Below are positions 1 through 64,000 of a DNA stretch of 64,000 nt, in pieces. The notes below the pieces were generated by a model. It saw only the letters and a program-made list of their open reading frames with translations, did no database searches and had not been told where the DNA came from. Within the stretch, counting starts at the first letter, position 1. Each line of letters begins with the position of its first letter. The stretch spans positions 1 through 64,000 of the forward strand of contig CACZHT010000003.1 in the NCBI GenBank assembly GCA_902781045.1, given 5' to 3'. This DNA is from an uncultured Bacteroidales bacterium. Its GTDB lineage: Bacteria; Bacteroidota; Bacteroidia; Bacteroidales; Muribaculaceae. The position numbers and the translations under genes are program-made.

Positions 1-283
1 CACGGGGGGCGCGACTTCCTTTCACACCCCGAAGTCGTGGAGTATCTGTTTCAATCCACGCGCCCACGGGGGGCGCGACCGTTTCTCGGTGTCCTCGCGG
101 GCAAGCAGTTCATCGTTTCAATCCACGCGCCCACGGGGGGCGCGACATGGCATAGTCACCCGAAAATGGGGGCTCGGTGATTGGTTTCAATCCACGCGCC
201 CACGGGGGGCGCGACCGTGGCGATGGTGGGGTCAGCGTCGCATGCGTCGATGTTTCAATCCACGCGCCCACGGGGGGCGCGAC
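1..283 (-). CRISPR. Type I-C CRISPR array, leader-proximal end (continues off the left edge)
   Basis: Four complete 32-nt direct repeats lie at 48-79, 115-146, 184-215 and 252-283, and the last 15 nt of a fifth at 1-15. They are separated by unrelated spacers of 32, 35, 37 and 36 nt (16-47, 80-114, 147-183, 216-251). Read on the minus strand the repeat starts GTCGCGCC and ends GGATTGAAAC. It has a CGCGCCC/GGGCGCG stem with a 5-nt loop, followed by an 11-nt tail that fits the type I-C crRNA 5' handle. The repeats are identical where visible. The minus orientation and adjacent cas2 place the newest spacer at 216-251. Total array length is unknown because it is cut by the window edge. Confidence 0.97.
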
Positions 284-442
284 TGCAGCATGTTTTTCGT
301 ATTAGTTTACAATTGATTATATAACGCAAAATGCGAACCTATATTGTGAAGGTCGTTCGTGAGGTCGGTGTGGGTGTGGTAATGTTCTCTGTATCAGCTG
401 ATGCGAAACTCTAGCAGTTGATGCAACGTTTCTGGTTCGCAC
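284..442 (-). promoter_or_regulatory. CRISPR leader
   Basis: This 159-bp non-coding stretch lies between cas2 and the first repeat. Its repeat-proximal half is AT-rich, as expected of a leader carrying the array promoter and integration signals. I assign it from position and array orientation; no individual promoter box is convincing. Confidence 0.7.
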
Positions 443-733
443 TCAGATGATCAGTGGCGCGTCAATGTCGTAGGTTGTCTGTTTTCCAATCGATATCACA
501 CGCTTGTTCTGGTTCTTGCTCAGGTGATAGAAGCGGATGCTGTCGCTCTCAGGGGCAATGATGTCGGTCAGGGCAGCTTTAAGCATCGTGAATTGTGCCT
601 CAGTGACTTCGCACTCAAAGACTGAATTCTGCACACGGCGACCATAGTTCTTGCATTGCTTGGCCACTTGTCGCAGGCGTTTCTGCCCCTCGCTGCTTGT
701 TGTCTCTACATCGTAGGTCACTAATATGTACAT
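443..733 (-). CDS. cas2: CRISPR-associated endonuclease Cas2 (type I-C)
   Basis: Cas2 is a 96-aa ferredoxin-fold protein that forms the structural core of the Cas1-Cas2 spacer integrase. The N-terminal beta strand with the conserved metal-site aspartate (VTYDVE, Asp8) is present, followed by the R-R-V-Q-N-S-V-F-E segment typical of the I-C/Dvulg group. Length is normal for the family. It is the last cas gene before the leader and starts 3 nt after cas1 ends, so it belongs to the same transcript. No defect is visible. Confidence 0.97.
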   Translation of the reverse strand: MYILVTYDVETTSSEGQKRLRQVAKQCKNYGRRVQNSVFECEVTEAQFTMLKAALTDIIAPESDSIRFYHLSKNQNKRVISIGKQTTYDIDAPLII

Positions 734-736
734 GGC

Positions 737-1759
737 TCATTTGATTAAGAAAACCGGATAATCGTCGAGGTCGTTCCTCAGAAATCTGGCAAACAACATC
801 GCCTGGACATGCGGAATCAGTCCAACGGGTATCTTCTCTTGCAGATAGGGGTGAGTCATGGTCTCGCGTTTGCGATTCTGCCATGCGCTGATGAAGGCGC
901 GACGACCGTTGTCAGTCATCACGATGCCATCGTCGCCCTGGGCGATGAAGTCGGTGGGTGAGACTTGCCTACGGTTGATTAGCGACAGGACCAGCCTGTC
1001 GCCCAGATAGGCTCGCAGCTCTTCTATCAAGTCCAGTGCAAGCGAGGCCCGGCCAGGGCGCAGCCGGTGGTAGACACCGACGTATGGGTCTAGCCCTACG
1101 GCATCAAGGGCGGCTGTCATGTCGTGCGCCAGTAGCGTGTAGGCCAGCGACAGCATGGCATTGACCGCATCTCGTGGGGGACGACGGTTGCGGCCGGCAA
1201 AGGGGAACTCTGACTTCTGGTTGAGGATAAGTTCCGGAAAAACGTCAAAGTAGGCATTTGCCGCAATGCCTTCTTGGCCAAGCAGCTCCTGTGCGTCATG
1301 GCTACGCAATGCTGTCGCTTTGAACCGATCAAGTTGCTGGGCGGCGTGTTCAAGCACAGGGTTGGCACCATAGTCGCGGATGTGCCGGCGCAAGACTGCA
1401 CGATAATTCTGGATTTTGGCGGCAATGATGTTTCGGCTGATGTGCAACGATTTGTCGACATCGTCGGCAAACCGGTATTGCGCCTTGCGCAGCAAGACGT
1501 TACCTTGCACCGGCCCTTGCAGCCGACCGATGAAGCGGCCATTGGGTGACAAGAATGACAAGGCTATGCCACTGTCGGCACACAACTTCATCGCGCCGGG
1601 GCTGGCTCCCATATAGCCAAATGTGATCACCCCCTCGACATTGATCGCGGGTATCCTGAACACTTCCTCCTGCTTGACGCTGACCACCAAGTTGTTGCCA
1701 TCCTTGCTGATATAGGACTCAGGAGTGGTGATGTACAATGTATTAAGCAGTTTCCTCAT
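737..1759 (-). CDS. cas1: CRISPR-associated integrase Cas1 (type I-C)
   Basis: Cas1 is the spacer-acquisition integrase that cuts and joins at the leader-repeat junction together with Cas2. The 340-aa length is typical of I-C Cas1. The catalytic glutamate region (QEGIAANAYF) and the H/D block (VGVYHRLRPGRASLALDLIEE) are intact. The start codon lies inside the end of cas4 (17-nt overlap), which points to translational coupling of the adaptation genes. Confidence 0.97.
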   Translation of the reverse strand: MRKLLNTLYITTPESYISKDGNNLVVSVKQEEVFRIPAINVEGVITFGYMGASPGAMKLCADSGIALSFLSPNGRFIGRLQGPVQGNVLLRKAQYRFADDVDKSLHISRNIIAAKIQNYRAVLRRHIRDYGANPVLEHAAQQLDRFKATALRSHDAQELLGQEGIAANAYFDVFPELILNQKSEFPFAGRNRRPPRDAVNAMLSLAYTLLAHDMTAALDAVGLDPYVGVYHRLRPGRASLALDLIEELRAYLGDRLVLSLINRRQVSPTDFIAQGDDGIVMTDNGRRAFISAWQNRKRETMTHPYLQEKIPVGLIPHVQAMLFARFLRNDLDDYPVFLIK

Positions 1760-2411
1760 ACAGGTTCTTGGCTAGGTAGTTGCCGACTGGCGACTGCAGG
1801 TCCGGCATGCAGATGTCAATCAGCGAGCATTTGCGGCATTTGGCCGAATATTCCGCTGCTGGCAGCTGCCTGGTGCTGAATGTCTCGTGCATCTGCCGGG
1901 CATTGTCTATGACCAAGTCACGCAGTGAGCCGGTGAAGTCCACACGGTGGCGTCGCCGAGTCTGGGCATAGAAGATGTCTCCATGCTCAATCGTTATGTG
2001 ATATTGTTCTTCGAGGCACATCGCTTGGGCAGTAAGCTGCAGCTCGTCGGACATGTCCTGCTTGGGCTGGCCGTGCTTGTACTCGACAGGTCGTGGTAGC
2101 CAGTAGCCTCTGTATCGTGGGTGACTGATGGCATTGTCGGGCAACGGCGACGGCAGCAACTCAATCAGGTCGGCGATGCCATACAGGCCCAGCACCCTTG
2201 AGGCCACACTCACCGCCCGCAAGCAGATGATGTCTCCGCTCTTGGCGCGATATGCTGGGTCGTCGACATGCTTGTGCAGCAGCTCGCCTTCGATGGTGAG
2301 CCGGTTGTCGTCCCATTGCTGCTCAATGTGTATCAATGCCCATTGCCGGGGACAGAACATGAAGTGCTGTATCCCCGACAACATGAGCATATCATCGTCA
2401 GTGTAGGTCAA
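1743..2411 (-). CDS. cas4: CRISPR-associated exonuclease Cas4
   Basis: Cas4 is a RecB-like nuclease with an Fe-S cluster that processes prespacers and selects PAM-containing ends in I-C systems. The 222-aa protein has one cysteine near the N terminus (FCPRQWA) and a C-terminal cluster (KCRKCSLIDIC) for the 4Fe-4S site. The RecB motif is in the middle (P-V-E-Y-K-H-G). It overlaps cas1 and follows cas7 by 17 nt, matching the canonical I-C gene order. Confidence 0.96.
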   Translation of the reverse strand: MTYTDDDMLMLSGIQHFMFCPRQWALIHIEQQWDDNRLTIEGELLHKHVDDPAYRAKSGDIICLRAVSVASRVLGLYGIADLIELLPSPLPDNAISHPRYRGYWLPRPVEYKHGQPKQDMSDELQLTAQAMCLEEQYHITIEHGDIFYAQTRRRHRVDFTGSLRDLVIDNARQMHETFSTRQLPAAEYSAKCRKCSLIDICMPDLQSPVGNYLAKNLYEETA

Positions 2412-2428
2412 ACTCGTGAAGTTTTGAT

Positions 2429-3343
2429 TTAAATCAGTTCCTCGACAGTCACGCCCTCTGGCAGCTGGTCGCGGGCGATGGTGACGGTATAGTCGCCAAA
2501 CGAGCGAGCAACTGCATCAGTTGCCTTGGTCACCTTGACAAGGTCAAACAGTTTGTTGGCTGGGGCGTTGCCCAACACCGAACTATGGCGGAAGACAATG
2601 AGCTTCTGCGCACTCATCAGTCCACGGGCTGCAGAGCGGTCGATGTCAAACATGTTCTTGAGCGCGTCGAAGAACAGGTCCAGGTCTTCTTGCGAGAAAC
2701 CCGTCTGTCGGGCCAGGCTGGCCGACACAAAGCCATGGCACACGTACAGGCCGTAGGGAATCGTGGCCTTGCGGCCTTGAATTCCAATCTGGCTTTCGTA
2801 TGACTTGTCTTCGTCACGTGCAGCACTCACTGTCAGTGCGTGTTCACATGAGACAATAGGATCAACACTTCTTGAAAAAGTCATTTGGATAGGACCTCGA
2901 ACTTGTCCGGCATTTGCTCCAGTTGATAAAACTGCACCAAAAGTGCGTACGTCATAATAAGTCTTACACATATAGTTTCGTCCTTTATCAACCTCGCTAC
3001 CTTGAGCTTTTCCCTTGTTTTTTCTCTTGTTTCCTTCTCCATCTTTGGAAGTGCTCAAGTCAATGGCAAGTGCCTCAAAGCCTTTCTTAATTTCAGCATT
3101 GATGAATGTATTTGTTCCAGAGAGATCTTTAGAGCGCACAAAAATATCATAGCCATTAACTGGTTGTTTCGTCGTTTGGACAAAGTTGCGCACTTTGCGC
3201 TTGAGGCACACATCGGTCACAAGGCCCATGCCGGTCTCGGCATCAACACGGGGCAGATTCCCGGCGTCGGGATCGCCGTTGGGGTTTCCGTCTTGCACGT
3301 CGAACATGAAGACGAAATCAATTCGGTTTTTTAATTCTGTCAT
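2429..3343 (-). CDS. cas7c: Cascade backbone protein Cas7 (Csd2/DevR family, type I-C)
   Basis: Cas7 polymerises along the crRNA to form the Cascade backbone. The 304-aa length and the N-terminal signature (FDVQDGNPNGDPDAGNLPR) are those of the Csd2 subfamily. It lies 12 nt after cas8c and 17 nt before cas4. Base composition is uneven: codons between about 2850 and 3180 are clearly more AT-rich than both ends of the gene. This suggests recombination within the Cascade genes and is treated under findings. Confidence 0.96.
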   Translation of the reverse strand: MTELKNRIDFVFMFDVQDGNPNGDPDAGNLPRVDAETGMGLVTDVCLKRKVRNFVQTTKQPVNGYDIFVRSKDLSGTNTFINAEIKKGFEALAIDLSTSKDGEGNKRKNKGKAQGSEVDKGRNYMCKTYYDVRTFGAVLSTGANAGQVRGPIQMTFSRSVDPIVSCEHALTVSAARDEDKSYESQIGIQGRKATIPYGLYVCHGFVSASLARQTGFSQEDLDLFFDALKNMFDIDRSAARGLMSAQKLIVFRHSSVLGNAPANKLFDLVKVTKATDAVARSFGDYTVTIARDQLPEGVTVEELI

Positions 3344-3355
3344 GATACAACTATT

Positions 3356-5119
3356 TTAGTCATTGGTTTGATCTTCGTTGTAAACAAAGAGGGCTTGGCG
3401 CTGATGATAGTAGCCCACGAAGAAACGTCCCTGATCGTGAAGGCTGAGGTGAGCAGGAAAATCGGTAATGTTGTCGATAATTTCTTGCTTGAGTTTCTCA
3501 TACTTTACGATTTCATTGATGTTCTCTATTTTCTCAGAATGATGAACTGATAATGAAAGCATCGTCGGGAAAACCACAGCAGGTTCAGAAGATGCTCTAC
3601 TCATGTATCTACTTCTCACATTCGTGAAATACTCTTTATCCCGATTGCTAATCTCTTGAATTCTCTCAAGAATAGCAAAGAGACGGCCACATAAATAGCC
3701 TTGGTTGGTGTTCTGTTTGTCTAGCATTTCTTTAATATCGTTTTGGAAAGTTTTGTTTATAAATGCTTTGATAATTGCAAATCGAGCAATGTATGTGTCA
3801 ATTTTTCTGATTTTGTAAATATTGTCGACCAGATTGAATGAGTCCCACTCTTCGTCATGAGAGTCAGTTTTGAGTCTGCAAAGGCAAGCAGTAAAGAGTG
3901 AAATAGGGTATGTTGTATCCTCAAATACACTCTTTGCAATGGCCTCGGGCAGATTTGGAGTGACCTCCGAGGAGTTTCCACCCAGCGTGACTGCACTGAG
4001 TATTGTTCTTAATCCCATGTATGTGAGTTTTTTATAACTTCTGGGTAGTACAATATTCATGCGTTCGAAATGATTCTTTATGTTTGTGGCAAAATCTCGA
4101 AGTACAAGTTCTGACCAGTATACTACAGCAATCCTGGCCGAGTTAGGGGCCAGTCCCAAGATGTAGAAGCGGTCGTCAAGGCTAGTCTTCAGTTCGCCGC
4201 TATTGATGGCTCGGAATACCTTGTGCACTTCTTCAATGCTGGCATTTGGGTCATATTTGTCTTCTTGGATACCCAACATTACAAAGAGACTTTCCTCTGC
4301 TTTTGTTGAAGCCTCATCTGTATTCGAAGCCCAGAATACAAATGTCCGGTTGCCAACAACGAATTTGTTCCGTGATCCTTGTTCTGTAAGAAGTGACAAC
4401 GCTGTTGAAAAGCCAAATTCAGCCTCTAATGAGATTGGTGCATTATTGGCCTGTTCTTTACCGTAAGAATCATATCCAGATGATTTTTGAAATGAAACCA
4501 ATTTTGCACTAGATTTGCAATGAAGAATTGGGGTATTTGTGGCAATTCTTACAATTTCAGTCTTTTTGCCAGTAATGAGGCAAACAGATTTAGTGCAATA
4601 TGCTCTTTTCGCAACGTCTTCCTCTTTTATGATATCTTCGAAACAATCCTCCTTAAGAATATCGAATAGAGACCCATGAATCTTAAAAGAGACAATTACT
4701 TCGGGATTCTTTTTTAATTCTTCCCATAGAGGATCGTTTTTCACTTTTGCAAGTTCATTTCTTTCGTAAAATAATGAAACAGCCAGCAGTGATTTGTTAT
4801 TGTAGCGACTGGAAACATCCTTACACCTCTCTACGAAAGAAAGATGCTTCTCACGGGTCTTGTTTGTCGGATTCTTTGAATAATCCAGTGCATACATGAC
4901 ATTATCCCAAAGTAGCATAGGTGTTGGTGCAGTGGTGTGTTGTCCTTTAGGGGCGATGATGCTTAATCCATTCCCTTTGCTATCTCTGCAATCTTCTATT
5001 CTGATAAAAGTGCCGTCAATGTCTAGGACTATTAAGAAAGAAACCCGAATCTTCATCCATCCATAAGGTATCTCTTTCTTGAAATGCTGGTAGTAGTCAT
5101 ATAATGCTTTCAGTATCAT
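3356..5119 (-). CDS. cas8c: Cascade large subunit Cas8c (Csd1 family)
   Basis: Cas8c is the type I-C large subunit that recognises the PAM and helps recruit Cas3. In I-C an internal start also yields the small subunit (Cas11c). The 587-aa length and the position between cas5c and cas7 fit Csd1 well, although this family has few invariant motifs. Its start overlaps the cas5c stop by 4 nt (ATGA type). The gene is distinctly AT-rich compared with cas1, cas3, cas4 and cas5, a sign of separate ancestry or replacement. Confidence 0.93.
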   Translation of the reverse strand: MILKALYDYYQHFKKEIPYGWMKIRVSFLIVLDIDGTFIRIEDCRDSKGNGLSIIAPKGQHTTAPTPMLLWDNVMYALDYSKNPTNKTREKHLSFVERCKDVSSRYNNKSLLAVSLFYERNELAKVKNDPLWEELKKNPEVIVSFKIHGSLFDILKEDCFEDIIKEEDVAKRAYCTKSVCLITGKKTEIVRIATNTPILHCKSSAKLVSFQKSSGYDSYGKEQANNAPISLEAEFGFSTALSLLTEQGSRNKFVVGNRTFVFWASNTDEASTKAEESLFVMLGIQEDKYDPNASIEEVHKVFRAINSGELKTSLDDRFYILGLAPNSARIAVVYWSELVLRDFATNIKNHFERMNIVLPRSYKKLTYMGLRTILSAVTLGGNSSEVTPNLPEAIAKSVFEDTTYPISLFTACLCRLKTDSHDEEWDSFNLVDNIYKIRKIDTYIARFAIIKAFINKTFQNDIKEMLDKQNTNQGYLCGRLFAILERIQEISNRDKEYFTNVRSRYMSRASSEPAVVFPTMLSLSVHHSEKIENINEIVKYEKLKQEIIDNITDFPAHLSLHDQGRFFVGYYHQRQALFVYNEDQTND

Positions 5120-5823
5120 CTCAACACCTCCTCACTGTCAATGGGTGGAACAATAATCACGCCACTGTGCATCTGTGCGCGATAGAACATCGCGTCGGGC
5201 TTGTCGGCATCCTGGCCGAAGTTCATGTCATAGAGCATATAGCCCAGGTCACGGCTCTCGTCGATGGCAGGCTGCAATGCTTCCTGCTCGGGGTCGACCA
5301 GACGGAACGACGCCGCAAACTCGCGCGTGCCCAGATAGGGCTGGTTGAAGCACTGCCCTTTCTGCGCACGGCGCTCAAACATGGCATTATACTTGCCGGG
5401 GTTCTCGTCCCGACGGAGCAACTCTCTCTCCTCCGAGTCAATCAGAGGGTTCTTGCTGGCCTTGTTCCGGTCTTTGACTGGGATAAAGACCAGCTTGGCA
5501 TGGATGCGGTAGCGCACATCCTTGAGCAGCAACGAGTTCTTTTGTTCCCTATTGTTTTCAATGAAAATTAGGTTTTGTGTTTGGTTTGCCACAGTTGCCA
5601 CCTCGTTGCGGCGCACCGAGTCCCATTTGATGGGATTTAGCACCTCAATCCGGGTCACCTGCCAACGGATGGCGGGTTTCCAGAAGATGGCCTCGAAGAT
5701 GGCGCGCGCTGCCGATGGTGTGATGACGTCATAGCTCACCCGCTCGACCTTGAACTCGGGGCGGGTGAAGCAGGCGTATGGCCCCCACACTTCCAGGCAA
5801 AATTCTCTGTCTGTATATTCCAT
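5116..5823 (-). CDS. cas5c: Cas5c pre-crRNA endoribonuclease (Cas5d family)
   Basis: In type I-C, which lacks Cas6, Cas5c cuts the repeat hairpin and stays bound to the crRNA 5' handle. The 235-aa protein begins with the family hallmark (CLEVWGPYACFTRPEFKVERVSYDVITPSAARAI, shown here only for residues about 8-41 by landmarks: Trp, Pro-Tyr-Ala, and Thr-Pro-Ser-Ala-Ala-Arg). The G-P-x-A-x-F-x-R-P-E/K segment and the conserved T-P-S-A-A-R-A-I helix are both intact. It follows cas3 by 8 nt and overlaps cas8c by 4 nt. Confidence 0.94.
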   Translation of the reverse strand: MEYTDREFCLEVWGPYACFTRPEFKVERVSYDVITPSAARAIFEAIFWKPAIRWQVTRIEVLNPIKWDSVRRNEVATVANQTQNLIFIENNREQKNSLLLKDVRYRIHAKLVFIPVKDRNKASKNPLIDSEERELLRRDENPGKYNAMFERRAQKGQCFNQPYLGTREFAASFRLVDPEQEALQPAIDESRDLGYMLYDMNFGQDADKPDAMFYRAQMHSGVIIVPPIDSEEVLR

Positions 5824-5831
5824 AATATCTA

Positions 5832-7994
5832 TTAAATAATATAATTCTCTTTTATCCAGAAATTGTCGGTGACCAAACCCAGCCGGGCATCATAGCACCG
5901 TGAGGCGGGGGCATAAAATACTCCCTCAAGCAGTTGCTCGACAGCACCCATCTGCAGCAGTTGCTGCAAGTCGCGCCGGCGGACATTGACGCTGTATTGC
6001 CCCAATTTCTTCAACAGGCCGTAGGTGGCATGGCCCGATTTCAGCTGGCTGATGAGGGCATTGCTCTCACCCCAGTTGATAATAACAGGAGTGGTGTTGT
6101 CTTCAATCAGGCGGAACGACTTGCCGATTTTCTCATATTGCGGCTGTTCGTTGTAGAGCAGATGCTCACAGCCGAACTTGTCGAAGTTGTCATACTGGGC
6201 ATGCAGCTGCCTGAAATACTCGGTCATCGCCTCTTGAGAGAACCAGTCAAAGTCGCCCACCATGTTGGCGCGGGCATTGTTGCTCTTGCTGATGGCTCCA
6301 GGAGGCAAGGCACGGTCCAAGGCAAACACATGGGTCGTGGCCAGCGGCATCCGCCCCTCGCGATTGCAGCGACCTGCCGCCTGCAAGATCGAGTCCAGAC
6401 CGGCCTGCTGGCGATAGACCACCGGAAAGTCGACGTCAACACCGGCCTCAATCAGCTGGGTGGCAACGACTCTGACCTGGGCATCGGTGCGGCTCAGCTG
6501 TTCTTTGATGGTCTGCAGCGACTGTTTGATATGGGCAGGACACATCATGCGTGACAGGTGGATGTTGGCACCATCGTCGGGCAGATGCTCAAATATCTCT
6601 TTGGCATCACGGCGAGTGTTGACAATGCACAGCACACGGTTGTGCCGAGCAAGTAGCGAGGCAACCTCGTCGGCCGACTTTGGGCTCTCGTCAATCTGCA
6701 GGGTGACGCGGCGCAGCTTGTCGTGCAGGCGGGCTTCGCGCGGAATAATCTCATGGATGCCGGGCAAGCCACGGAAATCTGCCGTATAATTGGCACCATC
6801 AATCTTGCCCGACAGGATGGGCTGGCTGGCAGTGGTGAACAATACAGACGAACCGAACACACGATGCAGGGTGTTCAGCGTGTCGACGATGGGACGCAAA
6901 CACTCCATCGACAGGGTCTGTACCTCGTCCAGGATGATGACACTGCGGGCCAGGTTGTGTATCTTGCGGCATTGCGACGGCTTGTTGCTGAACAGCGACT
7001 CAAACAGCTGTACATTGGTGGTCACGATGATGGGGTAGTCCCAGTTCTCGGTGGCCAGTTTCATGCGCTGGCGCCAGTCGCGGTCGCCAATCTGCTCATA
7101 GTCGAAGTTGGAGTGATGCTCCAGCACGTTCTGTTCGCCGAAGATTGACTTCAGCGTCTGCGCCGTCTGCTCGATGATGCTTGTGTAGGGGATGCCGATG
7201 ATGATGTGCCGCAGGTCATGGGCCACAGCATGATGCAGCGCCCACAGGACAGACGCAAGGGTTTTGCCGCCGCCCGTCGGCACCGTCAGGCTATAAAAGC
7301 CAGTGGTACCACTACCTTGCGCAACACATTGTTGTTGCACATATTGTCTGACCTCGTTCACTGCGGTCTGGGGGGCACCCGATGACAATTGTGCAAGGTG
7401 TCGCTGCAGCAAGCCCAGCAATTCGCGCATGTCCCAAGTGCGCACACGCAAACGATGCTGCTCGGGCGACATGAACGACTCGGTGTCGAGAAAGTCGGCA
7501 TCAACCAGGCAGCTATACAGCATCCGCACCAGGTGATGCACATCCTCTTTGCCGCCCAGACGGGGTAATGGCAGCTGGATGTTAATGGGTTGCACATTGA
7601 TTTCCATGGGCATTTCTGTCTCGCGAAGTTTCTGCTGGCACTCTTTCTCGTTATACAGCCCGCGATGATGCCCCATCAGCACATTGTCCATCAGCAAATG
7701 GAACTGCGGAAATAGCTGCTTGGCAATCAGGGCTCCCACCACCGCATGGTCTTTGTTGCCATTCACCACAACTTCAGGCCGGTAGCCCGAGTTTCTCATG
7801 ATATGCTCCTGAAAGGCACGTTTTTCCTTGCCCTTGTCGTGCAACAGACCGACAACCTCGCCCCACGCAGCCATGTCAAAGTCGGCGGCAAACTTGCCGG
7901 CCAACTCGGCCACTCCTCGCTGATGCTCGTCGTTGGTCTGAATCATCCACTGGCCATCGTCATCTTGGCGAATATGTGAAATAATTATATTCAT
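5832..7994 (-). CDS. cas3: CRISPR-associated nuclease-helicase Cas3 (type I-C)
   Basis: Cas3 is the effector that nicks and degrades target DNA recruited by Cascade. The 720-aa protein has an N-terminal HD nuclease domain (LLHDKGKEKRAF, later GHHRG) and a superfamily 2 helicase: Walker A (VPTGGGKTLAS), Walker B (IILDEVQTL), and the C-terminal helicase motif (QAAGRCNREGR). All are intact, so interference is probably functional. It is the first gene of the minus-strand cas operon, so the operon promoter should lie between 7995 and about 8200. Confidence 0.97.
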   Translation of the reverse strand: MNIIISHIRQDDDGQWMIQTNDEHQRGVAELAGKFAADFDMAAWGEVVGLLHDKGKEKRAFQEHIMRNSGYRPEVVVNGNKDHAVVGALIAKQLFPQFHLLMDNVLMGHHRGLYNEKECQQKLRETEMPMEINVQPINIQLPLPRLGGKEDVHHLVRMLYSCLVDADFLDTESFMSPEQHRLRVRTWDMRELLGLLQRHLAQLSSGAPQTAVNEVRQYVQQQCVAQGSGTTGFYSLTVPTGGGKTLASVLWALHHAVAHDLRHIIIGIPYTSIIEQTAQTLKSIFGEQNVLEHHSNFDYEQIGDRDWRQRMKLATENWDYPIIVTTNVQLFESLFSNKPSQCRKIHNLARSVIILDEVQTLSMECLRPIVDTLNTLHRVFGSSVLFTTASQPILSGKIDGANYTADFRGLPGIHEIIPREARLHDKLRRVTLQIDESPKSADEVASLLARHNRVLCIVNTRRDAKEIFEHLPDDGANIHLSRMMCPAHIKQSLQTIKEQLSRTDAQVRVVATQLIEAGVDVDFPVVYRQQAGLDSILQAAGRCNREGRMPLATTHVFALDRALPPGAISKSNNARANMVGDFDWFSQEAMTEYFRQLHAQYDNFDKFGCEHLLYNEQPQYEKIGKSFRLIEDNTTPVIINWGESNALISQLKSGHATYGLLKKLGQYSVNVRRRDLQQLLQMGAVEQLLEGVFYAPASRCYDARLGLVTDNFWIKENYII

Positions 7995-8106
7995 ACTTAA
8001 TATATTTTCGCGACAAAATTACTGCCGCGTAGTGCCAAAACTAGGCGCATCTAACAAGATAAATGTTAATTGGTGCGTTTTTTTGCCTTCTCTAACATAG
8101 AGTTTG

Positions 8107-8140
8107 CAAATTTAGTGTTTTTAACCCAAAAATCAGTCAA
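8107..8140 (-). promoter_or_regulatory. Candidate promoter of the cas operon
   Basis: On the minus strand 8107-8114 reads TAAATTTG, a perfect Bacteroidetes -7 box. A weak -33 candidate (TTGA, 8137-8140) sits 22 nt upstream, slightly further than usual. Transcription would start near 8100, about 100 nt before cas3. The rest of 7995-8258 shows nothing I can assign. Confidence 0.4.
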
Positions 8141-8258
8141 TCCTCAACCAAAAGTTATCAACAATATTACCATTCGGCAGTTGCCGCGCGCGACGACCTT
8201 TTTGTAACTTACTATTGGCCGAGGTTACTTATCTTTCTCGAAATGTCAGCAACAAGCG

Positions 8259-9095
8259 TCAACGCATCATGGCTAGGCGGTAGTTGATGGCATAGGTCTT
8301 GAGCTCATTGGGCGGCAGGTCAACGATAATTTGATTATTTGATTTGGAGCCGCGGATTTTGACCACAAAGCTGCCTCCGATTTGTTCGAGATATTTGATT
8401 GTGCTGTAGTATATCGAGTTCATGAATGCGCTGTTGGTGCCAAACCAGATGTCTTTGACGCTCTCTATCTCTTTTGGAGTGACTCTGCCAGGAAGTGTTG
8501 CGCCAACACGAGCCTCGTCAAGGACACAGAAGATTTTGAGGACCTTTTTCTGTTCGTCATAGTCTACTTTAGTCCTCTTGTATCCGGCAACAAGCTCGTA
8601 GGGTCCAGCAGTGTTCTCGAAGAGGGTGTAGAATCTAAGATTTGTGATGCTCAAGTTGTAGGCAGGCAGATTGCCGTCTTTGGCCGCATGGTAGCAGTCG
8701 GGGAAGTAACGCATCCGTTCGACGGGGATGATGCAGACTGGCTGCGACCTGTTGTTCTCGACCATGAAAACCATCTGATTAACGTCTAAACAGAAACTCT
8801 GATAGAATTGGAGGTTTCCCTCAAAGAGTTCTAAGAAGCCTAATGCGAGGTAGTCTTTGAGTAGGTCTTGTGTCGCGGCATCGGCGTTGAGTTTCTTGAT
8901 GGCGTTGAGCGATTGGCTGTCGCTCTGGCGGTAGGTGATTGTGACCACGCCATCGGATTCGGCGACGCGGACCATTTGCCCGATTTTGTATTCGAAGGGG
9001 CACATGTTGTTCAGTTCTCGCAGGTAGTGGCTATGGCCTGCGGCCTCGGCGACGATGGGCAATAGGGCCAGTAGTAGTGAAATTAGTTTTTTCAT
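8259..9095 (-). CDS. Exported protein of unknown function
   Basis: The 278-aa product starts with a clear signal peptide (MKKLISLLLALLPIVAEA, cleavage after AEA), so it should be exported to the periplasm or surface. The mature part has two cysteines and a mixed alpha/beta composition, with no motif I recognise. A segment ending PPNELKTYAINYRLAMM forms the C terminus. It follows a small minus-strand ORF by 47 nt and is separated from the cas operon by 264 bp, so I see no link to CRISPR. Start choice is supported by the signal peptide. Confidence 0.8.
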   Translation of the reverse strand: MKKLISLLLALLPIVAEAAGHSHYLRELNNMCPFEYKIGQMVRVAESDGVVTITYRQSDSQSLNAIKKLNADAATQDLLKDYLALGFLELFEGNLQFYQSFCLDVNQMVFMVENNRSQPVCIIPVERMRYFPDCYHAAKDGNLPAYNLSITNLRFYTLFENTAGPYELVAGYKRTKVDYDEQKKVLKIFCVLDEARVGATLPGRVTPKEIESVKDIWFGTNSAFMNSIYYSTIKYLEQIGGSFVVKIRGSKSNNQIIVDLPPNELKTYAINYRLAMMR

Positions 9096-9142
9096 TGCGA
9101 TGTCGATAGGGGTGGTTAGTGTGGTGTTTTAATTGGGTCATA

Positions 9143-9421
9143 TCACACGGTGCGGAAGTCATTGTCGTAGGTGGGTGTGATGGAGCCTGCAACCTTGATG
9201 CGCGTTTTGCCGTCGTGCAGCAGCCGATGGAGGTCTTCCTGGTTTGCGGCATAGGCTTGGCAATGTGTCGCTTTGTCTGGCAAATAGAAGAGTTGATACT
9301 CGCTGCGGGCGATGATTTCATCTACTTCAGCTTTGGTGATTTTCTCTACTGGGGTGTGGTAGTCCCAGTGACTGCCCGATCTTCTTCGGGACCCTAAAGG
9401 AATGCACATAATGATTATCAT
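9143..9421 (-). CDS. Small hypothetical protein
   Basis: This 92-aa reading frame is the most protein-like of the overlapping frames here. It contains an amphipathic helix (KITKAEVDEIIARSEYQLF) and a plausible globular sequence, while the other strand and frames look like shadows. The first 15 residues are unusual, and a later start is possible. It reads in the same direction as the flanking hypothetical genes. No function can be given. Confidence 0.45.
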   Translation of the reverse strand: MIIIMCIPLGSRRRSGSHWDYHTPVEKITKAEVDEIIARSEYQLFYLPDKATHCQAYAANQEDLHRLLHDGKTRIKVAGSITPTYDNDFRTV

Positions 9422-9574
9422 ATAGTGTTATTAATTAAGAGAGTGATTGAGTTGACATAACTCTTGATAACAATGCGTAGCCAGCCAGGATGCTTTTTGT
9501 CGTTGTTGTTTTTGTGGTTATTGAATTTTAGGTTTGTGAAATGTTGTCGACATTGGTGATGTGGATGGACGTGA

Positions 9575-9892
9575 TTAGGCCGTGGCTGGTCTCGACGTTG
9601 ACGTGGTCGATGTTGCCCATGAGCTGCATCTACTGCCTGGGTCACGGCGATTTTCCCACCACCAAGCTGCACCGATGCCCAAAGTCAGGCAGAATCGCTG
9701 AAACGCTTGCTGCTTGTCGGCTACCGAGAGGTCATCATATTGCTGTGGCGGTGTCTTATAGAATCTGGCGGCCATCTGCCAGAAGTGTGCCTCAAGCTTT
9801 TTGTTGCCCTTCATGTGCGGATTGGCTATGAAGTTAAAGTCATATCCGTTCTGCATCAGTGTGGCTAAAACGTCTTTGTCTCTGTTCTTCAT
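9575..9892 (-). CDS. Hypothetical protein, probably frameshifted near its C terminus
   Basis: I start it at the ATG at 9892 (MKNRDKDVLATLMQNGYDF), because upstream codons in the frame look non-coding. The first 80 residues look like a real helical protein ending in GIGAAWWWEN. After that, the frame degenerates into Ser/Thr/Arg codons. From 9629 another frame gives a convincing continuation (MQLMGNIDHVNVE..., ending at 9528 with VDNISQT). A 1-nt indel near 9630-9645 would join the two. Function is unknown. It could also be two overlapping small genes. Confidence 0.5.
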   Translation of the reverse strand: MKNRDKDVLATLMQNGYDFNFIANPHMKGNKKLEAHFWQMAARFYKTPPQQYDDLSVADKQQAFQRFCLTLGIGAAWWWENRRDPGSRCSSWATSTTSTSRPATA

Positions 9893-9998
9893 CGTTGTGG
9901 TGTTATGAAAGTTTGGTGGCAAAATTAATGCTTGATGACAGGGGTCACCAAGCATTTTAAAGAGACAAGCCTTGTTTCTGACGCATTTTCCAGATTTG

Positions 9999-11114
9999 TC
10001 ATTCCCACAAGACGTAGGACGGGTCGAGCATGATGCGTCTGGGCTCACCGCGCTTGCCAGTGATGCAGTAGTTCTTGGCTAAGCTGTAGTCGAAGCGTGA
10101 CACAAAGGCCTCACGGATGCGCGAGCACTTCTCGTGGATGCTGTTGCTCAATGGGTCGGTGAGACTGTGAATGCTCTGCTCCTGACGCGCGCTGCCCCCA
10201 ATGGGCTGCAGGCTGCGGTAGATGCGCAACAGCTCGTTGTGATGGTCAATCATCTCCTTGAAGCGGATGCCCTCGGGGTGACGCAAGAACAAGAAGTAGA
10301 CGGCCTTGAGCAGTGAGGGCAACTGAATCTCGAGGTTGTCGTAGTCGGGTAGATAGATGCGATAATCCTTGGTGATGCGGATGCGGCTCAATGGCTCATT
10401 GTCGTCGATGAGGTCGCGCAGCTGGGCGGTGCTCACGCCACGGTTGCGAAGCTCGTCGATGCGCTCAATGATCTCGGCGACCAACTTCTGGCTCTTTGTG
10501 TCGAGCGTTGGCTCCCAATCTCTGACTCGAAAGCGCACACTGCCCGAGTAGTCGTCGGCTGGGGCGGTGGTGTCGGGCACGAGGTCGGGCTCGAGGTCGT
10601 TAGGCATGGCAGATGCCGGTTTTTGATGGGCGGATGTTTCTTGATAGACCGCCTTGGCCAGACGGCTAAATGTGACAGCGAGTGGGCGATACCACTTGGC
10701 ATCAATCTCGACGCCATAGAGAACTGGATGAGCGATGCCTGATTGCCACAGGCCCGTGAGAGAGAACAGGAGGATGGGATGCTCGGTCGGGATAGCCCTA
10801 TAGCAATGAAGCAGTTCAAGTGACTTGTTCTGTCGCTGAGCAGTATTCAGGTGGGGAGCATAATAGGCCATTGACTGCTCGACAAATTGATGCAGGGTGC
10901 AGAAATCGAGAGCCTGCAGCTTGAACACCGATTGCAATGTGTCATAATGGTCGCGCACATAGTGGTCGACGCGCTTATGAGATCCGGTTGAGATATAGAC
11001 CACTTGTCCATACTTGGGGACAAATGGCAGATGTTTGGGCGAAATTTTTTGAATCATACACAAAAAAAGCCTACATGGTTTTGATAACTCAGGTGACAGC
11101 CACTCGGTATTCAT
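9999..11114 (-). CDS. Conserved Bacteroidales hypothetical protein
   Basis: The product is a 371-aa soluble protein without signal peptide or membrane segments. The N-terminal third is rich in Tyr and His. A linker at about residues 165-195 is Pro/Asp-rich. The C-terminal part (ITKDYRIYLPDYDNLEIQLPSLLKAVYFLFLRHPEG, given by its landmarks DYRIYLPDY and FLRHPEGI) and the ending (AKNYCITGKRGEPRRI) strike me as a recurring Bacteroidales domain of unknown role. I chose the start at 11114 because AAGAGGG precedes the ATG; residue 20 is an alternative. It appears to be monocistronic. Confidence 0.75.
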   Translation of the reverse strand: MNTEWLSPELSKPCRLFLCMIQKISPKHLPFVPKYGQVVYISTGSHKRVDHYVRDHYDTLQSVFKLQALDFCTLHQFVEQSMAYYAPHLNTAQRQNKSLELLHCYRAIPTEHPILLFSLTGLWQSGIAHPVLYGVEIDAKWYRPLAVTFSRLAKAVYQETSAHQKPASAMPNDLEPDLVPDTTAPADDYSGSVRFRVRDWEPTLDTKSQKLVAEIIERIDELRNRGVSTAQLRDLIDDNEPLSRIRITKDYRIYLPDYDNLEIQLPSLLKAVYFLFLRHPEGIRFKEMIDHHNELLRIYRSLQPIGGSARQEQSIHSLTDPLSNSIHEKCSRIREAFVSRFDYSLAKNYCITGKRGEPRRIMLDPSYVLWE

Positions 11115-11322
11115 GACCCTCTTGGTGGGCTATCGCTTCTGAGCAGGTCGCTTGCACAGCAAAAACACAAATTAATAGCGGCATTTTCGACAAGATTGTT
11201 AGTTCTTTTTCAGGAGAGGTAAAATCACACACAGAACCATGAAGTACTCGCGACCGAACGGGAGCCCGAAGGGCCAGCGCAGCGCACGCAGCAAGCTATG
11301 GACTATTTTTTATATGGTGAGA

Positions 11323-13242
11323 TCACTGCTCATGCTGCAGAAGCCAGAGCTTGCGGTCGAGGCCGCCTCCGTAGCCGCCCGGCTTGCCATCGGCGGCGAT
11401 GACGCGGTGGCAGGGCACGATGATGCTCACGGGGTTGGCATGGCAGGCCTGGGCCACGGCACGCTGCGAGCGGTCGCGCCCGATGTGCCGGGCCACGTCG
11501 CCGTAGCTCTGGGTCTGGCCACAGGCGATGTGCTGCAGCTGGGCCCAGACGGACTGTTGGAAGTCGGTGCCCACCAGGTGCAACGGCAGCGAGAACTCGC
11601 GCCGCTCGCCGGCAAAGTACTCGTCGAGCTGGCGGCGGCAGTGGTCGAGCAGGGGAGTGGTGCGGGAGCACACCTCAAGACACAATTTCTTACCAAGTTT
11701 TGACAAAGCTTCTTGTGAATCACCAAATTGAATCAAGGCTACGCCATCTTCACTTGCTGCAATCGTCAGCGGGCCCAAGGGCGACTCCATGATGGTGTGG
11801 CACAGCAGGCCGCGTGTGGCTGGAGCGATGTCCAGCTCGGCGGCGCGCCGCAACATTAGGCGATAGGCTTGGGCATAGTCGTTCTGGATGTCGCCGTCCA
11901 GGATGGCATCCTTGATCACGTCCTTGATCTCGCCCACCTCGTGGCTGGGTCTCAGCCCGAAGGTGTCCATGATTTCCTGGCCGTCGACGGGTGGTTGGAA
12001 GTTGCGGACGCGGTCTTTCTCTTCGATGTCGACGAGCTTCTGTTTGACCAGGTCGAAGTTGTCCTTGAAACGCTTGACTTTCTCCTGGTTCTTGCTGGTG
12101 ATGTCGGCTTTGCACAGGGTCATCAGGTCGTCAATATCGTCACCTGCGTCAAACAGCAGGCGTCGCACGGCCGAGTCGGTCACTTCGTCCTCGACTAGAG
12201 CGATGGGGCGCATGTGCAGTCCCACGAGCTTCTTGACATACTTCATGTGCTCGTTCTGCGGCAGGCGCATGCGGGCAAAGAGCTTGGGTATCATGCGTTC
12301 GCCCACATAGTTGTGGTTGTGGAACGTCCAGCCCTGCTGGTCGTCCCAGCGCTTGCTGGCGGGCTTGCCGATGTCGTGCAGCAGGGCGGCCCAACGCAGC
12401 CACTCGTTCTGGCTGGCGGCTGCCACGTTGTCCAGCACCTGCATCGTGTGCAGGAAGTTGTCCTTGTGGGCGCGGCCGTTCATCACCTCGACACCCTTCA
12501 TTGCCGCCAGCTCGGGGAAGATGAGCGGCAGCAGCCCCGCCTCGTCAAGCAGCTCGAAGCCTCGTGAGGGGTGGGGCGAGCGCATGACCTTCATCAGCTC
12601 GTCGGCGATGCGCTCGCGCGTGATGATGCTGATGCGGTGGGCGTTGCGGCGGATGGCCCGCATCGTGTCGGGCCAGATGTCAAAGCCCAGCTGGGTGGCA
12701 AAGCGCACGGCACGCATCATGCGCAGCGGGTCGTCGCTGAACGTGATGTCGGGGTCGAGCGGCGTGCGAATCAGACGGCGCGACAGGTCGCCCATGCCGT
12801 CGAACGGGTCGAGCAGCTGACCGTAGCGGTCGGCATTGAGGCAGATGGCCATGGCGTTGATGGTGAAGTCGCGGCGCCGCTGGTCGTCGGCAAGCGTGCC
12901 GTCCTCGACGATGGGGTTGCGGCTTTCGCGGCGGTAGCTTTCGCGGCGAGCGCCCACAAACTCCAGCTCCCACTGGCGGGTCTTGACCTGTGCTGTGCCA
13001 TAGGTCTTGAACACGGCCAGATGAGCCTTGCGGCCGATGCGTTGAGCCACAGCGGTGGCCACCTCGATGCCGCTGCCCACGGTCACAAAGTCCATGTCGT
13101 TGCTCGTGCGCTCCAGAAAGATGTCGCGCACATAGCCGCCCACCACATAGCACTCGCGGCCCAGCTCGTCGGCCACCTCGCCCACCAGGTGGAACACCTC
13201 TTGCGACAGGTGCGACTGAATCTTGTCTTGGTCTTTGTCCAT
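11323..13242 (-). CDS. Fusion: CCA tRNA nucleotidyltransferase (HD type) + O6-alkylguanine-DNA alkyltransferase
   Basis: The N-terminal ~480 residues are a bacterial CCA-adding enzyme: the nucleotidyltransferase core (VVGGYVRDIFL, then DMD), the RRRDFTINAM segment, and an HD domain (LLHDIGKPASKRW). It builds or repairs tRNA 3' CCA ends. From about residue 485 the same frame continues as an Ogt/MGMT DNA repair domain: MESPLGPLTIAAS, a DFQQSVW segment, and the active site IVPCHRV (Cys about 611) followed by GGYGGGLDRK. Both halves look complete (639 aa). The start at 13242 is preferred over an upstream TTG because a -7 box lies at 13264-13271. Confidence 0.9.
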   Translation of the reverse strand: MDKDQDKIQSHLSQEVFHLVGEVADELGRECYVVGGYVRDIFLERTSNDMDFVTVGSGIEVATAVAQRIGRKAHLAVFKTYGTAQVKTRQWELEFVGARRESYRRESRNPIVEDGTLADDQRRRDFTINAMAICLNADRYGQLLDPFDGMGDLSRRLIRTPLDPDITFSDDPLRMMRAVRFATQLGFDIWPDTMRAIRRNAHRISIITRERIADELMKVMRSPHPSRGFELLDEAGLLPLIFPELAAMKGVEVMNGRAHKDNFLHTMQVLDNVAAASQNEWLRWAALLHDIGKPASKRWDDQQGWTFHNHNYVGERMIPKLFARMRLPQNEHMKYVKKLVGLHMRPIALVEDEVTDSAVRRLLFDAGDDIDDLMTLCKADITSKNQEKVKRFKDNFDLVKQKLVDIEEKDRVRNFQPPVDGQEIMDTFGLRPSHEVGEIKDVIKDAILDGDIQNDYAQAYRLMLRRAAELDIAPATRGLLCHTIMESPLGPLTIAASEDGVALIQFGDSQEALSKLGKKLCLEVCSRTTPLLDHCRRQLDEYFAGERREFSLPLHLVGTDFQQSVWAQLQHIACGQTQSYGDVARHIGRDRSQRAVAQACHANPVSIIVPCHRVIAADGKPGGYGGGLDRKLWLLQHEQ

Positions 13243-13263
13243 GCGTTTGCGTTTTTGTGGCTG

Positions 13264-13271
13264 CAAAGTTA
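13264..13271 (-). promoter_or_regulatory. -7 box of the CCA/Ogt fusion gene
   Basis: The minus strand reads TAACTTTG, a perfect Bacteroidetes -7 element. Transcription would start near 13257, giving a leader of about 15 nt to the ATG at 13242. No clear -33 box is seen. Confidence 0.6.
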
Positions 13272-13331
13272 CTATTTTCTTACCAATTGATGGAGTTTTT
13301 GGCCCATTTTACCTTTTTTTGTGATTCAAAA

Positions 13332-13363
13332 CTTGGCGCATCCAGGATTATTGCCTAATTTTG
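13332..13363 (+). promoter_or_regulatory. Promoter of rho
   Basis: CTTG at 13332-13335 and TAATTTTG at 13356-13363 are separated by exactly 20 nt, matching the Bacteroidetes sigma-A pattern. The predicted transcript would carry a leader of about 175 nt before the rho start. That leaves room for autoregulation, which is known for rho in other bacteria. Confidence 0.6.
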
Positions 13364-13547
13364 CACTCGATTTCGGGACACATCCCCGGAACAATGGCGA
13401 GCACTGGCCGCGTCAGGCCACAAGAATTCCACTACACATTATTTTTTATATTACATCTGTTCTCTGCATCAGACAGGGAGGCAAGCGAATGAGTCATTGT
13501 GCTCGTGAACATTCGGGATATGCCGTAATGACATACTTTTTTTAGAA

Positions 13548-15680
13548 ATGTACAGTTTTAACGATTTGAACGAAATGAGCGAGCAGCAACTGCGCGAGGT
13601 CGCTCGTTCCATGGGATTGGCCAAGGTCGACACAACCGATGTGCAGGACCTGGTATACCAAGTCTTAGACCACCAGGCCATCGACGAGGCTGCACGCGCC
13701 CCAGAACCCACCCCGAAGCGCAAGCGCGGTCGCAAGCCCGCCGAGGCCGACAACGAGGGGGACAAGCAACCCACCGATGACAAGCCCGAAAAGAAGGCCA
13801 AGCAAGACAAAGACAAGAAACAAACCAGACAGCAAGATATAGACAATCAGCCCGCTCAGCAAGCTGCCCCCGCAGCCGTGGACAAACCCAAACGCAAGCG
13901 TGGACGTCCGTCGGCTGCCGAAAAAGCCGCACAGCTGCTCGCGCAGCAAGAGCAGTCGCTCTTCGACCAGACGCAGCCACAGCCTGCTGACGACTCCCCG
14001 GCACAGCCCGAAAAGCCAGCCGAGCTCGTGCAGCCAGCCGAGCCTGTGACTGCCGACACTGGCAATGCCGAGGCTGCCGAGGCCAAGCAACGCCGCCCAC
14101 GCAAGGCGGCAAAGGCAGAACCCACACAGCCCGATGCCACATCACAGCCCCAGCCCGAGCCCCAGCCCGAACCCCAGGCTGAGCAGCCCAAACAGGGTGC
14201 CGCCGACCAAACGCCCCGGCAAGAGCCGCAGGAGCCGGCCATGCCCGATGAGCACCTGGCCGACCAACCCAAGGCGAGCAAGCCAGAGGTGTCGCTCGAC
14301 TCGTTCTTCAACCGCATCAAGGGCAGTCACACCTTCACCCGCCGAACGCCAGAGGAACGCGAGGAAGCCGCACGACGCGCCGAGGAAGAACGCAAGCGAC
14401 TGGCCGAGGAGGCAGCCAATGCTCCCATTATCATCCAGGAGCCCATGGCACTGCCCGAACAGCCCGGCAAGCGCAACCGCAAGAGGCAGAAGCAACAGCA
14501 GCAACAGCAACAGATGCAGCAGATGATGATGGACCCCTACGGCGCAATGCCCTATAACTTCGAGGGCATTCTGGACGGCACCGGTGTGCTCGAGATCATG
14601 CCCGAGGGCTACGGATTCCTGCGCTCGAGCGACTATAACTACCTCACCTCGCCCGACGATATCTATGTCACACAGGCGCAAATCAAGAACTATGGGCTCA
14701 AGACGGGCGATGTCATCGAGGGCTCCATCCGTCCGCCACATGAGGGAGAAAAGTACTTCCCCCTGTGCGATGTGCAGCTCATCAATGGGCGCACACCCGA
14801 GTTTGTGCGCGACCGTGTGCCGTTCGAGCATCTGGTGCCCCTGTTCCCCGACGAGAAGTTCAACCTCGAGAGCACGTTGCACCCCAACATCTCGACACGC
14901 GTGGTCGACATGTTCGCACCCATCGGCAAGGGGCAGCGAGGACTCATCGTCGCTCCGCCCAAGACTGGCAAGACCGTCCTGCTCAAGGACATTGCCAACA
15001 GCATCTCGGAAAACCACCCCGAGACCTACATGATCATCCTGCTCATCGATGAGCGCCCCGAGGAGGTGACCGACATGGCACGCAGTGTGCAGGCCGAGGT
15101 CATCGCCTCGACATTCGACGAGCCGGCCGACCGCCACGTCAAGATTGCCGACCTGGTGCTGAGCAAGGCCAAACGCATGGTCGAGTGTGGTCATGATGTG
15201 GTCATCCTGCTCGACTCCATCACCCGTCTGGCACGCGCCTACAACACCATTGCCCCCGCATCGGGCAAGATTCTGACCGGCGGTGTCGATGCCAATGCCC
15301 TGCAGCGACCCAAACGATTCTTCGGCGCGGCACGCAACATCGAGGGTGGCGGCAGCCTGACCATCATTGCCACAGCACTCATCGAGACTGGCTCAAAGAT
15401 GGACGAGGTCATCTTTGAGGAGTTCAAGGGAACGGGCAACATGGAGCTGCAGCTCGACCGCAAGCTCTCGAACAAGCGCATCTTCCCCGCTGTCGACGTG
15501 ATGGCGTCAAGCACGCGCCGCGACGACTTGCTGCTGTCCAAGGATACGCTCAACCGCATGTGGGTCATGCGCCGATTCTTGAGCGACCGCACCTCGGTCG
15601 AGGCTATGGAGTTTGTCAAGGAACGCATGGAGCGAACCCGCAACAACCAGGAATTCCTGGCCACGATGCAAGAGAAGTGA
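13548..15680 (+). CDS. rho: Transcription termination factor Rho with long N-terminal extension
   Basis: Rho is a hexameric RNA-dependent ATPase/translocase that ends transcription. The C-terminal ~380 residues hold the RNA-binding cold-shock-like domain ([12 protein letters not shown]), Walker A ([14 protein letters not shown], about residue 468) and Walker B ([16 protein letters not shown]). Residues about 45-310 are an insertion rich in Lys, Pro, Gln, Glu and Ala, including a Q-rich tract ([10 protein letters not shown]). This is typical of Bacteroidetes Rho, and such disordered regions can promote condensation. The 710-aa total is long compared with the 419 aa of E. coli. ruvX overlaps its stop. 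Confidence 0.97.
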
Positions 15681-16099
15681 TGGCACGCATCCTGGGCATA
15701 GACTATGGGCGCAAGCGCACGGGGGTTGCGGTGACCGACCCCCTGCAGATTGTGGCTAGTGCACTGGGCACGGTCGCCACGCACACGCTTGAGCAGTTTC
15801 TGCTCGACTATGTGGCCCACGAGCCGGTCGAGCGCATCGTCATCGGCCAGCCCACGCAGCTCGACGGCCAGCCCAGCGAGAGTATGCGCTACATCACGCC
15901 GTTTGTCAACCGGCTGAAGAAGGTGCTGCCCGATATCCCCATCGTGATGTACGACGAGCGATTCACCAGCACCATCGCCCACCAGGCCATGATTGACGGA
16001 GGCATGAAGAAGAGTGACCGCCGCGACAAGGCCCGCGTCGATGCCATTGCAGCCACCATCATCCTCAACGACTACCTCAATTCTATTCATAATTCATAA
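15680..16099 (+). CDS. ruvX: Holliday junction resolvase-like RuvX/YqgF
   Basis: A 139-aa RNase H-fold protein starting [17 protein letters not shown]. The G-I-D-Y-G-x-K/R-R-x-G motif with the first catalytic Asp is intact, as are the second (VMYDERFTS) and the C-terminal D (KARVDAIAATIIL). The family acts in pre-16S rRNA 5' maturation and may resolve junctions. I start at 15680, where the ATG overlaps the rho TGA by 1 nt (TGATG); a longer upstream frame inside rho is not credible. Translational coupling with rho is likely. Confidence 0.93.
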   Translation: MARILGIDYGRKRTGVAVTDPLQIVASALGTVATHTLEQFLLDYVAHEPVERIVIGQPTQLDGQPSESMRYITPFVNRLKKVLPDIPIVMYDERFTSTIAHQAMIDGGMKKSDRRDKARVDAIAATIILNDYLNSIHNS

Positions 16100-16132
16100 T
16101 TGATTTTTCATGATGAATAATGAATTATGAAT
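16085..16132. repeat. 13-bp perfect inverted repeat after ruvX
   Basis: ATTCATAATTCAT (16085-16097) and its reverse complement (16120-16132) are separated by 22 nt and begin inside the ruvX stop region. The AT-only hairpin is not a classical terminator. Similar 'aattctcaattcttcattcac' spacers occur at 42596-42630, so this may be one of the dispersed intergenic repeats of the genome. Confidence 0.6.
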
Positions 16133-16209
16133 GTGCTCTCTAAATGCAGGCGCACAGCGCGGTCTGATTCTTGATTCTTTATTATTATTATTTAATTTCT
16201 TATTTGGAA

Positions 16210-16782
16210 ATGGTTCTTCCGATATATCTCTACGGCCATCCGGTCTTGCGAACTGAGACCCAGGAGGTCACACCCGACTATCCCGACCTGGACCAGCTGA
16301 TCCAGAACATGAAGGAAACTATGTATGCCAGTGATGGCATCGGCATTGCCGCACCACAGGTGGGCAAGAGCATACGTCTCATCTATATCGATGTGGATGT
16401 GCTTAAGGAAGACATGCCCGAGTTGGCGGGCAAGAGCTTTGTGCTCATCAACCCTGTCATTACTGTCGACGAGACCAGCCAGGTCGTGAGCCGGGAGGAG
16501 GGATGTCTCAGTCTGCCGGGCATACATGAGAAGGTCACTCGTCACGACCGCATCCACGTCAAGTGGACCGACGAGAATTGGCAACAGCATGAGCAGGACA
16601 TCGAGGGCTTCCTGGCACGCGTGTTCCAGCATGAGTATGACCACCTCGAGAAGACTGTCTTTGTCGACCACCTCACACCCATACGCAAGCAGCTCATCAA
16701 GGCCAAGCTCATGAACATTGTCAAGGGTAAGGTCAATTGCGACTATCGCACGGTGGGCTACAAGCCGGCCAAGAAGCACTGA
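16210..16782 (+). CDS. def: Peptide deformylase
   Basis: Removes the formyl group from the N-terminal methionine of nascent proteins. All three metal-site motifs are intact: GIGIAAPQVG, EGCLSLPG (Cys ligand) and QHEYDHLE (two His ligands and the catalytic Glu). The 190-aa length is normal. I start at 16210 (MVLPIYLYGHPVLR), which matches the usual N terminus of deformylase; the frame extends upstream through AT-rich non-coding sequence. Confidence 0.97.
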   Translation: MVLPIYLYGHPVLRTETQEVTPDYPDLDQLIQNMKETMYASDGIGIAAPQVGKSIRLIYIDVDVLKEDMPELAGKSFVLINPVITVDETSQVVSREEGCLSLPGIHEKVTRHDRIHVKWTDENWQQHEQDIEGFLARVFQHEYDHLEKTVFVDHLTPIRKQLIKAKLMNIVKGKVNCDYRTVGYKPAKKH

Positions 16783-16802
16783 AGATACAAACGACACCAC
16801 AT

Positions 16803-16850
16803 GGGGTATGACCCTGCTGTGCCAGCACTGGTAACAGAGGGTCTTACCCC
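16803..16850. terminator. Long hairpin downstream of def
   Basis: GGGGTATGACCCT at 16803-16815 pairs with AGGGTCTTACCCC at 16838-16850 (12 of 13), and the inner GCCAG/CTGGT continues the stem around a tiny loop. This gives a nearly continuous stem of over 20 bp. There is no T-run, so it could be a Rho-assisted terminator, an mRNA-stabilising end or a palindromic repeat. Confidence 0.5.
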
Positions 16851-16967
16851 TTGTCGCGTCTTGAACACGACATGCAATGGATTGGGGATTGTGCGAATTG
16901 CATGGCTTCAAAAAACAAGTGAGGACCTGTTTCACAACACGACCTCACAAACCTTAAATCTAATACC

Positions 16968-17081
16968 ATGAAAAACACACGTACAAAGGTAATGATTATT
17001 TTGATAACTGCAATATGCAGTCCATGTATTTTAGCAAATGTTTTGAATTGGACGATAAAATTAAGATTTCTTTACAACTAA
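16968..17081 (+). CDS. Possible 37-aa secreted peptide or gene remnant
   Basis: The frame encodes MKNTRTKVMIILITAICSPC, then LANVLNWTIKLRFLYN. The start resembles a signal peptide with a hydrophobic core and an A-N junction. It ends just before a MITE-like element. It could be a short peptide, or the 5' remnant of an exported protein gene whose remainder was lost. No ribosome-binding site stands out. Confidence 0.25.
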   Translation: MKNTRTKVMIILITAICSPCILANVLNWTIKLRFLYN

Positions 17082-17120
17082 TGCCGTTTGATAATCTATT
17101 CAGCGATTGGTTCCAGCAAG

Positions 17121-17357
17121 CCTCCCTTCCCCTTTCTCAAGAGGCCGCTGAAAAAGTACAGGCAAATAATTGATTTCTTCACGATGGTTATATTCAAACC
17201 TGGATTTGAATAAATTATCTGCAAATTTCTTGATATTTCAAATTATATTCAAGAAAAATTGCGCCCTTTCGGTTGCGAGCTAAAGGTTCGCGTTCTGATT
17301 CGCGTAATTCGCGGTTTATTGCTTTTTCAGCAGCCTGCAGGGAAAAGGGGAGGGAAA
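17121..17357. mobile_element. MITE-like element with ~36-bp imperfect terminal inverted repeats
   Basis: The left end (17121-17156, beginning CCTCCCTTCCCCTTTCTC and ending GCTGAAAAAG) is the imperfect reverse complement of the right end (17322-17357, CTTTTTCAGC...GGGGAGGG). The inner 10 bp match perfectly. About 165 bp of non-coding sequence lies between, including a TTTCTTGA/TTCAAGAAA hairpin near 17230-17260. No transposase is encoded, so it would be non-autonomous. I could not confirm target-site duplications. It fills most of the 594-bp gap between def and nth. Confidence 0.5.
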
Positions 17358-17376
17358 CGCACAATCGCTACCCATT

Positions 17377-18006
17377 TTATCCTTTATAGCTCTTGCACCA
17401 CTGCTTGAGCTCGCAGTTGAGGCAATCGGGCCGCGCAGACTTGCACACATACCGTCCATGAAGCAAAATCCAGTGATGCGCCTTGAAGCGGAGTTCGGCA
17501 GGGATGTGCCGAGTCAGGGCGTTCTCGACCTCGAGCGGGGTCTTGCCGTTGGCCAGGCCCAGACGGTTAGCTACGCGGAACACATGGGTGTCGACTGCAA
17601 TGGCTGCCTGGCCGAACACCAGACCCAGCATCACATTGGCGGTTTTGCGGCCCACACCTGGCAGCTGGGTCAGCTCGGCCATCGTGCCGGGCACCTCGCC
17701 GCCAAATTTCTCGACCAGCATCTGCGACATCTGCTGCAGGTGCAGGGCCTTGCTGTTGGGATAGGATACGCTCTTGACATAGTGCAGAATGTCGTCAACA
17801 CTGGCTTGTGCCATGAGTTGTGGGGTGGGGTAGGCAGCAAACAGGGCAGGAGTGACCATGTTGACGCGCTTGTCGGTGCATTGGGCCGACAGAATCACCG
17901 CCACCAGTATCTCGAACGCATTGCTATATTGCAGCTCGGTCGTCGGATTGGGTTGGGTGCGCTGGAAGTAGTCCAGCACACCCGCATATCTCTCCTTAAT
18001 CGTCAT
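17377..18006 (-). CDS. nth: Endonuclease III
   Basis: A base-excision repair DNA glycosylase/AP lyase for oxidised pyrimidines. The 209-aa protein has the helix-hairpin-helix motif with the catalytic Lys (LPGVGRKTANVML), the catalytic Asp (AVDTHVFRVANRLG) and the C-terminal 4Fe-4S ligands in perfect C-x6-C-x2-C-x5-C spacing. It ends just right of the MITE-like element, and its start is followed upstream by a TTTAGTT repeat tract. Confidence 0.97.
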   Translation of the reverse strand: MTIKERYAGVLDYFQRTQPNPTTELQYSNAFEILVAVILSAQCTDKRVNMVTPALFAAYPTPQLMAQASVDDILHYVKSVSYPNSKALHLQQMSQMLVEKFGGEVPGTMAELTQLPGVGRKTANVMLGLVFGQAAIAVDTHVFRVANRLGLANGKTPLEVENALTRHIPAELRFKAHHWILLHGRYVCKSARPDCLNCELKQWCKSYKG

Positions 18007-18014
18007 GCTTTTAG

Positions 18015-18050
18015 ACTTTAGTTTTTAGTTTTTAGTTTTTAGTTTTTAGT
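18015..18050. repeat. TTTTTAG tandem repeat, left arm around the four-helix-bundle gene
   Basis: Five tandem copies of a (T)TTTTAG heptamer lie here. The reverse-complement pattern (CTAAAAACTAACAA units) is at 18435-18474 on the other side of the gene, so the two tracts form inverted repeats around 18046-18426. Confidence 0.7.
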
Positions 18051-18426
18051 TGCTGTCGTTTGAGCCTGTCGACTGAATGCTGTTGGCTAATGCGTTAAGC
18101 ATTCTGCCGATTTCGGAGATTAACTCTTCAGCATTCGCTCTTTGTGAAGGAGAGAGGTAGTTTATTCTGCCACATAATTCTAATTGGGTTGATAACTCCC
18201 AAAGTGAACCTCGAGCAACTGCAATGAATTGTGTGAATTCTTTTTTAGAATTTCGACCTTGACCTTCAGCAATGTTTGAGGGTATAGAGACCGCTGCTCG
18301 GCGCATCTGGTCAGATAGCGCATATGTTTCCTCTCTCGGCAAAAACTTGACTAGCGAATAAATCTCTGTTGTCAATAGCATCGCTTTCTGCCAAACTTGC
18401 AGTTTTCTGAAATCGCTAGATTTCAT
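18046..18426 (-). CDS. Four-helix-bundle protein (23S rRNA intervening-sequence / S23 family)
   Basis: The 126-aa protein carries the hallmarks of this family: an N-terminal FRKLQVWQKAM segment, then LSDQMRRAAVSIPSNIAEGQGR and a long C-terminal helix. Members are encoded in 23S rRNA intervening sequences, widely in Bacteroidetes chromosomes, and as the Avd accessory protein of diversity-generating retroelements. The biochemical role is mostly unknown. No rRNA or reverse transcriptase is nearby. The gene is framed by inverted AT-rich tandem repeats and sits between nth and pheS like an inserted cassette. Confidence 0.9.
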   Translation of the reverse strand: MKSSDFRKLQVWQKAMLLTTEIYSLVKFLPREETYALSDQMRRAAVSIPSNIAEGQGRNSKKEFTQFIAVARGSLWELSTQLELCGRINYLSPSQRANAEELISEIGRMLNALANSIQSTGSNDSN

Positions 18427-18434
18427 ACTGGAGC

Positions 18435-18474
18435 TAACAACTAAAAACTAACAACTAAAAACTAACAACTAAAA
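18435..18474. repeat. CTAAAAACTAACAA tandem repeat, right arm around the four-helix-bundle gene
   Basis: About three units of an AACAACTAAAAACT pattern lie between the gene start and pheS. They are the inverted counterpart of the tract at 18015-18050. Confidence 0.7.
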
Positions 18475-18480
18475 AAAGAA

Positions 18481-19518
18481 CTAGTGTGCGCTGCGGAACT
18501 CGTCCAGGAAGCGCACGTCGTTCTCGCTGAACATGCGCAGGTCTTTCACCATATATTTCAGGTTGGTGATTCGCTCGATGCCCAACCCGAAGGCATAGCC
18601 CGAGTAGACCGTACTGTCGATGCCGCTTGCCTCGAGCACGGCAGGGTCGACCATGCCGCAGCCCAGAATCTCGACCCAGCCCGTGTGCTTGCAGAAACCG
18701 CATCCCTCGCCACCACACAGCATGCACGACACGTCCATCTCGGCACTGGGCTCTGTGAACGGGAAGTAGCTGGGACGCAGACGAATCTGTGTCTCGGGGC
18801 CATACAACTCCTGGGCAAAGTGCAGCAGCACCTGCTTCAGGTCGGCAAAGGTCACCCCCTTGTCAATGTACAGACCCTCAATCTGGTGGAAGAAGCAGTG
18901 AGCGCGGGCGGTGATGGCCTCGTTGCGGTAGACACGCCCCGGGCAGATGATGCGGATGGGCGGCTGGCGGCGCTCCATGGTGCGCACCTGCACACTGCTC
19001 GTGTGCGAGCGCAACACGATGTTGCGCGTCACGTCATCCTTGTTCTGCTCGATGAAGAATGTGTCCTGCATGTCGCGAGCCGGATGGTCGGCGGCAAAGT
19101 TCAGCGCACTGAACACGTGCCAATCGTCCTCGACCTCGGGACCCTCGGCAAGGGTGAAGCCCAGGCGGGTGAAGATGTCGATGATCTGCTTGCGCACCAC
19201 CGACAGTGGATGCCGGGTGCCCACCTCGGCAGGAAAGCCCGGACGCGTGATGTCAATCTTGTTCTGTTCCTTGGCCTGCCCCTTGTAGCTCTCGCGCAAG
19301 GCATTGATGCGCTCGGTGGCCAGCGTCTTGATCTCGTTCAGCTTCTGCCCAAGTTCGCGTTTCTGCTCAGGCGGTACGTCCTTGAACTCGGCAAACAGGG
19401 CGGTTATCTCGCCCTTCTTGCTCAGATACTTGATGCGCAGTGCCTCCAGTGCCTCCTCGTTGTCGGCCTTCAGCTCGTTGAGTTTGCCCCTCAGGGCCTC
19501 TATCTTTTCTAGCAACAT
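18481..19518 (-). CDS. pheS: Phenylalanine--tRNA ligase alpha subunit
   Basis: Class II aminoacyl-tRNA synthetase subunit that carries the catalytic site of the alpha2-beta2 enzyme. The 345-aa product has an N-terminal coiled coil (residues 1-80), the HPLSVV segment, class II motif 2 (PGRVYRNEAI) and motif 3 (AFGLGIERITNLKYMV). I start at 19518 rather than 19578 because a perfect -7 box lies at 19545-19552, upstream of the chosen ATG. pheT is not adjacent in this window, as is common in Bacteroidetes. Confidence 0.96.
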   Translation of the reverse strand: MLLEKIEALRGKLNELKADNEEALEALRIKYLSKKGEITALFAEFKDVPPEQKRELGQKLNEIKTLATERINALRESYKGQAKEQNKIDITRPGFPAEVGTRHPLSVVRKQIIDIFTRLGFTLAEGPEVEDDWHVFSALNFAADHPARDMQDTFFIEQNKDDVTRNIVLRSHTSSVQVRTMERRQPPIRIICPGRVYRNEAITARAHCFFHQIEGLYIDKGVTFADLKQVLLHFAQELYGPETQIRLRPSYFPFTEPSAEMDVSCMLCGGEGCGFCKHTGWVEILGCGMVDPAVLEASGIDSTVYSGYAFGLGIERITNLKYMVKDLRMFSENDVRFLDEFRSAH

Positions 19519-19544
19519 AGTCGTTTTGTTTAGTTTACAGCCCA

Positions 19545-19552
19545 CAAAGTTA
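19545..19552 (-). promoter_or_regulatory. -7 box of pheS
   Basis: The minus strand reads TAACTTTG, 26 nt upstream of the pheS ATG. It decides the start of pheS, since the longer frame would begin upstream of transcription. Confidence 0.6.
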
Positions 19553-19614
19553 CAACATTTTTTGCAACTCGGCTGCATTGACCATCAACTTTAGCTGTTT
19601 TTTTGCCGAAAAGC

Positions 19615-20304
19615 TTACTTCAGCCCTTTGGTGTCGATTGTGCCATTGCCCGAAATCTCCTCGTGGTGGCTGTCCACATGTCCCGACAGTGTGATGGTGC
19701 CAGAGCCGCTGATTTCGCTCTCGGCACGCCGGGCCGAGATGTTCTTGTAGGCGACATTGCCCGATCCGGTGATGCCGGTGTCGACATCGCTGGCATGCAG
19801 GGTGCCAATGGTGATGTTGCCCGATCCGACTAGCTCGACATCTAGGTCGGTGCAGGTCAGGGTAGCGATGTCGATGTTGCCCGAACCCGTCAGTTCGATG
19901 TGCATGTCTGTGGCGTTCAGCGGCTGTGCCGATGTGATGTTGCCTGCCCCTGACAGTTCAATCTCATTGAGCGAGGGGGTGGTGACGTAGACTGTCACAC
20001 TGTCGGCAGGCAACGAGCCTGACTGCAGGTGCTTGTTGCCGATGTGCAGCGTGTGGTCGGCGACATAGATCACCACATGTTCAAACGCTGTCGCAGGCGA
20101 CTCGACACGCACAGAATAGGTCGTGCCCTGCTCGAGCACAACATTCATACCACCGGCAAGGTCTACCTCGTCAAACGGGTTCATCGCAGTGGTTCGGTTC
20201 ACTTGTTGCACCTCGGTAGAGCGATTGGCGGTGGTGCTGTTCATCACACATGACCCCAAGGTCGTGAGCATGGCCATCATGGCCAGTAGTGCAGTTTTTT
20301 TCAT
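19615..20304 (-). CDS. Putative lipoprotein with DUF2807 (head GIN) beta-helix domain
   Basis: The 229-aa protein begins with a lipoprotein signal peptide (LTTLGSC, Cys19). The rest is the DUF2807 right-handed beta-helix family: FDEVDLAGGMNVVLEQG at the start of the domain, then repeated GSGNI/SGAGN turns (ELSGAGNI, ELTGSGNID, ELVGSGNI, GITGSGNV, SGSGTI, ISGNGTI). It is probably anchored in the outer or inner membrane facing the periplasm. The family is common in Bacteroidetes; its role is not established. Confidence 0.9.
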   Translation of the reverse strand: MKKTALLAMMAMLTTLGSCVMNSTTANRSTEVQQVNRTTAMNPFDEVDLAGGMNVVLEQGTTYSVRVESPATAFEHVVIYVADHTLHIGNKHLQSGSLPADSVTVYVTTPSLNEIELSGAGNITSAQPLNATDMHIELTGSGNIDIATLTCTDLDVELVGSGNITIGTLHASDVDTGITGSGNVAYKNISARRAESEISGSGTITLSGHVDSHHEEISGNGTIDTKGLK

Positions 20305-20548
20305 CTTTTTGAAATGTGTAGGGTTTATACTATAAGACGATAGTTTTGGCCAAATAATTACGGCCAGAGGATAAGTTTTTTAAATAATGACAAAGGTAGA
20401 CAAAAGTGGCGACAAATGCACGCCTAAAAAATCTTAATGAGGCTGGAGATATTGTGAAATCGCAGTGCGGGCAGGACGATTTTTGTGTTTTTGCTCATTT
20501 TTCTGCCTCGTTGAACATTTTTTTTAGTCACATTAAGAGATATTTTTG

Positions 20549-20556
20549 TAAATTTG
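20549..20556 (+). promoter_or_regulatory. -7 box upstream of serine palmitoyltransferase
   Basis: TAAATTTG is a perfect -7 box, with only a weak T-rich -33 region. It lies in the 326-bp gap 20305-20630, giving a leader of about 70 nt. The rest of the gap holds nothing else I can identify. Confidence 0.5.
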
Positions 20557-20630
20557 CAGCCTGCATTGTGTGCCGGTTGATTCCGACATGACGATGAAGC
20601 AACAATGAATAGTCTCTAGAGCATTATAAT

Positions 20631-21818
20631 ATGAAGCTACTACAACAAAAGTTGGCACGTTATCAGGAGCCGCAGAAGGCTAAAGCCGCGGGCATATACC
20701 CCTACTTCCGTGCCATCGACAGTGAGCAAGACACCGAGGTGATGATCAATGGCAAGAAGGTGCTCATGTTCGGATCGAACTGCTACACCGGCCTGGTCAA
20801 CCACCCCAAAATCAAGGAAGCAGCCATCGAAGCCATCAAGAAGTATGGCACCGGTTGCGCCGGGTCGCCGTTCCTCAACGGCACGCTCGACATTCACAAG
20901 CAGCTCGAGCGCAAGCTGGCCGACTATGTGGGCAAGGAGGATGCGATGATCTATAGCACTGGCTTCGGCGTCAACCTGGGCGTGGTCTCGACACTGACCG
21001 GACGTGAAGACTACATCCTGTGGGACGAGCAGGACCACGCTTCAATTATCGAGGGGCGGCGGCTGTCGTTCAGCAACTCGCTCAAATATAAGCACAACGA
21101 CATGGCCTCGCTCGAGAACCAGCTGCGCAAGTGCGAACCCGACCGCGTCAAGCTCATCGTCACCGACGGAGTATTCTCGATGGAGGGCGACGTGTGCAAG
21201 CTGCCCGACATCGTCGAGCTGGCACGCAAATATGATGCGTGCATCATGGTCGATGAGGCGCACAGCATCGGGGTCTTCGGCGAGGGAGGACGAGGCATCT
21301 GCCATCATTTCGGCCTGGCCGACGAGGTGGACCTGATTATGGGCACGTTCAGCAAGTCGTTTGCCTCACTGGGCGGATTCATTGCCACCGACGAGGTGAT
21401 CACCAACTATCTGCGTCACCACTCGCGCAGCTACATCTTCACCGCTAGCATCACACCGGCATCGACAGCGGCTGTGAACGCGGCACTCGACATCATGCTC
21501 AACGAGCCTGAGCGCCAGCAGCACTTGTGGGACATCACTCACTATGCCCTGGAGGGATTCCGCTCGATGGGATTCGAAATCGGACACACCGAGACACCCA
21601 TCATCCCGCTCTATATCCGCGACAACAACAAGACATTTGCCATCACACGCGACCTGCTCAACGAGGGCATCTTTGTCAACCCTGTCGTCTCGCCGGCAGT
21701 CGCGCCAAACGACACGCTCATCCGATTCAGCCTCATGGCCACTCACACCAAGGATCAGGTGACTTTTGCCCTGGAGAAAATACAGAAGGTGTTCCGGGCA
21801 TACGGACTGGTGCCGTGA
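20631..21818 (+). CDS. spt: PLP-dependent alpha-oxoamine synthase, probably serine palmitoyltransferase
   Basis: Serine palmitoyltransferase condenses serine with an acyl thioester to start sphingolipid synthesis. The 395-aa protein has the alpha-oxoamine synthase features: YSTGFGVNLGV, the DEQDHASIIEGRRLSFS block, MVDEAHSIGVFGEGGRG, and the PLP lysine in TFSKSFASLGGF (Lys242). From memory it closely matches the Bacteroides SPT, including the GSNCYTGL and HKQLERKLA regions and the C-terminal ATHTKDQV. The main alternative is glycine C-acetyltransferase (kbl), but no tdh is adjacent. It appears to be monocistronic. Confidence 0.85.
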   Translation: MKLLQQKLARYQEPQKAKAAGIYPYFRAIDSEQDTEVMINGKKVLMFGSNCYTGLVNHPKIKEAAIEAIKKYGTGCAGSPFLNGTLDIHKQLERKLADYVGKEDAMIYSTGFGVNLGVVSTLTGREDYILWDEQDHASIIEGRRLSFSNSLKYKHNDMASLENQLRKCEPDRVKLIVTDGVFSMEGDVCKLPDIVELARKYDACIMVDEAHSIGVFGEGGRGICHHFGLADEVDLIMGTFSKSFASLGGFIATDEVITNYLRHHSRSYIFTASITPASTAAVNAALDIMLNEPERQQHLWDITHYALEGFRSMGFEIGHTETPIIPLYIRDNNKTFAITRDLLNEGIFVNPVVSPAVAPNDTLIRFSLMATHTKDQVTFALEKIQKVFRAYGLVP

Positions 21819-21841
21819 GCCGAGTCGCAAAGTGCAACACA

Positions 21842-21873
21842 CTGGGGTGCGGAATTGAGGTTCCGCGCCCCAG
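21842..21873 (+). terminator. Hairpin terminator after serine palmitoyltransferase
   Basis: CTGGGGTGCGGAA pairs with TTCCGCGCCCCAG (one G-T/G-C variation) around a 6-nt loop, 24 nt after the stop. It is followed by CTTGTTATT, a weak U-tract. Confidence 0.6.
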
Positions 21874-22031
21874 CTTGTTATTGATGACATTGGGCATGAA
21901 TGCTCGCACAGTTTATTTTCGGGCCAGGCAAGAAAATTTTGAGCAAAAAATGCTTGCGCAATAAAATTTTTAGTAATTTCGCACCGTCATAACAAGAACA
22001 AGATTTTTCATAACATCGAGCATTATATAAT

Positions 22032-22574
22032 ATGGTATACAAGTTTATCATTGGCTCTGAAGAGTCCGAGAGTTTCAAACTCGAGATTGTCATCGACGCC
22101 AGCGACACGTTCATGCGTCTGCGCAACGCCATCCTCGATGCGGCAGGCTACAGCAAGGATCAGATGGACAGCTTCTTTGTCTGTGATGATGACTGGAACA
22201 ACGAGAAGGAAATCACCTATATGGACATGGGGACCGACAGCGACGAGGACATCTGGCTCATGGAGGACACACCCCTGGAGGAGCTTGTCGAGGACGAGGG
22301 GCAGAAGCTGAAGTTTGTCTTTGACTATATGACCGACCGCTACTTCTACATGCGGCTCAAGGAGACAATGCCCGGTAAGTCGCTGGTCGACCCCCTGTGC
22401 CAGCGCAAGGAGGGCAAGGCACCCAAGGAAAACATCGACATCGACGAGTTTGTGCCCGTCATCCCCAAGGTTGACACCACCATCGAGGAACTGGGCGAGG
22501 AATTTTATGGCGATGAGGACTTCAATGAGGATGAGTTGTCAGAGTTTGACGAGATCACCAGCGACGACTTGTAG
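22032..22574 (+). CDS. Plasmid pRiA4b ORF-3-like family protein
   Basis: The 180-aa acidic protein begins VYKFIIGSEESESFKLEIVID and has the family pattern D-T-F-x-R-L-R-N-A-I-L-D-A-A-G-Y, F-F-V-C-D-D-D-W and a Y-D-(Y/F)-x-D-x-W-like core (FVFDYMTDRYFYMRL). The C-terminal third is very rich in Asp and Glu. The family is also linked to IS1096 TnpR-like proteins, but no transposon is visible here. Function is unknown. A strong intrinsic terminator follows. Confidence 0.85.
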   Translation: MVYKFIIGSEESESFKLEIVIDASDTFMRLRNAILDAAGYSKDQMDSFFVCDDDWNNEKEITYMDMGTDSDEDIWLMEDTPLEELVEDEGQKLKFVFDYMTDRYFYMRLKETMPGKSLVDPLCQRKEGKAPKENIDIDEFVPVIPKVDTTIEELGEEFYGDEDFNEDELSEFDEITSDDL

Positions 22575-22600
22575 CGCGGTGCATTGACACATCACACACA

Positions 22601-22635
22601 GGCGAGGCTTCGACAGGAGGCTTCGCCATTTTTTT
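22601..22635 (+). terminator. Intrinsic terminator
   Basis: GGCGAGGCTTC pairs with GGAGGCTTCGCC (G-U pairs allowed) and is followed by ATTTTTTT. It ends the pRiA4b ORF-3-like transcript just before the lipoprotein/radical SAM operon promoter. Confidence 0.8.
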
Positions 22636-22643
22636 CAAAAAAA

Positions 22644-22675
22644 CTTGCGCTTTTGGAATGAATTTTGTAACTTTG
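22644..22675 (+). promoter_or_regulatory. Promoter of the lipoprotein/radical SAM operon
   Basis: CTTG (22644-22647) and TAACTTTG (22668-22675) are spaced by 20 nt. The predicted start near 22682 leaves a short leader before the ATG at 22696. Confidence 0.65.
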
Positions 22676-22695
22676 CTCCATAAAATGTTGTGACA

Positions 22696-22983
22696 ATGAA
22701 AGGAACTGTAATAGGACTGAAAAAACTGGCCGTGCGTGGAGCGCTTGCTCTGGGGGCGTTGTTGGGACTCACCTCGTGCCCCAGGGTGTTGCAGCAGGAG
22801 AAGGTCTACGGGCCGCCACCCGTCTCACCCGACGCACCCATCAAGGACAGCATACAGGTGCGCAAGCTGGTCTATGGACCACGCCCGGTGTTCCGGCGCG
22901 ACACCATCAACGTGCTGGAGGATGTCTATGGCCCACCTGTCGAGATGCACGAGGACTCAGCTGCCGACGGACAAACAAACTGA
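22696..22983 (+). CDS. Small YGPP-motif lipoprotein, likely radical SAM substrate
   Basis: The 95-aa protein has a lipoprotein signal (ALGALLGLTSC) and then three repeats of a short motif: KVYGPPPVSPDAP, LVYGPRPVFRRD and DVYGPPVEMHED. I chose the ATG at 22696 over the upstream GTG because of the signal peptide and promoter spacing. It is followed after 17 nt by a shorter paralogue and then by a radical SAM/SPASM gene. This matches, from memory, the Bacteroidetes 'rSAM/lipoprotein' pairing in which small lipoproteins carry M/VYG-P motifs. The modification is unknown. Confidence 0.75.
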   Translation: MKGTVIGLKKLAVRGALALGALLGLTSCPRVLQQEKVYGPPPVSPDAPIKDSIQVRKLVYGPRPVFRRDTINVLEDVYGPPVEMHEDSAADGQTN

Positions 22984-23000
22984 AACGCTCAGTAGGATCG

Positions 23001-23237
23001 ATGAAACAGAAAGATAATCATATCTGCAAGAGGCTTGTTCGAGCATTGATGGCTGTGGGCGCAATGTTGGGACTCACGTCGTGTCCGGGACCCGTGGAAT
23101 GCGTCTATGGGCCACCGCCAATGATGGATACGACACAGGTGCAAGAGGACTATGACGATGGCAGTGAACAGTCTGTGCAGCACGAAGACGCAAGCCGGCG
23201 GCACGAAGACGCTGGTTCCTACAATTCTACCCACTGA
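23001..23237 (+). CDS. Second YGPP-motif lipoprotein
   Basis: The 78-aa paralogue of the preceding gene shares the signal region (AMLGLTSCPG) and one motif copy (CVYGPPPMMD), followed by a hydrophilic tail rich in Asp, Glu and His. The start at 23001 gives a proper lipoprotein signal. Its stop overlaps the ATG of the radical SAM gene (TGATG), so the two proteins are translationally coupled. This supports a substrate-enzyme relationship. It is too divergent in its tail to be a simple recent duplicate. Confidence 0.72.
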   Translation: MKQKDNHICKRLVRALMAVGAMLGLTSCPGPVECVYGPPPMMDTTQVQEDYDDGSEQSVQHEDASRRHEDAGSYNSTH

Positions 23238-24298
23238 TGACTACACGACAAATCATAGAACTCGAGCGGACACGGCGTGAGCGCAAGTGGCTCGAGAAGC
23301 ATCACCCGTTGCGGCAACTCTTCTGGGAATGCACGTTGCGATGCAACCTGGCGTGCCGGCACTGCGGCAGTGACTGCCGCAAAGAGGCCATTGTGCCCGA
23401 CATGCCGCTTGACCATTTTGTGGCCGTGCTCGACGATGTGGCGCAGATGACCGACCCGGCCGACGTGCTGGTCAACACCGTGGGCGGCGAGCCGCTGGTC
23501 AGACCCGACATCGTGGACTGTGGCAGAGCCATCACTAGCCGGGGATTCGCATGGGGCACTGTCACCAATGGCGTGCTGCTCGACCGGCAGATGCTCGACC
23601 GGCTGCTGGAGGCGGGCTTGAATACCATCGCTGTGAGTTTGGACGGATTGCAACCAGAGCATGACTGGTTGCGGGGCAACTCGTTCGATGGTGCCATGCG
23701 TGCCATCGGGTTGCTCGTGCAGACACCACGGCTGGTGTGGGATGTTATCACCTGTGTCAGCCAGCGCAACCTGGGCACATTGCAGCAGTTCAAGCAATTT
23801 CTCATTGACCACGGAGTGAGAAAATGGCGCATTTTTACTATCTTTCCTCAAGGCAGAGCCAGGATGAATCCCGAACTCTTCCTCGACCCACTGCAATATC
23901 GTCAACTGATGGACTTCATCGCACAGACACGCAAGGCGGGTGGCATAGACTTGTCTTACAGCTGCGAGGGGTTCCTCGGCGAATATGAGGGCGTGGTCAG
24001 GAAGCATATCTATCGCTGCGATGCCGGCACGATGACTGCATCGGTGCTGGCAGGTGGCGACATCAGCGGATGCATGAGCATCCGTGCGCATTATGCACAG
24101 GGCAACATCTATCGTGACAAGTTCTCGCAGGTGTGGCAGAATCGTTTTGAGCCGATGCGCGACCGCCGATGGATGAAGCGTGATCATTGTGCACGATGCA
24201 AGGCATGGGACTGGTGTGTAGGTGGACCCTTCCACCTGCGCGGCGACCAGGGCGAGATGCTGCACTGCAACTATTGCACCCTGTGCTCGGACACTTGA
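23237..24298 (+). CDS. Radical SAM/SPASM enzyme (rSAM/lipoprotein system type)
   Basis: The 353-aa protein has the radical SAM cluster motif C-x3-C-x2-C (RCNLACRHCG), the GGEPL segment (VGGEPLVRPD), and a C-terminal cysteine-rich SPASM-like domain (CDAGTMTASV, GGDISGCMSI, then HCARCKAWDWCVGG and HCNYCTLC) for auxiliary Fe-S clusters. SPASM enzymes typically modify peptides or proteins. Here the adjacent small lipoproteins are the obvious candidates, as the gene is translationally coupled to one of them. It runs convergent with the next gene, 12 nt away. Confidence 0.88.
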   Translation: MTTRQIIELERTRRERKWLEKHHPLRQLFWECTLRCNLACRHCGSDCRKEAIVPDMPLDHFVAVLDDVAQMTDPADVLVNTVGGEPLVRPDIVDCGRAITSRGFAWGTVTNGVLLDRQMLDRLLEAGLNTIAVSLDGLQPEHDWLRGNSFDGAMRAIGLLVQTPRLVWDVITCVSQRNLGTLQQFKQFLIDHGVRKWRIFTIFPQGRARMNPELFLDPLQYRQLMDFIAQTRKAGGIDLSYSCEGFLGEYEGVVRKHIYRCDAGTMTASVLAGGDISGCMSIRAHYAQGNIYRDKFSQVWQNRFEPMRDRRWMKRDHCARCKAWDWCVGGPFHLRGDQGEMLHCNYCTLCSDT

Positions 24299-24310
24299 CA
24301 AAAAAACGGT

Positions 24311-25174
24311 TTATCGGGTAAGGGTGGTGCGAGTCAGGCGCAGCACGATGGCTCCCTGACCGTCGAGCAGGGCAACCTCATGATCGTTGATGCGTTTGCA
24401 GTACTCGGCACGCTCTAGGGCCAGCAACAAGGCGGTCTCTGCTGCCATATCATCGCAGCGGTGCTCGGTCGAGGACAAGTCCTCAAACTGGATGGCAAAG
24501 TCCTTCTCGGTGTCGATGGTGATGGTGCCATTGATGATGTTGCACCCCGTCTGACCGTGCAGGGTCTGCATCACCGGGTCGATGACCAGGCGCATGTTCT
24601 TGTCGGTGACCACCTCGTTGTCCACTTCCTTAACCAGCCACACACCGCCTAGCAGGTCCAGGTTCTGGCGCTTGAGCGTGAGCAGGACGGTTCCCTTGTT
24701 GTTCATCAGGTTGAGGTATTCCATGCCGTAGAGCTGGGTCACGTTGTAGGTGCGCACCTCGCTCAGCGTCTTCATGACGGTGCGCTCGCTGGTGGCGTTG
24801 TGACACGTCTGGTCGGTGGTGATCATGTCCATGAAGGCGATGTTCTGGCCGTTGAGCTGAAACCGTCCGTTCAGGCTGTTGCAGCCGTTACTGCCATACA
24901 CTTTGTGGTTCTGGAAGTCGAGGTAGAGGTAGGCCCGCTCACGTGTCTGGATGGGCTTCTTGCGCATCGACTCCAAGTCCCACTCACCATACAGTTGCTG
25001 GGCTGGATGGGTCACCACCACCGGTTGCGGAGTCTCGTCCACAACCTGTGGCTGCTCAATCTGCACCTCGCTCTTCTGATATTTCTTTTTCTTCTTGCGC
25101 GCCATCGCCGTGTCGGGAACGAGCACCAGGGCGGCAATCAGGGCTATGATGGTCAGTTTCTTCATCTTCAGCAT
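24311..25174 (-). CDS. Exported protein with two META (HslJ-like) domains
   Basis: The 287-aa product has an N-terminal signal sequence (LTIIALIAALVLVPDTAMA) followed by a Lys-rich stretch (RKKKKKY) and two META domains. The first has GEWDLESM, GSNGCNSLNGRF and CHNATSERTVMKTL; the second has GGVWLVKEV, GQTGCNIINGTI and CDDMAAETALLLAL. META proteins of the HslJ type are linked to envelope stress in Enterobacteria; the role here is unknown. The start could also be the Met at 25165. A perfect promoter lies just upstream. Confidence 0.9.
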   Translation of the reverse strand: MLKMKKLTIIALIAALVLVPDTAMARKKKKKYQKSEVQIEQPQVVDETPQPVVVTHPAQQLYGEWDLESMRKKPIQTRERAYLYLDFQNHKVYGSNGCNSLNGRFQLNGQNIAFMDMITTDQTCHNATSERTVMKTLSEVRTYNVTQLYGMEYLNLMNNKGTVLLTLKRQNLDLLGGVWLVKEVDNEVVTDKNMRLVIDPVMQTLHGQTGCNIINGTITIDTEKDFAIQFEDLSSTEHRCDDMAAETALLLALERAEYCKRINDHEVALLDGQGAIVLRLTRTTLTR

Positions 25175-25193
25175 TGTGTGTGATTTGAACTTT

Positions 25194-25225
25194 CAAAATT
25201 AGTGCTTTTATCTAAAATGTGCAAA
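25194..25225 (-). promoter_or_regulatory. Promoter of the META-domain gene
   Basis: On the minus strand TTTG (25222-25225), a 20-nt spacer and TAATTTTG (25194-25201) match the Bacteroidetes consensus exactly. It is divergent from the glycosidase promoter. Confidence 0.8.
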
Positions 25226-25231
25226 TTATGG

Positions 25232-25261
25232 CTTGTATAATAAGATTTTTTAGTATATTTG
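25232..25261 (+). promoter_or_regulatory. Promoter of the GH2 gene
   Basis: TATATTTG at 25254-25261 is a perfect -7 box. A CTTG at 25232-25235 lies 18 nt upstream. Transcription would start about 22 nt before the ATG. Confidence 0.6.
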
Positions 25262-25291
25262 TGGCCGTAACTAGTTCTTTTTAGGAAAACG

Positions 25292-27133
25292 ATGAAACGA
25301 ATCACAAACAATCTAGTGGCAATGATGGCGTTTGTGGCCTGCTGGGTGCAAGGCTGGGCCTATCAGATGGTGGAGGGGTACATCTGTTCGACGTGGTCCG
25401 AAGCCGTCGATGTCGGCAATGTGTGGAACGAATATCCGCGACCGCTGATGCAACGGCAACAGTGGGTCAGCCTCAATGGGCTGTGGCAATATGCCATCAC
25501 ACCGTTGCAGGCAGGAAAGCCCTCGGCATGGGACGGAGAGATATTGGTGCCGTTCTGTGTCGAGAGTGACTTATCGGGTGTAGGCAAGTCGCTCGACGAG
25601 AATCATGCGTTGTGGTATCGCACTACATTTCGGCTGCCCAAGAAGTGGAACAAGAACGACCTGGTGAAACTCAATTTCGGGGCCGTCGACTGGAGTGCCG
25701 AGGTGTGGGTCAACGGCACGATGGTGGGCAGACACACGGGTGGATACACGGCATTCAGTCTCAACATCACTGGAGCCGTAGTCCGCAAGGGAGACAATGA
25801 GCTGGTGGTGAGGGTGATAGACGCAACTGATGTCGGCTTCCAGCCCTGTGGAAAGCAGCGAAGCAAGGCACGAGGCATCTGGTATACGCCCGTTAGCGGC
25901 ATCTGGCAGACAGTGTGGCTCGAGCCTGTGCCTCAAGCGCACTTTGAGCGCATCTATTGTCAGACCGACATCAAGGCCGGCACGCTCACTGTCGAGGCAC
26001 TGTGCAACAACTGGGACAGTGGCTCAAAAGAGGTGCGACTGCTCGATGCCAAGGGCAAGGTGGTGGCGCGGGCCGAAGCCGAGCTGGCTCCTGTGCTGAC
26101 CCTGCCCAGACCTGTGCGGCTGTGGACTCCTGATGACCCCTGCCTCTACGACATCGAGGTCTTGCTCAAGGACAGCAAGGGCAAGGTGGTTGACCGCGTG
26201 CGCTCCTACTTCGCCATGCGCGAGTTTGGCATGGCGCGTGACAGTGAGGGATTCATGCGCTTCACCCTCAACGGCAAGCCCATCTTCCAGTTCGGCCTGC
26301 TTGACCAGGGATGGTGGCCCGACGGGCTGTACACCGCACCGTCGCCCGAGGCCATGCGCTACGACATCGACAAGACGCGCCAGTGGGGCTTCAACCTCAT
26401 CCGCAAGCATGTCAAGGTCGAGCCGGAGTTGTGGTATGCCCACTGCGACCGCGCGGGCATCATCGTGTGGCAGGACATGCCCAGCGGCGACTATGACAAC
26501 GGTCAGCCCTGGGATGACTGGGGACACAGCTACTACCGTGGCCCGGTGGTGTGCCGGCGCTCGCAGGAGAGCATTGACAATTATTATAAGGAGTGGGGCG
26601 AGATCATCGACCAGTTCGGGGCTTTCGGCTGCATCGCGTCGTGGATTCCGTTCAACGAGGCATGGGGCCAGTTCAACACATGGAGCGTGGTCAAGTGGAC
26701 CAAGCAACGTGACCCGTCGCGGCTGGTCAATCCCGCCAGCGGAGGCAACCTCTATTGCTGCGGCGACATCCTCGATGTGCACAACTATCCCGAACCCAAG
26801 TTCTTCTTTGCTGACCCCGACCGCGTGTTGGTCATGGGCGAGTATGGCGGCATCGGCTATCCGCTGACCGGCCACACCTGGGTCAAGAGCGACCAGAACT
26901 GGGGGTACATCAAGTTTAACAACACTCAGGAGGTGACCGACACCTACGTCCGCTACGCACAGATGCTCATTGATTTGGCTCGTAAACATGGCTACTCGGG
27001 CGCTATCTACACACAGACAACCGACTGCGAGACTGAGGTCAATGGCATCATGACCTACGACCGCCGTGTGGTCAAGATGCAGGAAGACCGCATCGCCGAC
27101 ATCAACCGCCAGGTCATCAATTCCGTTCACTAG
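25292..27133 (+). CDS. Exported glycoside hydrolase family 2 protein (beta-galactosidase-like)
   Basis: The 613-aa enzyme has a signal peptide (MMAFVACWVQGWA) and the GH2 order: sugar-binding jelly roll (WVSLNGLWQYAI, VPFCVES, WYRTTF), immunoglobulin-like domain (residues about 215-310), and TIM barrel from about 320. The acid/base glutamate is in SWIPFNEAWGQF (about residue 453). The second glutamate is probably in VMGEYGGIG. It probably trims plant or host glycans in the periplasm. No SusC/D genes adjoin, so it is not an obvious PUL member. Exact substrate cannot be told. Confidence 0.92.
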   Translation: MKRITNNLVAMMAFVACWVQGWAYQMVEGYICSTWSEAVDVGNVWNEYPRPLMQRQQWVSLNGLWQYAITPLQAGKPSAWDGEILVPFCVESDLSGVGKSLDENHALWYRTTFRLPKKWNKNDLVKLNFGAVDWSAEVWVNGTMVGRHTGGYTAFSLNITGAVVRKGDNELVVRVIDATDVGFQPCGKQRSKARGIWYTPVSGIWQTVWLEPVPQAHFERIYCQTDIKAGTLTVEALCNNWDSGSKEVRLLDAKGKVVARAEAELAPVLTLPRPVRLWTPDDPCLYDIEVLLKDSKGKVVDRVRSYFAMREFGMARDSEGFMRFTLNGKPIFQFGLLDQGWWPDGLYTAPSPEAMRYDIDKTRQWGFNLIRKHVKVEPELWYAHCDRAGIIVWQDMPSGDYDNGQPWDDWGHSYYRGPVVCRRSQESIDNYYKEWGEIIDQFGAFGCIASWIPFNEAWGQFNTWSVVKWTKQRDPSRLVNPASGGNLYCCGDILDVHNYPEPKFFFADPDRVLVMGEYGGIGYPLTGHTWVKSDQNWGYIKFNNTQEVTDTYVRYAQMLIDLARKHGYSGAIYTQTTDCETEVNGIMTYDRRVVKMQEDRIADINRQVINSVH

Positions 27134-27175
27134 TGAGTAACTCATCATTGTTTTTTATTTTCAATATATAAAGTT

Positions 27176-28588
27176 GTGTTTGCTGCAGACGGATGGCTCA
27201 ACGCAGCCTTGACATCATTTTGTGACTTCTTGTGGGCCTATATCCTGATAGGCGCACTGATTGTGTGTGGACTTTATTTCACCGTGCGCACTCGCTTTGT
27301 GCAGTTCAGCATGTTGGGCGAGATGGTGCGACTGCTCGCCGACCCGGCAGGGCGCAAGCACAGGCGCATCTCGTCATTTCAGGCATTTGCCGTCTCGGTG
27401 GCCACGCGCGTGGGCACGGGCAATCTGGCTGGTGTGGCAACGGCAATCGCCATCGGTGGCCCGGGGGCGGTCTTCTGGATGTGGCTCATTGCCATCATCG
27501 GCGGCGCGACAGCCTTTGTCGAGTCGACACTGGCGCAGCTCTACAAGCGGCGGGACGGCGAGTCGTTTGTGGGCGGACCGGCCTACTACATCTTGCACGG
27601 CATGCACTGCCGCTGGCTGGCGGTGACCTTCGCCGTACTCATGATCCTCACCTTCGGGCTGTCATACAACTCCATCCAGAGCAACACCATCTGCAGTGCC
27701 ATGAACCATGCCTTCGGGTTCGACAATCTGACGGTGGGCATCATCCTGGCAGCTGTGGGCACGTTCATCGCATTTGGCGGCATCCGCCGCATCGCTCATG
27801 TGAGTAGCGTGCTGGTGCCGGTCATGGCGGTGGGCTACTTCATTCTTGCGCTGGTTGTGGTGGTGATGAACTACGACGAGATTCCTGATGTGTTCGAACT
27901 CATTGTCGAGAGCGCATTCGGACTCGAACAGTTTGCCGGAGGCTCGCTGGGCATGACCATGATGGTAGGCATCAAGCGCGGACTGTTCAGCAATGAGGCC
28001 GGCGAGGGGTCGGCACCCAATGTGGCGGCCACGGCCCATGTCTCGCATCCTGTCAAGCAAGGGCTGGTGCAGGCACTGGGCGTATACACCGACACGCTGC
28101 TCGTGTGCTCATGCACGGCATTCATCATACTCATCAGCGGACTCTATAACGACCCGTCGCTCAATGGCATAGCACTGACGCAGAGTGCGCTCAACTCCGA
28201 GATTGGCAGCACGGGCACCATCTTCGTCGCCATTGCCATCTTTTTGTTCGCCTTCAGCAGCATCATCGGCAATTACTATTATGGCGAGGCCAACATTCGC
28301 TTTCTCACCGACAAGCGATGGGCAATCACTGTCTTCCGTGTGCTTTCGGGCACGGTGATGGTGATCTTTGGAGCGGTGTCGAGCCTCGAGCTGGTATGGA
28401 GTCTGGGCGATGTGTGCATGGCGCTGCTCACCGCGTGCAACCTGGTGGGCATCGCCCATCTGGGCAAGTATGTCTTCAGGTTGCTTGATGACTATCGCCG
28501 GCAGAAGCGTGACGGCATGGCCGATCCTGTCTTCCATGCCTCGACTCTGCCCGATGCCGCCCCCGACCTCGATACATGGAACGAATAA
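27176..28588 (+). CDS. Alanine/glycine:cation symporter (AGCS family)
   Basis: A 470-aa inner-membrane Na+-coupled amino-acid carrier. It has about ten hydrophobic segments and family signatures: ATRVGTGNLAGVATAIAIGGPGAVFWMW, landmarked by GTGNLAGVA and GGPGAVFWM, and LFSNEAGEGSAPNVAATA. No ATG precedes the conserved N terminus, so a GTG at 27176 is used. The next lipoprotein gene starts 6 nt after it, so they are probably co-transcribed. Confidence 0.93.
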   Translation: MFAADGWLNAALTSFCDFLWAYILIGALIVCGLYFTVRTRFVQFSMLGEMVRLLADPAGRKHRRISSFQAFAVSVATRVGTGNLAGVATAIAIGGPGAVFWMWLIAIIGGATAFVESTLAQLYKRRDGESFVGGPAYYILHGMHCRWLAVTFAVLMILTFGLSYNSIQSNTICSAMNHAFGFDNLTVGIILAAVGTFIAFGGIRRIAHVSSVLVPVMAVGYFILALVVVVMNYDEIPDVFELIVESAFGLEQFAGGSLGMTMMVGIKRGLFSNEAGEGSAPNVAATAHVSHPVKQGLVQALGVYTDTLLVCSCTAFIILISGLYNDPSLNGIALTQSALNSEIGSTGTIFVAIAIFLFAFSSIIGNYYYGEANIRFLTDKRWAITVFRVLSGTVMVIFGAVSSLELVWSLGDVCMALLTACNLVGIAHLGKYVFRLLDDYRRQKRDGMADPVFHASTLPDAAPDLDTWNE

Positions 28589-28594
28589 ACCGCT

Positions 28595-29161
28595 ATGGAC
28601 ATGAATAGAATGATTTTGATTCTGGTGATTGCTGCAGCCGTTGGTGCCATTGTGCTAGCCTGTGGACAGCGTGAGCAGCAGGGGGTGAAAAACAATCCGC
28701 CCACCTGCGGCGGACCCGGCATTGGCATCGACCATGAGACCATCGAGGCCAACTCACTGCCCGCTGTGGAGACCATTGTCGACCATGTGTTTTTCACTGC
28801 CGCGATGCCGCAGGGGTGGCAAGTCGTGCAGACCAATTATGATGGAGTCAATCTGCTCAAGGGTACCATCGACGAGGACAGCATCAAGGGTCCCTTCATG
28901 ATTATCTCGGTCAACAAAATCAAACGCAAAACAGCGGCTGGACGCATCAGCGAGCTGGTCAGAGGCTATCATGCCACGGTGGGCGATGACGTGACCATCG
29001 TCGGACGCACCTACAAGACCTGCACCTTTACCCACGACGGCTACGACTACCAGACTCTGGTGCGCGACCAGGACGGATGGCTCTTCGCCTACCACCTGCT
29101 CAACACTCGCGCCGATGACCCCGAGGTGAGGGCCATCATTCACTCGCTGCAGCTCAAGTGA
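28595..29161 (+). CDS. Putative lipoprotein
   Basis: The 188-aa product has a lipoprotein signal peptide (ILILVIAAAVGAIVLAC) and a small soluble domain (FFTAAMPQGWQVVQTNYDG ... YDYQTLVRDQDGWLFAYHLL). The domain resembles periplasmic proteins of the PsbP/DUF1795 type only in general form; I cannot assign it. It follows the symporter by 6 nt. The sequence between 29162 and 29190 separates it from a convergent gene. Confidence 0.8.
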   Translation: MDMNRMILILVIAAAVGAIVLACGQREQQGVKNNPPTCGGPGIGIDHETIEANSLPAVETIVDHVFFTAAMPQGWQVVQTNYDGVNLLKGTIDEDSIKGPFMIISVNKIKRKTAAGRISELVRGYHATVGDDVTIVGRTYKTCTFTHDGYDYQTLVRDQDGWLFAYHLLNTRADDPEVRAIIHSLQLK

Positions 29162-29190
29162 ACGGCACCTCCAGATGCAGTTTTGCGGCA

Positions 29191-29706
29191 TCACACGATG
29201 GGGTCGGGGCAAAACATGCGTCGCTTGCACTTGCGGCAGTGTTTGCCCATCCACACCTCGTCAAACTGGATCATGGCTTGCTCCACGATCTGTGGCTCGT
29301 CGGTCAGTATGCCGGCCTCAAAGTTGCGCTTGTCGGCGGTTTTCATGCCCAGACCGGCACCGGTCAGGTTGGCACTGCCCACATACACCTCCAGGCTGTC
29401 GAACACCAGCAGCTTAAAGTGAACTCGTGGGCACAACACACGTTCCAGTCGGTCGTACAGCACCGGGTGGCGGTCAAAGTCCTCGCGGAAGTTCGGACCC
29501 GGCTCCTTGGCGTGAATCAGGCGTACTTCAACACCGCGCCCGATGAGTTGTGCAACCAACGCCAGAAACGGCTGGGTGGAAGCACCCGCCTTGACGTGCA
29601 GATCCTTGATGTCGGCTGTGCCAATCCACAGACTGTGCCTCACGCTGGCCACCCGACTCAGCACCAAGTCGTAATGGGCTATGTCAGCAATATATTGAAT
29701 CATCAT
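29191..29706 (-). CDS. Phospholipase D-like domain protein
   Basis: The 171-aa protein has one HKD motif in the form HFKLLVFDSLEVYVGSANLTGAGLG (landmarks H-x-K-x4-D and GSANLTG). A single-motif PLD protein acts as a dimer and is often a nuclease rather than a lipase. The C terminus has a Cys/His pair cluster (KHCRKCKRRMFC) that may bind zinc. There is no signal peptide, so it is cytoplasmic. It is followed by a WYL regulator gene reading the same way, 125 bp away. Confidence 0.85.
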   Translation of the reverse strand: MMIQYIADIAHYDLVLSRVASVRHSLWIGTADIKDLHVKAGASTQPFLALVAQLIGRGVEVRLIHAKEPGPNFREDFDRHPVLYDRLERVLCPRVHFKLLVFDSLEVYVGSANLTGAGLGMKTADKRNFEAGILTDEPQIVEQAMIQFDEVWMGKHCRKCKRRMFCPDPIV

Positions 29707-29831
29707 CTAAAAAACGTGTCGCAATTCATGATTATTGTGGCCCTCAGGCGATAAGGCCGCTGGCCGTGCACGACAAAGCCGCGCCGCAGGCACGGCGCGA
29801 CATAGTCTACAATTTGTGTGTTCTCAGGAAA

Positions 29832-30755
29832 TCAGACTTTGCTGTAGAGTTCGGCCAGGGCCAGAGCATGACTGGCCATGGTCTGGCGCAGATCGGCGGG
29901 CGACAGTACCTCGACATCTTCGCCCATGGCCAGCAAGGCCTGGACAAAATCAAATTCCGGGCTTAGCCAATAGGTGAATATGCTGTAATCGTCGGTGGTC
30001 TCAACCTCTTTTTGCGATGTGTGCAACGGCAGCGTGCGCAGATAGGGAGCCTGATCGGCACTCACCCGCAGACGCACCAGCTGGGCTTTGGAGTCTGACA
30101 GGCACACGCCATAGTAGTCGCGGAAGAACGTGGCCGCGTCGAAGTCGCTGGGCAGCTTGAATTGTTCGTCGGCATGCGGCACTGCTTGCAGGATGCGGTC
30201 CAGACCGTAGATGCGCACCATGTCGTAGTCAGGGCTGTAGCCCAACAGATACCACCGTTGCTTGAACATTTTCAGAGCGTAGGGATGGATCACGAACGTG
30301 TAAGGGTGCTCATGCCAGAACGACTGGAAGGCGATAGTCAGCGGATGGTTGTGCCGCATCGCCTCAAGCACGGTGGTCAGGTGGCTCTCGCCCGAGGGTA
30401 CTGGCTCCAGCAAGATGCGGCTGCGCAGCGGCAGGCTCTCGAGTAGGGCCGACTGCACCGAGGCCGACTCAAGCAGCCACCGGGCCATGCCGCCGTTTTC
30501 TAGTTCACCCTCATCCTTGATGAAGTAGTGATAGCCGCCGCGGCGCTCACATTCAATCTCCACGCCCAGCATCTTCTTGACCTGCTTGATCCACTTGTGG
30601 AAGGTCCGCTTCAAAATCTCGTTGCCGCCGCTCAGCGTCTGGTTGCTGAGCCAGCGCTCGTTGATTTCGTCAAACGTCATGCGGCCCCCTCGCTGAATCG
30701 TGTTGGCCAGCCACAGATATTTCTGCGCATTTGTCGGTGTATATGCTTCCATCAT
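29832..30755 (-). CDS. WYL-domain transcriptional regulator
   Basis: The 307-aa protein has an N-terminal helix-turn-helix (NAQKYLWLANTIQRGGRMTFDEINERW) and a WYL domain (MFKQRWYLLGYSPDYDMVRIYGLDRI). A C-terminal WCX region follows. WYL regulators sense nucleic acids or nucleotides and often control defence genes (BrxR, CapW, DriD). I start at 30755 rather than an upstream GTG. The promoter region resembles those of two nearby operons (see findings), so it may be autoregulated and control them. Confidence 0.92.
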   Translation of the reverse strand: MMEAYTPTNAQKYLWLANTIQRGGRMTFDEINERWLSNQTLSGGNEILKRTFHKWIKQVKKMLGVEIECERRGGYHYFIKDEGELENGGMARWLLESASVQSALLESLPLRSRILLEPVPSGESHLTTVLEAMRHNHPLTIAFQSFWHEHPYTFVIHPYALKMFKQRWYLLGYSPDYDMVRIYGLDRILQAVPHADEQFKLPSDFDAATFFRDYYGVCLSDSKAQLVRLRVSADQAPYLRTLPLHTSQKEVETTDDYSIFTYWLSPEFDFVQALLAMGEDVEVLSPADLRQTMASHALALAELYSKV

Positions 30756-30776
30756 CTTCACGTTTTAGTTTCTGCT

Positions 30777-30816
30777 GCAAAGTTAGCACAAACATGGGAA
30801 TCACAAGGGCACAAGT
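30777..30816 (-). promoter_or_regulatory. Promoter of the WYL regulator with shared element
   Basis: The minus strand carries TAACTTTG (30778-30785), with CATGT and CTTGTGCCC upstream at fixed distances. The same arrangement occurs at 32068-32107 and 37921-37960. Confidence 0.6.
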
Positions 30817-30868
30817 TGCGCAAAAGCACATTTTTTTCAAAAAAAGTGAGAGAGTAAGTAGCAATTAA

Positions 30869-30907
30869 ACGAGGGCAATCCAGTCCAGTTACAACTGTTG
30901 CCCTCGT
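30869..30907. terminator. Hairpin between the WYL gene and the 359-aa gene
   Basis: ACGAGGGCAA and TTGCCCTCGT form a perfect 10-bp stem with a 19-nt loop, about 50 nt past the stop of the minus-strand gene at 30958. On the minus strand it is followed by TTTAATTG, so it may end that transcript. Confidence 0.55.
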
Positions 30908-30925
30908 AGTCATTTTAATCTAGAC

Positions 30926-31201
30926 GACTATGCCGAGCCACGCATCGGCCACAGCATTCACTCAAAGTGCCACACAAAGTCGAACGTCTCGCCTTTATAG
31001 TTTGTGAACACACCCTTGCACGTCTTTGGATAAGTGAAAATGCCGTGATAGTCATAGCCATATTGCCCATGTAACCCGTCCTGGGTGAATGTCACAGTGC
31101 CATTGACACGATAGGAGCCGATTGTCCCATGCATCGTCCACTGGCTCTCCAAAACCATATAGGCAGGCAGGTCCAGCTCAGCCGGCGGATCCCCCTCCTC
31201 G
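30926..31201. repeat. Duplicated segment, copy 1
   Basis: This ~276-bp segment covers the last ~80 codons of the 359-aa gene and some 3' flank. It is nearly identical to 33111-33403. The second copy has about 15 extra bp encoding five residues (GKKTG) near 33239-33253, and a few substitutions. Confidence 0.9.
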
Positions 31202-32037
31202 TTGTTTCTCCCGTCAACCGCATCTGCATTGTTATTGTCTGCAATGTCATCAGTGCTTTGGCTTTTAATAACCGTAAACGATCGGGGCTGGTTTGCTTCA
31301 TCTACATCACTTTTGCTCGAGGTCTCAGTTTGTTCGGTGTAGGAAACAGAGCTGTTTTGTCTCGCATTTTTCGAATAGCCGTGCTGCAAAAAAGATGACG
31401 ATAATACCAGAATCAACACACACACCGTTCCGGCGATGAGCAAGACCGCAGTGTTGGTCTTGTAGCTGCGCATGAATTTGTATTTCATGTTTAACCTTTG
31501 CACATCATAGTCGAGCCCGGAAGTCCACCACCGGTAGTGGCGTGAGAACAAGCAGTCGTAGTGCTTCACGGCCCAGTCAAAACGCCACTTGACATAGTCG
31601 CTAGCGATGATATAAACCGCTACGATGACCACAATGCACAGCACTGAGGCAAGCAGTTGTTCGTCAGTGAAGGAGTCGATGAGCATCATAATGGGGACCG
31701 CTACGAGCAAAGCCAGCGACAACCATCCAATAACACCCGACAAGGCAAGGCGCAGCTGCCCGATGTCCTCTCGCTTGCTGAATCCCTTGTCGCCATTCTG
31801 CTCATAGAGGGGCAGAACGGTCAGCCCGGCGGCCATCAGCGGCAGCAGAATCAGTCGTATACTGTTAGGCGCAAGCTTATATTGCGCAAAGGCTATCAAC
31901 GCCACAAAAACCAATGCGAGCCACAGCTCATAGCGGTAGCAGATATCCCAAACATACATTTCTTTCTCCTCGTCGCCTTTGGCGATACTGTCCACCAATC
32001 GGTGGAAAATCCCTTTTTTGGTCTTGTTTGTTGTCAT
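30958..32037 (-). CDS. Multi-span membrane protein with duplicated C-terminal module
   Basis: The 359-aa product has four hydrophobic segments at about residues 37-80 and 97-145, and another near 205-222. After an Asn/Ser/Asp-rich linker comes a ~75-residue module (LDLPAYMVLESQWTMHGTIG ... FDFVWHFE). The module repeats almost unchanged at the end of the gene at 33145-33612 and looks like a small beta-rich sensor or binding domain. I do not recognise the family. The gene is divergent from the HepT/MntA operon and has a WYL-type shared promoter element. Confidence 0.8.
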   Translation of the reverse strand: MTTNKTKKGIFHRLVDSIAKGDEEKEMYVWDICYRYELWLALVFVALIAFAQYKLAPNSIRLILLPLMAAGLTVLPLYEQNGDKGFSKREDIGQLRLALSGVIGWLSLALLVAVPIMMLIDSFTDEQLLASVLCIVVIVAVYIIASDYVKWRFDWAVKHYDCLFSRHYRWWTSGLDYDVQRLNMKYKFMRSYKTNTAVLLIAGTVCVLILVLSSSFLQHGYSKNARQNSSVSYTEQTETSSKSDVDEANQPRSFTVIKSQSTDDIADNNNADAVDGRNNEEGDPPAELDLPAYMVLESQWTMHGTIGSYRVNGTVTFTQDGLHGQYGYDYHGIFTYPKTCKGVFTNYKGETFDFVWHFE

Positions 32038-32067
32038 CTTAAGCTGTTGGTTGGTTAATTCTTGCCC

Positions 32068-32107
32068 GCAAAGTTAGCTCCGACATGCGGCGATTTTGGG
32101 CATAAGC
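32068..32107 (-). promoter_or_regulatory. Promoter of the 359-aa gene with shared element
   Basis: The minus strand has TAACTTTG (32069-32076) preceded by CATGT and CTTATGCCC. It aligns without gaps to the promoters at 30777-30816 and 37921-37960. Confidence 0.65.
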
Positions 32108-32138
32108 ACCGCAAAATCATCATAATAATGACTGAAGT

Positions 32139-32170
32139 TTTGGTGATTTCAAAGTTTTTTCGTAATTTTG
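32139..32170 (+). promoter_or_regulatory. Promoter of hepT-mntA
   Basis: TTTG (32139-32142), a 20-nt spacer and TAATTTTG (32163-32170) match the consensus exactly. The predicted start near 32177 sits just before the ATG at 32189, which sets the start of hepT. Confidence 0.8.
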
Positions 32171-32188
32171 CATCAAACTTTAGAAGGC

Positions 32189-32614
32189 ATGGATATGGAT
32201 GAGCAAAACGATATCCGTTGGGAACAACGATATGACAATTACCATAAGGCATGTGCCAGATTGACCGAGGTGACCGACTCTCGCGCGATGGCCAGTTTGT
32301 CTGTTCTTGAAAAAGAAGGCCTCATTCAGCGTTTTGAATATACTGTCGAGCTGGCTTGGAAGGTTCTGCAAGACCTGCTGTTATTCAAAGGCTATGAATT
32401 TATGACCGGACCCAATGGCACGCTCAAGATGGCTTTTGAGGATGGACTGATTACTAATCATGATGCATGGCGCAGGATGATGAAAGCACGCAACATGATG
32501 TCTCACACCTATAACGAGGAAGACGCAGACGAAGTCGTGGCCATGATTTATCATGAGTTTGCCGCATTGCTTAAGCGGCTGGACGAGGAACTGAAGTGTT
32601 TCCTGCATCAATAA
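32189..32614 (+). CDS. hepT: HepT-like HEPN toxin (HI0074 family)
   Basis: The 141-aa helical protein belongs to the nucleotidyltransferase substrate-binding/HEPN family. Its RNase motif R-x4-H-x-Y is complete (ARNMMSHTY), which is the site that MntA AMPylates in characterised HepT/MntA pairs. In those systems HepT cleaves RNA unless modified. The upstream TTG codon is rejected because it lies inside the -7 box. mntA begins 3 nt after its stop. Confidence 0.88.
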   Translation: MDMDEQNDIRWEQRYDNYHKACARLTEVTDSRAMASLSVLEKEGLIQRFEYTVELAWKVLQDLLLFKGYEFMTGPNGTLKMAFEDGLITNHDAWRRMMKARNMMSHTYNEEDADEVVAMIYHEFAALLKRLDEELKCFLHQ

Positions 32615-32617
32615 GAA

Positions 32618-32944
32618 ATGAAGTTTGGGCTAAGTGACAGGGTGATTGAGGAATTTCGCGCGGTTTTCAGACGTTATGAGAACATCGAGAAGATTCTGAT
32701 CTTTGGCTCTCGGGCCAAAGGCAATTTTCGTGAAGGATCAGATATCGACCTCTGTGCCGTTGGTCAGGGGGTAACTGCTGCGCAGTTGTTGGCCATGCTC
32801 ACCGACATTGATGACTTGGAACTGCTATATTCAGTCGACCTGATTGATTACCACAAGGTCAAAGACACCCCCATCGGCGACCACATTAGCCGCATTGGCC
32901 AGGTCTTCTATCAAGCAGGCCGAACAGATTTACGCCAGAGTTGA
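32618..32944 (+). CDS. mntA: MntA-like minimal nucleotidyltransferase antitoxin
   Basis: The 108-aa protein has the nucleotidyltransferase signature GS-x10-DxD (FGSRAKGNFREGSDIDL), identical in spacing to characterised MntA proteins. The C-terminal part (YSVDLIDYHKV) carries the third carboxylate. It probably silences HepT by AMPylation. A very strong hairpin lies 43 nt after its stop. Confidence 0.88.
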   Translation: MKFGLSDRVIEEFRAVFRRYENIEKILIFGSRAKGNFREGSDIDLCAVGQGVTAAQLLAMLTDIDDLELLYSVDLIDYHKVKDTPIGDHISRIGQVFYQAGRTDLRQS

Positions 32945-32987
32945 GAGAGGGTAGGGCGATGTCCCAACCCAAAGAGCAACTGTCAAC

Positions 32988-33035
32988 GAAAGTGGTCGCT
33001 CGTGTACATTTTTGTGTACACGAGCGACCACTTTC
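32988..33035. terminator. 21-bp perfect hairpin after mntA
   Basis: GAAAGTGGTCGCTCGTGTACA at 32988-33008 (21 nt) pairs perfectly with 33015-33035 around a 6-nt loop, and flanking CAAC/GTTG extends the stem. It probably terminates hepT-mntA and possibly the convergent gene. There is no T-run. Confidence 0.7.
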
Positions 33036-33110
33036 AGTTGATTTCCTCGACCAGGCTACAGTAAGTCAACCCAATTAAGAACACCGAAATTTACTGTCTC
33101 CCCCTCGGTC

Positions 33111-33403
33111 GACTATGCCGAGCCCACGGCTCGGTCGCCAGCATTCACTCAAAGTGCCACACAAAGTCGAACGTCTCGCCTTTATAGTTTGTGAACACAC
33201 CCTTGCACGTCTTTGGATAAGTGAAAATGCCGTGATAGCCCGTCTTCTTGCCGTCATAGCCATATTGCCCATGTAACCCGTCCTGGGTGAACGTCACAGT
33301 GCCATTGACACGATAGGAGCCGATTGTCCCATGCATCGTCCACGGACTCTCCAGCACCATATAGACAGGCAGGTCAAGATCACCCGGCGGATCCCCCTCC
33401 TCG
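33111..33403. repeat. Duplicated segment, copy 2
   Basis: Near-identical to 30926-31201. It covers the C-terminal module of the gene at 33145-33612 and its 3' flank, including the GACTATGCCGAGCC stretch. The two copies are in direct orientation and bracket hepT-mntA. Confidence 0.9.
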
Positions 33404-33612
33404 GCTTTGGTGATAGTTTCCTCATCCTTGGGAGTTGTTAAAGCACTGCTTTCGTCTGTTTCTTGAACTGAAGCAAGACTTTCATTTTTAGTTCTAGGAG
33501 TTTCTTCCCAAGTCAGTTCATCAGCCTTCTCCCATTTCTTAGGACTTTGACAAGAGACAAAGAATATTGAGAACAAGATTATGGTGTAAGTTTTTAACTT
33601 ATTGATTATCAT
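33145..33612 (-). CDS. Putative lipoprotein with duplicated C-terminal module
   Basis: The 155-aa product starts with a lipoprotein signal peptide (TIILFSIFFVSC, Cys about 21). A Ser/Glu/Thr-rich linker follows, and then the same module as in the 359-aa gene (LDLPVYMVLESPWTMHGTIG ... FDFVWHFE). The first half is AT-rich and unrelated to the 359-aa protein. So the module has been joined to a different membrane anchor. It follows a TonB-C-like gene by 24 nt and may be co-transcribed with it. Confidence 0.82.
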   Translation of the reverse strand: MIINKLKTYTIILFSIFFVSCQSPKKWEKADELTWEETPRTKNESLASVQETDESSALTTPKDEETITKAEEGDPPGDLDLPVYMVLESPWTMHGTIGSYRVNGTVTFTQDGLHGQYGYDGKKTGYHGIFTYPKTCKGVFTNYKGETFDFVWHFE

Positions 33613-33636
33613 ATATAATAGTTGTTTAGATAGGTT

Positions 33637-34692
33637 CTACATACTCATGTTCATGCTAACATTGATGGGTTTACCATTACGTTTAGCTGGAATGAAGTGT
33701 AGCGATTTGAAAATTTTGTGTACTTTTTGTCTCAATTCTTGGTCATGGATAAGCGAAGTGTCAATCCGATAGGTTTCACCTTGGGCATTCACACAAAACT
33801 CAACATAGATTTTTTTATCTCCATCACTTCCAATCTGTTTTCTCACATGGTCAATAACCGCCAGTTTGAAGTGTTTGAAACCTGCATTACCTTCTGATGG
33901 AAATTGAGGGTTTTCGTTTAAGGATAACTCTGACAGACTGTATATTTTAGAGTCTTCTATTGTTGATAATTCATCGTTTTGTGGTTTTGTCTGGACTTTT
34001 GGATTGGATATCTGCTCTTGGTTATTGGTGGCATTCCTCATATCATCATCGAGTTGGGAATCGTTTTTACCAGAGTAGCTATCTGTCTTCTTTGTTCTGT
34101 CGGCAGAGTATACTTTGCCGACAGGTATTGACGATAAAATGGCGTTTGTCTCATCGTCGTAATTTCTTAAATACTTTTTATTGTTTTCAGAATAGAACCA
34201 CCATCCACCTTTGTGGGCGACGTAATGAAAACTGTTGTCTCTTGCATCAAGATAGATAACATTCCGTAGCTCACGTTCATTAGGTGAGCCGTCTGAGGTT
34301 ATTAAGAATAAGCGCTGCCCGTCTACTGTTGCTTGTGTCCAGTGGGTTGCTTGGATTGGGTGACCGTCTATTATATCAGGTGGGATTAGTTCCGTATCTT
34401 GAGAAGTCAAAAAATCCCTGCAGTGTATCGATAAATAGCCGTCGGTCAGTGAAAAAACTTTCACAATGTTGTCATCATTAATGATGAATGTTTGCCTACC
34501 TTGCAACGTCTGAGCATACTCCAAAGCCCTTGCATAAAGCAGATCATTCTGTGAATCATCTGTCAGTGACTCGTCGTAGGTTAGTTCCTGTTTCTCGAAA
34601 GGCGTGAAATCATGGAATTCTTGACATGCCAATACAATCAGCACAACAGCAAATAGACAGAACAGTATGGTATTGTATGGGAATCTTTCCAT
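33637..34692 (-). CDS. Membrane-anchored protein with TonB-C-like domain
   Basis: The 351-aa protein has one N-terminal membrane segment (ILFCLFAVVLIVLACQEF), a long polar middle, and a C-terminal domain (YVEFCVNAQGETYRIDTSLI ... SLHFIPAKRNGKPINVSMNM) like the energy-transducer TonB C-terminal family. The usual Pro-rich spacer is absent, and ExbB/D genes are not nearby, so a role as a TonB energy transducer is doubtful. The gene is AT-rich compared with the core genes. It is probably in one operon with its neighbours on both sides. Confidence 0.78.
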   Translation of the reverse strand: MERFPYNTILFCLFAVVLIVLACQEFHDFTPFEKQELTYDESLTDDSQNDLLYARALEYAQTLQGRQTFIINDDNIVKVFSLTDGYLSIHCRDFLTSQDTELIPPDIIDGHPIQATHWTQATVDGQRLFLITSDGSPNERELRNVIYLDARDNSFHYVAHKGGWWFYSENNKKYLRNYDDETNAILSSIPVGKVYSADRTKKTDSYSGKNDSQLDDDMRNATNNQEQISNPKVQTKPQNDELSTIEDSKIYSLSELSLNENPQFPSEGNAGFKHFKLAVIDHVRKQIGSDGDKKIYVEFCVNAQGETYRIDTSLIHDQELRQKVHKIFKSLHFIPAKRNGKPINVSMNMSM

Positions 34693-34751
34693 TGTGAATC
34701 GTTTTTAATAGGGGCCCTCCAGTCTTCAGGTGGTTACGATTGTTTTTTAAT

Positions 34752-35453
34752 TTATAAGTAATTCACGAGATCAGTTATGCCATTTTTACATGCCCATTCC
34801 AACTTTGCCCAATCCTTTATGGCATCTGAGTGACGATAATAGGTTTCACGAACTGAAAATTCACTTTCTTCGTAGCCATCATGTTCACCTAAATCGAGAA
34901 TGCCGCAAAGTTTGTATGTATAAGAATCTGCTCCCTTTGCATGGTCAATTTGATAAAGTACGAGCCAAGCATCAAGGTCATGTACTTTAATCTTTTTTTG
35001 TCGTATAGCAGTGACACGTCCGCGAGATATATCCCATAGTTCCTCTATTGGTTCAATCAGTTTACACACATTCTCGACATATAATTGTGGGTGGGAATGG
35101 TAATTGGCGACAATATCGGCATCACACTTTTCCTCTATATGGGAGTCTATTTGTTCTTTGATGTAATTCTCTAGTTCATCATCACTCTCACTGGTGTGTT
35201 GCCCAAAACGCATTTGTTTAAAAATCTCTGTTGCCAATTCTAGATAAGCAGTTTGATATTCATTTGGTTCGCTAACCATTAAATAGAATCTTGATCTAAT
35301 GAGGTCAGTCTGTAGACTTTCGACGTCCGGTGCAATTGCAGGTTTCCAAAACTCTACCAAATCTTTTCTGCCTAAATGGCCGCATGATTGGAGCAAAACT
35401 GACACCCAAATTATCGAAATGAGTATTCTAATAGTTGTCTGAAAATGTTTCAT
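34752..35453 (-). CDS. Putative lipoprotein of unknown function
   Basis: The 233-aa product begins with a lipoprotein signal (IIWVSVLLQSCG). The mature part is helical and acidic in the middle (ESDDELENYIKEQIDSHIEEKCDAD). A C-terminal segment contains YSFSVRETYYRHSDA-like sequence (SEFSVRETYYRHSD). I do not recognise the family. It is AT-rich like the TonB-C-like gene 59 nt downstream. Confidence 0.78.
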   Translation of the reverse strand: MKHFQTTIRILISIIWVSVLLQSCGHLGRKDLVEFWKPAIAPDVESLQTDLIRSRFYLMVSEPNEYQTAYLELATEIFKQMRFGQHTSESDDELENYIKEQIDSHIEEKCDADIVANYHSHPQLYVENVCKLIEPIEELWDISRGRVTAIRQKKIKVHDLDAWLVLYQIDHAKGADSYTYKLCGILDLGEHDGYEESEFSVRETYYRHSDAIKDWAKLEWACKNGITDLVNYL

Positions 35454-35539
35454 AGTGTTAAAAATGTATTTTTTAAAAGAATAAACTTGATAGGATAGTG
35501 TTCATTCGGAGTTGTAACGTGCTCATTCATTGATAAGAT

Positions 35540-35577
35540 CATCTTCCACCACTAAAATGAAGCAGTGGTGGAAGATG
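35540..35577. terminator. 14-bp perfect hairpin
   Basis: CATCTTCCACCACT pairs with AGTGGTGGAAGATG around a 10-nt loop, 13 nt after the stop of the minus-strand gene at 35590. It probably ends the three-gene operon. There is no strong U-tract. Confidence 0.65.
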
Positions 35578-35589
35578 GTTAATGAACGA

Positions 35590-36243
35590 TTACTTGTTCA
35601 CAAACTCGGGCTCGCCCACAAAGGCTTTACAGAACTGGTGCCAGTAGGGCCAGGACTTGCCTATAGGGCTGCTGGGGTGGTAGACACACATGGCGGGAAT
35701 ATCCTTGCCGTTGATGGTGTAATGCCAAACGCGCGTTGACTCTTCACCGACATCCAGGGTTGTCTCCTTGCCATCCCAACCAGGCAACAAGTCATAGAGA
35801 CGGACGCCCCACACGATGATGGCGTCGGGCATCAACTCCTCCAGTAGCTGGCGGAAGGAAGCCTCGCTCATCTCTTGTGCCTCCATGTTGGGTGCTTGAC
35901 GGGCACCGGTCGTGTCAAGCTGGAAGTAGTTGTAGAAAACCACGCTGTTCCACAGCTGCTGCCGCTCGTCTTCGTTGATTTCTCGACCAGCCAAAGCACG
36001 TTCAAAGGCCAAGAAGGTCTGTTGGTAAGAATCTCCTCGGTAGTCATTGAAAAATTCTTCAATGACATCTTCAGTCTGGCTGTGGCACTCTGCTTTCATG
36101 TTTGTCGCACTACAGCCGGGGCACTTGCCCTCTTGCACATCACTACAGTAGTGGCTCTCGCCAAGAACCAGCACTTTCTTTTTGAAGACTCCGCCACCAG
36201 CAAAGTCTTTCCCGACCCAAGGTCGGATGTTGAATTTTTCCAT
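35590..36243 (-). CDS. Protein with uracil-DNA-glycosylase-like fold features
   Basis: The 217-aa cytoplasmic protein has two segments placed like the UDG superfamily motifs: VLVLGESHYCSD near residue 30 and MCVYHPSSPIGKSW near residue 190. A central stretch reads PDAIIVWGVRLYDLLPG, similar to the 'vi.lG..a...l' strand of the family. It also has a Cys/His-rich insertion (GKCPGCSATNMKAECH) that may bind metal. I infer the fold from pattern only. It is the last gene of an operon with a membrane protein and a 73-aa protein. Confidence 0.75.
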   Translation of the reverse strand: MEKFNIRPWVGKDFAGGGVFKKKVLVLGESHYCSDVQEGKCPGCSATNMKAECHSQTEDVIEEFFNDYRGDSYQQTFLAFERALAGREINEDERQQLWNSVVFYNYFQLDTTGARQAPNMEAQEMSEASFRQLLEELMPDAIIVWGVRLYDLLPGWDGKETTLDVGEESTRVWHYTINGKDIPAMCVYHPSSPIGKSWPYWHQFCKAFVGEPEFVNK

Positions 36244-36309
36244 ATAGATGAATCGTTAAAAGTGAATAAATGAGTTTGTCATAAAACGCTAGCTAGTCCT
36301 TTTGTCTAA

Positions 36310-37623
36310 TCAACTGTCGGCCTGCTCGATGCGTGCAATGAGGTCGTTGGCGCAGTCGATAGTGTCATTGATTTCAGCAGAAATATCAAGATATTTGTCG
36401 TCCTTGACAACACTTGCTTCAGTTCCTAGGCCGATGCTCTTTAGATAGTTACGAAATTCTTCCTCGCCTCTGTTACGTAAACTCATCTTGGTGTAATACA
36501 TGCCATCGTCAATGCCAACGTCGATAAATGGATGCCCATCGTCCTCACCAAAGTCAATGGCCACACAAAACAAGTCCTCGTAAAGATAAAGATTTGTATC
36601 CCATTTGTCCGAGGTTTTCTTCAACTTAGGCAAGATAAGGCATACCAGTACATTTATCTTGTCCATGTATCCCACAAACTTCATCAAGTTACCAAAGAGA
36701 TACTGTCTGAAATCGGCATTATTGGTCAAGGAGTCGTCAAATTGAGCCTGATTCATTGCAGCATATTCGTCGTTGAGGTAGACATACCATCCCCATGGCG
36801 CATTGCTGTTATACGCGCCTCCGAATTTTCTGCGCAATGCCTTGTATATTTCACGTCTGTTGCGACTATCGTAGGTCGGCTCGGAAAGTGCGATGCTGAA
36901 ATACCACCTATCGTCACGCTCAAGTTTGATGCGGATGTTAGGCTTCTCGATGATGATGGGATGATCATTATCATCGGTTACTATCCAACCCGATTTTTGA
37001 ACAAGTTCAATCAGTTCATCACGCGAACCAACCGATTCATTGGTGAGCATCATGGGTCTAGTGTCTGTCCTGTATGAATCATCAATTACTTTGAAGTTCT
37101 CTAGGGCTTCACCTAGGTTACCCTTGCTTTCACCATAGATTTCTTGACCGAACTGATTGACAATATGAAACAATTCTTTTAATTGAACCGTTTCTATCTC
37201 TAATTTTCCAGGTCGATCATTAACGGCTAGGAATATCTCCTTGATGCTTTTGCTTATCTCGTTGATGCGCTGACTGTCGGTGTGCAGGGCCATCAGCGAA
37301 ATCTTGAACTTCAGTTTCAAGGCTTCCTCTGGGGTGACAACGCCATCTTCGAGCACAACATTCAATGTTTCAAGGAAGTCCTGGTAGATTCTCAGCTTCT
37401 CTTTGAACACCTGGCTATTGCGGTCTTTGCTCTCTTCTGCCTTGGTCTGACCGCGCAGTAGCACAAGCGTGACGACACCAGACATAAACACTCCGAGAAA
37501 TGCTGTGATCATGTTTGGACCCAAATCCTTGTCAGGATAAGGCCAATAGAGGAAAGTAAGCAGAAAACCAATCAGTACTGCAAACAGTATGAAAAACAAC
37601 CAGTTGAAATAGTTCTTGCTCAT
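36310..37623 (-). CDS. Two-TM membrane protein with large cytoplasmic domain
   Basis: The 437-aa protein has two N-terminal membrane segments (residues about 9-27 and 38-58), then a charged helical region and a mixed alpha/beta domain (GSRDELIELVQKSGWIV, WGWYVYLNDEYAAM, LYLYEDLFCVAIDFGEDDG). The membrane end resembles DUF-type proteins found beside nucleases in defence islands; I recognise no known family. It begins 24 nt after the 73-aa gene and ends 66 nt before the UDG-like gene. Confidence 0.78.
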   Translation of the reverse strand: MSKNYFNWLFFILFAVLIGFLLTFLYWPYPDKDLGPNMITAFLGVFMSGVVTLVLLRGQTKAEESKDRNSQVFKEKLRIYQDFLETLNVVLEDGVVTPEEALKLKFKISLMALHTDSQRINEISKSIKEIFLAVNDRPGKLEIETVQLKELFHIVNQFGQEIYGESKGNLGEALENFKVIDDSYRTDTRPMMLTNESVGSRDELIELVQKSGWIVTDDNDHPIIIEKPNIRIKLERDDRWYFSIALSEPTYDSRNRREIYKALRRKFGGAYNSNAPWGWYVYLNDEYAAMNQAQFDDSLTNNADFRQYLFGNLMKFVGYMDKINVLVCLILPKLKKTSDKWDTNLYLYEDLFCVAIDFGEDDGHPFIDVGIDDGMYYTKMSLRNRGEEEFRNYLKSIGLGTEASVVKDDKYLDISAEINDTIDCANDLIARIEQADS

Positions 37624-37647
37624 GACGTGTCGGGATTTGAAACTACT

Positions 37648-37869
37648 TCAGTCTAGCACCTCATAGGTAAAGTCTCCCACACTCAGGCAGGCTTTCTTGA
37701 TGTCGACATTGTACTCATGCAGATACTTCTCGCGGACCTCTACCGCGCCATTGTAGAATGGGTTCAGACAGTGCTGACGGGTGGTGACGGTGATGACCAT
37801 CTCGGGAGTGATGACTTGCCCATTGACGCGTCTGGCGCGCTTGGGCGTGATTCTGAAAACTTTGCTCAT
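37648..37869 (-). CDS. Small conserved Bacteroidales protein (possibly DUF6140)
   Basis: The 73-aa protein reads MSKVFRITPKRARRVNGQVI and later VDIKKACLSVGDFTYEVLD. The pattern 'F+IT.KRA..VNG..I..gM' resembles, from memory, small proteins labelled DUF6140 in Bacteroidales accessory regions. Function is unknown. It is the first gene of the operon and is driven by a promoter that shares sequence with that of the WYL regulator. Confidence 0.78.
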   Translation of the reverse strand: MSKVFRITPKRARRVNGQVITPEMVITVTTRQHCLNPFYNGAVEVREKYLHEYNVDIKKACLSVGDFTYEVLD

Positions 37870-37920
37870 AGTGATTTGATTTTTAAGTGAGTGTTAATAA
37901 TTGATGTTCTGTTCACGTCG

Positions 37921-37960
37921 GCAAAGATAGCCCCGACATGCGACGATTTTGGGCACAAGC
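37921..37960 (-). promoter_or_regulatory. Promoter of the three-gene operon with shared element
   Basis: The minus strand carries TATCTTTG (37922-37929), preceded by CATGT and CTTGTGCCC. It is almost identical to the element at 32068-32107 and lacks a good -33 box. Confidence 0.65.
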
Positions 37961-37962
37961 AC

Positions 37963-38125
37963 AAAAAAAGCGCGGACTGCTATGCCACACTTTGTAGTCT
38001 GATGGTCCTGAGAAAACCGTAATACTCAAAAAGGGGTAATGATGCAGCCCGCACTATATAGCGCGGCTTACCGCATGCTTTCCTCTTGAGTATAGTCAAA
38101 TGAATTTCTCAGGTTCTCAGACTAC
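37963..38125 (-). ncRNA. ssrS: Structured RNA, possibly 6S RNA
   Basis: A rod-like fold is visible: GTAGTCTGA (38117-38125) pairs with 37994-38002, CCTGAGAAA (38105-38113) with 38007-38015, and a distal stem pairs the ACTCAA/TTGAGT region around a GC-rich apical loop. Between them lies a large internal bubble. On the minus strand it ends in an intrinsic terminator: an 8-bp stem at 37968-37992 followed by seven U (37963-37969). The closing stem, central bubble and terminal stem are the architecture of 6S RNA, which binds RNA polymerase. I have no sequence match, so the family is an inference. Confidence 0.5.
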
Positions 38126-38190
38126 AAGAACAAGCATAACGCTTTGGGGCAACGATGTCGGTGGAATTGGCTCCAGGCCATTTCCGACGG

Positions 38191-38222
38191 CAAAGTTAAA
38201 CATTCTGCCCCAAACATGCAAC
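38191..38222 (-). promoter_or_regulatory. Promoter for the structured RNA
   Basis: The minus strand reads GTTG, 20 nt, TAACTTTG (38191-38198). Transcription would begin near 38184 and run into the structured RNA. A weaker -7 (TATGCTTG) at 38131-38138 would start exactly at the closing stem. Confidence 0.5.
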
Positions 38223-38252
38223 ATTTCTGCCTCCAATTTGAAATATTTCCAT

Positions 38253-38260
38253 TACTTTTG
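38253..38260 (+). promoter_or_regulatory. -7 box of the TPR gene
   Basis: TACTTTTG is a perfect -7 element about 100 nt before the ATG at 38362. The -33 is not clear. Confidence 0.5.
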
Positions 38261-38361
38261 CAGTTTAAAAAGCAACCAACACCCCTTATGTCCTTCTGGC
38301 TGTTTCTAAAAGTAAAGCATGGACTGGAGGTTAGTGTTCTTATGTTCTTATGTCTTGAACA

Positions 38362-40425
38362 ATGAAGCGAATAACCACATACATACTGTTGCTGCTGGTG
38401 GCGATGGCCGTGCAGGCCCAGATCAACACCGACCAGGTGATGCGCATCGGTCGCAACTCGCTCTACTTTGAGGACTACATCCTCTCGATTCAGTATTTCA
38501 ACCAGGTCATCAAGGTCAAACCGTTCCTGGCTGAGCCATACTTCTACCGAGCTGTGGCCAAAATCAACCTTGAGGACTATCAGGGGGCCGAGGCCGATGC
38601 CTCACTGGCCATTGAGCGCAACCCCTTCATTGTCGATGCCTATCAGGTGCGAGGCGTGGCGCGGCAGAACCTGCGCGACTTTGAGGGGGCCATCGCCGAC
38701 TATGACAAGGGCTTGGAACTGATGCCCGAGGAGAAAGTCTTCTTGATGAACCGAGCAGTATGTTTGGATGAGCTGAAGCGGTTTGACGAGGCGCAGGCCA
38801 GCTACGACCGGCTCATCAGGCTAGACCCCAAGAACGACCGTGCCTATCTGGGACTGGCCCACCTCAACCTGGCCCGAAAGGACTCGACCGCCGCGCTGCT
38901 CAATCTGGCACGAAGCATCGAGCTGTCAAAGAACAACGCCAGTGCCTACGTCATGCGCGCCGAGATCGAGATGCGCAGCCAGCACGACTATGAGGCCGCA
39001 CTGGCCGACATGAATGAGGCCATCAAGCTCGAGCCAAACTATGCCGGCTACTTTGTCAACCGAGCCTACATGAAGTATCACCTCGACGACTACTTCGGGG
39101 CCATGGCCGACTATGACTACGCCGTGAGCCTCGACCCCAACAACATGGAGGCCCACTTCAATCGCGCGCTGCTACAGGCCGAGGTCGGCGAGAACAACAA
39201 GGCTATCGACAACTTCAGCCGCGTGCTCAAGAGCGACCCGCAGAACTTCATGGCGCTCTACAACCGCGCCATGCTCTATATGCGCACAGGCCAGTACCGC
39301 AAGGCCATCGGCGACATGGACCGTGTGCTGGAGAAATATCCCAAGTTTGAGGCTGGCTATATGGCGCGCGGCGGTGCCAAGCGTCAACTGGGCGACCTCA
39401 AGGGCGAGAAGGCCGACTACGACCGCGCTCTTGCCATCTTCAAGAGCAAGAAGACCCGCGTGAGCGACTTCAATCCCGCCGAGGTTGAGGCCGAAGCTGC
39501 CGTGAAGCGAGCCAAGGAGCGGGCCGAAATGGGATTTGTCGACGAGCCCGAGACGCAAGACGAGATCATGGCCCGATTTGACCAGCTGCTCACCGTCGCC
39601 CCCGAGAATCCCATCAAACCTGAGTATGACAATAAGCAGCGAGGGCGCATACAGAACAGCAACGTCGAGGTCGAGCCTGAGCCCATGGTGCTGCTCACCT
39701 ACTATGTGCGTGACAACAAACTCAACGGCAACACCTACTACATGCGCGAGATAGCCGAGGTCAACGACAGCCGGCTGCTGCCCGCCACGCTGTCGCTCGT
39801 CAGCGGCGACCAGCGACTGGCCGAGGCTGAAATTAATCGTCACTTTGCCAGCATCGAGTACTACAATAGCCTGTTGTCGGGTGCCAAGCCCCGTGCCGTC
39901 GACTATTTTGCCCGTGCCATGGACTACCTGATGGTGCGCAACCCCGAGGCCGCCATCGCCGATGCCGACCGTGCCATTGCCGCCAGCCCCGAGTTCACCC
40001 TGGCCTACTTCCTGCGTGCCAACGCGCGCTATATGCGCTACCGCATGGCACAGAGTGGGGCAGAGGTCGATGCCGTCGCCACCACCGATGTCAAGGCGCA
40101 GGCCATGCTGCACCAGCGCGAGGACGCCGAAGCGCTGCAGCAGATGGTCGCCGACCTTGACCAGGTGCTCAAGCGCTCGCCCAAGAATGTCTATGCACAC
40201 TTCGACAAGGGCAACGCCTATATGCTCATGGGCGACTACACCAGTGCCATCAGCTCGTTTACCAGTGCCCTCGAGGTCAAGCCCGACCTGGGCGAGGCTT
40301 ACTACAACCGGGGCTTGATGTACCTGCGCCTGGGCAACAAGCCACTGGGCGTGGCCGACCTCAGCAAAGCCGGCGAACTGGGCATCCTGCCCAGCTACAA
40401 CGTCCTCAAGCGCATGACCAAATAA
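38362..40425 (+). CDS. Exported tetratricopeptide repeat protein
   Basis: The 687-aa product has a signal peptide (YILLLLVAMAVQAQ) and two blocks of TPRs (about residues 25-340 and 520-680), with units such as DYFGAMADYDYAVSLDPNNMEA and ALADMNEAIKLEPNYAGYFVNRA. A non-repeat linker (residues about 375-510) separates them. It is a periplasmic scaffold protein of a kind widespread in Bacteroidetes. Partner and role are unknown. An intrinsic terminator follows it. Confidence 0.93.
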   Translation: MKRITTYILLLLVAMAVQAQINTDQVMRIGRNSLYFEDYILSIQYFNQVIKVKPFLAEPYFYRAVAKINLEDYQGAEADASLAIERNPFIVDAYQVRGVARQNLRDFEGAIADYDKGLELMPEEKVFLMNRAVCLDELKRFDEAQASYDRLIRLDPKNDRAYLGLAHLNLARKDSTAALLNLARSIELSKNNASAYVMRAEIEMRSQHDYEAALADMNEAIKLEPNYAGYFVNRAYMKYHLDDYFGAMADYDYAVSLDPNNMEAHFNRALLQAEVGENNKAIDNFSRVLKSDPQNFMALYNRAMLYMRTGQYRKAIGDMDRVLEKYPKFEAGYMARGGAKRQLGDLKGEKADYDRALAIFKSKKTRVSDFNPAEVEAEAAVKRAKERAEMGFVDEPETQDEIMARFDQLLTVAPENPIKPEYDNKQRGRIQNSNVEVEPEPMVLLTYYVRDNKLNGNTYYMREIAEVNDSRLLPATLSLVSGDQRLAEAEINRHFASIEYYNSLLSGAKPRAVDYFARAMDYLMVRNPEAAIADADRAIAASPEFTLAYFLRANARYMRYRMAQSGAEVDAVATTDVKAQAMLHQREDAEALQQMVADLDQVLKRSPKNVYAHFDKGNAYMLMGDYTSAISSFTSALEVKPDLGEAYYNRGLMYLRLGNKPLGVADLSKAGELGILPSYNVLKRMTK

Positions 40426-40437
40426 AAACAGTCGTGT

Positions 40438-40465
40438 GGGCCTCGGTTCTGCCGAGGCCTTTTTC
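40438..40465 (+). terminator. Intrinsic terminator
   Basis: GGCCTCGG and CCGAGGCC form an 8-bp stem with a short loop, followed by TTTTT. Its sequence closely resembles the terminator at 42530-42562. Confidence 0.85.
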
Positions 40466-40570
40466 AACAAAAAAATGCCCTCTCGCTGTTGCAAAATCTT
40501 CATTCACTACGTCTATACAGTTGAAAGCGCTTTTTTAACTGAATGTGTAACCCAATGACTAACAAAAACA

Positions 40571-41071
40571 ATGAAGAATATTTTATTGACTATAGTGCTG
40601 GCGCTCACTGCCTGCATGTGGGCAATGGCCGAGACTGTCGATGAGTTCATCACAACGATGAAGAACGACACAACAGTTGAGTGCGTCGAACTAACTCCCG
40701 ATATGCTCAAGGCGATAGTGCAACAGCAGATGGCGCAAGGGGCTGTGCCGAACGATACGGCAATGAAGATACTGCAAGGGGCCAGGACCATACAATTACT
40801 GGACGGTAAACTTCCCGAAGCGAGTGAAGCGATCAATGCATTCAAGGAGCGTCTGGCCGCACTCACGGTCGACGGCCTCGATGAGATGGTCAACACCAAC
40901 GAGAAGGGCGAATTTACCCGCGTGTGGATGCAGGTCGAGGGCGACAAGTGCACCATGATACTTGTGGTCAACGCCGACGAGGACGACCACGACTGGCAAG
41001 TGGTGAAGTTGTGCTGCGACATCAAAATGGACGAGAACTTCAATCTCAACGACTTGATTCACCTGAATTGA
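40571..41071 (+). CDS. Exported DUF4252-like protein
   Basis: The 166-aa protein has a signal peptide (LLTIVLALTACMWAMA) and the DUF4252-like pattern seen in the protein at 42054, with an 'I..L..a+tI..Ld' core (GARTIQLLDGK) and a conserved C terminus. Such proteins often occur beside ECF sigma factors in Bacteroidetes. Its stop overlaps the start of the sigma factor (TGATG), so they are translationally coupled. The function is unknown. Confidence 0.8.
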   Translation: MKNILLTIVLALTACMWAMAETVDEFITTMKNDTTVECVELTPDMLKAIVQQQMAQGAVPNDTAMKILQGARTIQLLDGKLPEASEAINAFKERLAALTVDGLDEMVNTNEKGEFTRVWMQVEGDKCTMILVVNADEDDHDWQVVKLCCDIKMDENFNLNDLIHLN

Positions 41072-41613
41072 TGGACGCTTGTGAGTTCAAACGGCGTTTC
41101 TTGCCACTTAACCGCAGGCTCTATCGCGTGGCATGGTCACTCACACACAATGTGCAGGATGCCGAAGACCTGGTGCAAGAAACATACTGCCGGTTGTGGC
41201 GCAAACGCAACAATTTGTCATCGATTGGCAATGACGAGGCCTACTGCGTGAGGTTGCTCAGGAACTTCTATTACGACGGGCGGCGCATGGCTAGCTCGCA
41301 CGATGTTGACATCGGTCCACCCGACAACCTGCCACTGCCTGCCACCGACGATGTGCAGCGCGACATCGAGCGAGACGAGCGAGCACAAGTGTTGCATCGC
41401 ATCATCGACACGCTTCCCGACCGGCAGCGCGACATTATCACCCGTTGTGACCTGCTCGACGAACCCTTTGCCGACATTGCCGCCGACCTGCAGATGCCTG
41501 AAGGCAGTGTGAGAACCTTGTTGAGCCGTGCTCGGCTGAAATTGAAAGAACAATTTTTAAACTGGATGAACAATGACAACCCAAGAGATCAACACCCTGC
41601 TGAAAAACTATGA
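41071..41613 (+). CDS. ECF-type RNA polymerase sigma factor
   Basis: The 180-aa protein has region 2 (AWSLTHNVQDAEDLVQETYCRLW) and region 4 (LPDRQRDIITRCDLLDEPFADIAADLQMPEGSVRTLLSRARLKL, landmarked by EGSVRTLLSRAR). I start at 41071, where ATG overlaps the preceding stop. The region 4 end overlaps the anti-sigma gene by 41 nt. The set DUF4252, sigma, anti-sigma, DUF4252 is one operon. Target promoters are unknown. Confidence 0.93.
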   Translation: MDACEFKRRFLPLNRRLYRVAWSLTHNVQDAEDLVQETYCRLWRKRNNLSSIGNDEAYCVRLLRNFYYDGRRMASSHDVDIGPPDNLPLPATDDVQRDIERDERAQVLHRIIDTLPDRQRDIITRCDLLDEPFADIAADLQMPEGSVRTLLSRARLKLKEQFLNWMNNDNPRDQHPAEKL

Positions 41614-42043
41614 CGAGGGGACAACTACCGAGGCTCAGGAGCATGAGTTGCGCCGGCTGGCTTTGGCCAATCGGCTGCCAGACCAGTGGAACGAGTATTT
41701 TGCTGCCCTAGACGATGTCGTTGAGGTGCCCGATGGGCTGGAGCAACGGCTCGAAGCCCGTATTGATGCGCTAGATGCGGTCGAGCAGGTGCGACACCGC
41801 CACTGGTGGCGACGCATGGCAGGCATCGCTGCAACAGTGGCACTGCTGCTCTCAATTGGGGCCTACGTTCACAACCAGCGTCAAACACAGATGTTGCTCA
41901 ACCAGGACACCTATACCGACCCGCAGGCTGCATACAACGAAACCGAACTGGTGCTCACGCAACTGGCCGACCACTTGAACAAGGGCAGCGAGGGCGTTGA
42001 TGCACTCAAGCAAATGTCTGATATTCTAAACTCTAAATCTTAA
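41573..42043 (+). CDS. Membrane anti-sigma factor-like protein
   Basis: The 156-aa protein has a cytoplasmic N-terminal part (NTLLKNYDEGTTTEAQEHELRRL, the usual zinc-less anti-sigma start), one membrane segment (MAGIAATVALLLSIGAYV) and a short periplasmic tail. It overlaps the sigma gene by 41 nt. It probably holds the sigma factor at the membrane until a signal arrives. Identification is from topology and context. Confidence 0.82.
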   Translation: MTTQEINTLLKNYDEGTTTEAQEHELRRLALANRLPDQWNEYFAALDDVVEVPDGLEQRLEARIDALDAVEQVRHRHWWRRMAGIAATVALLLSIGAYVHNQRQTQMLLNQDTYTDPQAAYNETELVLTQLADHLNKGSEGVDALKQMSDILNSKS

Positions 42044-42053
42044 ATTCTCAATT

Positions 42054-42506
42054 ATGAAAAGATTTATAATCATCGCTCTCACCATGTTCATCATGGTCAC
42101 AGCTAGTGCACAAGAAGCAATATTCAAGAAGTATGCAGGACAAGAGGGCATCAGTGTGGTCAACATTTCCAAGTCGATGCTAGGACTCATGTCAAGCAAG
42201 GCCAAGGGAAAGAAGAAAATCAAAGACTTGGCTGCTAAACTCGAACGCATACGCATACTCTCGTGCGAAAACAAGTCGTTGGTGGCCCAGGTTAAAAAAG
42301 ATGCCATGCAGTATGTGGGCAAGAAGGGATATGAGGAGCTCATGAGCACCCAGGAGGGGGAGGAGCAAGTCTATATCTTGCAGCACTCGCTCGGGGGTAA
42401 GAACTACGAGTATGTCGTGTTGAGCATCGAGAAAAACGAGGTGAGCCTCATCAACATCATCGGTCACCTCACCATCGATGAGATCAAGTCCATCTCACAG
42501 ATGTGA
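42054..42506 (+). CDS. Exported DUF4252 protein
   Basis: The 150-aa product has a signal peptide (IIIALTMFIMVTASAQ) and then FKKYAGQEGISVVNISKSML, LERIRILSC and a C-terminal NIIGHLTIDEI, which are DUF4252 features. It ends the sigma-factor operon and is followed by an intrinsic terminator. It is probably a target or partner of the signalling system; its role is unknown. Confidence 0.87.
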   Translation: MKRFIIIALTMFIMVTASAQEAIFKKYAGQEGISVVNISKSMLGLMSSKAKGKKKIKDLAAKLERIRILSCENKSLVAQVKKDAMQYVGKKGYEELMSTQEGEEQVYILQHSLGGKNYEYVVLSIEKNEVSLINIIGHLTIDEIKSISQM

Positions 42507-42529
42507 AAACCGTAACAACAGTCTGTTGT

Positions 42530-42562
42530 GTGGGCCTCGGTTCAGCCGGGGCCAGTTTTTTG
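42530..42562 (+). terminator. Intrinsic terminator
   Basis: GGCCTCGGTTC and AGCCGGGGCC form the stem, followed by AGTTTTTT. It matches the 40438-40465 terminator, including upstream GTGTGGGCCTCGG. Confidence 0.8.
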
Positions 42563-42636
42563 CCATGAAACCACAAAAAACGACAGTATCGCAAATAATT
42601 CTCAATTCTTCATTCACAATTCTCAATTTTTTGTAT

Positions 42637-42644
42637 TACCTTTG
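42637..42644 (+). promoter_or_regulatory. -7 box of the thrS operon
   Basis: TACCTTTG lies 67 nt before thrS. The leader contains a CGTGCC/GGCACG hairpin (42666-42688) that could take part in regulation. Confidence 0.55.
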
Positions 42645-42711
42645 CACGATATTTTAAAAACAGCGTCGTGCCGTCCGTAGGGCACGGCCTTAACATTATT
42701 ATATTATAGCA

Positions 42712-44646
42712 ATGATTAACATTAAATTTCCAGATGGAAACGTCAAGCAGTTTGAGGCTGGCACAACGCCCCTGCAGATTGCCGAGAGCATTAGCGCCGG
42801 GCTGGCTCGTAACATCCTGGCTGCTTCGTTGAACGATGAAGAATGGGACATCGCACGCCCCATCGACCACGATGGCGACATCAAGTTCTACAAGTGGGAG
42901 GACCCAGAGGGCAAACACGCCTTCTGGCACACGTCGGCTCACTTGTTGGCCGAGGCCTTGCAGGAACTCTACAAGGGTATCCAGTTTGGTATCGGTCCCG
43001 CCATTGAGAACGGATTTTATTACGACATCGACCCGGGCGAGAACACAATCACCAGTGCCGACTTCCCAAAAATTGAGAAGAAGATGGCCGAGCTTGTGGC
43101 CCGCAAAGAAGAAGTGGTGCGCCGCAGCATCAGCAAAGCCGATGCACTCAAGTTCTTCGGCGACGGAGGACAGACACTCAAGTGTGAGCTCATCAGCGAA
43201 CTCGAGGACGGACACATCACCACATACACACAAGGCAACTTTACCGACCTCTGCCGCGGTCCGCACATCCCCACCGTGGCGCCCATCAAGGCCATCAAGA
43301 TTCTCTCGCTCGCCGGTGCCTACTGGCGTGGCGACGAGAAACGTCCGCAGCTGGTGCGCGTCTATGGCATCACCTTCCCCAAGAAGTCGATGCTCGACGA
43401 GTACCTCGTGCTGCTCGAGGAGGCCAAAAAACGCGACCACCGCAAGATTGGCAAGGAAATGGAGCTCTTTGCCTTCTCGCCCAACGTCGGTGCCGGACTG
43501 CCGCTCTGGCTACCCAAGGGCGCCGCACTGCGCAACCGCCTGCAGGACTTCCTGGCCAAGATTCAGAAGAAGTATGGATACCAGCAGGTCATCACACCGC
43601 ACATCGGCAACAAGTTGCTCTATGTCACAAGCGGACACTATGCCAAGTACGGCAAGGACTCGTTCCAGCCCATTCACACACCTGAGGAGGACGAGGAGTA
43701 TCTGCTCAAACCCATGAACTGCCCCCACCACTGCGAGATCTACAAGACCGCGCCACGCAGCTACCGCGACCTGCCGTTGCGACTGGCCGAGTTCGGTACG
43801 GTCTACCGCTATGAGCAGAGTGGCGAGTTGCATGGACTGACACGCGTGCGCAGCTTCACGCAGGACGACGCACACCTCTTCTGCACGCCCGACCAGCTCA
43901 AACAGGAGTTCCTGGGCGTGATGGACATCATCTCGTTCATCTTCCGCATCTTCGGCTTTGAGTATGAGGCGCAGATCTCGCTCCGCGACCCCAACAATCC
44001 CGGCAAGTATGTCGGCAGCGACGAGAACTGGGAGAAGGCCGAGCGCGCCATCATCGAGGCTTGCGAGGAGAAGGGGCTCAAAGCTCGACAGGAGACCGGC
44101 GAGGCCGCATTCTACGGACCCAAGCTCGACTTCATGGTCAAGGATGCCCTGGGACGCCGCTGGCAGTTGGGCACCATCCAGGTTGACTACAACCTGCCCG
44201 AGCGTTTCGGTCTTGAGTACACCGGTGCCGACAACCTCAAGCATCGCCCGGTCATGATTCACCGTGCACCCTTCGGCTCGCTCGAGCGCTTCGTGGCTGT
44301 GTTGCTTGAGCACACTGCGGGCAAGCTGCCGTTGTGGCTAGTGCCTGACCAGTGCGTCGTGCTGCCCATCAGCGAGAAGTACAATGACTATGCTCACCAT
44401 GTGTGCCAGGTGCTCGATGAGCAGGGCGTCCGTGCTATCGTCGATGACCGCAACGAGAAGATTGGCAAGAAGATACGCGACAACGAGCTCAAGCGCATTC
44501 CTTACTTGCTGATTGTCGGTGAGAAAGAAGCTGCTGCCGAAGAAGTTTCTGTAAGAAAACAGGGCGAAGGTGACCAAGGTTCGAAAAAAATTATTACCTT
44601 TGCAGCCGATATTAACGCTGAAGTGGCTCAGATGACCAAGTTTTGA
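42712..44646 (+). CDS. thrS: Threonine--tRNA ligase
   Basis: Class II synthetase of 644 aa with the full domain set: N-terminal TGS (residues 1-60), editing domain with [12 protein letters not shown], the catalytic core ([31 protein letters not shown] landmarked by [10 protein letters not shown], and GLEYTGADN...[13 protein letters not shown]) and the C-terminal anticodon-binding domain ([20 protein letters not shown]). All conserved residues appear present. It heads the thrS-infC-rpmI-rplT cluster, which is conserved in bacteria. Confidence 0.98.
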
Positions 44647-44704
44647 TGTTGTCAATGCTTGATTGTCAATGCTTTAGTACAATATTTACACTTAAAATTA
44701 CTTG

Positions 44705-45412
44705 ATGGAGAAAAAACCATTCTGGACGGGACCCAAGCGCCCTTCGGCCCCCGCGGGCGGAAATCAAGCTGGCCGTCGCAACAACGACCGCCGTCGTGGC
44801 GGCAAAAAAAATGACAAGGACAGCCATGCCATCAACGAGCAGATTCGTGCACGTGAGGTGAGGCTTGTCGGCGACAACGTCGAGGAGGGAATTTATCCCA
44901 CCCAACGAGCACTCAAGATTGCCGAGGAACAGGGAATGGACCTGATCGAAATCGCACCTATGGCACAGCCGCCGGTGTGCAAAATCATGGACTACCAGAA
45001 GTTCCAGTACCAGCAGCGCAAGCGTCTCAAGGAGCAGAAGGCCAAGTCAACCAAGGTGGTGGTCAAGGAAATAAGGTTCGGACCACAGACCGACGAGCAC
45101 GACTACAACTTCAAGCTCAAGCATGCCATCGGATTCCTGCAGGAAGGATGCAAGGTCAAGAGCTATGTCTTTTTCAAGGGACGATCAATCCTGTTCAAGG
45201 AGCAGGGCGAGGTGCTCCTGCTGAGATTTGCCAACGACCTTGAGGAGTACGGAAAGGTCGAGCAGATGCCCGTGCTCGAGGGCAAGCGAATGACCATCAT
45301 GCTATCGCCCAAGAAGGCTCCTGCCAAGAAGAAGGAAACTCCTGCTGGCGATGGGAACATGGAGCAGGCTGCCGGGCAAAAGACCGAGCAGACTCCAGCA
45401 AGTGATGAGTAA
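44705..45412 (+). CDS. infC: Translation initiation factor IF-3
   Basis: The 235-aa protein has the IF-3 N-domain ([20 protein letters not shown] and [18 protein letters not shown]) and the C-domain ([33 protein letters not shown]). An N-terminal Arg/Lys/Gly-rich tail and a C-terminal Lys/Glu/Thr tail exceed the ~180 aa of E. coli and are usual in Bacteroidetes. I use the ATG at 44705, not the preceding TTG. It lies between thrS and rpmI. Confidence 0.96.
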
Positions 45413-45484
45413 AACCAGAGGACAACGAGTGCTCCGAGCCGTCTGAGGTCTCCGAGTCCTCTGAAACACAAAACCGAAAGAAAA

Positions 45485-45516
45485 GGGGCATCAGGCTGGG
45501 TAAGTGCCTGGTCCCC
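45485..45516 (+). promoter_or_regulatory. Hairpin in the rpmI leader
   Basis: GGGGCATCAGGC and GCCTGGTCCCC form a stem with a small internal asymmetry, 38 nt before rpmI. Ribosomal protein operons of this type are often autoregulated by L20 through leader structures; this is an inference from position only. Confidence 0.4.
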
Positions 45517-45554
45517 GGTAATTAATAACTACTCTTTTTTTAATAACAAACAAA

Positions 45555-45749
45555 ATGCCGAAAATTAAAACTAATTCCGGTGCCAAAAAAAGGTTCACCT
45601 TTACCGGAACAGGGAAGATTAAAAGAAAACATGCTTACAAGAGTCACATCTTGACTAAGAAGACCAAGAAGCAGAAGAGAAACCTCACCCGCATCAGCAT
45701 CGTCGATGTCGACAACCTGAAGTCGGTGCGCCAGCTGCTCGTCAAGTAA
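45555..45749 (+). CDS. rpmI: 50S ribosomal protein L35
   Basis: The 64-aa basic protein ([20 protein letters not shown] ... KRNL) has the normal length and the KTxSGAKKRF signature of L35. It lies between infC and rplT. Confidence 0.97.
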
Positions 45750-45882
45750 AACGACGACTACAGCAGGCTCTCACTTTTAATCCGCAGAGATTTTTAACAT
45801 TTTTCTATTAACCGATTGACCAGCTCAAAGCGCATCAACCCCGTGTGGGACACTGCCGCTGGCAGTCAAAACTGTTTTTAAA

Positions 45883-46233
45883 ATGCCAAGATCAGTTAAT
45901 CACGTAGCTTCTAGAGCTAAACGCAAGAAAATCTTAAAACTTACAAGAGGTTACTTCGGCGCTCGCAAGAACGTCTGGACCGTCGCCAAGAACACTTGGG
46001 AGAAGGGTCTCACCTACGCTTATGCCGACCGTAAGAAGAAAAAACGCAACTTCCGCTCGCTGTGGATTCAGCGCATCAACGCTGCTGCACGCATGGAGGA
46101 CCTCTCTTACAGCAAGCTCATGGGCATGATTCACAAGGCAGGAATCGAAATCAACCGCAAGGTGCTCGCCGACCTGGCTATGAACAACCCCGAGGCTTTC
46201 AAGGCTATCGTCGAGAAGGCCAAGAACGCTTAA
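45883..46233 (+). CDS. rplT: 50S ribosomal protein L20
   Basis: The 116-aa protein has the L20 signature ([20 protein letters not shown], then [16 protein letters not shown] and [20 protein letters not shown]). It binds 23S rRNA early in assembly. An intrinsic terminator ends the operon 25 nt downstream. The 133-bp gap before it holds a CTGCC/GGCAG hairpin near 45851-45868. Confidence 0.98.
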
Positions 46234-46257
46234 CTGTCAGCTGAGTACTGACCTCGG

Positions 46258-46293
46258 AAAACGCCCTGGCATAAACCCGGGGCGTTTTTTTTT
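46258..46293 (+). terminator. Intrinsic terminator of thrS-infC-rpmI-rplT
   Basis: AACGCCC and GGGCGTT form the core of the stem, followed by nine T residues. Confidence 0.92.
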
Positions 46294-46303
46294 ACGCAAA
46301 AGC

Positions 46304-46334
46304 TTGCACAGTTCTGAAAAAAGCAGTACTTTTG
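46304..46334 (+). promoter_or_regulatory. Promoter of a possible small RNA
   Basis: TTG (46304-46306), a 20-nt spacer and TACTTTTG (46327-46334) match the consensus, but no plausible CDS follows directly. Confidence 0.55.
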
Positions 46335-46340
46335 CAATGG

Positions 46341-46509
46341 ATTTCTAAGTTCAAACTCACAGTCCACATCAAAGTAGATCGGGATACTCTTCAAATTTTT
46401 ATGAAATGCCGAGATCGGTATTCATGCCAATGGCGGGCCTCGACCGAAAGGTGTTCACTTGTTGAACCGGAGGATTACAAAGGTATGAATGCTCTCAAAT
46501 CCTGTTTTT
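46341..46509 (+). ncRNA. Candidate small RNA
   Basis: About 170 nt lie between a good promoter and a terminator-like end (AGGATT/AATCCT stem around 46471-46501, then GTTTTTTT). The region has no convincing reading frame. A second promoter (46645-46652) drives the next gene, so this transcript seems separate. Expression is not proven by the sequence. Confidence 0.35.
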
Positions 46510-46644
46510 TTCGGAGTTTCATCACATCCTTTGGTGTGGCTTTTCAAAAGCAAGGGGCGGCGCTCAGTGGGTGCCGACCCTTGACTTTTTTCAACTTGAT
46601 GACATTTTCTCAGTGTTTTTGTCATGTCAAAGCGCTTTTTTTAC

Positions 46645-46652
46645 TACTTTTG
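46645..46652 (+). promoter_or_regulatory. -7 box of the DUF1599 gene
   Basis: TACTTTTG lies 24 nt before the ATG at 46677, with a TTTG (46618-46621) 23 nt upstream. Confidence 0.6.
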
Positions 46653-46676
46653 CCAATTAATTCGATAAAATAGAAT

Positions 46677-47222
46677 ATGAGCAAAACCAACCAACAATAT
46701 GACCAGGTCGTGGCACAGTGCCGCGAGCTTTTTGTCGCCAAGATGAAAGACTATGGACCCACTTGGCGAATACTCAGACCACAGACGCTAACCGACCAAA
46801 TGTTCATCAAGGCCAAACGCATCAGAACACTGGAGCTGAACAAGGTGAGCAGGGTGGGAGAGGACATCTGGCCCGAGTATGTCGGCATCATAAACTATGG
46901 TGTCATGGGGCTCATTCAGCTCCAACTCGGCTTTGCCGACAAGATTGACATCACCAGCGACAAAGCACTTGAACTGTATGACCAATATCTGGCGCAGACC
47001 AAGGAACTCATGAACCGCAAGAACGCCGACTATGGCGAGGCATGGCGAGACATGCGGGTGTCCAGCTATACCGACTTCATCCTGAACAAGATTGAGCGGG
47101 TCAAGGAAATCGAGGACCACGATGGCAAGACGATGGTCAGCGAGGGCATAGATGCCAACTACCAGGACATCATCAACTATGCAGTTTTTGCACTCATCAA
47201 GCACAATGAGCAACAACAATGA
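46677..47222 (+). CDS. DUF1599 domain protein
   Basis: The 181-aa protein contains two related halves (CRELFVAKMKDYGPTWRIL and TKELMNRKNADYGEAWRDM), each ending in an I-x-N-Y-x-V/A segment. That is the DUF1599 layout. Similar folds bind nucleotides in the MazG-like group, but the activity is not established. It overlaps the DoxX-like gene by 17 nt, and tpiA follows, an arrangement I recall as common in Bacteroidales. Confidence 0.92.
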   Translation: MSKTNQQYDQVVAQCRELFVAKMKDYGPTWRILRPQTLTDQMFIKAKRIRTLELNKVSRVGEDIWPEYVGIINYGVMGLIQLQLGFADKIDITSDKALELYDQYLAQTKELMNRKNADYGEAWRDMRVSSYTDFILNKIERVKEIEDHDGKTMVSEGIDANYQDIINYAVFALIKHNEQQQ

Positions 47223-48588
47223 CAACCGTGACCAGAGCATGCCATGGGTGGTGACGGCAGTAGTGCTGCTCATGCGGCTGGTGGTGGGCGCGACATTTAT
47301 CTTCTCGGGGTTTGCCAAGGCTGTCGACCCATGGGGCACCTGCTACAAGGTCACCGAATACTTGCTCACACTGGGGTGGGACAGCATGGCCGGACAGGCC
47401 CTGCTCATAGCGTTCGCACTGCCAGCGGTCGAGCTGATGCTGGGCGTGGCTATCGTTGTCGGGGCCTACCGTCGCAGCGCACCCGTGGGGGTGCTGATCA
47501 TGATGGCGGTCATGCTGCCGCTCACCCTGTGGCTGGCCACGACCAATGCCGTGCCCGACTGTGGATGCTTCGGCGACGCAATCGTGCTCACCAACTGGGC
47601 CACTTTCGGCAAGAACCTCCTGCTCACTATGGGAGCGCTGTTCTTGCTGTGCTTTGGCCGCAAGGTGCCGGGAGTCTTCGGACCGGCCGTGCAGTGGATG
47701 GTCATGGCGGCAACATTTGCCGCAACCATGGCCATTGCTCTGCCGGGCTACTTCACCCAGCCACTGATTGACTTCCGCCCCTTCAAGCTGGGCACCAGAC
47801 TGGTGAGTGCCCAGCCCTCGACCAGCGACCAAGACTACCTATTTATATATGAGAAGGACGGGCGGCAGCAAGAGTTCACCATCGACAGTGTGCCCGACGA
47901 GGCCGACGGGTGGACATTTGTCGACAGACGCGAGGTGCCTGGCAAGCCCTCACCGGTGACCACTGGGGCTCGCGCCATCGCGGTCACCGACCATGGCGCA
48001 GATGCCGCCGATGACATGCTGGCCGCCGACAGTGTGATGCTGATTCTCTTCCCCGACCTGCCACAGGTGAGCATCGCCTCTACGTTTGTCATCAACGAGC
48101 TTACTGACAAGGCACGACGGCAGGGAGCGCAAGTCTACGGCCTCACCAGCGCCACTGACGGGCAGATTGCCGAGTGGACCGACATCTCCATGGCCAGCTA
48201 TCCCATGCTCGTGGCCGATGACTCCGACATCAAGATGATGGCCAGGGGCAACCCGGCGGTGGTCTATCTGCACAACGACACCATCAGATGGAAGCGCACA
48301 CTGGGGTCTATCAGTGCCGAGGGCATACACAGCCCTGAAGTGGACGTGAGCCACATGGGCGACGACATGAAACCTGCACCCTACATGAGGCGTGTGGCTA
48401 TGGCCTACGTCTTGGCGTTGTTGGCCATACTCGTGCTCAACCGCACACATCTGCTTGTCAGACCACTGTTCGCTCGCAAGCTCAGAAAATCCGGAGCCTC
48501 TGCCGACTGCAGTGAATCTGGTGCCTCTAGCTCCTCGAGTGCTTCTAGTGAAGCTAGTGAATCTAGCCCCTCTAATGATACTGAATAA
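47206..48588 (+). CDS. DoxX/MauE-like membrane protein (BT_3928 family)
   Basis: The 460-aa product has four hydrophobic segments at the N terminus ([42 protein letters not shown]), a CGCFGD motif in the loop ([11 protein letters not shown]), a periplasmic region, and one more membrane segment near residue 405 ([15 protein letters not shown]). The C terminus is almost pure Ser/Ala/Glu. DoxX/MauE proteins act in redox steps; the Cys pair supports that loosely. I start at 47206, inside the end of the DUF1599 gene. Confidence 0.85.
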
Positions 48589-48626
48589 ATAACAATATTT
48601 TAATTACACTCAAACCAACAACAAAA

Positions 48627-49385
48627 ATGAGAAAGAACATTGTTGCGGGCAACTGGAAGATGAACACCACCGTGCCCGAGGGCGTACAGCTCGCCAAGGA
48701 AGTGTGCCAGGCTGTGGCACAGACACCCGGCATCAAGTGCGAAGTCATCGTCGGAGTGCCATTCACTCATCTCACCGCAGTCAACGAGGTCATCGACAAG
48801 AACTATGTCGGGCTGGCAGCAGAGAACTGCGCCGACCACGTCAAGGGCGCATACACGGGCGAGGTCTCAGCACCCATGGTCGCCTCCACCGGAGCCAACT
48901 ATGTCATCCTGGGGCACAGCGAGCGTCGCGGATACTACAACGAGACCATCGAGATGCTCAAGACCAAGGTCGACCTCGCGCTCGAGGCCGGACTGAAGGT
49001 AATCTTCTGCTGTGGAGAGAGCCTCGAGGAACGCAAAGCCGGTACCCACTTCGATGTCATCAAGAACGAAATCGTCGGTTCGCTCTTCCACCTCACGGCC
49101 GAGCAGATGGCGAGTATTGTCATCGCCTACGAGCCCATCTGGGCCATCGGCACAGGTGAGACGGCTACCAGCGACCAGGCACAGGAGATACACGCCTTCA
49201 TTCGTGGGCTGCTCAGCGAGCAGTATGGCCATCAGGTGGCCGATGACATGACCATCCTCTATGGCGGGAGCTGCAAGCCCGGCAACGCGCCCGAGCTCTT
49301 CGCCAAGCCTGACATCGACGGCGGGCTCATCGGTGGGGCATCGCTCAAGTGCGCCGACTTCATGGGCATCGTCACTGCATTCTGA
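48627..49385 (+). CDS. tpiA: Triosephosphate isomerase
   Basis: Glycolytic interconversion of dihydroxyacetone phosphate and glyceraldehyde-3-phosphate. The 252-aa enzyme has GNWKMN (substrate Lys), ILGHSERR (His electrophile), and [10 protein letters not shown] (catalytic Glu), plus [14 protein letters not shown]. Length is normal. It follows the DoxX-like gene by 38 nt and probably shares a transcript. Confidence 0.98.
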
Positions 49386-49424
49386 ACCACATAAATCCGT
49401 GAAAAAGAACGGATGTTAAACAAA

Positions 49425-49468
49425 AATTTGGCCACAAAGATAAATTGTACTACCTTTGTGGCCAAATT
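49425..49468 (+). promoter_or_regulatory. Promoter within a 15-bp perfect inverted repeat
   Basis: TTTG (49427-49430), 20 nt, TACCTTTG (49451-49458) is a perfect promoter for the SPOR gene. The arms AATTTGGCCACAAAG (49425-49439) and CTTTGTGGCCAAATT (49454-49468) are perfect inverted repeats, so both boxes lie inside the palindrome arms. Confidence 0.8.
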
Positions 49469-49484
49469 CATTATTGACAACCCT

Positions 49485-50081
49485 ATGGCTCTTTTCAGAC
49501 ACATTCGCTTCATCGTCGTGGCCATGATGGTCATGACCATCGTTGCTGCAGCCGCGCAGACCAAGGGCGACATCACTGCCCGCATACAACGCAAGGCCAA
49601 GGTCACAGTCAAGGCTCCAGAGGCACTGGCCAACAGAAGCAACAACGAGCTCAACCGAGACAACACCAAGCGCACGAACAAGAACGACGAGGTCGACGCA
49701 ACCAACCTCGACGACGCCAAGGAAAAGAAAGAGGACAAAAAGGAAGACAAGCGAGACGAGGTCAGGCCACCGAAGCGCAGCCACACTACACAGCAGTCCA
49801 TACAGGCAAGAGGCGTGGGATACCGCATTCAGGCCTATAGCGACAACAGCGGAAACAATGCCAAGGCCGCCGCACAGCAGCGAGCCAGAGCCATTGCAAT
49901 GAAATTCCCGCAATATCGCTCATACATCAGCTACAATGCGCCATCGTGGCGACTGCGCATCGGCGACTTCAAGAACCAGGAAGAAGCCCAGAGGGCACTG
50001 CAGCGAGTCAGAGCGGCATTCCCAGCCTATGGGCGCGAGATGATCATCGTGCGCGACCGCATCAACGTCTGGGGTAATTAA
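49485..50081 (+). CDS. Exported SPOR-domain protein
   Basis: The 198-aa protein starts at 49485 (MALFRHIRFIVVAMMVMTIV), because the promoter at 49425-49458 excludes the longer frame. After the signal sequence comes a long charged stretch rich in Lys, Asp and Glu (residues about 40-115). The C-terminal SPOR-like domain reads GVGYRIQAYSDNSGNNAKAA ... SYNAPSWRLRIGDFKNQEEAQRALQRV. SPOR domains bind denuded peptidoglycan at division sites. folE begins 18 nt downstream. Confidence 0.88.
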   Translation: MALFRHIRFIVVAMMVMTIVAAAAQTKGDITARIQRKAKVTVKAPEALANRSNNELNRDNTKRTNKNDEVDATNLDDAKEKKEDKKEDKRDEVRPPKRSHTTQQSIQARGVGYRIQAYSDNSGNNAKAAAQQRARAIAMKFPQYRSYISYNAPSWRLRIGDFKNQEEAQRALQRVRAAFPAYGREMIIVRDRINVWGN

Positions 50082-50099
50082 TCGTTAAGTTAAAGCACA

Positions 50100-50675
50100 A
50101 TGAAAAGCATCAATATGGATCCTGAGCTCGTCGAGCAAATCGCCGAGCACTACAGGGCTATCATACAACTCATCGGCGAGGACCCAGAGCGCGAAGGGCT
50201 GGTCAAGACACCCACTCGCGCGGCAAAGGCACTGCTCGAGAACACAAGGGGATATGACGAAAGCCCCGCACAAATCCTGCAAGCTGCCATGTTCGATCAC
50301 GATGGAAGCGAAATCGTCATTGTCAAGGACATCGAGTTCTACTCGCTGTGCGAGCACCACCTCCTGCCATTCTTCGGAAAAATCTCAATCGGATACATTC
50401 CTGACGGACAAATCGTGGGGCTAAGCAAGCTGGGGCGAATTGTAGACTCGTTCTCGCGACAGTTCCAGGTGCAGGAGCGCCTCACAGCCGAAATCTGCGA
50501 CCTGCTCTGCCAGGAACTCTCTGGCGATGTCATCGTCATCTGCGAAGCACAGCACATGTGCATGAAGATGAGGGGAGTAGAGAAGCAAGGAGCTACTACC
50601 GTCACCATGCAGTATCGGGGAGAGTTTCAGGAAAATCCCGACCTCAGAGCCGAGTTTCTGGCACTCTGCAAATAA
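50100..50675 (+). CDS. folE: GTP cyclohydrolase I
   Basis: Catalyses the first step of tetrahydrofolate (or queuosine/biopterin) synthesis from GTP. The 191-aa protein has the zinc and active-site motifs: SLCEHHLLPFFGK, YIPDGQIVGLSKLGRIVD and EAQHMCMKMRGVEKQGA. All family residues appear intact. It follows the SPOR gene by 18 nt. Confidence 0.97.
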   Translation: MKSINMDPELVEQIAEHYRAIIQLIGEDPEREGLVKTPTRAAKALLENTRGYDESPAQILQAAMFDHDGSEIVIVKDIEFYSLCEHHLLPFFGKISIGYIPDGQIVGLSKLGRIVDSFSRQFQVQERLTAEICDLLCQELSGDVIVICEAQHMCMKMRGVEKQGATTVTMQYRGEFQENPDLRAEFLALCK

Positions 50676-50711
50676 AAAAATCAAAAAAAACTGTTTTTTT
50701 CGGCAAAAAAT

Positions 50712-50742
50712 TTTGTCGGTTCAGAAAATAGCAGTAATTTTG
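50712..50742 (+). promoter_or_regulatory. Promoter of the tRNA operon
   Basis: TTTG (50712-50715), 19 nt, TAATTTTG (50735-50742). The predicted start near 50749 precedes the first tRNA by about 30 nt. Confidence 0.8.
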
Positions 50743-50781
50743 CATCCGCATTTGGGAAACAACCCCACAGTGCTCATGATT

Positions 50782-50854
50782 GCGACAGTAGCTCAGTTGG
50801 TAGAGCGCGACCTTGCCAAGGTCGAGGTCGCGGGTCCGAGTCCCGTCTGTCGCT
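50782..50854 (+). tRNA. tRNA-Gly(GCC), copy 1
   Basis: A 73-nt cloverleaf with acceptor GCGACAG/CTGTCGC, D arm AGCTCAGTTGGTAGAGC, anticodon loop CTTGCCAA and T arm GGGTCCGAGTCCC. The 3' CCA is not encoded. Confidence 0.97.
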
Positions 50855-50881
50855 CAAACAAAGAGTTCTCTTAATTGATTT

Positions 50882-50954
50882 GCGACAGTAGCTCAGTTGG
50901 TAGAGCGCGACCTTGCCAAGGTCGAGGTCGCGGGTCCGAGTCCCGTCTGTCGCT
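50882..50954 (+). tRNA. tRNA-Gly(GCC), copy 2
   Basis: Identical to copy 1 through its 73 nt. No encoded CCA. Confidence 0.97.
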
Positions 50955-50965
50955 CAACAACAATT

Positions 50966-51038
50966 GCGACAATAGCTCAGTTGGTAGAGCGCGACCTTGC
51001 CAAGGTCGAGGTCGCGGGTCCGAGTCCCGTTTGTCGCT
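50966..51038 (+). tRNA. tRNA-Gly(GCC), copy 3
   Basis: Differs from copies 1 and 2 only at the seventh acceptor pair: GCGACAA pairs with TTGTCGC, a compensatory change. No encoded CCA. Confidence 0.97.
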
Positions 51039-51052
51039 CAACATGATGAATT

Positions 51053-51139
51053 GTCCAGGTGGTGGAATTGGTAGACACGCTACTTTGAGGGGGTAGTGGC
51101 CGTAGGGCTGTGTGAGTTCGAATCTCATCTTGGACACCA
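51053..51139 (+). tRNA. tRNA-Leu(GAG)
   Basis: A type II tRNA with a long variable arm. Acceptor GTCCAGG pairs with CTTGGAC, anticodon stem CTACT/GGTAG holds loop TTGAGGG (anticodon GAG), and the T loop has GTTCGAATC. CCA is encoded at 51137-51139, unlike the three Gly tRNAs. Confidence 0.96.
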
Positions 51140-51141
51140 TT

Positions 51142-51195
51142 AGGAAGTGATAGCAAGTTGCAACGCAACAAGTTATCACTTCCTTCTTTTGTTTT
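51142..51195 (+). terminator. Terminator of the tRNA operon
   Basis: AGGAAGTGATA (51142-51152) and TATCACTTCCT (51174-51184) form a perfect 11-bp stem with an inner GTTGC/GCAAC stem, followed by TCTTTTGTTTT. The ~310 bp to 51504 shows no gene or clear signal. Confidence 0.85.
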
Positions 51196-51504
51196 GCCCC
51201 ATATTTTACCCCATATTCCCCATTTTTTATCATAATTTATCGACTGTTATCGGCGATTTTCTCACCTGTGGGCAAGCCCCTATCATCTACTATCTTTCCC
51301 TAACATTTCGACTCTTTCCTCATCTCCCTATCGATAAATCCCAATAGGCTCATTTTCTGAAATGGTCATAGAGCAAAAAGGAGACAAACTGAATTGCCTC
51401 CTTTAAATGTGTGTTTTTCTGTTCAGTTATCTTGCCAGTTCATGGCGCATTCTCAAGGTGAAGATTGCTATCGCAACTGCGACCATCCATTGGTGTAATC
51501 ATTA

Positions 51505-52002
51505 TCACCAACCTGTGCTAGTCCCGATTACACGCCCATATTGATCACGGTAGGTCGTGCTATAGCCGCCTCCAAAATTGGATGTGGTGGTTGCGGTGCC
51601 GGTAGTTCTTCCGTACTGGTCGCGATAAGTCGTTGAGTAACCACCACCATAGTTGCTACTGGTTGTAGCGGAGCCCGTGCTCCGTCCATACTGGTCGCGG
51701 TAGGTGGTCGAATAGCCCCCTCCATAGCTACTGCTGGTTGATGCTGACCCCGTGCTCCGTCCATACTGGTCACGGTAGGAGGTCGAGTAACCGCCGCCAT
51801 AGTTGCTGCTGGTTGACGCTGAGCCTGTGCTTCTTCCATACTGGTCGCGGTAGGTGGTTGAGTAACCGCCTCCATAGTTGCTGCTTGTTGACGATGTTCC
51901 AGTTGTTGAGCCATATTGGTTGCGGTAAGTGACATTGTACTGAGCGAAACCAGATACTGCTGCAATCATGCTAACGATGAGAGTCAAAATAATCTTTTTC
52001 AT
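51505..52002 (-). CDS. Exported Tyr/Gly/Ser-rich tandem-repeat protein
   Basis: The 165-aa protein has a signal peptide (MIAAVSGFAQ) and then about six 25-residue repeats of the form Y-R-D-Q-Y-G-R-S-T-G-S-x3-S-S-N-Y-G-G-G-Y-S-T-T. The DNA repeats are 75 bp with silent and conservative differences, so the protein sequence is under selection. Low-complexity Y/G/S/Q repeats of this type may assemble into fibres; this is an inference. A conserved 45-bp element lies 27 nt upstream of the start. Confidence 0.85.
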   Translation of the reverse strand: MKKIILTLIVSMIAAVSGFAQYNVTYRNQYGSTTGTSSTSSNYGGGYSTTYRDQYGRSTGSASTSSNYGGGYSTSYRDQYGRSTGSASTSSSYGGGYSTTYRDQYGRSTGSATTSSNYGGGYSTTYRDQYGRTTGTATTTSNFGGGYSTTYRDQYGRVIGTSTGW

Positions 52003-52029
52003 TGTTGTAAGTTTTAAATATGAGTAATT

Positions 52030-52074
52030 TTGTTTCTTTACCCTTTATGTCAAATAGTGGAAAAAGGTTAACAA
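52030..52074 (-). promoter_or_regulatory. Conserved 45-bp promoter-like element, copy a
   Basis: The minus strand reads TTGTTAACCTT, then 14 nt, then CATAAAGGGTAAAG and AAACAA. It is identical in layout to the copies at 52795-52839 and 54537-54581. Confidence 0.8.
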
Positions 52075-52086
52075 TATCTCAGTATT

Positions 52087-52404
52087 TTATTTGTAACACC
52101 ACTTGCATGGCGTTCTTCCCATGCTCTGGGCTTTGCTGATTGAGACCGCCAGTATCTCTCCTGAGCAACTGTTGAGTCCCCGGCAATGAGAAGTTTTGTG
52201 AAACCGCTTGGATTGCGGTCCGGTGCAGATATAAACCGTTTGTTCTGTTTGCGAATTGCCAATGGCGCACTCTCTAATGAACGCCACTGTAGTCAAGTTA
52301 ACATCATTGGGGGCTTGGGCATTGGCTTGGTTGTCACATGAAGAAAGATCTATCGCCAACGTGACTATTGCCACAATCATCATTATGAGTTTTGCTCGTT
52401 TCAT
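52087..52404 (-). CDS. Putative lipoprotein with C-terminal Cys/His domain
   Basis: The 105-aa product starts at 52404 (MKRAKLIMMIVAIVTLAIDLSSCDN shown by its landmarks: lipoprotein box LSSC). The C-terminal domain reads VYICTGPQSKRFHKTSHCRG and ends TPCKWCY. It recurs in many Bacteroidetes small proteins and has the look of a zinc-binding fold (H-x4-C, then C-x2-C). The longer upstream frame is non-coding. It is the third gene of the 52.1-52.8 kb set, ending 8 nt after the preceding gene. Confidence 0.8.
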   Translation of the reverse strand: MKRAKLIMMIVAIVTLAIDLSSCDNQANAQAPNDVNLTTVAFIRECAIGNSQTEQTVYICTGPQSKRFHKTSHCRGLNSCSGEILAVSISKAQSMGRTPCKWCYK

Positions 52405-52411
52405 TGTTTGT

Positions 52412-52603
52412 TTACCAGATAAAGAAAATCCACAATAAGCCCTTAATCTCCGACAAGATAGTGTCGATGAAGATAATCTCAAGAAGTGAGTCGCCGGCTC
52501 TGCAATAGTCAATGAAGAACACAAGCGTCATGATCTGGCTTACAATGAAGTATGCCCAAAGAAGAAAGCCCAAAATGGCACTGGATGTATCGTTGTTTCC
52601 CAT
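52412..52603 (-). CDS. Small membrane protein
   Basis: The 63-aa product has two hydrophobic segments (AILGFLLWAYFIVSQIMTLVFF and IKGLLWIFFIW). It lies 13 nt downstream of a 49-aa membrane protein and just upstream of the lipoprotein, in the same direction. No family is recognised. Confidence 0.65.
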   Translation of the reverse strand: MGNNDTSSAILGFLLWAYFIVSQIMTLVFFIDYCRAGDSLLEIIFIDTILSEIKGLLWIFFIW

Positions 52604-52616
52604 AATTCATTTGTTT

Positions 52617-52766
52617 TTAACCGTTCATACCTGCAATGAGTAAGGCAACCCAAGCTGCCACAATAAGTTTCCCGAGAAGTCCTGCCTTGGCGAACATTGA
52701 CAACGGCCAGAGTGGGCCAAATAGAATCGCCAAAATGACGTAGATGATAATCGCTGCTGTTAACAT
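52617..52766 (-). CDS. 49-aa membrane protein
   Basis: The frame reads MLTAAIIIYVILAILFGPLW, then PLSMFAKAGLLGKLIVAAWVALLIAGMNG. It has two hydrophobic segments and starts 28 nt after a conserved promoter-like element. Position and composition suggest it is a real gene heading the small operon 52087-52766. Function is unknown. Confidence 0.6.
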   Translation of the reverse strand: MLTAAIIIYVILAILFGPLWPLSMFAKAGLLGKLIVAAWVALLIAGMNG

Positions 52767-52794
52767 AGTTTTGTCGTTTTATTTGTTATATAAA

Positions 52795-52839
52795 TTGTTT
52801 CTTTGCCCTTTATGAAAAAATCCCTGTCAAGGTTAACAA
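52795..52839 (-). promoter_or_regulatory. Conserved 45-bp promoter-like element, copy b
   Basis: TTGTTAACCTT, 14 nt, CATAAAGGGCAAAG and AAACAA on the minus strand, 28 nt upstream of the 49-aa gene. Confidence 0.8.
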
Positions 52840-52887
52840 CCTCAACAGAGATTTTTGTCCTGAAACTTTATCAAGGCTTATGTCGCT

Positions 52888-53862
52888 TCATGCCGGCGCC
52901 GTCTTCACCCTATTGAAGGCATTAGAGAATTGAGCGATTCTAACTCGCTGAGCGCCCTTAATGGCTGCTTCATAATCACATCCTTTATCTACCAACTTGC
53001 TCACCACCACAAACAGTTCCAGACTCATGAGCAGGACGAAGAAGACCGCATAGAACGCTCCAGCAAGTTTTCGAGTAGTGATAATTGTCCACATTGCCTC
53101 AAGTTCTTCCAAGAAACCAACGCTGGCTTTGCATTCCTTGCGTGTGTCCTCTTCTACGTTTTGCTTCTTCTGAGTCCATGTTTGTTCTTGACCACGGAGA
53201 TTCTCAACTATCTTGTTGTTTCCTTCCAGAATCGCCTGCTTGGGATTGACCACTTGCGTTGTCGTAACCGATGGATTGTTCACTGTTTTGATTTGACCGT
53301 TAACCACCAGCTTTGATTGAGAGTTTGTGACTGACTTCTGGGTGATAAACGGATTTGCATTGATGTCGGCCTGAAGTTCGGCATTCAGTCGGTCGATTGA
53401 GTCAATCTCCATTCGTAGTGATGTCAGTTTCTCGTCTATGATGCGAACCCTCTGCTTTACCAGTTCTTCTACCTGGATTTCGATGATATTTGACATCTGC
53501 TTGTCAATGTCCTTTCCGAACATGGTTTGGTCGAAAATAGTTGAACCGATAACTGCCATAATCAGTGCGATGATGGCTCGGAAAGCGACCATTGAGACTG
53601 TTTTCTCACTTGTCAGGATAATCTGGCGCTCTATCATAATGACAATAGTGATGAAGAACAGCGAAACGAAACAGCACGCCCACCAAGGAAGTCCGATATA
53701 ACGCTGCGCAAAGCAGAAACCTGTCACGCCCCATATCAGGATGAGGATTAATAATGCTGATGTGTATTTGCTCAGCTGGCACTTGCTCGCTTCGGAGCAT
53801 TGTGATAATACGGTTGAACTCCAACCTGTGAGTATGCAACCTAGTTTTGTCCACCAATTCAT
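52888..53862 (-). CDS. DUF4407 membrane protein
   Basis: The 324-aa protein has three hydrophobic segments in its first 120 residues (YTSALLILILIWGVTGFCFAQ, WWACCFVSLFFITIVIMIE, AFRAIIALIMAVIGSTIF), a coiled-coil region (residues about 130-240), and a last membrane segment near residue 275 (AFYAVFFVLLMSLELFVVV). This matches DUF4407. Members occur beside signalling and defence genes in Bacteroidetes. It starts 31 nt after the 208-aa gene and shares its promoter element. Confidence 0.88.
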   Translation of the reverse strand: MNWWTKLGCILTGWSSTVLSQCSEASKCQLSKYTSALLILILIWGVTGFCFAQRYIGLPWWACCFVSLFFITIVIMIERQIILTSEKTVSMVAFRAIIALIMAVIGSTIFDQTMFGKDIDKQMSNIIEIQVEELVKQRVRIIDEKLTSLRMEIDSIDRLNAELQADINANPFITQKSVTNSQSKLVVNGQIKTVNNPSVTTTQVVNPKQAILEGNNKIVENLRGQEQTWTQKKQNVEEDTRKECKASVGFLEELEAMWTIITTRKLAGAFYAVFFVLLMSLELFVVVSKLVDKGCDYEAAIKGAQRVRIAQFSNAFNRVKTAPA

Positions 53863-53893
53863 AGTTCAATGTTTTTACTGGTTCAACAAATGA

Positions 53894-54520
53894 TTAAGCG
53901 GTCTCACGAGTTTTCGAAGAAGTGGGCATGGCCACAAACTCCGGCATCTTGACGGCCGACCCTGTTGCAGACATGGCTATGGTGGCGATACCTCTCAAGA
54001 ATCCGCAATCATACGATTGCAGTGGAACGGAAGCCTCATTGGCATTGTTTCGGAAATCTCTTTCCAATCGTTCCAACTCTACTTTGTGAGTTGCAATGAT
54101 TGACAACTGTTTCTCAAGATCTGCAACCGTAGTAATCAATCCGGCAGCATTGCAAGTTTCCAGCCTTGTCTCAATTTCCCGCTTCATCACGTCATAATTT
54201 AGGTTAATCTCACGGAACACCATCAGGATCTTGTTTCTGATGATATTCATGTTGATTTCCTTGAAAGTAAGGTCGCTCTTGACCATTGCATCATTAAAGC
54301 CTTTATCCTCATAGTTCTTGTGCAAGTAGCCGTAGATTACATCTATCGGCCAGCCTGTGGCATAAGAAACTGTCAAGGTGTTACCCTTGCTTGTCGTGTT
54401 CTCTTGCTCCGCCTCACTTACAGATTCAACGGGCAGTTCGGGAGTCCCCATTAACGAGGACATCATGGGTGTAAATTCGGCACCATCGCTCTTTCTGTTG
54501 AAGAAATTTAGAATGCTCAT
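53894..54520 (-). CDS. Helical protein of unknown function, partner of DUF4407
   Basis: The 208-aa protein has a variable N-terminal region (residues 1-45), a short domain (VSYATGWPIDVIYGYLHKNYEDKGFNDAM), then a helical coiled-coil region (NIIRNKILMVFREINLNYDVMKREIETRLE) and a hydrophobic C-terminal stretch (GFLRGIATIAMSATGSAV). I do not recognise the family. The Bacteroidetes pair DUF4407 plus helical protein seems to be a unit. A conserved element lies 16 nt upstream. Confidence 0.75.
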   Translation of the reverse strand: MSILNFFNRKSDGAEFTPMMSSLMGTPELPVESVSEAEQENTTSKGNTLTVSYATGWPIDVIYGYLHKNYEDKGFNDAMVKSDLTFKEINMNIIRNKILMVFREINLNYDVMKREIETRLETCNAAGLITTVADLEKQLSIIATHKVELERLERDFRNNANEASVPLQSYDCGFLRGIATIAMSATGSAVKMPEFVAMPTSSKTRETA

Positions 54521-54536
54521 AATTGTCTAGTTTTAG

Positions 54537-54581
54537 TTGTTACTTTGCCCTTTATGACAGAATCAAGGCAAAGGTTAACAA
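54537..54581 (-). promoter_or_regulatory. Conserved 45-bp promoter-like element, copy c
   Basis: TTGTTAACCTT, 14 nt, CATAAAGGGCAAAG and TAACAA on the minus strand, 16 nt upstream of the 208-aa gene. Confidence 0.8.
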
Positions 54582-54648
54582 CCAAAACAAAAAAGTGGGG
54601 ATGTTAATTGTCACACCTCCACCATTATGGTCAGTTATAGCCAAGTGA

Positions 54649-57600
54649 CTAATCTAACGCATCCAACAAAATCCACGATGCCCAGTAAGATGGGTCGGCA
54701 AATATCTTATTGCCATTTTCATCAACATATTCTCTCACAAACTTTTGAGCAAGCTTTAATGATTTTTGCTTGGTTTCTCCAGAAACATAGTGACGATAGA
54801 ATTCTTTCATTAACAATCTTGTTGAAAAGTCGTCAACCTTCCATAAACTCATCAAGATGCTTCTAGTTCCGGCCTTCTTGAAACCACGCTGCAAGCCGAA
54901 AACACCGTCACCTTTAATATCGCCCAGACCCGTCTGACATGCAGAGAGCACCAAAAGGTCGAGGCCTCGCAGGTCAAGAAATGAGATTTCTTGGGCGGTG
55001 AGCACGCCGTCGTCAACTCCGGCGGGTATCTCAATGCCGTCAAACGTATTTTGGGCACCGACAAAGAGCAGGCCAGAGCGAGTCATCGCCTTGTCCTCGA
55101 CATAACGTGGTTGGTTATCATCTAACCGCACGAAACGCAACCGCATATCTTCTTTTTTCGTTTTTGCCGTCGAATCATTCCAGAAGAAGCCATGCGTGGC
55201 GATGTGGAGGATTCGTTTCTTTTCTCCTGATAACTCCTTGAACGAGGCCTCTGTAGCATTATCACTGACCAATTTGCTTACAATTGTATTACCTTTGACC
55301 AAAAGGGTCTCAATCTCATTAGCTTCAGTCAATGTGCCTGGCAGGTATGACCATTTCGTACCACGATAGTTAGTGGAATCCGCATTGAAGCCACGCAAGA
55401 TATATTGTGATTCAGCATCACTCTTAGGAGTGCCCATTGATGCCACATTGGTGTTATATTTGATGCCACCATACACAACCGCCCCGTTCGACATAGTCTC
55501 ATCTTGAGAGATTGCCAACTCACGGGTCGAAGACAGACGATAGAGGTTGAACCGGTCGCTTATCATACAGTCCTGTTCCCAATGTGGCATCGACTCAATG
55601 GCAATGTTGTACAGCTCGCCGCTTGGAGAGAAGTAAATGTTCTTAACCCCCTCCAGTTCTTCTGCCATTCTACCCCACACCAACCTACTAAACACGTTGC
55701 TCGAGTAACAGATTGACTTGATGGCATTCATCTCACTATCCTCAAAGAGTCTGACCATGTGGGGCGCATCATAACCTTTTCTCACTGTCAGGGCAATATT
55801 CATCGTATTATTAGTAGCTATAACTGGAAATGACAAAAACTCTACAGCAATATCATTGTCACCTAGTTTAGCCTGAACATCCTTCCAAGTCAACTTTAGG
55901 TTATGCATGAAATTGCCATATGTCTTAGACATACGCACGAGATCTGCCTCGAGTCTATCGGCAACATCCTCCAATGAATCTGTATTAACGTGCCTCTCAG
56001 CAATAGGTCGCTCATAGAGTTTATTCAACCATGACCAGGTGGCTTTTAGCTCATTAAACATCGCTACTGTGGTTTCATCTCCATTCTCTATAATTAACTT
56101 TCGCATCTCCGTTTCGGATGCAAGTATCAATCCCTTTGAAAACAAGCAAGATTTGTCATACAGATCGCCAACTAGATTGTGATTTTCCTCCATTGCCATT
56201 ATCAATGGGTACATTATATTATATAAGTAGTAGTATTTATTCCACAAAACACTTCTTTGCACTGATGTCAGACTTGAAAGAGAGGATAATAAATATGACT
56301 GTGATATATCCATACAATCAACTAGATACTTTATTGCTTTCTTTGGGTCGATACTAAAGTAACACTGTGAAAGAAAACACAATATCCCTGCATTGTCAGG
56401 ATGCCGCTCACCTAAAGAACGTTTACGAATCTCCAAAGCATGCAAGGATAGTTCTATTGCCTGATTATACTCTCCGATATCTGCATATTCTGAACCAAGG
56501 TTTGCTAATAAAACCGCATAAAAAGGATTATTTTCTCCAAGTGCTTTTTTTATGGCTTCCAATGCTTGTGTCCTTATTTCAATTGCTTTAGTATGGTTTC
56601 CCATCCTATCATAATGACTTGCAATATTATTCAGAGATATAGCATAGTCTGGGTGTTGTTCTCCTAGTAATTGTTTTCTTATTTTCAATGCAAGAGAATC
56701 TAATTCTTTTGCTTTAACTAAATCACCTAAACAGGAGTAATAACTGGCTACGTTACTTAGAGAGGAAGCATAAAGTGGATGAGAATCACCTAAAACTTGC
56801 TTGCGTATTTCCAAAGCACGTTTTCCGAGTTCAACAGCCTTGGTGTAATCACCTATATTTGAGTAATCAGAAGCTAAATTGGCCAACGATGTCGCGTAGT
56901 CAGGATGAGTTTCTCCAAGTATTTGTTTTCGTATTTCCAATGCTTGTGTGCCTAATTCAATACCTTTGGAATAATTCCCCATATGAGAATAGCATGAGGC
57001 CAAATTACTCAATGTTTTCGCATAGTCAGGATGTCGGTTCCCTATTATTTGTTTACGAATCTCCAACACTTGTGTCATCAGATTAATTGCTATAGGATAA
57101 TTTCCTATAAACGCATAATTTGAAGCTTGGTTGCTCAATGATATGGCATATTCAAGATTGTTCTCGCCTAAAATAACTTTGCGAATTTGTAATGCTTGCG
57201 CTGCTAATTCAATCGCTTTCTTATAATCACCTAAATTCGCATACTCAGTTGCCAGATTATTCAGCGATAGCGCATAGTCGGGATGATTCTCACCCAATAC
57301 TTGTTTTCGAATATCCAAAGCCTTTTTGCCCAATTCGATGGCTTTGGAATAATCACCATAATAGGAATAGTATGTGGCCAAATTACACAATGATGAGGCA
57401 TAGTCCGGATGAGTTTGTCCAAGGGCATCTTTTTGAATCTCCAAGACCTGAGTTCCTAATTCTATTGCTTTTTCGTAATTCCCCATATGAGAATAGCTTA
57501 AAGCCAAATTATTCATTGATATGGCAAAGTCAGGATGTTGCTCTCCCAAAACTTGTCTATATATCTCCATTGCTTTTGTCTTGAAAACAACGCTATTGGC

Positions 57601-58593
57601 ATAATCACCTAGGTTGTCATAATAGATGCCGAGTTTGCTTAGCCATTCGGCATAATCGAGTTCGTTCATGCCTAGTATATCCTTATCAATATCCATGTAT
57701 TGAGTATCCAATTCAACTGTTTTTGCAAGGTTTCCTAGTGATGCGTGATAACTCGCGAGATTGCTTGATAAGGCAATGTAATCGGGATGGTTTTCACCAA
57801 GAATTGACTTTATTATTTCCAATGCTTTGGCACCCAATTCTAAAGCCTTTGTATAGTTGCCAAGAGAGGAATAATTAATTGCAAGATAGTTCAAAGTGGT
57901 TGCATAATCTATATGATTCTCTCCGAGAAGTTGCTTTCTAATTACCAATGATTTGGTTCCTAGTTCAATAGCCTTTTCATATTGCCCAAGAGCAGAATAA
58001 TAACATGATAAATCATTCAACGAAGTCGCATAATCTGGATGGTTTTCGCCAAGAACCTGTTTTTGTATCTTCAATGCCTGTGTTCCTGTTTCAATTGCTT
58101 GAGTGTAATCCCCAAGTGCATAGTAATAACAAGCCAAAAAGTTCAATGTTGCTGCAACTTCGGAATTTGTCTCGCCGAATAGTTGCTTTTGTATATATAG
58201 AGCTTTCTTCCCGTTTTCTATTGCTCTTTCAGAATCCCCAATAGCATAATAGTAACTAGCCAAATATTTCAAAGACATCGCATTTTCAGGATGAATCTCT
58301 CCGAGTAAACGTTTTCGAATTTCCAATGCTTGAGATTCTGATTCAATTGCTTTTGAATAGTTACCGACGTTTGAATAGCATTCAGCCATTACTCCCAAAA
58401 TAATTGCAGAAGCATACTCTTCTCCCATATTAGACGAAAGAATCAACAACTTGTTTCCAACGTCTATTGCTTGTTCATTTTGTCCTGCATCTCGATACTG
58501 GATAAAATCGTTTATTAGAGATTCAATATTTTGTGCAGACGCAAAGGTAAAGCAACATACAAATAAGATAACGGATAGCAGTAAGTTTTTCAT
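54649..58593 (-). CDS. Exported TPR-CHAT protein
   Basis: The 1314-aa protein has a signal peptide (LLSVILFVCCFTFASAQ), then about 18 kinesin-light-chain-type TPRs of 42 residues each (YSKAIELGTQALEIRKQILG and variants, residues about 40-810), and a C-terminal CHAT domain. The caspase-like catalytic pair appears intact: His in ILHIATHGFFWNDS and Cys in LVLSACQTGLG, followed by GVFGLQRGFKKAGTRSILMS. CHAT domains are cysteine peptidases related to separase and gasdermin-cutting enzymes. An exported one is unusual. It is AT-rich and follows a second TPR-CHAT gene. Confidence 0.93.
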   Translation of the reverse strand: MKNLLLSVILFVCCFTFASAQNIESLINDFIQYRDAGQNEQAIDVGNKLLILSSNMGEEYASAIILGVMAECYSNVGNYSKAIESESQALEIRKRLLGEIHPENAMSLKYLASYYYAIGDSERAIENGKKALYIQKQLFGETNSEVAATLNFLACYYYALGDYTQAIETGTQALKIQKQVLGENHPDYATSLNDLSCYYSALGQYEKAIELGTKSLVIRKQLLGENHIDYATTLNYLAINYSSLGNYTKALELGAKALEIIKSILGENHPDYIALSSNLASYHASLGNLAKTVELDTQYMDIDKDILGMNELDYAEWLSKLGIYYDNLGDYANSVVFKTKAMEIYRQVLGEQHPDFAISMNNLALSYSHMGNYEKAIELGTQVLEIQKDALGQTHPDYASSLCNLATYYSYYGDYSKAIELGKKALDIRKQVLGENHPDYALSLNNLATEYANLGDYKKAIELAAQALQIRKVILGENNLEYAISLSNQASNYAFIGNYPIAINLMTQVLEIRKQIIGNRHPDYAKTLSNLASCYSHMGNYSKGIELGTQALEIRKQILGETHPDYATSLANLASDYSNIGDYTKAVELGKRALEIRKQVLGDSHPLYASSLSNVASYYSCLGDLVKAKELDSLALKIRKQLLGEQHPDYAISLNNIASHYDRMGNHTKAIEIRTQALEAIKKALGENNPFYAVLLANLGSEYADIGEYNQAIELSLHALEIRKRSLGERHPDNAGILCFLSQCYFSIDPKKAIKYLVDCMDISQSYLLSSLSSLTSVQRSVLWNKYYYLYNIMYPLIMAMEENHNLVGDLYDKSCLFSKGLILASETEMRKLIIENGDETTVAMFNELKATWSWLNKLYERPIAERHVNTDSLEDVADRLEADLVRMSKTYGNFMHNLKLTWKDVQAKLGDNDIAVEFLSFPVIATNNTMNIALTVRKGYDAPHMVRLFEDSEMNAIKSICYSSNVFSRLVWGRMAEELEGVKNIYFSPSGELYNIAIESMPHWEQDCMISDRFNLYRLSSTRELAISQDETMSNGAVVYGGIKYNTNVASMGTPKSDAESQYILRGFNADSTNYRGTKWSYLPGTLTEANEIETLLVKGNTIVSKLVSDNATEASFKELSGEKKRILHIATHGFFWNDSTAKTKKEDMRLRFVRLDDNQPRYVEDKAMTRSGLLFVGAQNTFDGIEIPAGVDDGVLTAQEISFLDLRGLDLLVLSACQTGLGDIKGDGVFGLQRGFKKAGTRSILMSLWKVDDFSTRLLMKEFYRHYVSGETKQKSLKLAQKFVREYVDENGNKIFADPSYWASWILLDALD

Positions 58594-58682
58594 CTTCAGT
58601 TCAGGAATTCTGATTTACGAAGCATTAACTACGATAATAGTTTGCTACTATTTATTCAACAATGCAAATAACAATAAACATC

Positions 58683-61600
58683 TTAATCTAACATGATGAA
58701 ACCTGCCCAGTAATACGGGTCGGGGTATAGAGTTTTCACGTAGTTCATGGCTTCTTTAAGTGCCTGGTGGCGCTCTATGCCGGCCATTAATCCCCTATAA
58801 AACAGAGTCATGAGAATTGCCGTTGACTCATCGGGAACCTTCCAAAGGCTCATCACAACGGTTTGTGCACCCGCCTTTTTGAATGCACGCTGTAGTCCTA
58901 GCACACCTTCTACTGGGTCGACTTTTCCTCGAGCCGTCTCACAAGCCGATAGTACAACCAACTCGGTATTTGATAAATCCAAACGAGAAATCTCATCGGC
59001 AGTCAATACGCCATCTTCAACATTCTCCAAGTTGAAATTGCCTGTCCAAGCATTATTGGAACCAGCCATCATCAACCCACACCACATCATATATCCCTCA
59101 CGCTGTGAAAAAGGAGTTGTATCATTGACGTACTTATTACCTTCAGCTTTCTTATAAGTATCTATTACAAAACCATGAGTTGCCAGATGAATAATATCTG
59201 GTGATTTACCATCGTAACTCTTGAACGCCTCTTCGCTTCCTTCTCTACCTTCCCATTTCTTAACAATCACGTTGCCAATACTAAGGGTGGAACTTATACT
59301 ATCAATCTCATTCTTAGTATATGGCAATAAGCCCCAACGCCCTCTATCATTTATTGATCGAGAAGCGAGATTATTAGCCACATCAACTCCTGAGAATGCT
59401 TGATACTTTGCACTCTCAATCACCATTTCTGAGGTGGATTCATCGTATGTAATATTTCCATATAATGAGGCACTTAGGAAATCAACATTTAAATGATTCT
59501 TATAATTTGAAATATTCTTTGTTGAAGAAACCCTTACCATATTATATCTATCAAAACATTTGATGCCATAATCATCTTCAATTATATCAAAATTGATGTT
59601 GGAAAGAAATCCTATTGGAGAATAATATACAGTGCAATTAGGCTCCAAGAATTGTATCAGTTTTTCCCACAACAATGAATATAATCTTGTGGCATTATTC
59701 GTATTATATAGATTGTTAATAAATAATTCATCAGGATCTGTATTATAAATGATGTCTTCGACAGAATCAACATCTGCAAGAAGCACGAGTTTTGGGGCGG
59801 AAAAATCTTTTTTCAGCACAAAAGCCCCATAATGCTCTTCCATTTCAGGATAGGTCTGCATAATAGGTACATAAGTAAACTCAATAGCTACTTCATCATC
59901 AGAAAGCGCATCTCTGACCGCCTCCCAGTTTCCAGCACTATCTCTTAGTTCTTCAGCTAAATTGGGGATAGATGCTATGATTTCCCGCTCCAACTCATTT
60001 AAATGATTTAATGAGTCATGCGTCTCAGACGAAGATGTGGATTTTCTGAATAAAGTACCTCGATAGTTCTTGAATTCTTGATATTTAGATTTTAGAGAAG
60101 GACTGCCATCGTTCATAATATATTCATCAATATAACTATTGTTATCTAAATACAAATTCCTGCAAAATAAAGTGATGTTATATGCCATTGAAACTGCTTT
60201 GTCATCTATGGATGAATATGCTATTAGGTTGTTTACCATTAACAACTCTTTTGCTATAGTTGACCAATAATTATCACGTTCACTTTCTGTAAAATGAGAT
60301 ATAATCTCAGTACAATTTTCTGTCGCAGTTTTGTTAAAGTCTTGAAGTATTGAAACGGCAAGTTTCTTTTGGTCTGTATTTAAATATGCCAATGCTAGGT
60401 TTTGGAAAACGAGATAATTCTTTTCATTACTGCTACTTTGAATATTCTTAATTAGAGGTATTGCTTCTGCCCATTTGTTCTGTTTCATATAAATGACAGC
60501 AAGATTGTTTGATGCTAATAAGTATGACTCAAAATTACGTTCTTTATTTCCTGGATAGTTAATTATAGATTTGAGAACACTTTCGGCTCCAGAGTAATCA
60601 CCTATTGATTGATAAATCATTGCCTTATTGGACAATAAATTCACAGCACTAGTGTTCTCATATATATTGGAATCCACGTTCTCCGTGAACAACTCTATGG
60701 CTTCGTCATTAAACCATTTGGCAAGGGTGAAATCACCCAGTCCCATATAGCATAGAGATATATTACTGAGAACTTTAATATACTCTATACCAAAATCATG
60801 AATTTCTGAATACAAGGCTAATGCCTTTTTAGCATATTGTATTGCCTCAGAGTAGCGTTTCAAATGACAATTAATGATAGAATACTGACTATTAAAAGCT
60901 GATGAGTATTGAGGCGGTAGAGAGTTAATATTAATCTTCTTCATTGTTTCTTCAATTTCATGCTGCGCTTCGTTTATTTTACCTGCTTCTAAATACGCCG
61001 TACTAAGTGTTGAAGATATACTAATATAGGATAACGTGTCAAGTACAGCTTCACGTTCTTTTGATAACTTCATTTTTAGCAATGATGGTATAGCTTCTGT
61101 ACTCCTTCCAGAAACAATTAAACTCAAACAATCTGACCAACTCAATTCCTCTTTGTCTGAGGAGGTTACATTTATGTCTTGCTCTGAGATTGAATTGGTT
61201 CCAGTAATAAGAATTTCACTACCTTTAATATCATTTTCGATTTGATTTATGAGCTGAGAATCGGGATTTGTTGTGCCTCTATATATTTCAAGTGCAATCT
61301 TTGCTAGTTCTATTCCATCTTTATGTTTGTTGATAGCAGCCAAACAAACAGATTTGTTATATAGAGCTATTGCATACTCTGCCGTGTTCATGCCAATACT
61401 ATCGCCAATTAGCTTAATGTCTCTTTCGATATATGGCAATGCTTCTTTATATTGATGAAGGTCACGAATTAGCACGACACAATAATCATTTAGTGTACTT
61501 ATGTAATTCATGGATTTTTGCGCCTCGGGAACTTTATCATACCAAGAAAGCATCAATCTAAGATAAAAACTTGCCCTATTATAATCCTTTTCTAGGTGAA

Positions 61601-61988
61601 GCATTGCTACATAGTCACTAAGAAACTGTGTATAAAATTCGAGACCTTTGGCATCAATACTCGTAGTGTCATCAGGGACCCATGGAATAATCACTTTCTC
61701 AATATATTCACGATACTGAGAAGTAATAGTGTCAGACTTGTTTGTATCCCAAATTATTGAGGTTAAGACACCCCAACACTCAATAAGCGTAGATGTTATC
61801 TCAGCTTGCTGTGAGTTTTGTAATAGTTGTTCAACATAATTGCGGGCTACGATATCGCCTTCCGACATCCGAATATCTTTTATCTTAGAAACAACCGCTT
61901 TAATTGAATCTCTATCCTGTCCGTAAATTGGAGACGACGTGCAAACAAACAGGAATAGTACTATAATTAATAACCTAAACCTTTTCAT
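58683..61988 (-). CDS. Exported TPR-CHAT protein, second copy
   Basis: The 1101-aa protein has a signal peptide (LLIIVLFLFVCTSSPIYGQ), degenerate TPRs over residues about 100-520, and a C-terminal CHAT domain (His in IIHLATHGFVIDT, Cys in VVLSACETARG). It is clearly a paralogue of the 58593 protein in its last 100 residues (GLQRAFKKAG, MSLWKVPDEST) but has diverged elsewhere. Its start overlaps the stop of the upstream TPR gene by 4 nt, and the two are translationally coupled. Confidence 0.92.
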   Translation of the reverse strand: MKRFRLLIIVLFLFVCTSSPIYGQDRDSIKAVVSKIKDIRMSEGDIVARNYVEQLLQNSQQAEITSTLIECWGVLTSIIWDTNKSDTITSQYREYIEKVIIPWVPDDTTSIDAKGLEFYTQFLSDYVAMLHLEKDYNRASFYLRLMLSWYDKVPEAQKSMNYISTLNDYCVVLIRDLHQYKEALPYIERDIKLIGDSIGMNTAEYAIALYNKSVCLAAINKHKDGIELAKIALEIYRGTTNPDSQLINQIENDIKGSEILITGTNSISEQDINVTSSDKEELSWSDCLSLIVSGRSTEAIPSLLKMKLSKEREAVLDTLSYISISSTLSTAYLEAGKINEAQHEIEETMKKININSLPPQYSSAFNSQYSIINCHLKRYSEAIQYAKKALALYSEIHDFGIEYIKVLSNISLCYMGLGDFTLAKWFNDEAIELFTENVDSNIYENTSAVNLLSNKAMIYQSIGDYSGAESVLKSIINYPGNKERNFESYLLASNNLAVIYMKQNKWAEAIPLIKNIQSSSNEKNYLVFQNLALAYLNTDQKKLAVSILQDFNKTATENCTEIISHFTESERDNYWSTIAKELLMVNNLIAYSSIDDKAVSMAYNITLFCRNLYLDNNSYIDEYIMNDGSPSLKSKYQEFKNYRGTLFRKSTSSSETHDSLNHLNELEREIIASIPNLAEELRDSAGNWEAVRDALSDDEVAIEFTYVPIMQTYPEMEEHYGAFVLKKDFSAPKLVLLADVDSVEDIIYNTDPDELFINNLYNTNNATRLYSLLWEKLIQFLEPNCTVYYSPIGFLSNINFDIIEDDYGIKCFDRYNMVRVSSTKNISNYKNHLNVDFLSASLYGNITYDESTSEMVIESAKYQAFSGVDVANNLASRSINDRGRWGLLPYTKNEIDSISSTLSIGNVIVKKWEGREGSEEAFKSYDGKSPDIIHLATHGFVIDTYKKAEGNKYVNDTTPFSQREGYMMWCGLMMAGSNNAWTGNFNLENVEDGVLTADEISRLDLSNTELVVLSACETARGKVDPVEGVLGLQRAFKKAGAQTVVMSLWKVPDESTAILMTLFYRGLMAGIERHQALKEAMNYVKTLYPDPYYWAGFIMLD

Positions 61989-63697
61989 TTCTTTAGCTCA
62001 CATTCGTTGATATACTTAATGGTATTCTCAATCACGCTACCATTATTTGCCATTTGAAGGTTTTTACTTTTATAAAGATATCTCAATGCAATATCATATT
62101 TTTTTTGCATCATATACGCACGTCCCAGATTATGGTATATTATCCCGACCTCAGGATTTCCCTCTCCATCATTATGAAGTATCAAACTAATAGCCTGGTT
62201 TAAAAACTCAATTGCCTGGTTGTACTCATCACAAATCAGATACGTAAAACCTTTACTTGCAAGATAATCCAATTTTAATTCAACAGATAATATGTTATAT
62301 ATAGTGTCTATTCTATCAAAGACTTTTAATGCATTGGTTAAGTCATGATTTCTACCACAAAGAGTACCATATAAGTTCAAAAATCGTGCCAGCTCATCAT
62401 TGTCATTTTCAACATATAATAAAGGCTTAACCTTGTCTCCATAAAACAAGGCTTCAGAATAATTACCCAATTGAGCATTGATTGCCATAATTGCCTGAAA
62501 AATAGAATACTTTGTTGCGTCGGATGAATCAACTCCCGAATTTATTAACTTATCTTCAAGTTGATAAAGATATGTCAAAGCCATAGATGGATCGCTCTTA
62601 CTATAGTATTCAGATAGACAGCCTAGGGCGTTAATGCTATGTACGACCGCCCCATTCCAGCTCATTTCAAAGTACTTAATAGCATCTTCCGAGTTACCAG
62701 CTGTCCAAAGTCCAAAACCAACAATATCATATAAGTTCTCCTCTCCACGATTCTTGTTTGTTGTAGCATTATAATATTCAACCGCTTCTGGTAAAATAAC
62801 TTTTATTAAATCCACATTGTTTTGAGCCGCAATCAATCTTAAGTAATCTGTATATGCTGTGGCAATTTCCGGTTTATGCTTTGTCATGACTCTGCCTATT
62901 TCTATTAACTGCCAATTAAGGTTTATAGCAGCGATAGTGTCGTTGAACTTATATTGGGCACACATTGCATATAAGTGACAATATAGAATGTAATCATCAT
63001 TATTCTTACCAACATTTGAATTAATAATGTTTAAGATGGATGACATTGTTTCATCCACAATTGCCTTATTTTCAAGAGACATGTTTTCAAAACTTGGTAA
63101 ATCATCAAATAGTTCTTCAACTTGTTCTTGCCAGTTGCCCTTAGATATTTTAAGACTAAGTAACCGTTGATTATATTGTTCCAATTTTCTGATACACGCA
63201 TCTGCCAGTGCTGCTTTTCCTTTATGCTTATATAAGTCAATCAAGTCTGAATAAACTTGTTTTATTATATTACAATCGAAGGATTGAACCTCATCAGTTA
63301 TTATTGCTTTGCGATAATACTTTTCAGCATTCATGAAATCATCAGTTTTCTTATAGCAACTGGCAATGTCATATAACGTTTCCAAATAATTGCAGTCACC
63401 TGAATTGAAGGAAAATCTCATGTATCGTTCGGCTTCTTTCAGGTAGGGGATTGCATTGCTATAGTCCTTTAAGAAATACAAGGAGTATCCCTTGTAAAGG
63501 TTAAACTTCATCTTAACCTGAGAAGATGTGTCTGAAAGGCAGATTCCTTCAATACGATTTAGAGATTCTATCGCCTTATCATATTGTTCATTGTCTATTT
63601 GGACTTTTATTTCCGACAAACCATTGAACTCATTTGCACAAACAGGTGTTGCGCAAATAAGCAATAGTAACAGAAAGATGTATATTCGATTTCGCAT
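61985..63697 (-). CDS. Exported TPR protein
   Basis: The 570-aa protein has a signal peptide (FLLLLLICATPVCAN) and degenerate TPRs throughout (DYSNAIPYLKEAERYM, DDFMNAEKYYRKAII, EYNQAIEFLNQAISLIL, KYDIALRYLYKSKNL). It lacks a CHAT domain. It probably acts as a scaffold or regulator for the TPR-CHAT protein with which it overlaps by 4 nt. It is AT-rich like its neighbours. Confidence 0.9.
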   Translation of the reverse strand: MRNRIYIFLLLLLICATPVCANEFNGLSEIKVQIDNEQYDKAIESLNRIEGICLSDTSSQVKMKFNLYKGYSLYFLKDYSNAIPYLKEAERYMRFSFNSGDCNYLETLYDIASCYKKTDDFMNAEKYYRKAIITDEVQSFDCNIIKQVYSDLIDLYKHKGKAALADACIRKLEQYNQRLLSLKISKGNWQEQVEELFDDLPSFENMSLENKAIVDETMSSILNIINSNVGKNNDDYILYCHLYAMCAQYKFNDTIAAINLNWQLIEIGRVMTKHKPEIATAYTDYLRLIAAQNNVDLIKVILPEAVEYYNATTNKNRGEENLYDIVGFGLWTAGNSEDAIKYFEMSWNGAVVHSINALGCLSEYYSKSDPSMALTYLYQLEDKLINSGVDSSDATKYSIFQAIMAINAQLGNYSEALFYGDKVKPLLYVENDNDELARFLNLYGTLCGRNHDLTNALKVFDRIDTIYNILSVELKLDYLASKGFTYLICDEYNQAIEFLNQAISLILHNDGEGNPEVGIIYHNLGRAYMMQKKYDIALRYLYKSKNLQMANNGSVIENTIKYINECELKK

Positions 63698-63705
63698 ATT
63701 ATTAC

Positions 63706-64000
63706 TTAAGTTAGGGGAACTTGAGAATTGATAATTTGAATCTTATCAAGTTTGCTTGGAGAGATTTTATCCTTCAACATTCTATAGATACTAACCTTGT
63801 TTTTAGTGAATTCACATTTTGGACCAAAAGTAATTGTTTCAATGGCTGATGTGGGTATTCTAAACTCGATATATGGTTTTATGAATCCATTGGATACTCC
63901 AAATCCTTGCTCTAAACTGTGGCTCGCAATTCGCCATTCTTTTTCCGCTGAAAACGAAGGATGCTTATAAGACAATGCTTCGTACAACAAACGTGATAGC
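63706..64000 (-). CDS. DUF2971-family protein, C-terminal part (runs off the right edge)
   Basis: The open frame continues past the window. The visible 98 codons include YKHPSFSAEKEWRIASHS and IETITFGPKCEF, which fit the C-terminal part of the DUF2971 family (K-H-x-x-F-x-x-E-x-E-W-R). Members are cytoplasmic and occur in defence and mobile contexts; their function is unknown. It precedes the TPR/CHAT genes by 8 nt, so it is probably in the same operon. Confidence 0.75.
   Translation of the reverse strand, partial: LSRLLYEALSYKHPSFSAEKEWRIASHSLEQGFGVSNGFIKPYIEFRIPTSAIETITFGPKCEFTKNKVSIYRMLKDKISPSKLDKIQIINSQVPLT

Follow-up and report, generated by a model that had tools for sequence, protein, structure and literature searches.

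A Tyr-Gly motif couples TIGR04133 radical SAM/SPASM enzymes to Bacteroidales lipoproteins and marks candidate sites of splicease-like backbone editing

RESULTS

Two small lipoproteins and a radical SAM/SPASM enzyme form a three-gene unit

We analyzed a window of 64,000 nucleotides (the whole stretch of DNA under study) from an uncultured rumen Bacteroidales bacterium. Among named genomes, the nearest relatives come from rumen MAGs that carry the label Muribaculaceae. The locus of interest comprises the following features:

22601..22627, + strand: terminator-like hairpin, 11 pairs and then ATTTTTTT; a match to consensus only, of a kind that occurs at chance rate
22644..22675, + strand: putative Bacteroidales-type promoter, CTTG, 20 bases and TAACTTTG, by match to a consensus
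22696..22983, + strand: lipoprotein 1, 95 aa, LTSC lipobox (Cys28), YGP motifs KVYGPPPVSP, LVYGPRPVF, and DVYGPPVEM; putative substrate
23001..23237, + strand: lipoprotein 2, 78 aa, LTSC lipobox (Cys28), one motif, CVYGPPPMM; putative substrate
23237..24298, + strand: radical SAM/SPASM enzyme of family TIGR04133, 353 aa, CX3CX2C motif (C36, C40, and C43) and SPASM cysteines C261, C279, C318, C321, C327, and C344

The open reading frames agree with a preliminary description of this DNA, which had reported a 95-aa and a 78-aa lipoprotein, four copies of a YGP motif between them, and an overlap of the second lipoprotein gene with the enzyme gene at TGATG: the stop codon (TGA) of lipoprotein 2 shares one base with the enzyme's ATG (23235-23239). 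The hairpin sits between the operon and an upstream pRiA4_ORF3-like gene, and the gene 3' of the enzyme is convergent, hence the unit comprises three genes; it contains no transporter or protease gene. The promoter upstream of lipoprotein 1 is plausible only. There, TAACTTTG at 22668-22675 fits the Bacteroides -7 element and lies ~20 bases downstream of a CTTG; matches of this kind are common in the window. A sigma-70 promoter scan returned nothing useful.

Each lipoprotein is rich in K/R at its start and contains a hydrophobic stretch and the LTSC lipobox. The four YGP motifs in their two mature parts exceeded all 200,000 residue shuffles, of which three gave 3 motifs and none gave 4; at the DNA level, the YGP pattern was uninformative in the organism's own genome, matching 126 and 136 times, below the reversed control. 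Lipoprotein 1 has no NCBIfam or Pfam match, and lipoprotein 2 has no NCBIfam match and one insignificant Pfam match. Membership of TIGR04134 (cut-off 39.8 bits) was considered for both and rejected, as neither matches the model; a TIGR04134 search of the genome gave weak matches only, in frames of ~480-490 aa elsewhere. Fourteen lipoproteins of the window's genus have K10, R14, G20, G24, and C28 of the signal peptide and YGP of the mature part in common, and little else. The lipoprotein gene occurs in three tandem copies in two relatives (L199 and L200).

The preliminary description had also placed the lipoproteins at the cell surface. The Bacteroidetes lipoprotein export signal, K-(D/E)2 or S-D-D after the lipobox Cys (PMC5080379), is absent from both mature N termini (CPRVLQQEK in lipoprotein 1 and CPGPVECV in lipoprotein 2), so surface exposure is not supported by sequence, with the proviso that this signal varies among genera.

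The enzyme matches NCBIfam TIGR04133 over its whole length (residues 4-346; 482.6 bits, cut-off 425) and exceeds the Pfam cut-offs for Radical_SAM (PF04055) and SPASM (PF13186; 28.6 bits versus 21.5). These matches bear out two earlier proposals, a SPASM-like Cys domain and the Bacteroidetes rSAM/lipoprotein pairing, which NCBIfam names the TIGR04133/TIGR04134 "rSAM/lipoprotein system." The window resembles that system in having a full-member enzyme encoded right after small lipoproteins, here a lipobox protein with Tyr-Gly adjoining the enzyme. It differs in that its partners are short and apparently disordered with repeated YGPP, whereas TIGR04134 is a single-motif lipoprotein of 150 positions. 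The pairing had been said to have no characterized product, and our literature search likewise found no paper on a product or reaction of TIGR04133/TIGR04134, nor on spliceases with lipoproteins; Scott 2022 (Chem) may overlap.

Across 31 diverse aligned TIGR04133 enzymes, the cluster cysteines, the six SPASM cysteines, and two extra cysteines (C47 and C243) are invariant, and the usual CX2CX5CX3C pattern is without its fourth cysteine. C47 and C243 behave as a pair: they are present together in TIGR04133 and in an Agathobacter enzyme (L277) and absent together from Nostoc and GDL enzymes. An AlphaFold model of the window enzyme has a confident SPASM fold (pLDDT 88.4). Its closest solved structures by fold search are SuiB (best), anSMEcpe, PqqE, and BlsE, which indicates the SPASM fold only, and no close relative turned up when solved structures were searched by sequence.

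Tyr-Gly is the constant feature of TIGR04133 partners

We assembled 211 TIGR04133 enzymes and scored 168 immediate upstream neighbors for YG.{0,2}P. The motif was present in 138 of the 168, against 8.7 +/- 3.2 in residue shuffles of the same proteins. When one enzyme was kept per 62% cluster, 32/42 neighbors had it (1.9 expected), whereas open reading frames more than 900 bases from the enzyme were at chance level (29/374 versus 27.9 expected). Two apparent exceptions without YG adjoining the enzyme (L052 and L055) have a second TIGR04134 lipoprotein further upstream with AEYGTPYA (L157 and L164).

With signal and motif masked, at least three large scaffolds unrelated to one another emerged among the partners (101, 25, and 16 members), besides many short disordered proteins, down to ~50 aa. 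The largest scaffold is a TIGR04134-like group, in many of whose members the motif comes straight after the lipobox Cys (ACYGTP), and the second consists of helical-looking lipoproteins. Proteins of the third (~150-345 aa) nearly all lack a lipobox and have acyl-carrier-like or TonB-C-like ends, assignments supported by NCBIfam matches. No mature residue other than Tyr-Gly(-x-Pro) is common to the unrelated scaffolds. Proline occupies +3 in 89% of 218 motif sites, a figure biased upward because sites were picked for a nearby Pro. The flanking positions vary, with T, P, S, V, G, A, or M at +2 and V, E, M, C, L, or K at -1. The V-Y-G-P-P/R motif of the preliminary description holds for the window's two lipoproteins; as a family rule, V-Y-G-P-P was rejected in favor of Y-G-x-P, in which only Tyr and Gly are constant and Pro is usual at +3.

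This survey gives strong support to the earlier proposal that Tyr-Gly is modified, and we consider Tyr-Gly very probably the modified site. The motif could instead stay unmodified, serving for recognition or docking or as a functional element of the lipoprotein while the enzyme acts elsewhere. Such a role would fit the constant residues in the signal peptides (K10, R14, G20, and G24) and the range of one to three motif copies in these lipoproteins. A docking site, though, needs no multiplication within a substrate, the unrelated scaffolds have no other mature residue in common, and mini-lipoproteins of 50 aa (L088 and L091) have no separate constant core sequence. We regard an unmodified motif as improbable.

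Several variants of the partners were noted in passing. In two (L132 and L138), Tyr-Ala replaces Tyr-Gly right after the lipobox Cys (CYASQEP and CYAPAP). A second TIGR04133 subtype in the window's genus (L003-L006, L008-L014, and L140) is followed by proteins of 150-345 aa (MKKxNKxKK..LTAVGAVVAAGLTPG) that carry YGPP, YGAP, or YGVP, several with an acyl-carrier-like or TonB-C-like end; some genomes of the genus hold both subtypes. At two loci of this acyl-carrier subtype (L004 and L010), a conserved, highly charged open reading frame of 54 aa (MRKRNFEGDYNLLFEKQREYEE...) lies 9-12 bases upstream of the enzyme. Meanwhile, a QYG type is encoded away from the enzyme (L174, L184, L185, L186, L188, L190, and L191). 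These proteins have a type I signal peptide, and their mature part would start with QYG (VAAQYGVW and VLAQYGAP); several (among L174, L186, L188, L190, and L191) have a C terminus like that of T9SS cargo.

Motif-bearing lipoproteins co-occur with the enzyme

TIGR04133 is present in 94 of 393 sampled Bacteroidales genomes (E 1e-80 or better), and its carriers include cultured Bacteroides, Phocaeicola, Parabacteroides, and Xylanibacter (Prevotella). A phylum-wide sample of 396 genomes contained only 3 with TIGR04133 and was uninformative. When one genome was scanned for each species, at least 582 relatives of the enzyme were found, the best 80 of which are all Bacteroidota by title.

At the genus level, 16 of 25 genomes have the enzyme and nine do not. 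YGPP lipoproteins were found in eight genomes, all among the 16 and none among the nine (Fisher p ~0.012, computed by hand), and these eight are the genomes that have the window's enzyme subtype (8/8 versus 0/17 genomes, p = 9e-7). In two genomes, YGPP lipoproteins encoded on other contigs, unlinked to the enzyme, retain YGPP (L295, L297, L307, L308, L313, and L316). At the order level, TIGR04133 is present in 54 of 57 genomes with TIGR04134 versus 40 of 336 others (p = 1e-36). Of the three remaining TIGR04134 genomes, all drafts, two have lost the Tyr or the whole motif: the G721 orphan (L173) has NGSP where YGSP stood, and the G783 orphan (L176) has no motif left. The third, G643, keeps YG lipoproteins though no enzyme was found in the draft.

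The preliminary description had named YGPP lipoproteins in genomes lacking the enzyme as a finding that would refute its proposal. None turned up in the genus, where all eight genomes with YGPP lipoproteins bear the enzyme; at the order level, the 54/57 count and the two orphans that lost Tyr or motif agree with the pairing, and G643 does not. A separate observation concerns G441 (L187/L321), where the neighbor of a CYGTP lipoprotein is a TIGR04133 gene that has lost model positions ~42-247 through an internal deletion.

These data also bear on whether the genes are operon neighbors only, with no enzyme-substrate relation. Adjacency by itself proves nothing, and a few TIGR04133 loci (L072, L077, and L123) show no YG partner. 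Mere neighbors, however, would not account for the excess of the motif over shuffles immediately upstream of the enzyme, for unlinked copies that occur only with the enzyme, or for motif loss in two of three enzyme-less orphans. We regard a chance neighborhood as highly improbable.

TIGR04133 enzymes group with PlpX-type enzymes

The preliminary description was silent on chemistry, and a relationship to PlpX supplies a candidate reaction. For this comparison we took IPR026482 to be the InterPro entry of TIGR04103. The literature assigns PlpX to IPR026482 and shows it to work together with PlpY. PlpX excises tyramine at X-Tyr-Gly, with MYG and LYG as natural sites, and the PlpA2-derived tag PIRPLYGLPI contains YGxP (PMC10533398, PMC11002830).

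Several lines of evidence place TIGR04133 near these enzymes. First, in a tblastn search against plasmids, the best match outside TIGR04133 was a Nostoc TIGR04103 enzyme (E 2e-27). Second, in a tree with MftC, NirJ, TIGR04053, TIGR04347, and a Paenibacillus enzyme, TIGR04133 and PlpX-type enzymes grouped with support 100/99, which fell to 83/84 with two long-branch rows (PqqE and ACGX) kept; plasmids supplied the few outgroups, and TIGR04133 sits on a long branch. An AU test rejected MftC, NirJ, and TIGR04053 as sisters of TIGR04133. Third, C-x-H-C-G-S, W197, E251, and R255 of TIGR04133 recur in most or all PlpX-clade enzymes but rarely in other families. The window enzyme scored 114.3 bits against TIGR04103, far under the cut-off of 725, and is hence not a member of that family; what it has of PlpX is the clustering with PlpX-type enzymes and the X-Tyr-Gly sites, four here and others family-wide.

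The substrates show a similar mixture. x-Tyr-Gly is the target of PlpX and the putative target here, with several sites per substrate in both systems, and YGxP recurs in PlpX-type precursors, as in the LYGLPPELF C terminus beside the Nostoc enzyme (L193) and in a protein ending in RLLYGTPPVPLYQAPSK (RLLYGTPP) beside a PlpX-type enzyme of a Bacteroidota genome (L327). Against this, PlpX substrates carry Nif11/NHLP leaders, whereas no Nif11 or nitrile-hydratase-like leader was found in the window's lipoproteins, which have a lipoprotein signal peptide instead. The SPASM cysteines differ (C47 and C243 gained, the fourth Cys absent), as does the window operon in lacking transporter and protease genes. 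No PlpY-like protein was found by phmmer with a putative Nostoc PlpY-like open reading frame among those of 211 loci, a search that a diverged one could escape.

The TIGR03913 GDL-motif/DUF1843 systems belong to the same enzyme clade, and several of their small peptides start with PYG, LYG, or AYG. Unlike the window's lipoproteins, these peptides are cytoplasmic-looking, 55-60 aa long, and without a signal, and some have YA or YM for YG. Elsewhere in the PlpX clade, a 214-aa protein of a Bacteroidota genome (L329, in G278), whose gene follows that of a PlpX-type enzyme by ~35 bases, ends in six KYGYPC/KYGYPG repeats and is a strong candidate for a multi-site substrate of another PlpX-type subfamily; other PlpX-clade enzymes in Bacteroidota genomes had no such YG-repeat or YG-end neighbor.

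DISCUSSION

Candidate chemistry at Tyr-Gly

Since -1 and +2 vary while Tyr and Gly are fixed, the sites show the pattern expected if only Tyr-Gly reacts, as in tyramine excision. By analogy with PlpX, we somewhat favor tyramine excision as the reaction. The Tyr-Gly could also be modified with the backbone intact, for example by a cyclophane-type cross-link between the Tyr ring and a residue close by, β-hydroxylation, or epimerization. Many reactions are known among related SPASM enzymes, C-C cross-links occur in Bacteroides RiPPs (ItfD; PMC11002830), and the best fold match of the enzyme is the cross-linking SuiB. The sites, however, have no constant second residue at +2 or -1, a three-residue cyclophane requires a β carbon at +2 that Gly, one of the residues found there, does not have, and the sequence of the enzyme puts it with PlpX. 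We hold such chemistry to be possible but rather doubtful.

A thioether or sactipeptide-type link from the lipobox Cys or another Cys to the Tyr-Gly region might be suggested by the many TIGR04134-type partners with ACYGTP. In lipoprotein 1, however, the lipobox Cys is the sole Cys, is lipidated, and lies 10-51 residues from the motifs, and QYG- and DUF1843-type substrates have no such Cys. With no constant Cys near the sites, a thioether rule was rejected, and a link of this kind seems to us very unlikely indeed.

A model for the operon

In the model that we propose, one operon supplies a modifying enzyme together with two substrates for it. While the lipoproteins are still unprocessed and in the cytoplasm, the TIGR04133 enzyme would act on every x-Tyr-Gly-x-Pro site, and their signal peptide, which is unusually constant, may be the leader that the enzyme uses. 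Splicease-like tyramine excision would leave α-keto-β-amino residues. The modified precursors would then leave the cytoplasm through Sec, receive their lipid at the lipobox Cys, and remain in the membrane, so that the final products might bear reactive, electrophilic ketoamides, up to three in lipoprotein 1 and one in lipoprotein 2. This order of events is inferred: the enzyme must act before export because it needs a reduced cytoplasm, and modification ahead of lipidation has a precedent in DAG-RiPPs (e.g., DybA), where the metalloenzyme MNIO modifies a lipoprotein precursor in the cytoplasm before ordinary lipidation (PMC12636315). MNIO is not a radical SAM enzyme, its target is a C-terminal CPACGMG, and the chemistry is different.

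Taken as a whole, the proposal that TIGR04133, a large family of gut and rumen Bacteroidales, rewrites the backbone of lipoproteins and other secreted proteins at Tyr-Gly-x-Pro, giving α-keto-β-amino residues, seems to us evenly poised between right and wrong. In many relatives (those with ACYGTP), the lipidated N-terminal Cys itself would be changed.

Implications

TIGR04133, present in the NCBI family set without a known reaction, gains a defined target, Tyr-Gly with Pro usually at +3, and its nearest characterized chemistry is tyramine excision. If our proposal is true, backbone splicing would reach beyond exported RiPPs to the envelope lipoproteins of common gut bacteria, and reactive ketoamides would be a regular component of the Bacteroidales envelope, on proteins without a common scaffold. 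Spliced peptides have been reported to inhibit proteases (PMC10373908), and possible roles of the modified lipoproteins would be protease inhibition or covalent attachment. The short YGPP proteins could then serve as ready multi-site tags for ketoamide labeling.

Follow-up and report, generated by a model that had tools for sequence, protein, structure and literature searches.

Introduction

The closest described systems to the locus reported here are of two kinds. The first comprises the ECF (group IV)/membrane anti-sigma/proteolysis systems, among them sigma-E/RseA with DegS-RseP and sigma-W/RsiW. ECF hallmarks include an AAC at -35 and co-transcription with an anti-sigma; a CGT-type -10 marks the ECFs that were studied first, and the group has since been defined by its sigma2-sigma4 architecture (PMC8103513). 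The second is found in type III-E CRISPR, where the TPR-CHAT protease Csx29 cleaves Csx30, the inhibitor of CASP-sigma, and where CASP-sigma acts best on three promoters of its own locus (PMC10028731). The housekeeping promoter of Bacteroidota has TAnnTTTG at -7 and TTTG near -33, and as of 2020 no motif was known for any B. thetaiotaomicron ECF (PMC7366714).

The locus lies at the end of a 64,000-nucleotide stretch of DNA, the window, from an uncultured Bacteroidales bacterium, and runs on beyond its edge. Like the ECF (group IV) systems, it has a predicted two-domain sigma, an adjacent membrane anti-sigma-like gene, an AAC-type -35 with ECF spacing, what appears to be a small private regulon, and probably exported proteases encoded alongside. 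It differs from them in its proteases, which are a caspase C14 and TPR-CHAT proteins, in its -10, CATAAA, in the lack of an autoregulatory promoter in its sigma clade (clade A), and in that proteolytic release is only putative. With Craspase/CASP-sigma (Cas7-11, Csx29, Csx30) it shares a TPR-CHAT protease, an ECF sigma and a putative inhibitor in one locus, and three sigma motifs within that locus as the likely main targets, but here the inhibitor would be a membrane protein with TPR, the proteases have predicted signal peptides and there is a second protease, of the caspase type. Of the module's proteins none was recognised as a Cas protein, Cas7-11/gRAMP included, window 50800-64000 and L025:1-10000 yielded no CRISPR-like array, and no Csx30 chain appeared among the PDB matches of the inhibitor or of its profile. 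By this comparison the module is not a member of the Craspase circuit, and would work like it if the proteolytic step we propose holds. The housekeeping TAnnTTTG promoter is used by the same organisms, but its box is missing from the three elements described below.

Results

A first-pass annotation had picked out three 45-bp copies of a two-block element, all on the minus strand and 16-28 nt before start codons, with blocks the same except for one Y and one W position and with different spacers. Re-reading the three copies bore this out:

52030..52074, minus strand: putative promoter element 1, TTGTTAACCTT at 52064-52074 (-35), N14, CATAAAGGGTAAAG at 52036-52049 (-10 and start region), AAACAA
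52795..52839, minus strand: putative promoter element 2, TTGTTAACCTT at 52829-52839, N14, CATAAAGGGCAAAG at 52801-52814, AAACAA
54537..54581, minus strand: putative promoter element 3, TTGTTAACCTT at 54571-54581, N14, CATAAAGGGCAAAG at 54543-54556, TAACAA

The minus-strand form common to all three is TTGTTAACCTT - 14 nt - CATAAAGGGYAAAGWAACAA. The 14-nt spacers and the flanks of the copies are unrelated, while both blocks are identical outside the Y and W positions. Element 1 ends (52030) 27 nt before the ATG at 52002 of a 165-aa repeat protein, element 2 (52795) 28 nt before the ATG at 52766 of a small membrane protein/lipoprotein operon, and element 3 (54537) 16 nt before the ATG at 54520 of a 208-aa protein. 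The usual TAnnTTTG box, already reported as absent, was found nowhere within 150 nt upstream of these three ATGs. Each of the three copies has AAC - 17 nt - CATAAA, as do nearly all sites of relatives. Reading TGTTAACCTTT as the -35 element and GTCATAAAGG as the -10 element, with 17 nt from AAC to CATA, gives an ECF promoter geometry, and this assignment is well supported by the sequence comparisons.

The element is rare. The pattern TTGTTAACCTT-N14-CATAAAGGG had no match in 100 dinucleotide shuffles of the window. Pattern searches over the 3.68-Mb genome (3,677,148 bases) found GTTAACCTT-N14-CATAAAG three times exactly, never with one mismatch and twice with two; at up to three mismatches the total was near background (24 matches against 16 for the reversed control). 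A looser pattern, GTTWACC-N15..17-CATWAA, returned the same three sites and no others. Random placement in the genome, which the annotation had named as grounds for refutation, is thus not what was found, and all the sites fall in one cluster. As far as is visible, it appears to form a private promoter set limited to three neighbouring gene sets, which are:

51505..52002, minus strand: output gene 1, exported 165-aa protein with YNVTYRDQYG-type repeats and a predicted signal peptide
52617..52766, minus strand: output operon 2 gene 1, 49-aa protein beginning MLTAAI, two predicted membrane segments
52412..52603, minus strand: output operon 2 gene 2, 63-aa membrane protein
52087..52404, minus strand: output operon 2 gene 3, 105-aa Cys-rich predicted lipoprotein
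53894..54520, minus strand: output operon 3 gene 1, 208-aa protein
52888..53862, minus strand: output operon 3 gene 2, DUF4407 membrane protein

The 208-aa protein had no match in Pfam, NCBIfam or PADLOC. In relatives each cluster carries between one and five motif sites, and the genes that follow them mostly encode exported proteins, membrane proteins or the 208-aa/DUF4407 pair. Two relatives (L088, L101) have proteins resembling the 165-aa repeat protein within their motif-bearing loci, and in G286 (L091:270) the motif is followed by a protein beginning MLIAAI, like the 49-aa protein. Judged from such comparisons, the output operons look modular and exchanged between relatives. Different and sometimes larger output sets, with two to five motif sites, were seen in L086, L087, L088, L118, L101 and L089; these sets include exported repeat proteins resembling the 165-aa one, and L089 has a 684-aa helicase-like protein.

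The 208-aa/DUF4407 pair also occurs in Segatella, in another context and with an ordinary TAnnTTTG promoter before the 208-aa gene, which argues that the motif goes with the sigma and not with these two genes. The exact pattern GTTAAC-N15..19-CATA had no match in the loci of 208-aa relatives (L026-L032). The pair seems to be a portable output common to two systems. In four of these loci (L026, L027, L029 and L030, from Segatella/Prevotella) it stands beside genes that look to be of von Willebrand type and tellurite-resistance type.

Between about 66.7 and 51.5 kb every gene lies on the minus strand, and this stretch is a single module with caspase/CHAT proteases. Its upstream part, which ends just upstream of element 3, carries the presumed regulators in this order:

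contig C3 from 65774, minus strand: caspase C14 gene (PF00656, 7.6e-18)
contig C3:65207-65770, minus strand: ECF sigma gene, 187 aa, 1.2 kb beyond the window
contig C3:64443-65195, minus strand: anti-sigma-like gene, 250 aa, beyond the window
63706..64000, minus strand: DUF2971 gene (L025:3707-4447), 3' part, the rest beyond the window
61985..63697, minus strand: 570-aa TPR protein, signal-peptide-like N-terminus
58683..61988, minus strand: second TPR-CHAT-type protein, 1101 aa, signal-peptide-like N-terminus, His/Cys dyad
54649..58593, minus strand: TPR-CHAT protease, 1314 aa, last gene of the regulator operon, signal-peptide-like N-terminus, His/Cys dyad

The genes look like one operon because the gaps between them are, in order, 3, 11, -4, 8, -4 and 89 nt. 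The 1314-aa protein matches CHAT (PF12770, 1.1e-46), ATHG and SAC motifs are present in both TPR-CHAT proteins, and the caspase has a signal-peptide-like N-terminus and intact His/Cys motifs. The DUF2971 protein matches a PADLOC phage-defence candidate family, PDC-S31 (1.8e-15), which hints at a possible defensive role for the module. Three tandem tRNA-like copies, 98-100% identical, adjoin the 51.5-kb end of the module, at window 50790-51043; islands typically integrate at such a place.

The 187-aa protein scores 51 bits against the NCBIfam ECF model TIGR02937 (cut-off 42.9) and has only sigma2 and sigma4, of the ECF type. Pfam Sigma70_r2 is found in all 17 sigma homologues (best 1.1e-7) and is sub-threshold for the 187-aa protein itself; a profile of these 17 matched SigW in the PDB (1.2e-7). 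The best fold matches of its predicted model are AlgU, SigL and sigma-E, all ECF sigmas complexed with anti-sigmas or polymerase, with modest E-values and from a model that is only fair (mean pLDDT 76.6, the linker between the two domains unsure). The -10 here, GTCATAAAGG, has CATAAA and is not of the CGT type. No relatives of this sigma were found in the viral contigs searched. Its 250-aa neighbour, 11 nt away, has a weak NCBIfam antisigma match over residues 20-125 (2.6e-4, below cut-off). A membrane helix is predicted around its residues 105-123, with a TPR-like domain at the C-terminus, and the PDB gave no convincing structural relative for it.

No sigma motif was found upstream of the caspase-sigma operon in clade A. 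TAnnTTTG boxes are present upstream of the caspase both here and in four of the six relatives checked. Because the motif is absent and a housekeeping-type box is present here and in most relatives, the regulator operon is probably constitutive. Positive autoregulation of ECFs is common, not universal, and the autoregulatory motif upstream of the sigma is missing in clade A and present in clades B and C. Motif-like sequences, GTTAACCTTT...CATTA(AG), lie inside the sigma gene at L093:9259, L092:942 and L088:15839 (each on the minus strand), at different codon positions. Since clade A has no upstream autoregulatory promoter, these could possibly be an internal promoter, or plain coincidence.

We surveyed 397 genomes of the family, counting sigma matches of at least 130 bits and motifs with at most one mismatch. 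Ten genomes have the sigma, 12 the motif and eight both (hypergeometric 1.5e-12, a descriptive value, since it ignores shared ancestry), so a scan of related genomes, as the annotation had proposed, shows the motif co-occurring with a close sigma homologue. Within the genus the figures are six, seven and five of 101 genomes. The motif is within 20 kb of the sigma on the same contig in seven of the eight genomes with both. In G164 the counted match falls inside the sigma gene, with a further two-block site 2.7 kb off, and in G286 the motif is on another contig than the sigma, adjoining that contig's end.

Most of the exceptions are contig breaks. The two genomes with a sigma and no motif (G071, G355) have the sigma at contig ends, and among those with a motif and no close sigma, in G232 and G181 the contig with the motif breaks off within the cluster, G328 carries a sigma of clade B, and the match in G150 is possibly due to chance, the reversed control pattern giving three matches in all 397 genomes. 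When 22 clade-A sites were aligned, TGTTAACCTTT and GTCATWAAGG were kept and the spacer was nearly uninformative.

More distant sigmas gave no clear motif in the stretches that we covered, neither the homologues from outside the family (G450, G605, G718; 38-47% identical) nor the clade of G349/G365, which is caspase-linked. When upstream regions were compared in pairs, no shared two-block motif emerged in L028, L085, L090, L092 or L095; L093 and L098 gave nothing but duplicated or coding matches, and L102 gave a weak match. Another caspase-linked sigma/anti-sigma clade is present in the same genus (L098, L102, L119, L120, L125, L127; sigma about 29-36% identical), and no promoter motif was found for it.

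The letters of the motif change with the sigma. Clade B comprises sigmas from eight genomes of the genus, 27-32% identical to the 187-aa sigma and forming one tree clade (support 90/99), with an anti-sigma-like neighbour. GTTTACC-N16-CATWAA occurs beside each clade-B sigma, at between one and three sites; as a rule one site precedes the sigma gene and at least one comes directly behind the anti-sigma-like gene. The exact pattern GTTTACCTTTT-N12-CATWAA was found in nine of the 397 genomes, including all eight with clade B (hypergeometric 6e-16, which again ignores shared ancestry). A third sigma, 38% identical and beside a caspase and a CHAT protein, is found in G156, where five exact TGTTTACATT-N13-TATWAA sites all lie less than 11 kb from the sigma, with none elsewhere in the genome. 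Across the three sigma versions the letters differ and the spacing is constant within one base. This agreement is a stronger argument than the p-values. No recognised caspase or CHAT gene was found near the sigma and anti-sigma in the clade-B loci; the sigma/anti-sigma pair can therefore exist alone, and the proteases are not obligatory in the wider family.

These patterns also bear on other readings of the element. One is an operator, through which a DNA-binding activator or repressor would act on another promoter; TTGTTAACCTTT and AAAGWAACAA would then be the arms of an inverted repeat, and the outer parts are indeed partly complementary in the window (TTGTTaaCcTTT ... AAAGwAACAA). However, across the 22 sites the downstream arm is merely A-rich, and it is GTCATWAAGG that is kept. 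There is no TAnnTTTG box with it, and the two-block spacing is that of ECF promoters. The motif variants track the linked sigma, and in the cluster no further DNA-binding regulator was recognised. We regard an operator as improbable.

It is less probable still that another ECF sigma of the genome reads the promoter. The first-pass annotation had put forward the one at 41071, which lies inside the window; the short gene after it encodes a membrane segment and may be its own anti-sigma. Its nearest matches in other motif-bearing genomes are only 26-37% identical, with none in G286; they are no closer than those in motif-free genomes, one of which holds its best relative (47%). There is no motif near it, whereas the cluster sigma fits in both presence and position. 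This candidate was wrong, and the fitting sigma is that at contig C3:65207-65770, outside the window. The great similarity of the three copies within 2.6 kb might suggest that they have no regulatory role and are relics of a small mobile repeat or of a local duplication that took place recently. This is hardly credible given that their spacers and flanks are unrelated while the blocks are identical, and that the same blocks precede unrelated genes in other genera.

Discussion

The three elements are very probably promoters of one ECF sigma from the same cluster, encoded 1.2 kb past the window edge. The proposal that an alternative-sigma promoter ties the three operons together is supported by the ECF geometry, the restriction of the sites to the cluster, the co-occurrence with the sigma and the way the letters follow the sigma clades.

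How the sigma might be controlled is suggested by its neighbours. A housekeeping promoter would make the regulator operon, probably constitutively. The membrane anti-sigma-like protein would hold the sigma, with its N-terminal domain inside, one membrane helix and its TPR domain outside. On an envelope signal, the exported caspase/CHAT proteases would trigger proteolysis of the anti-sigma-like protein, acting on its outer part. The free sigma would then switch on the secreted repeat protein, the small membrane proteins and lipoprotein, and the 208-aa/DUF4407 pair. Sigma binding, the transcription starts, the signal and the function are all things that we infer, and proteolytic release of the sigma, drawn from analogy, is possible, though we stop short of calling it probable.

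Taken as a whole, the locus may encode a CRISPR-independent relay in Bacteroidales, from caspase/TPR-CHAT proteases through an anti-sigma to an ECF sigma, in which a membrane anti-sigma is cleaved and local envelope operons are turned on. We offer this tentatively, as a proposal that could well prove wrong. We found no account of this module in the literature searched. If the relay is real, signalling from proteases to sigmas would be a wider design, with Craspase as one form of it, coupled to CRISPR.

The comparative evidence assigns a promoter motif to a specific Bacteroidota ECF sigma, and to our knowledge there are few such motif-to-sigma assignments in Bacteroidota. The related sigmas form a natural series in which the letters shift at a fixed geometry, which is useful for working out the ECF specificity code. 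Should the protease step prove right, it would tie bacterial caspases and CHAT proteases to transcription without CRISPR, in a role that could be tested directly through the three output operons.
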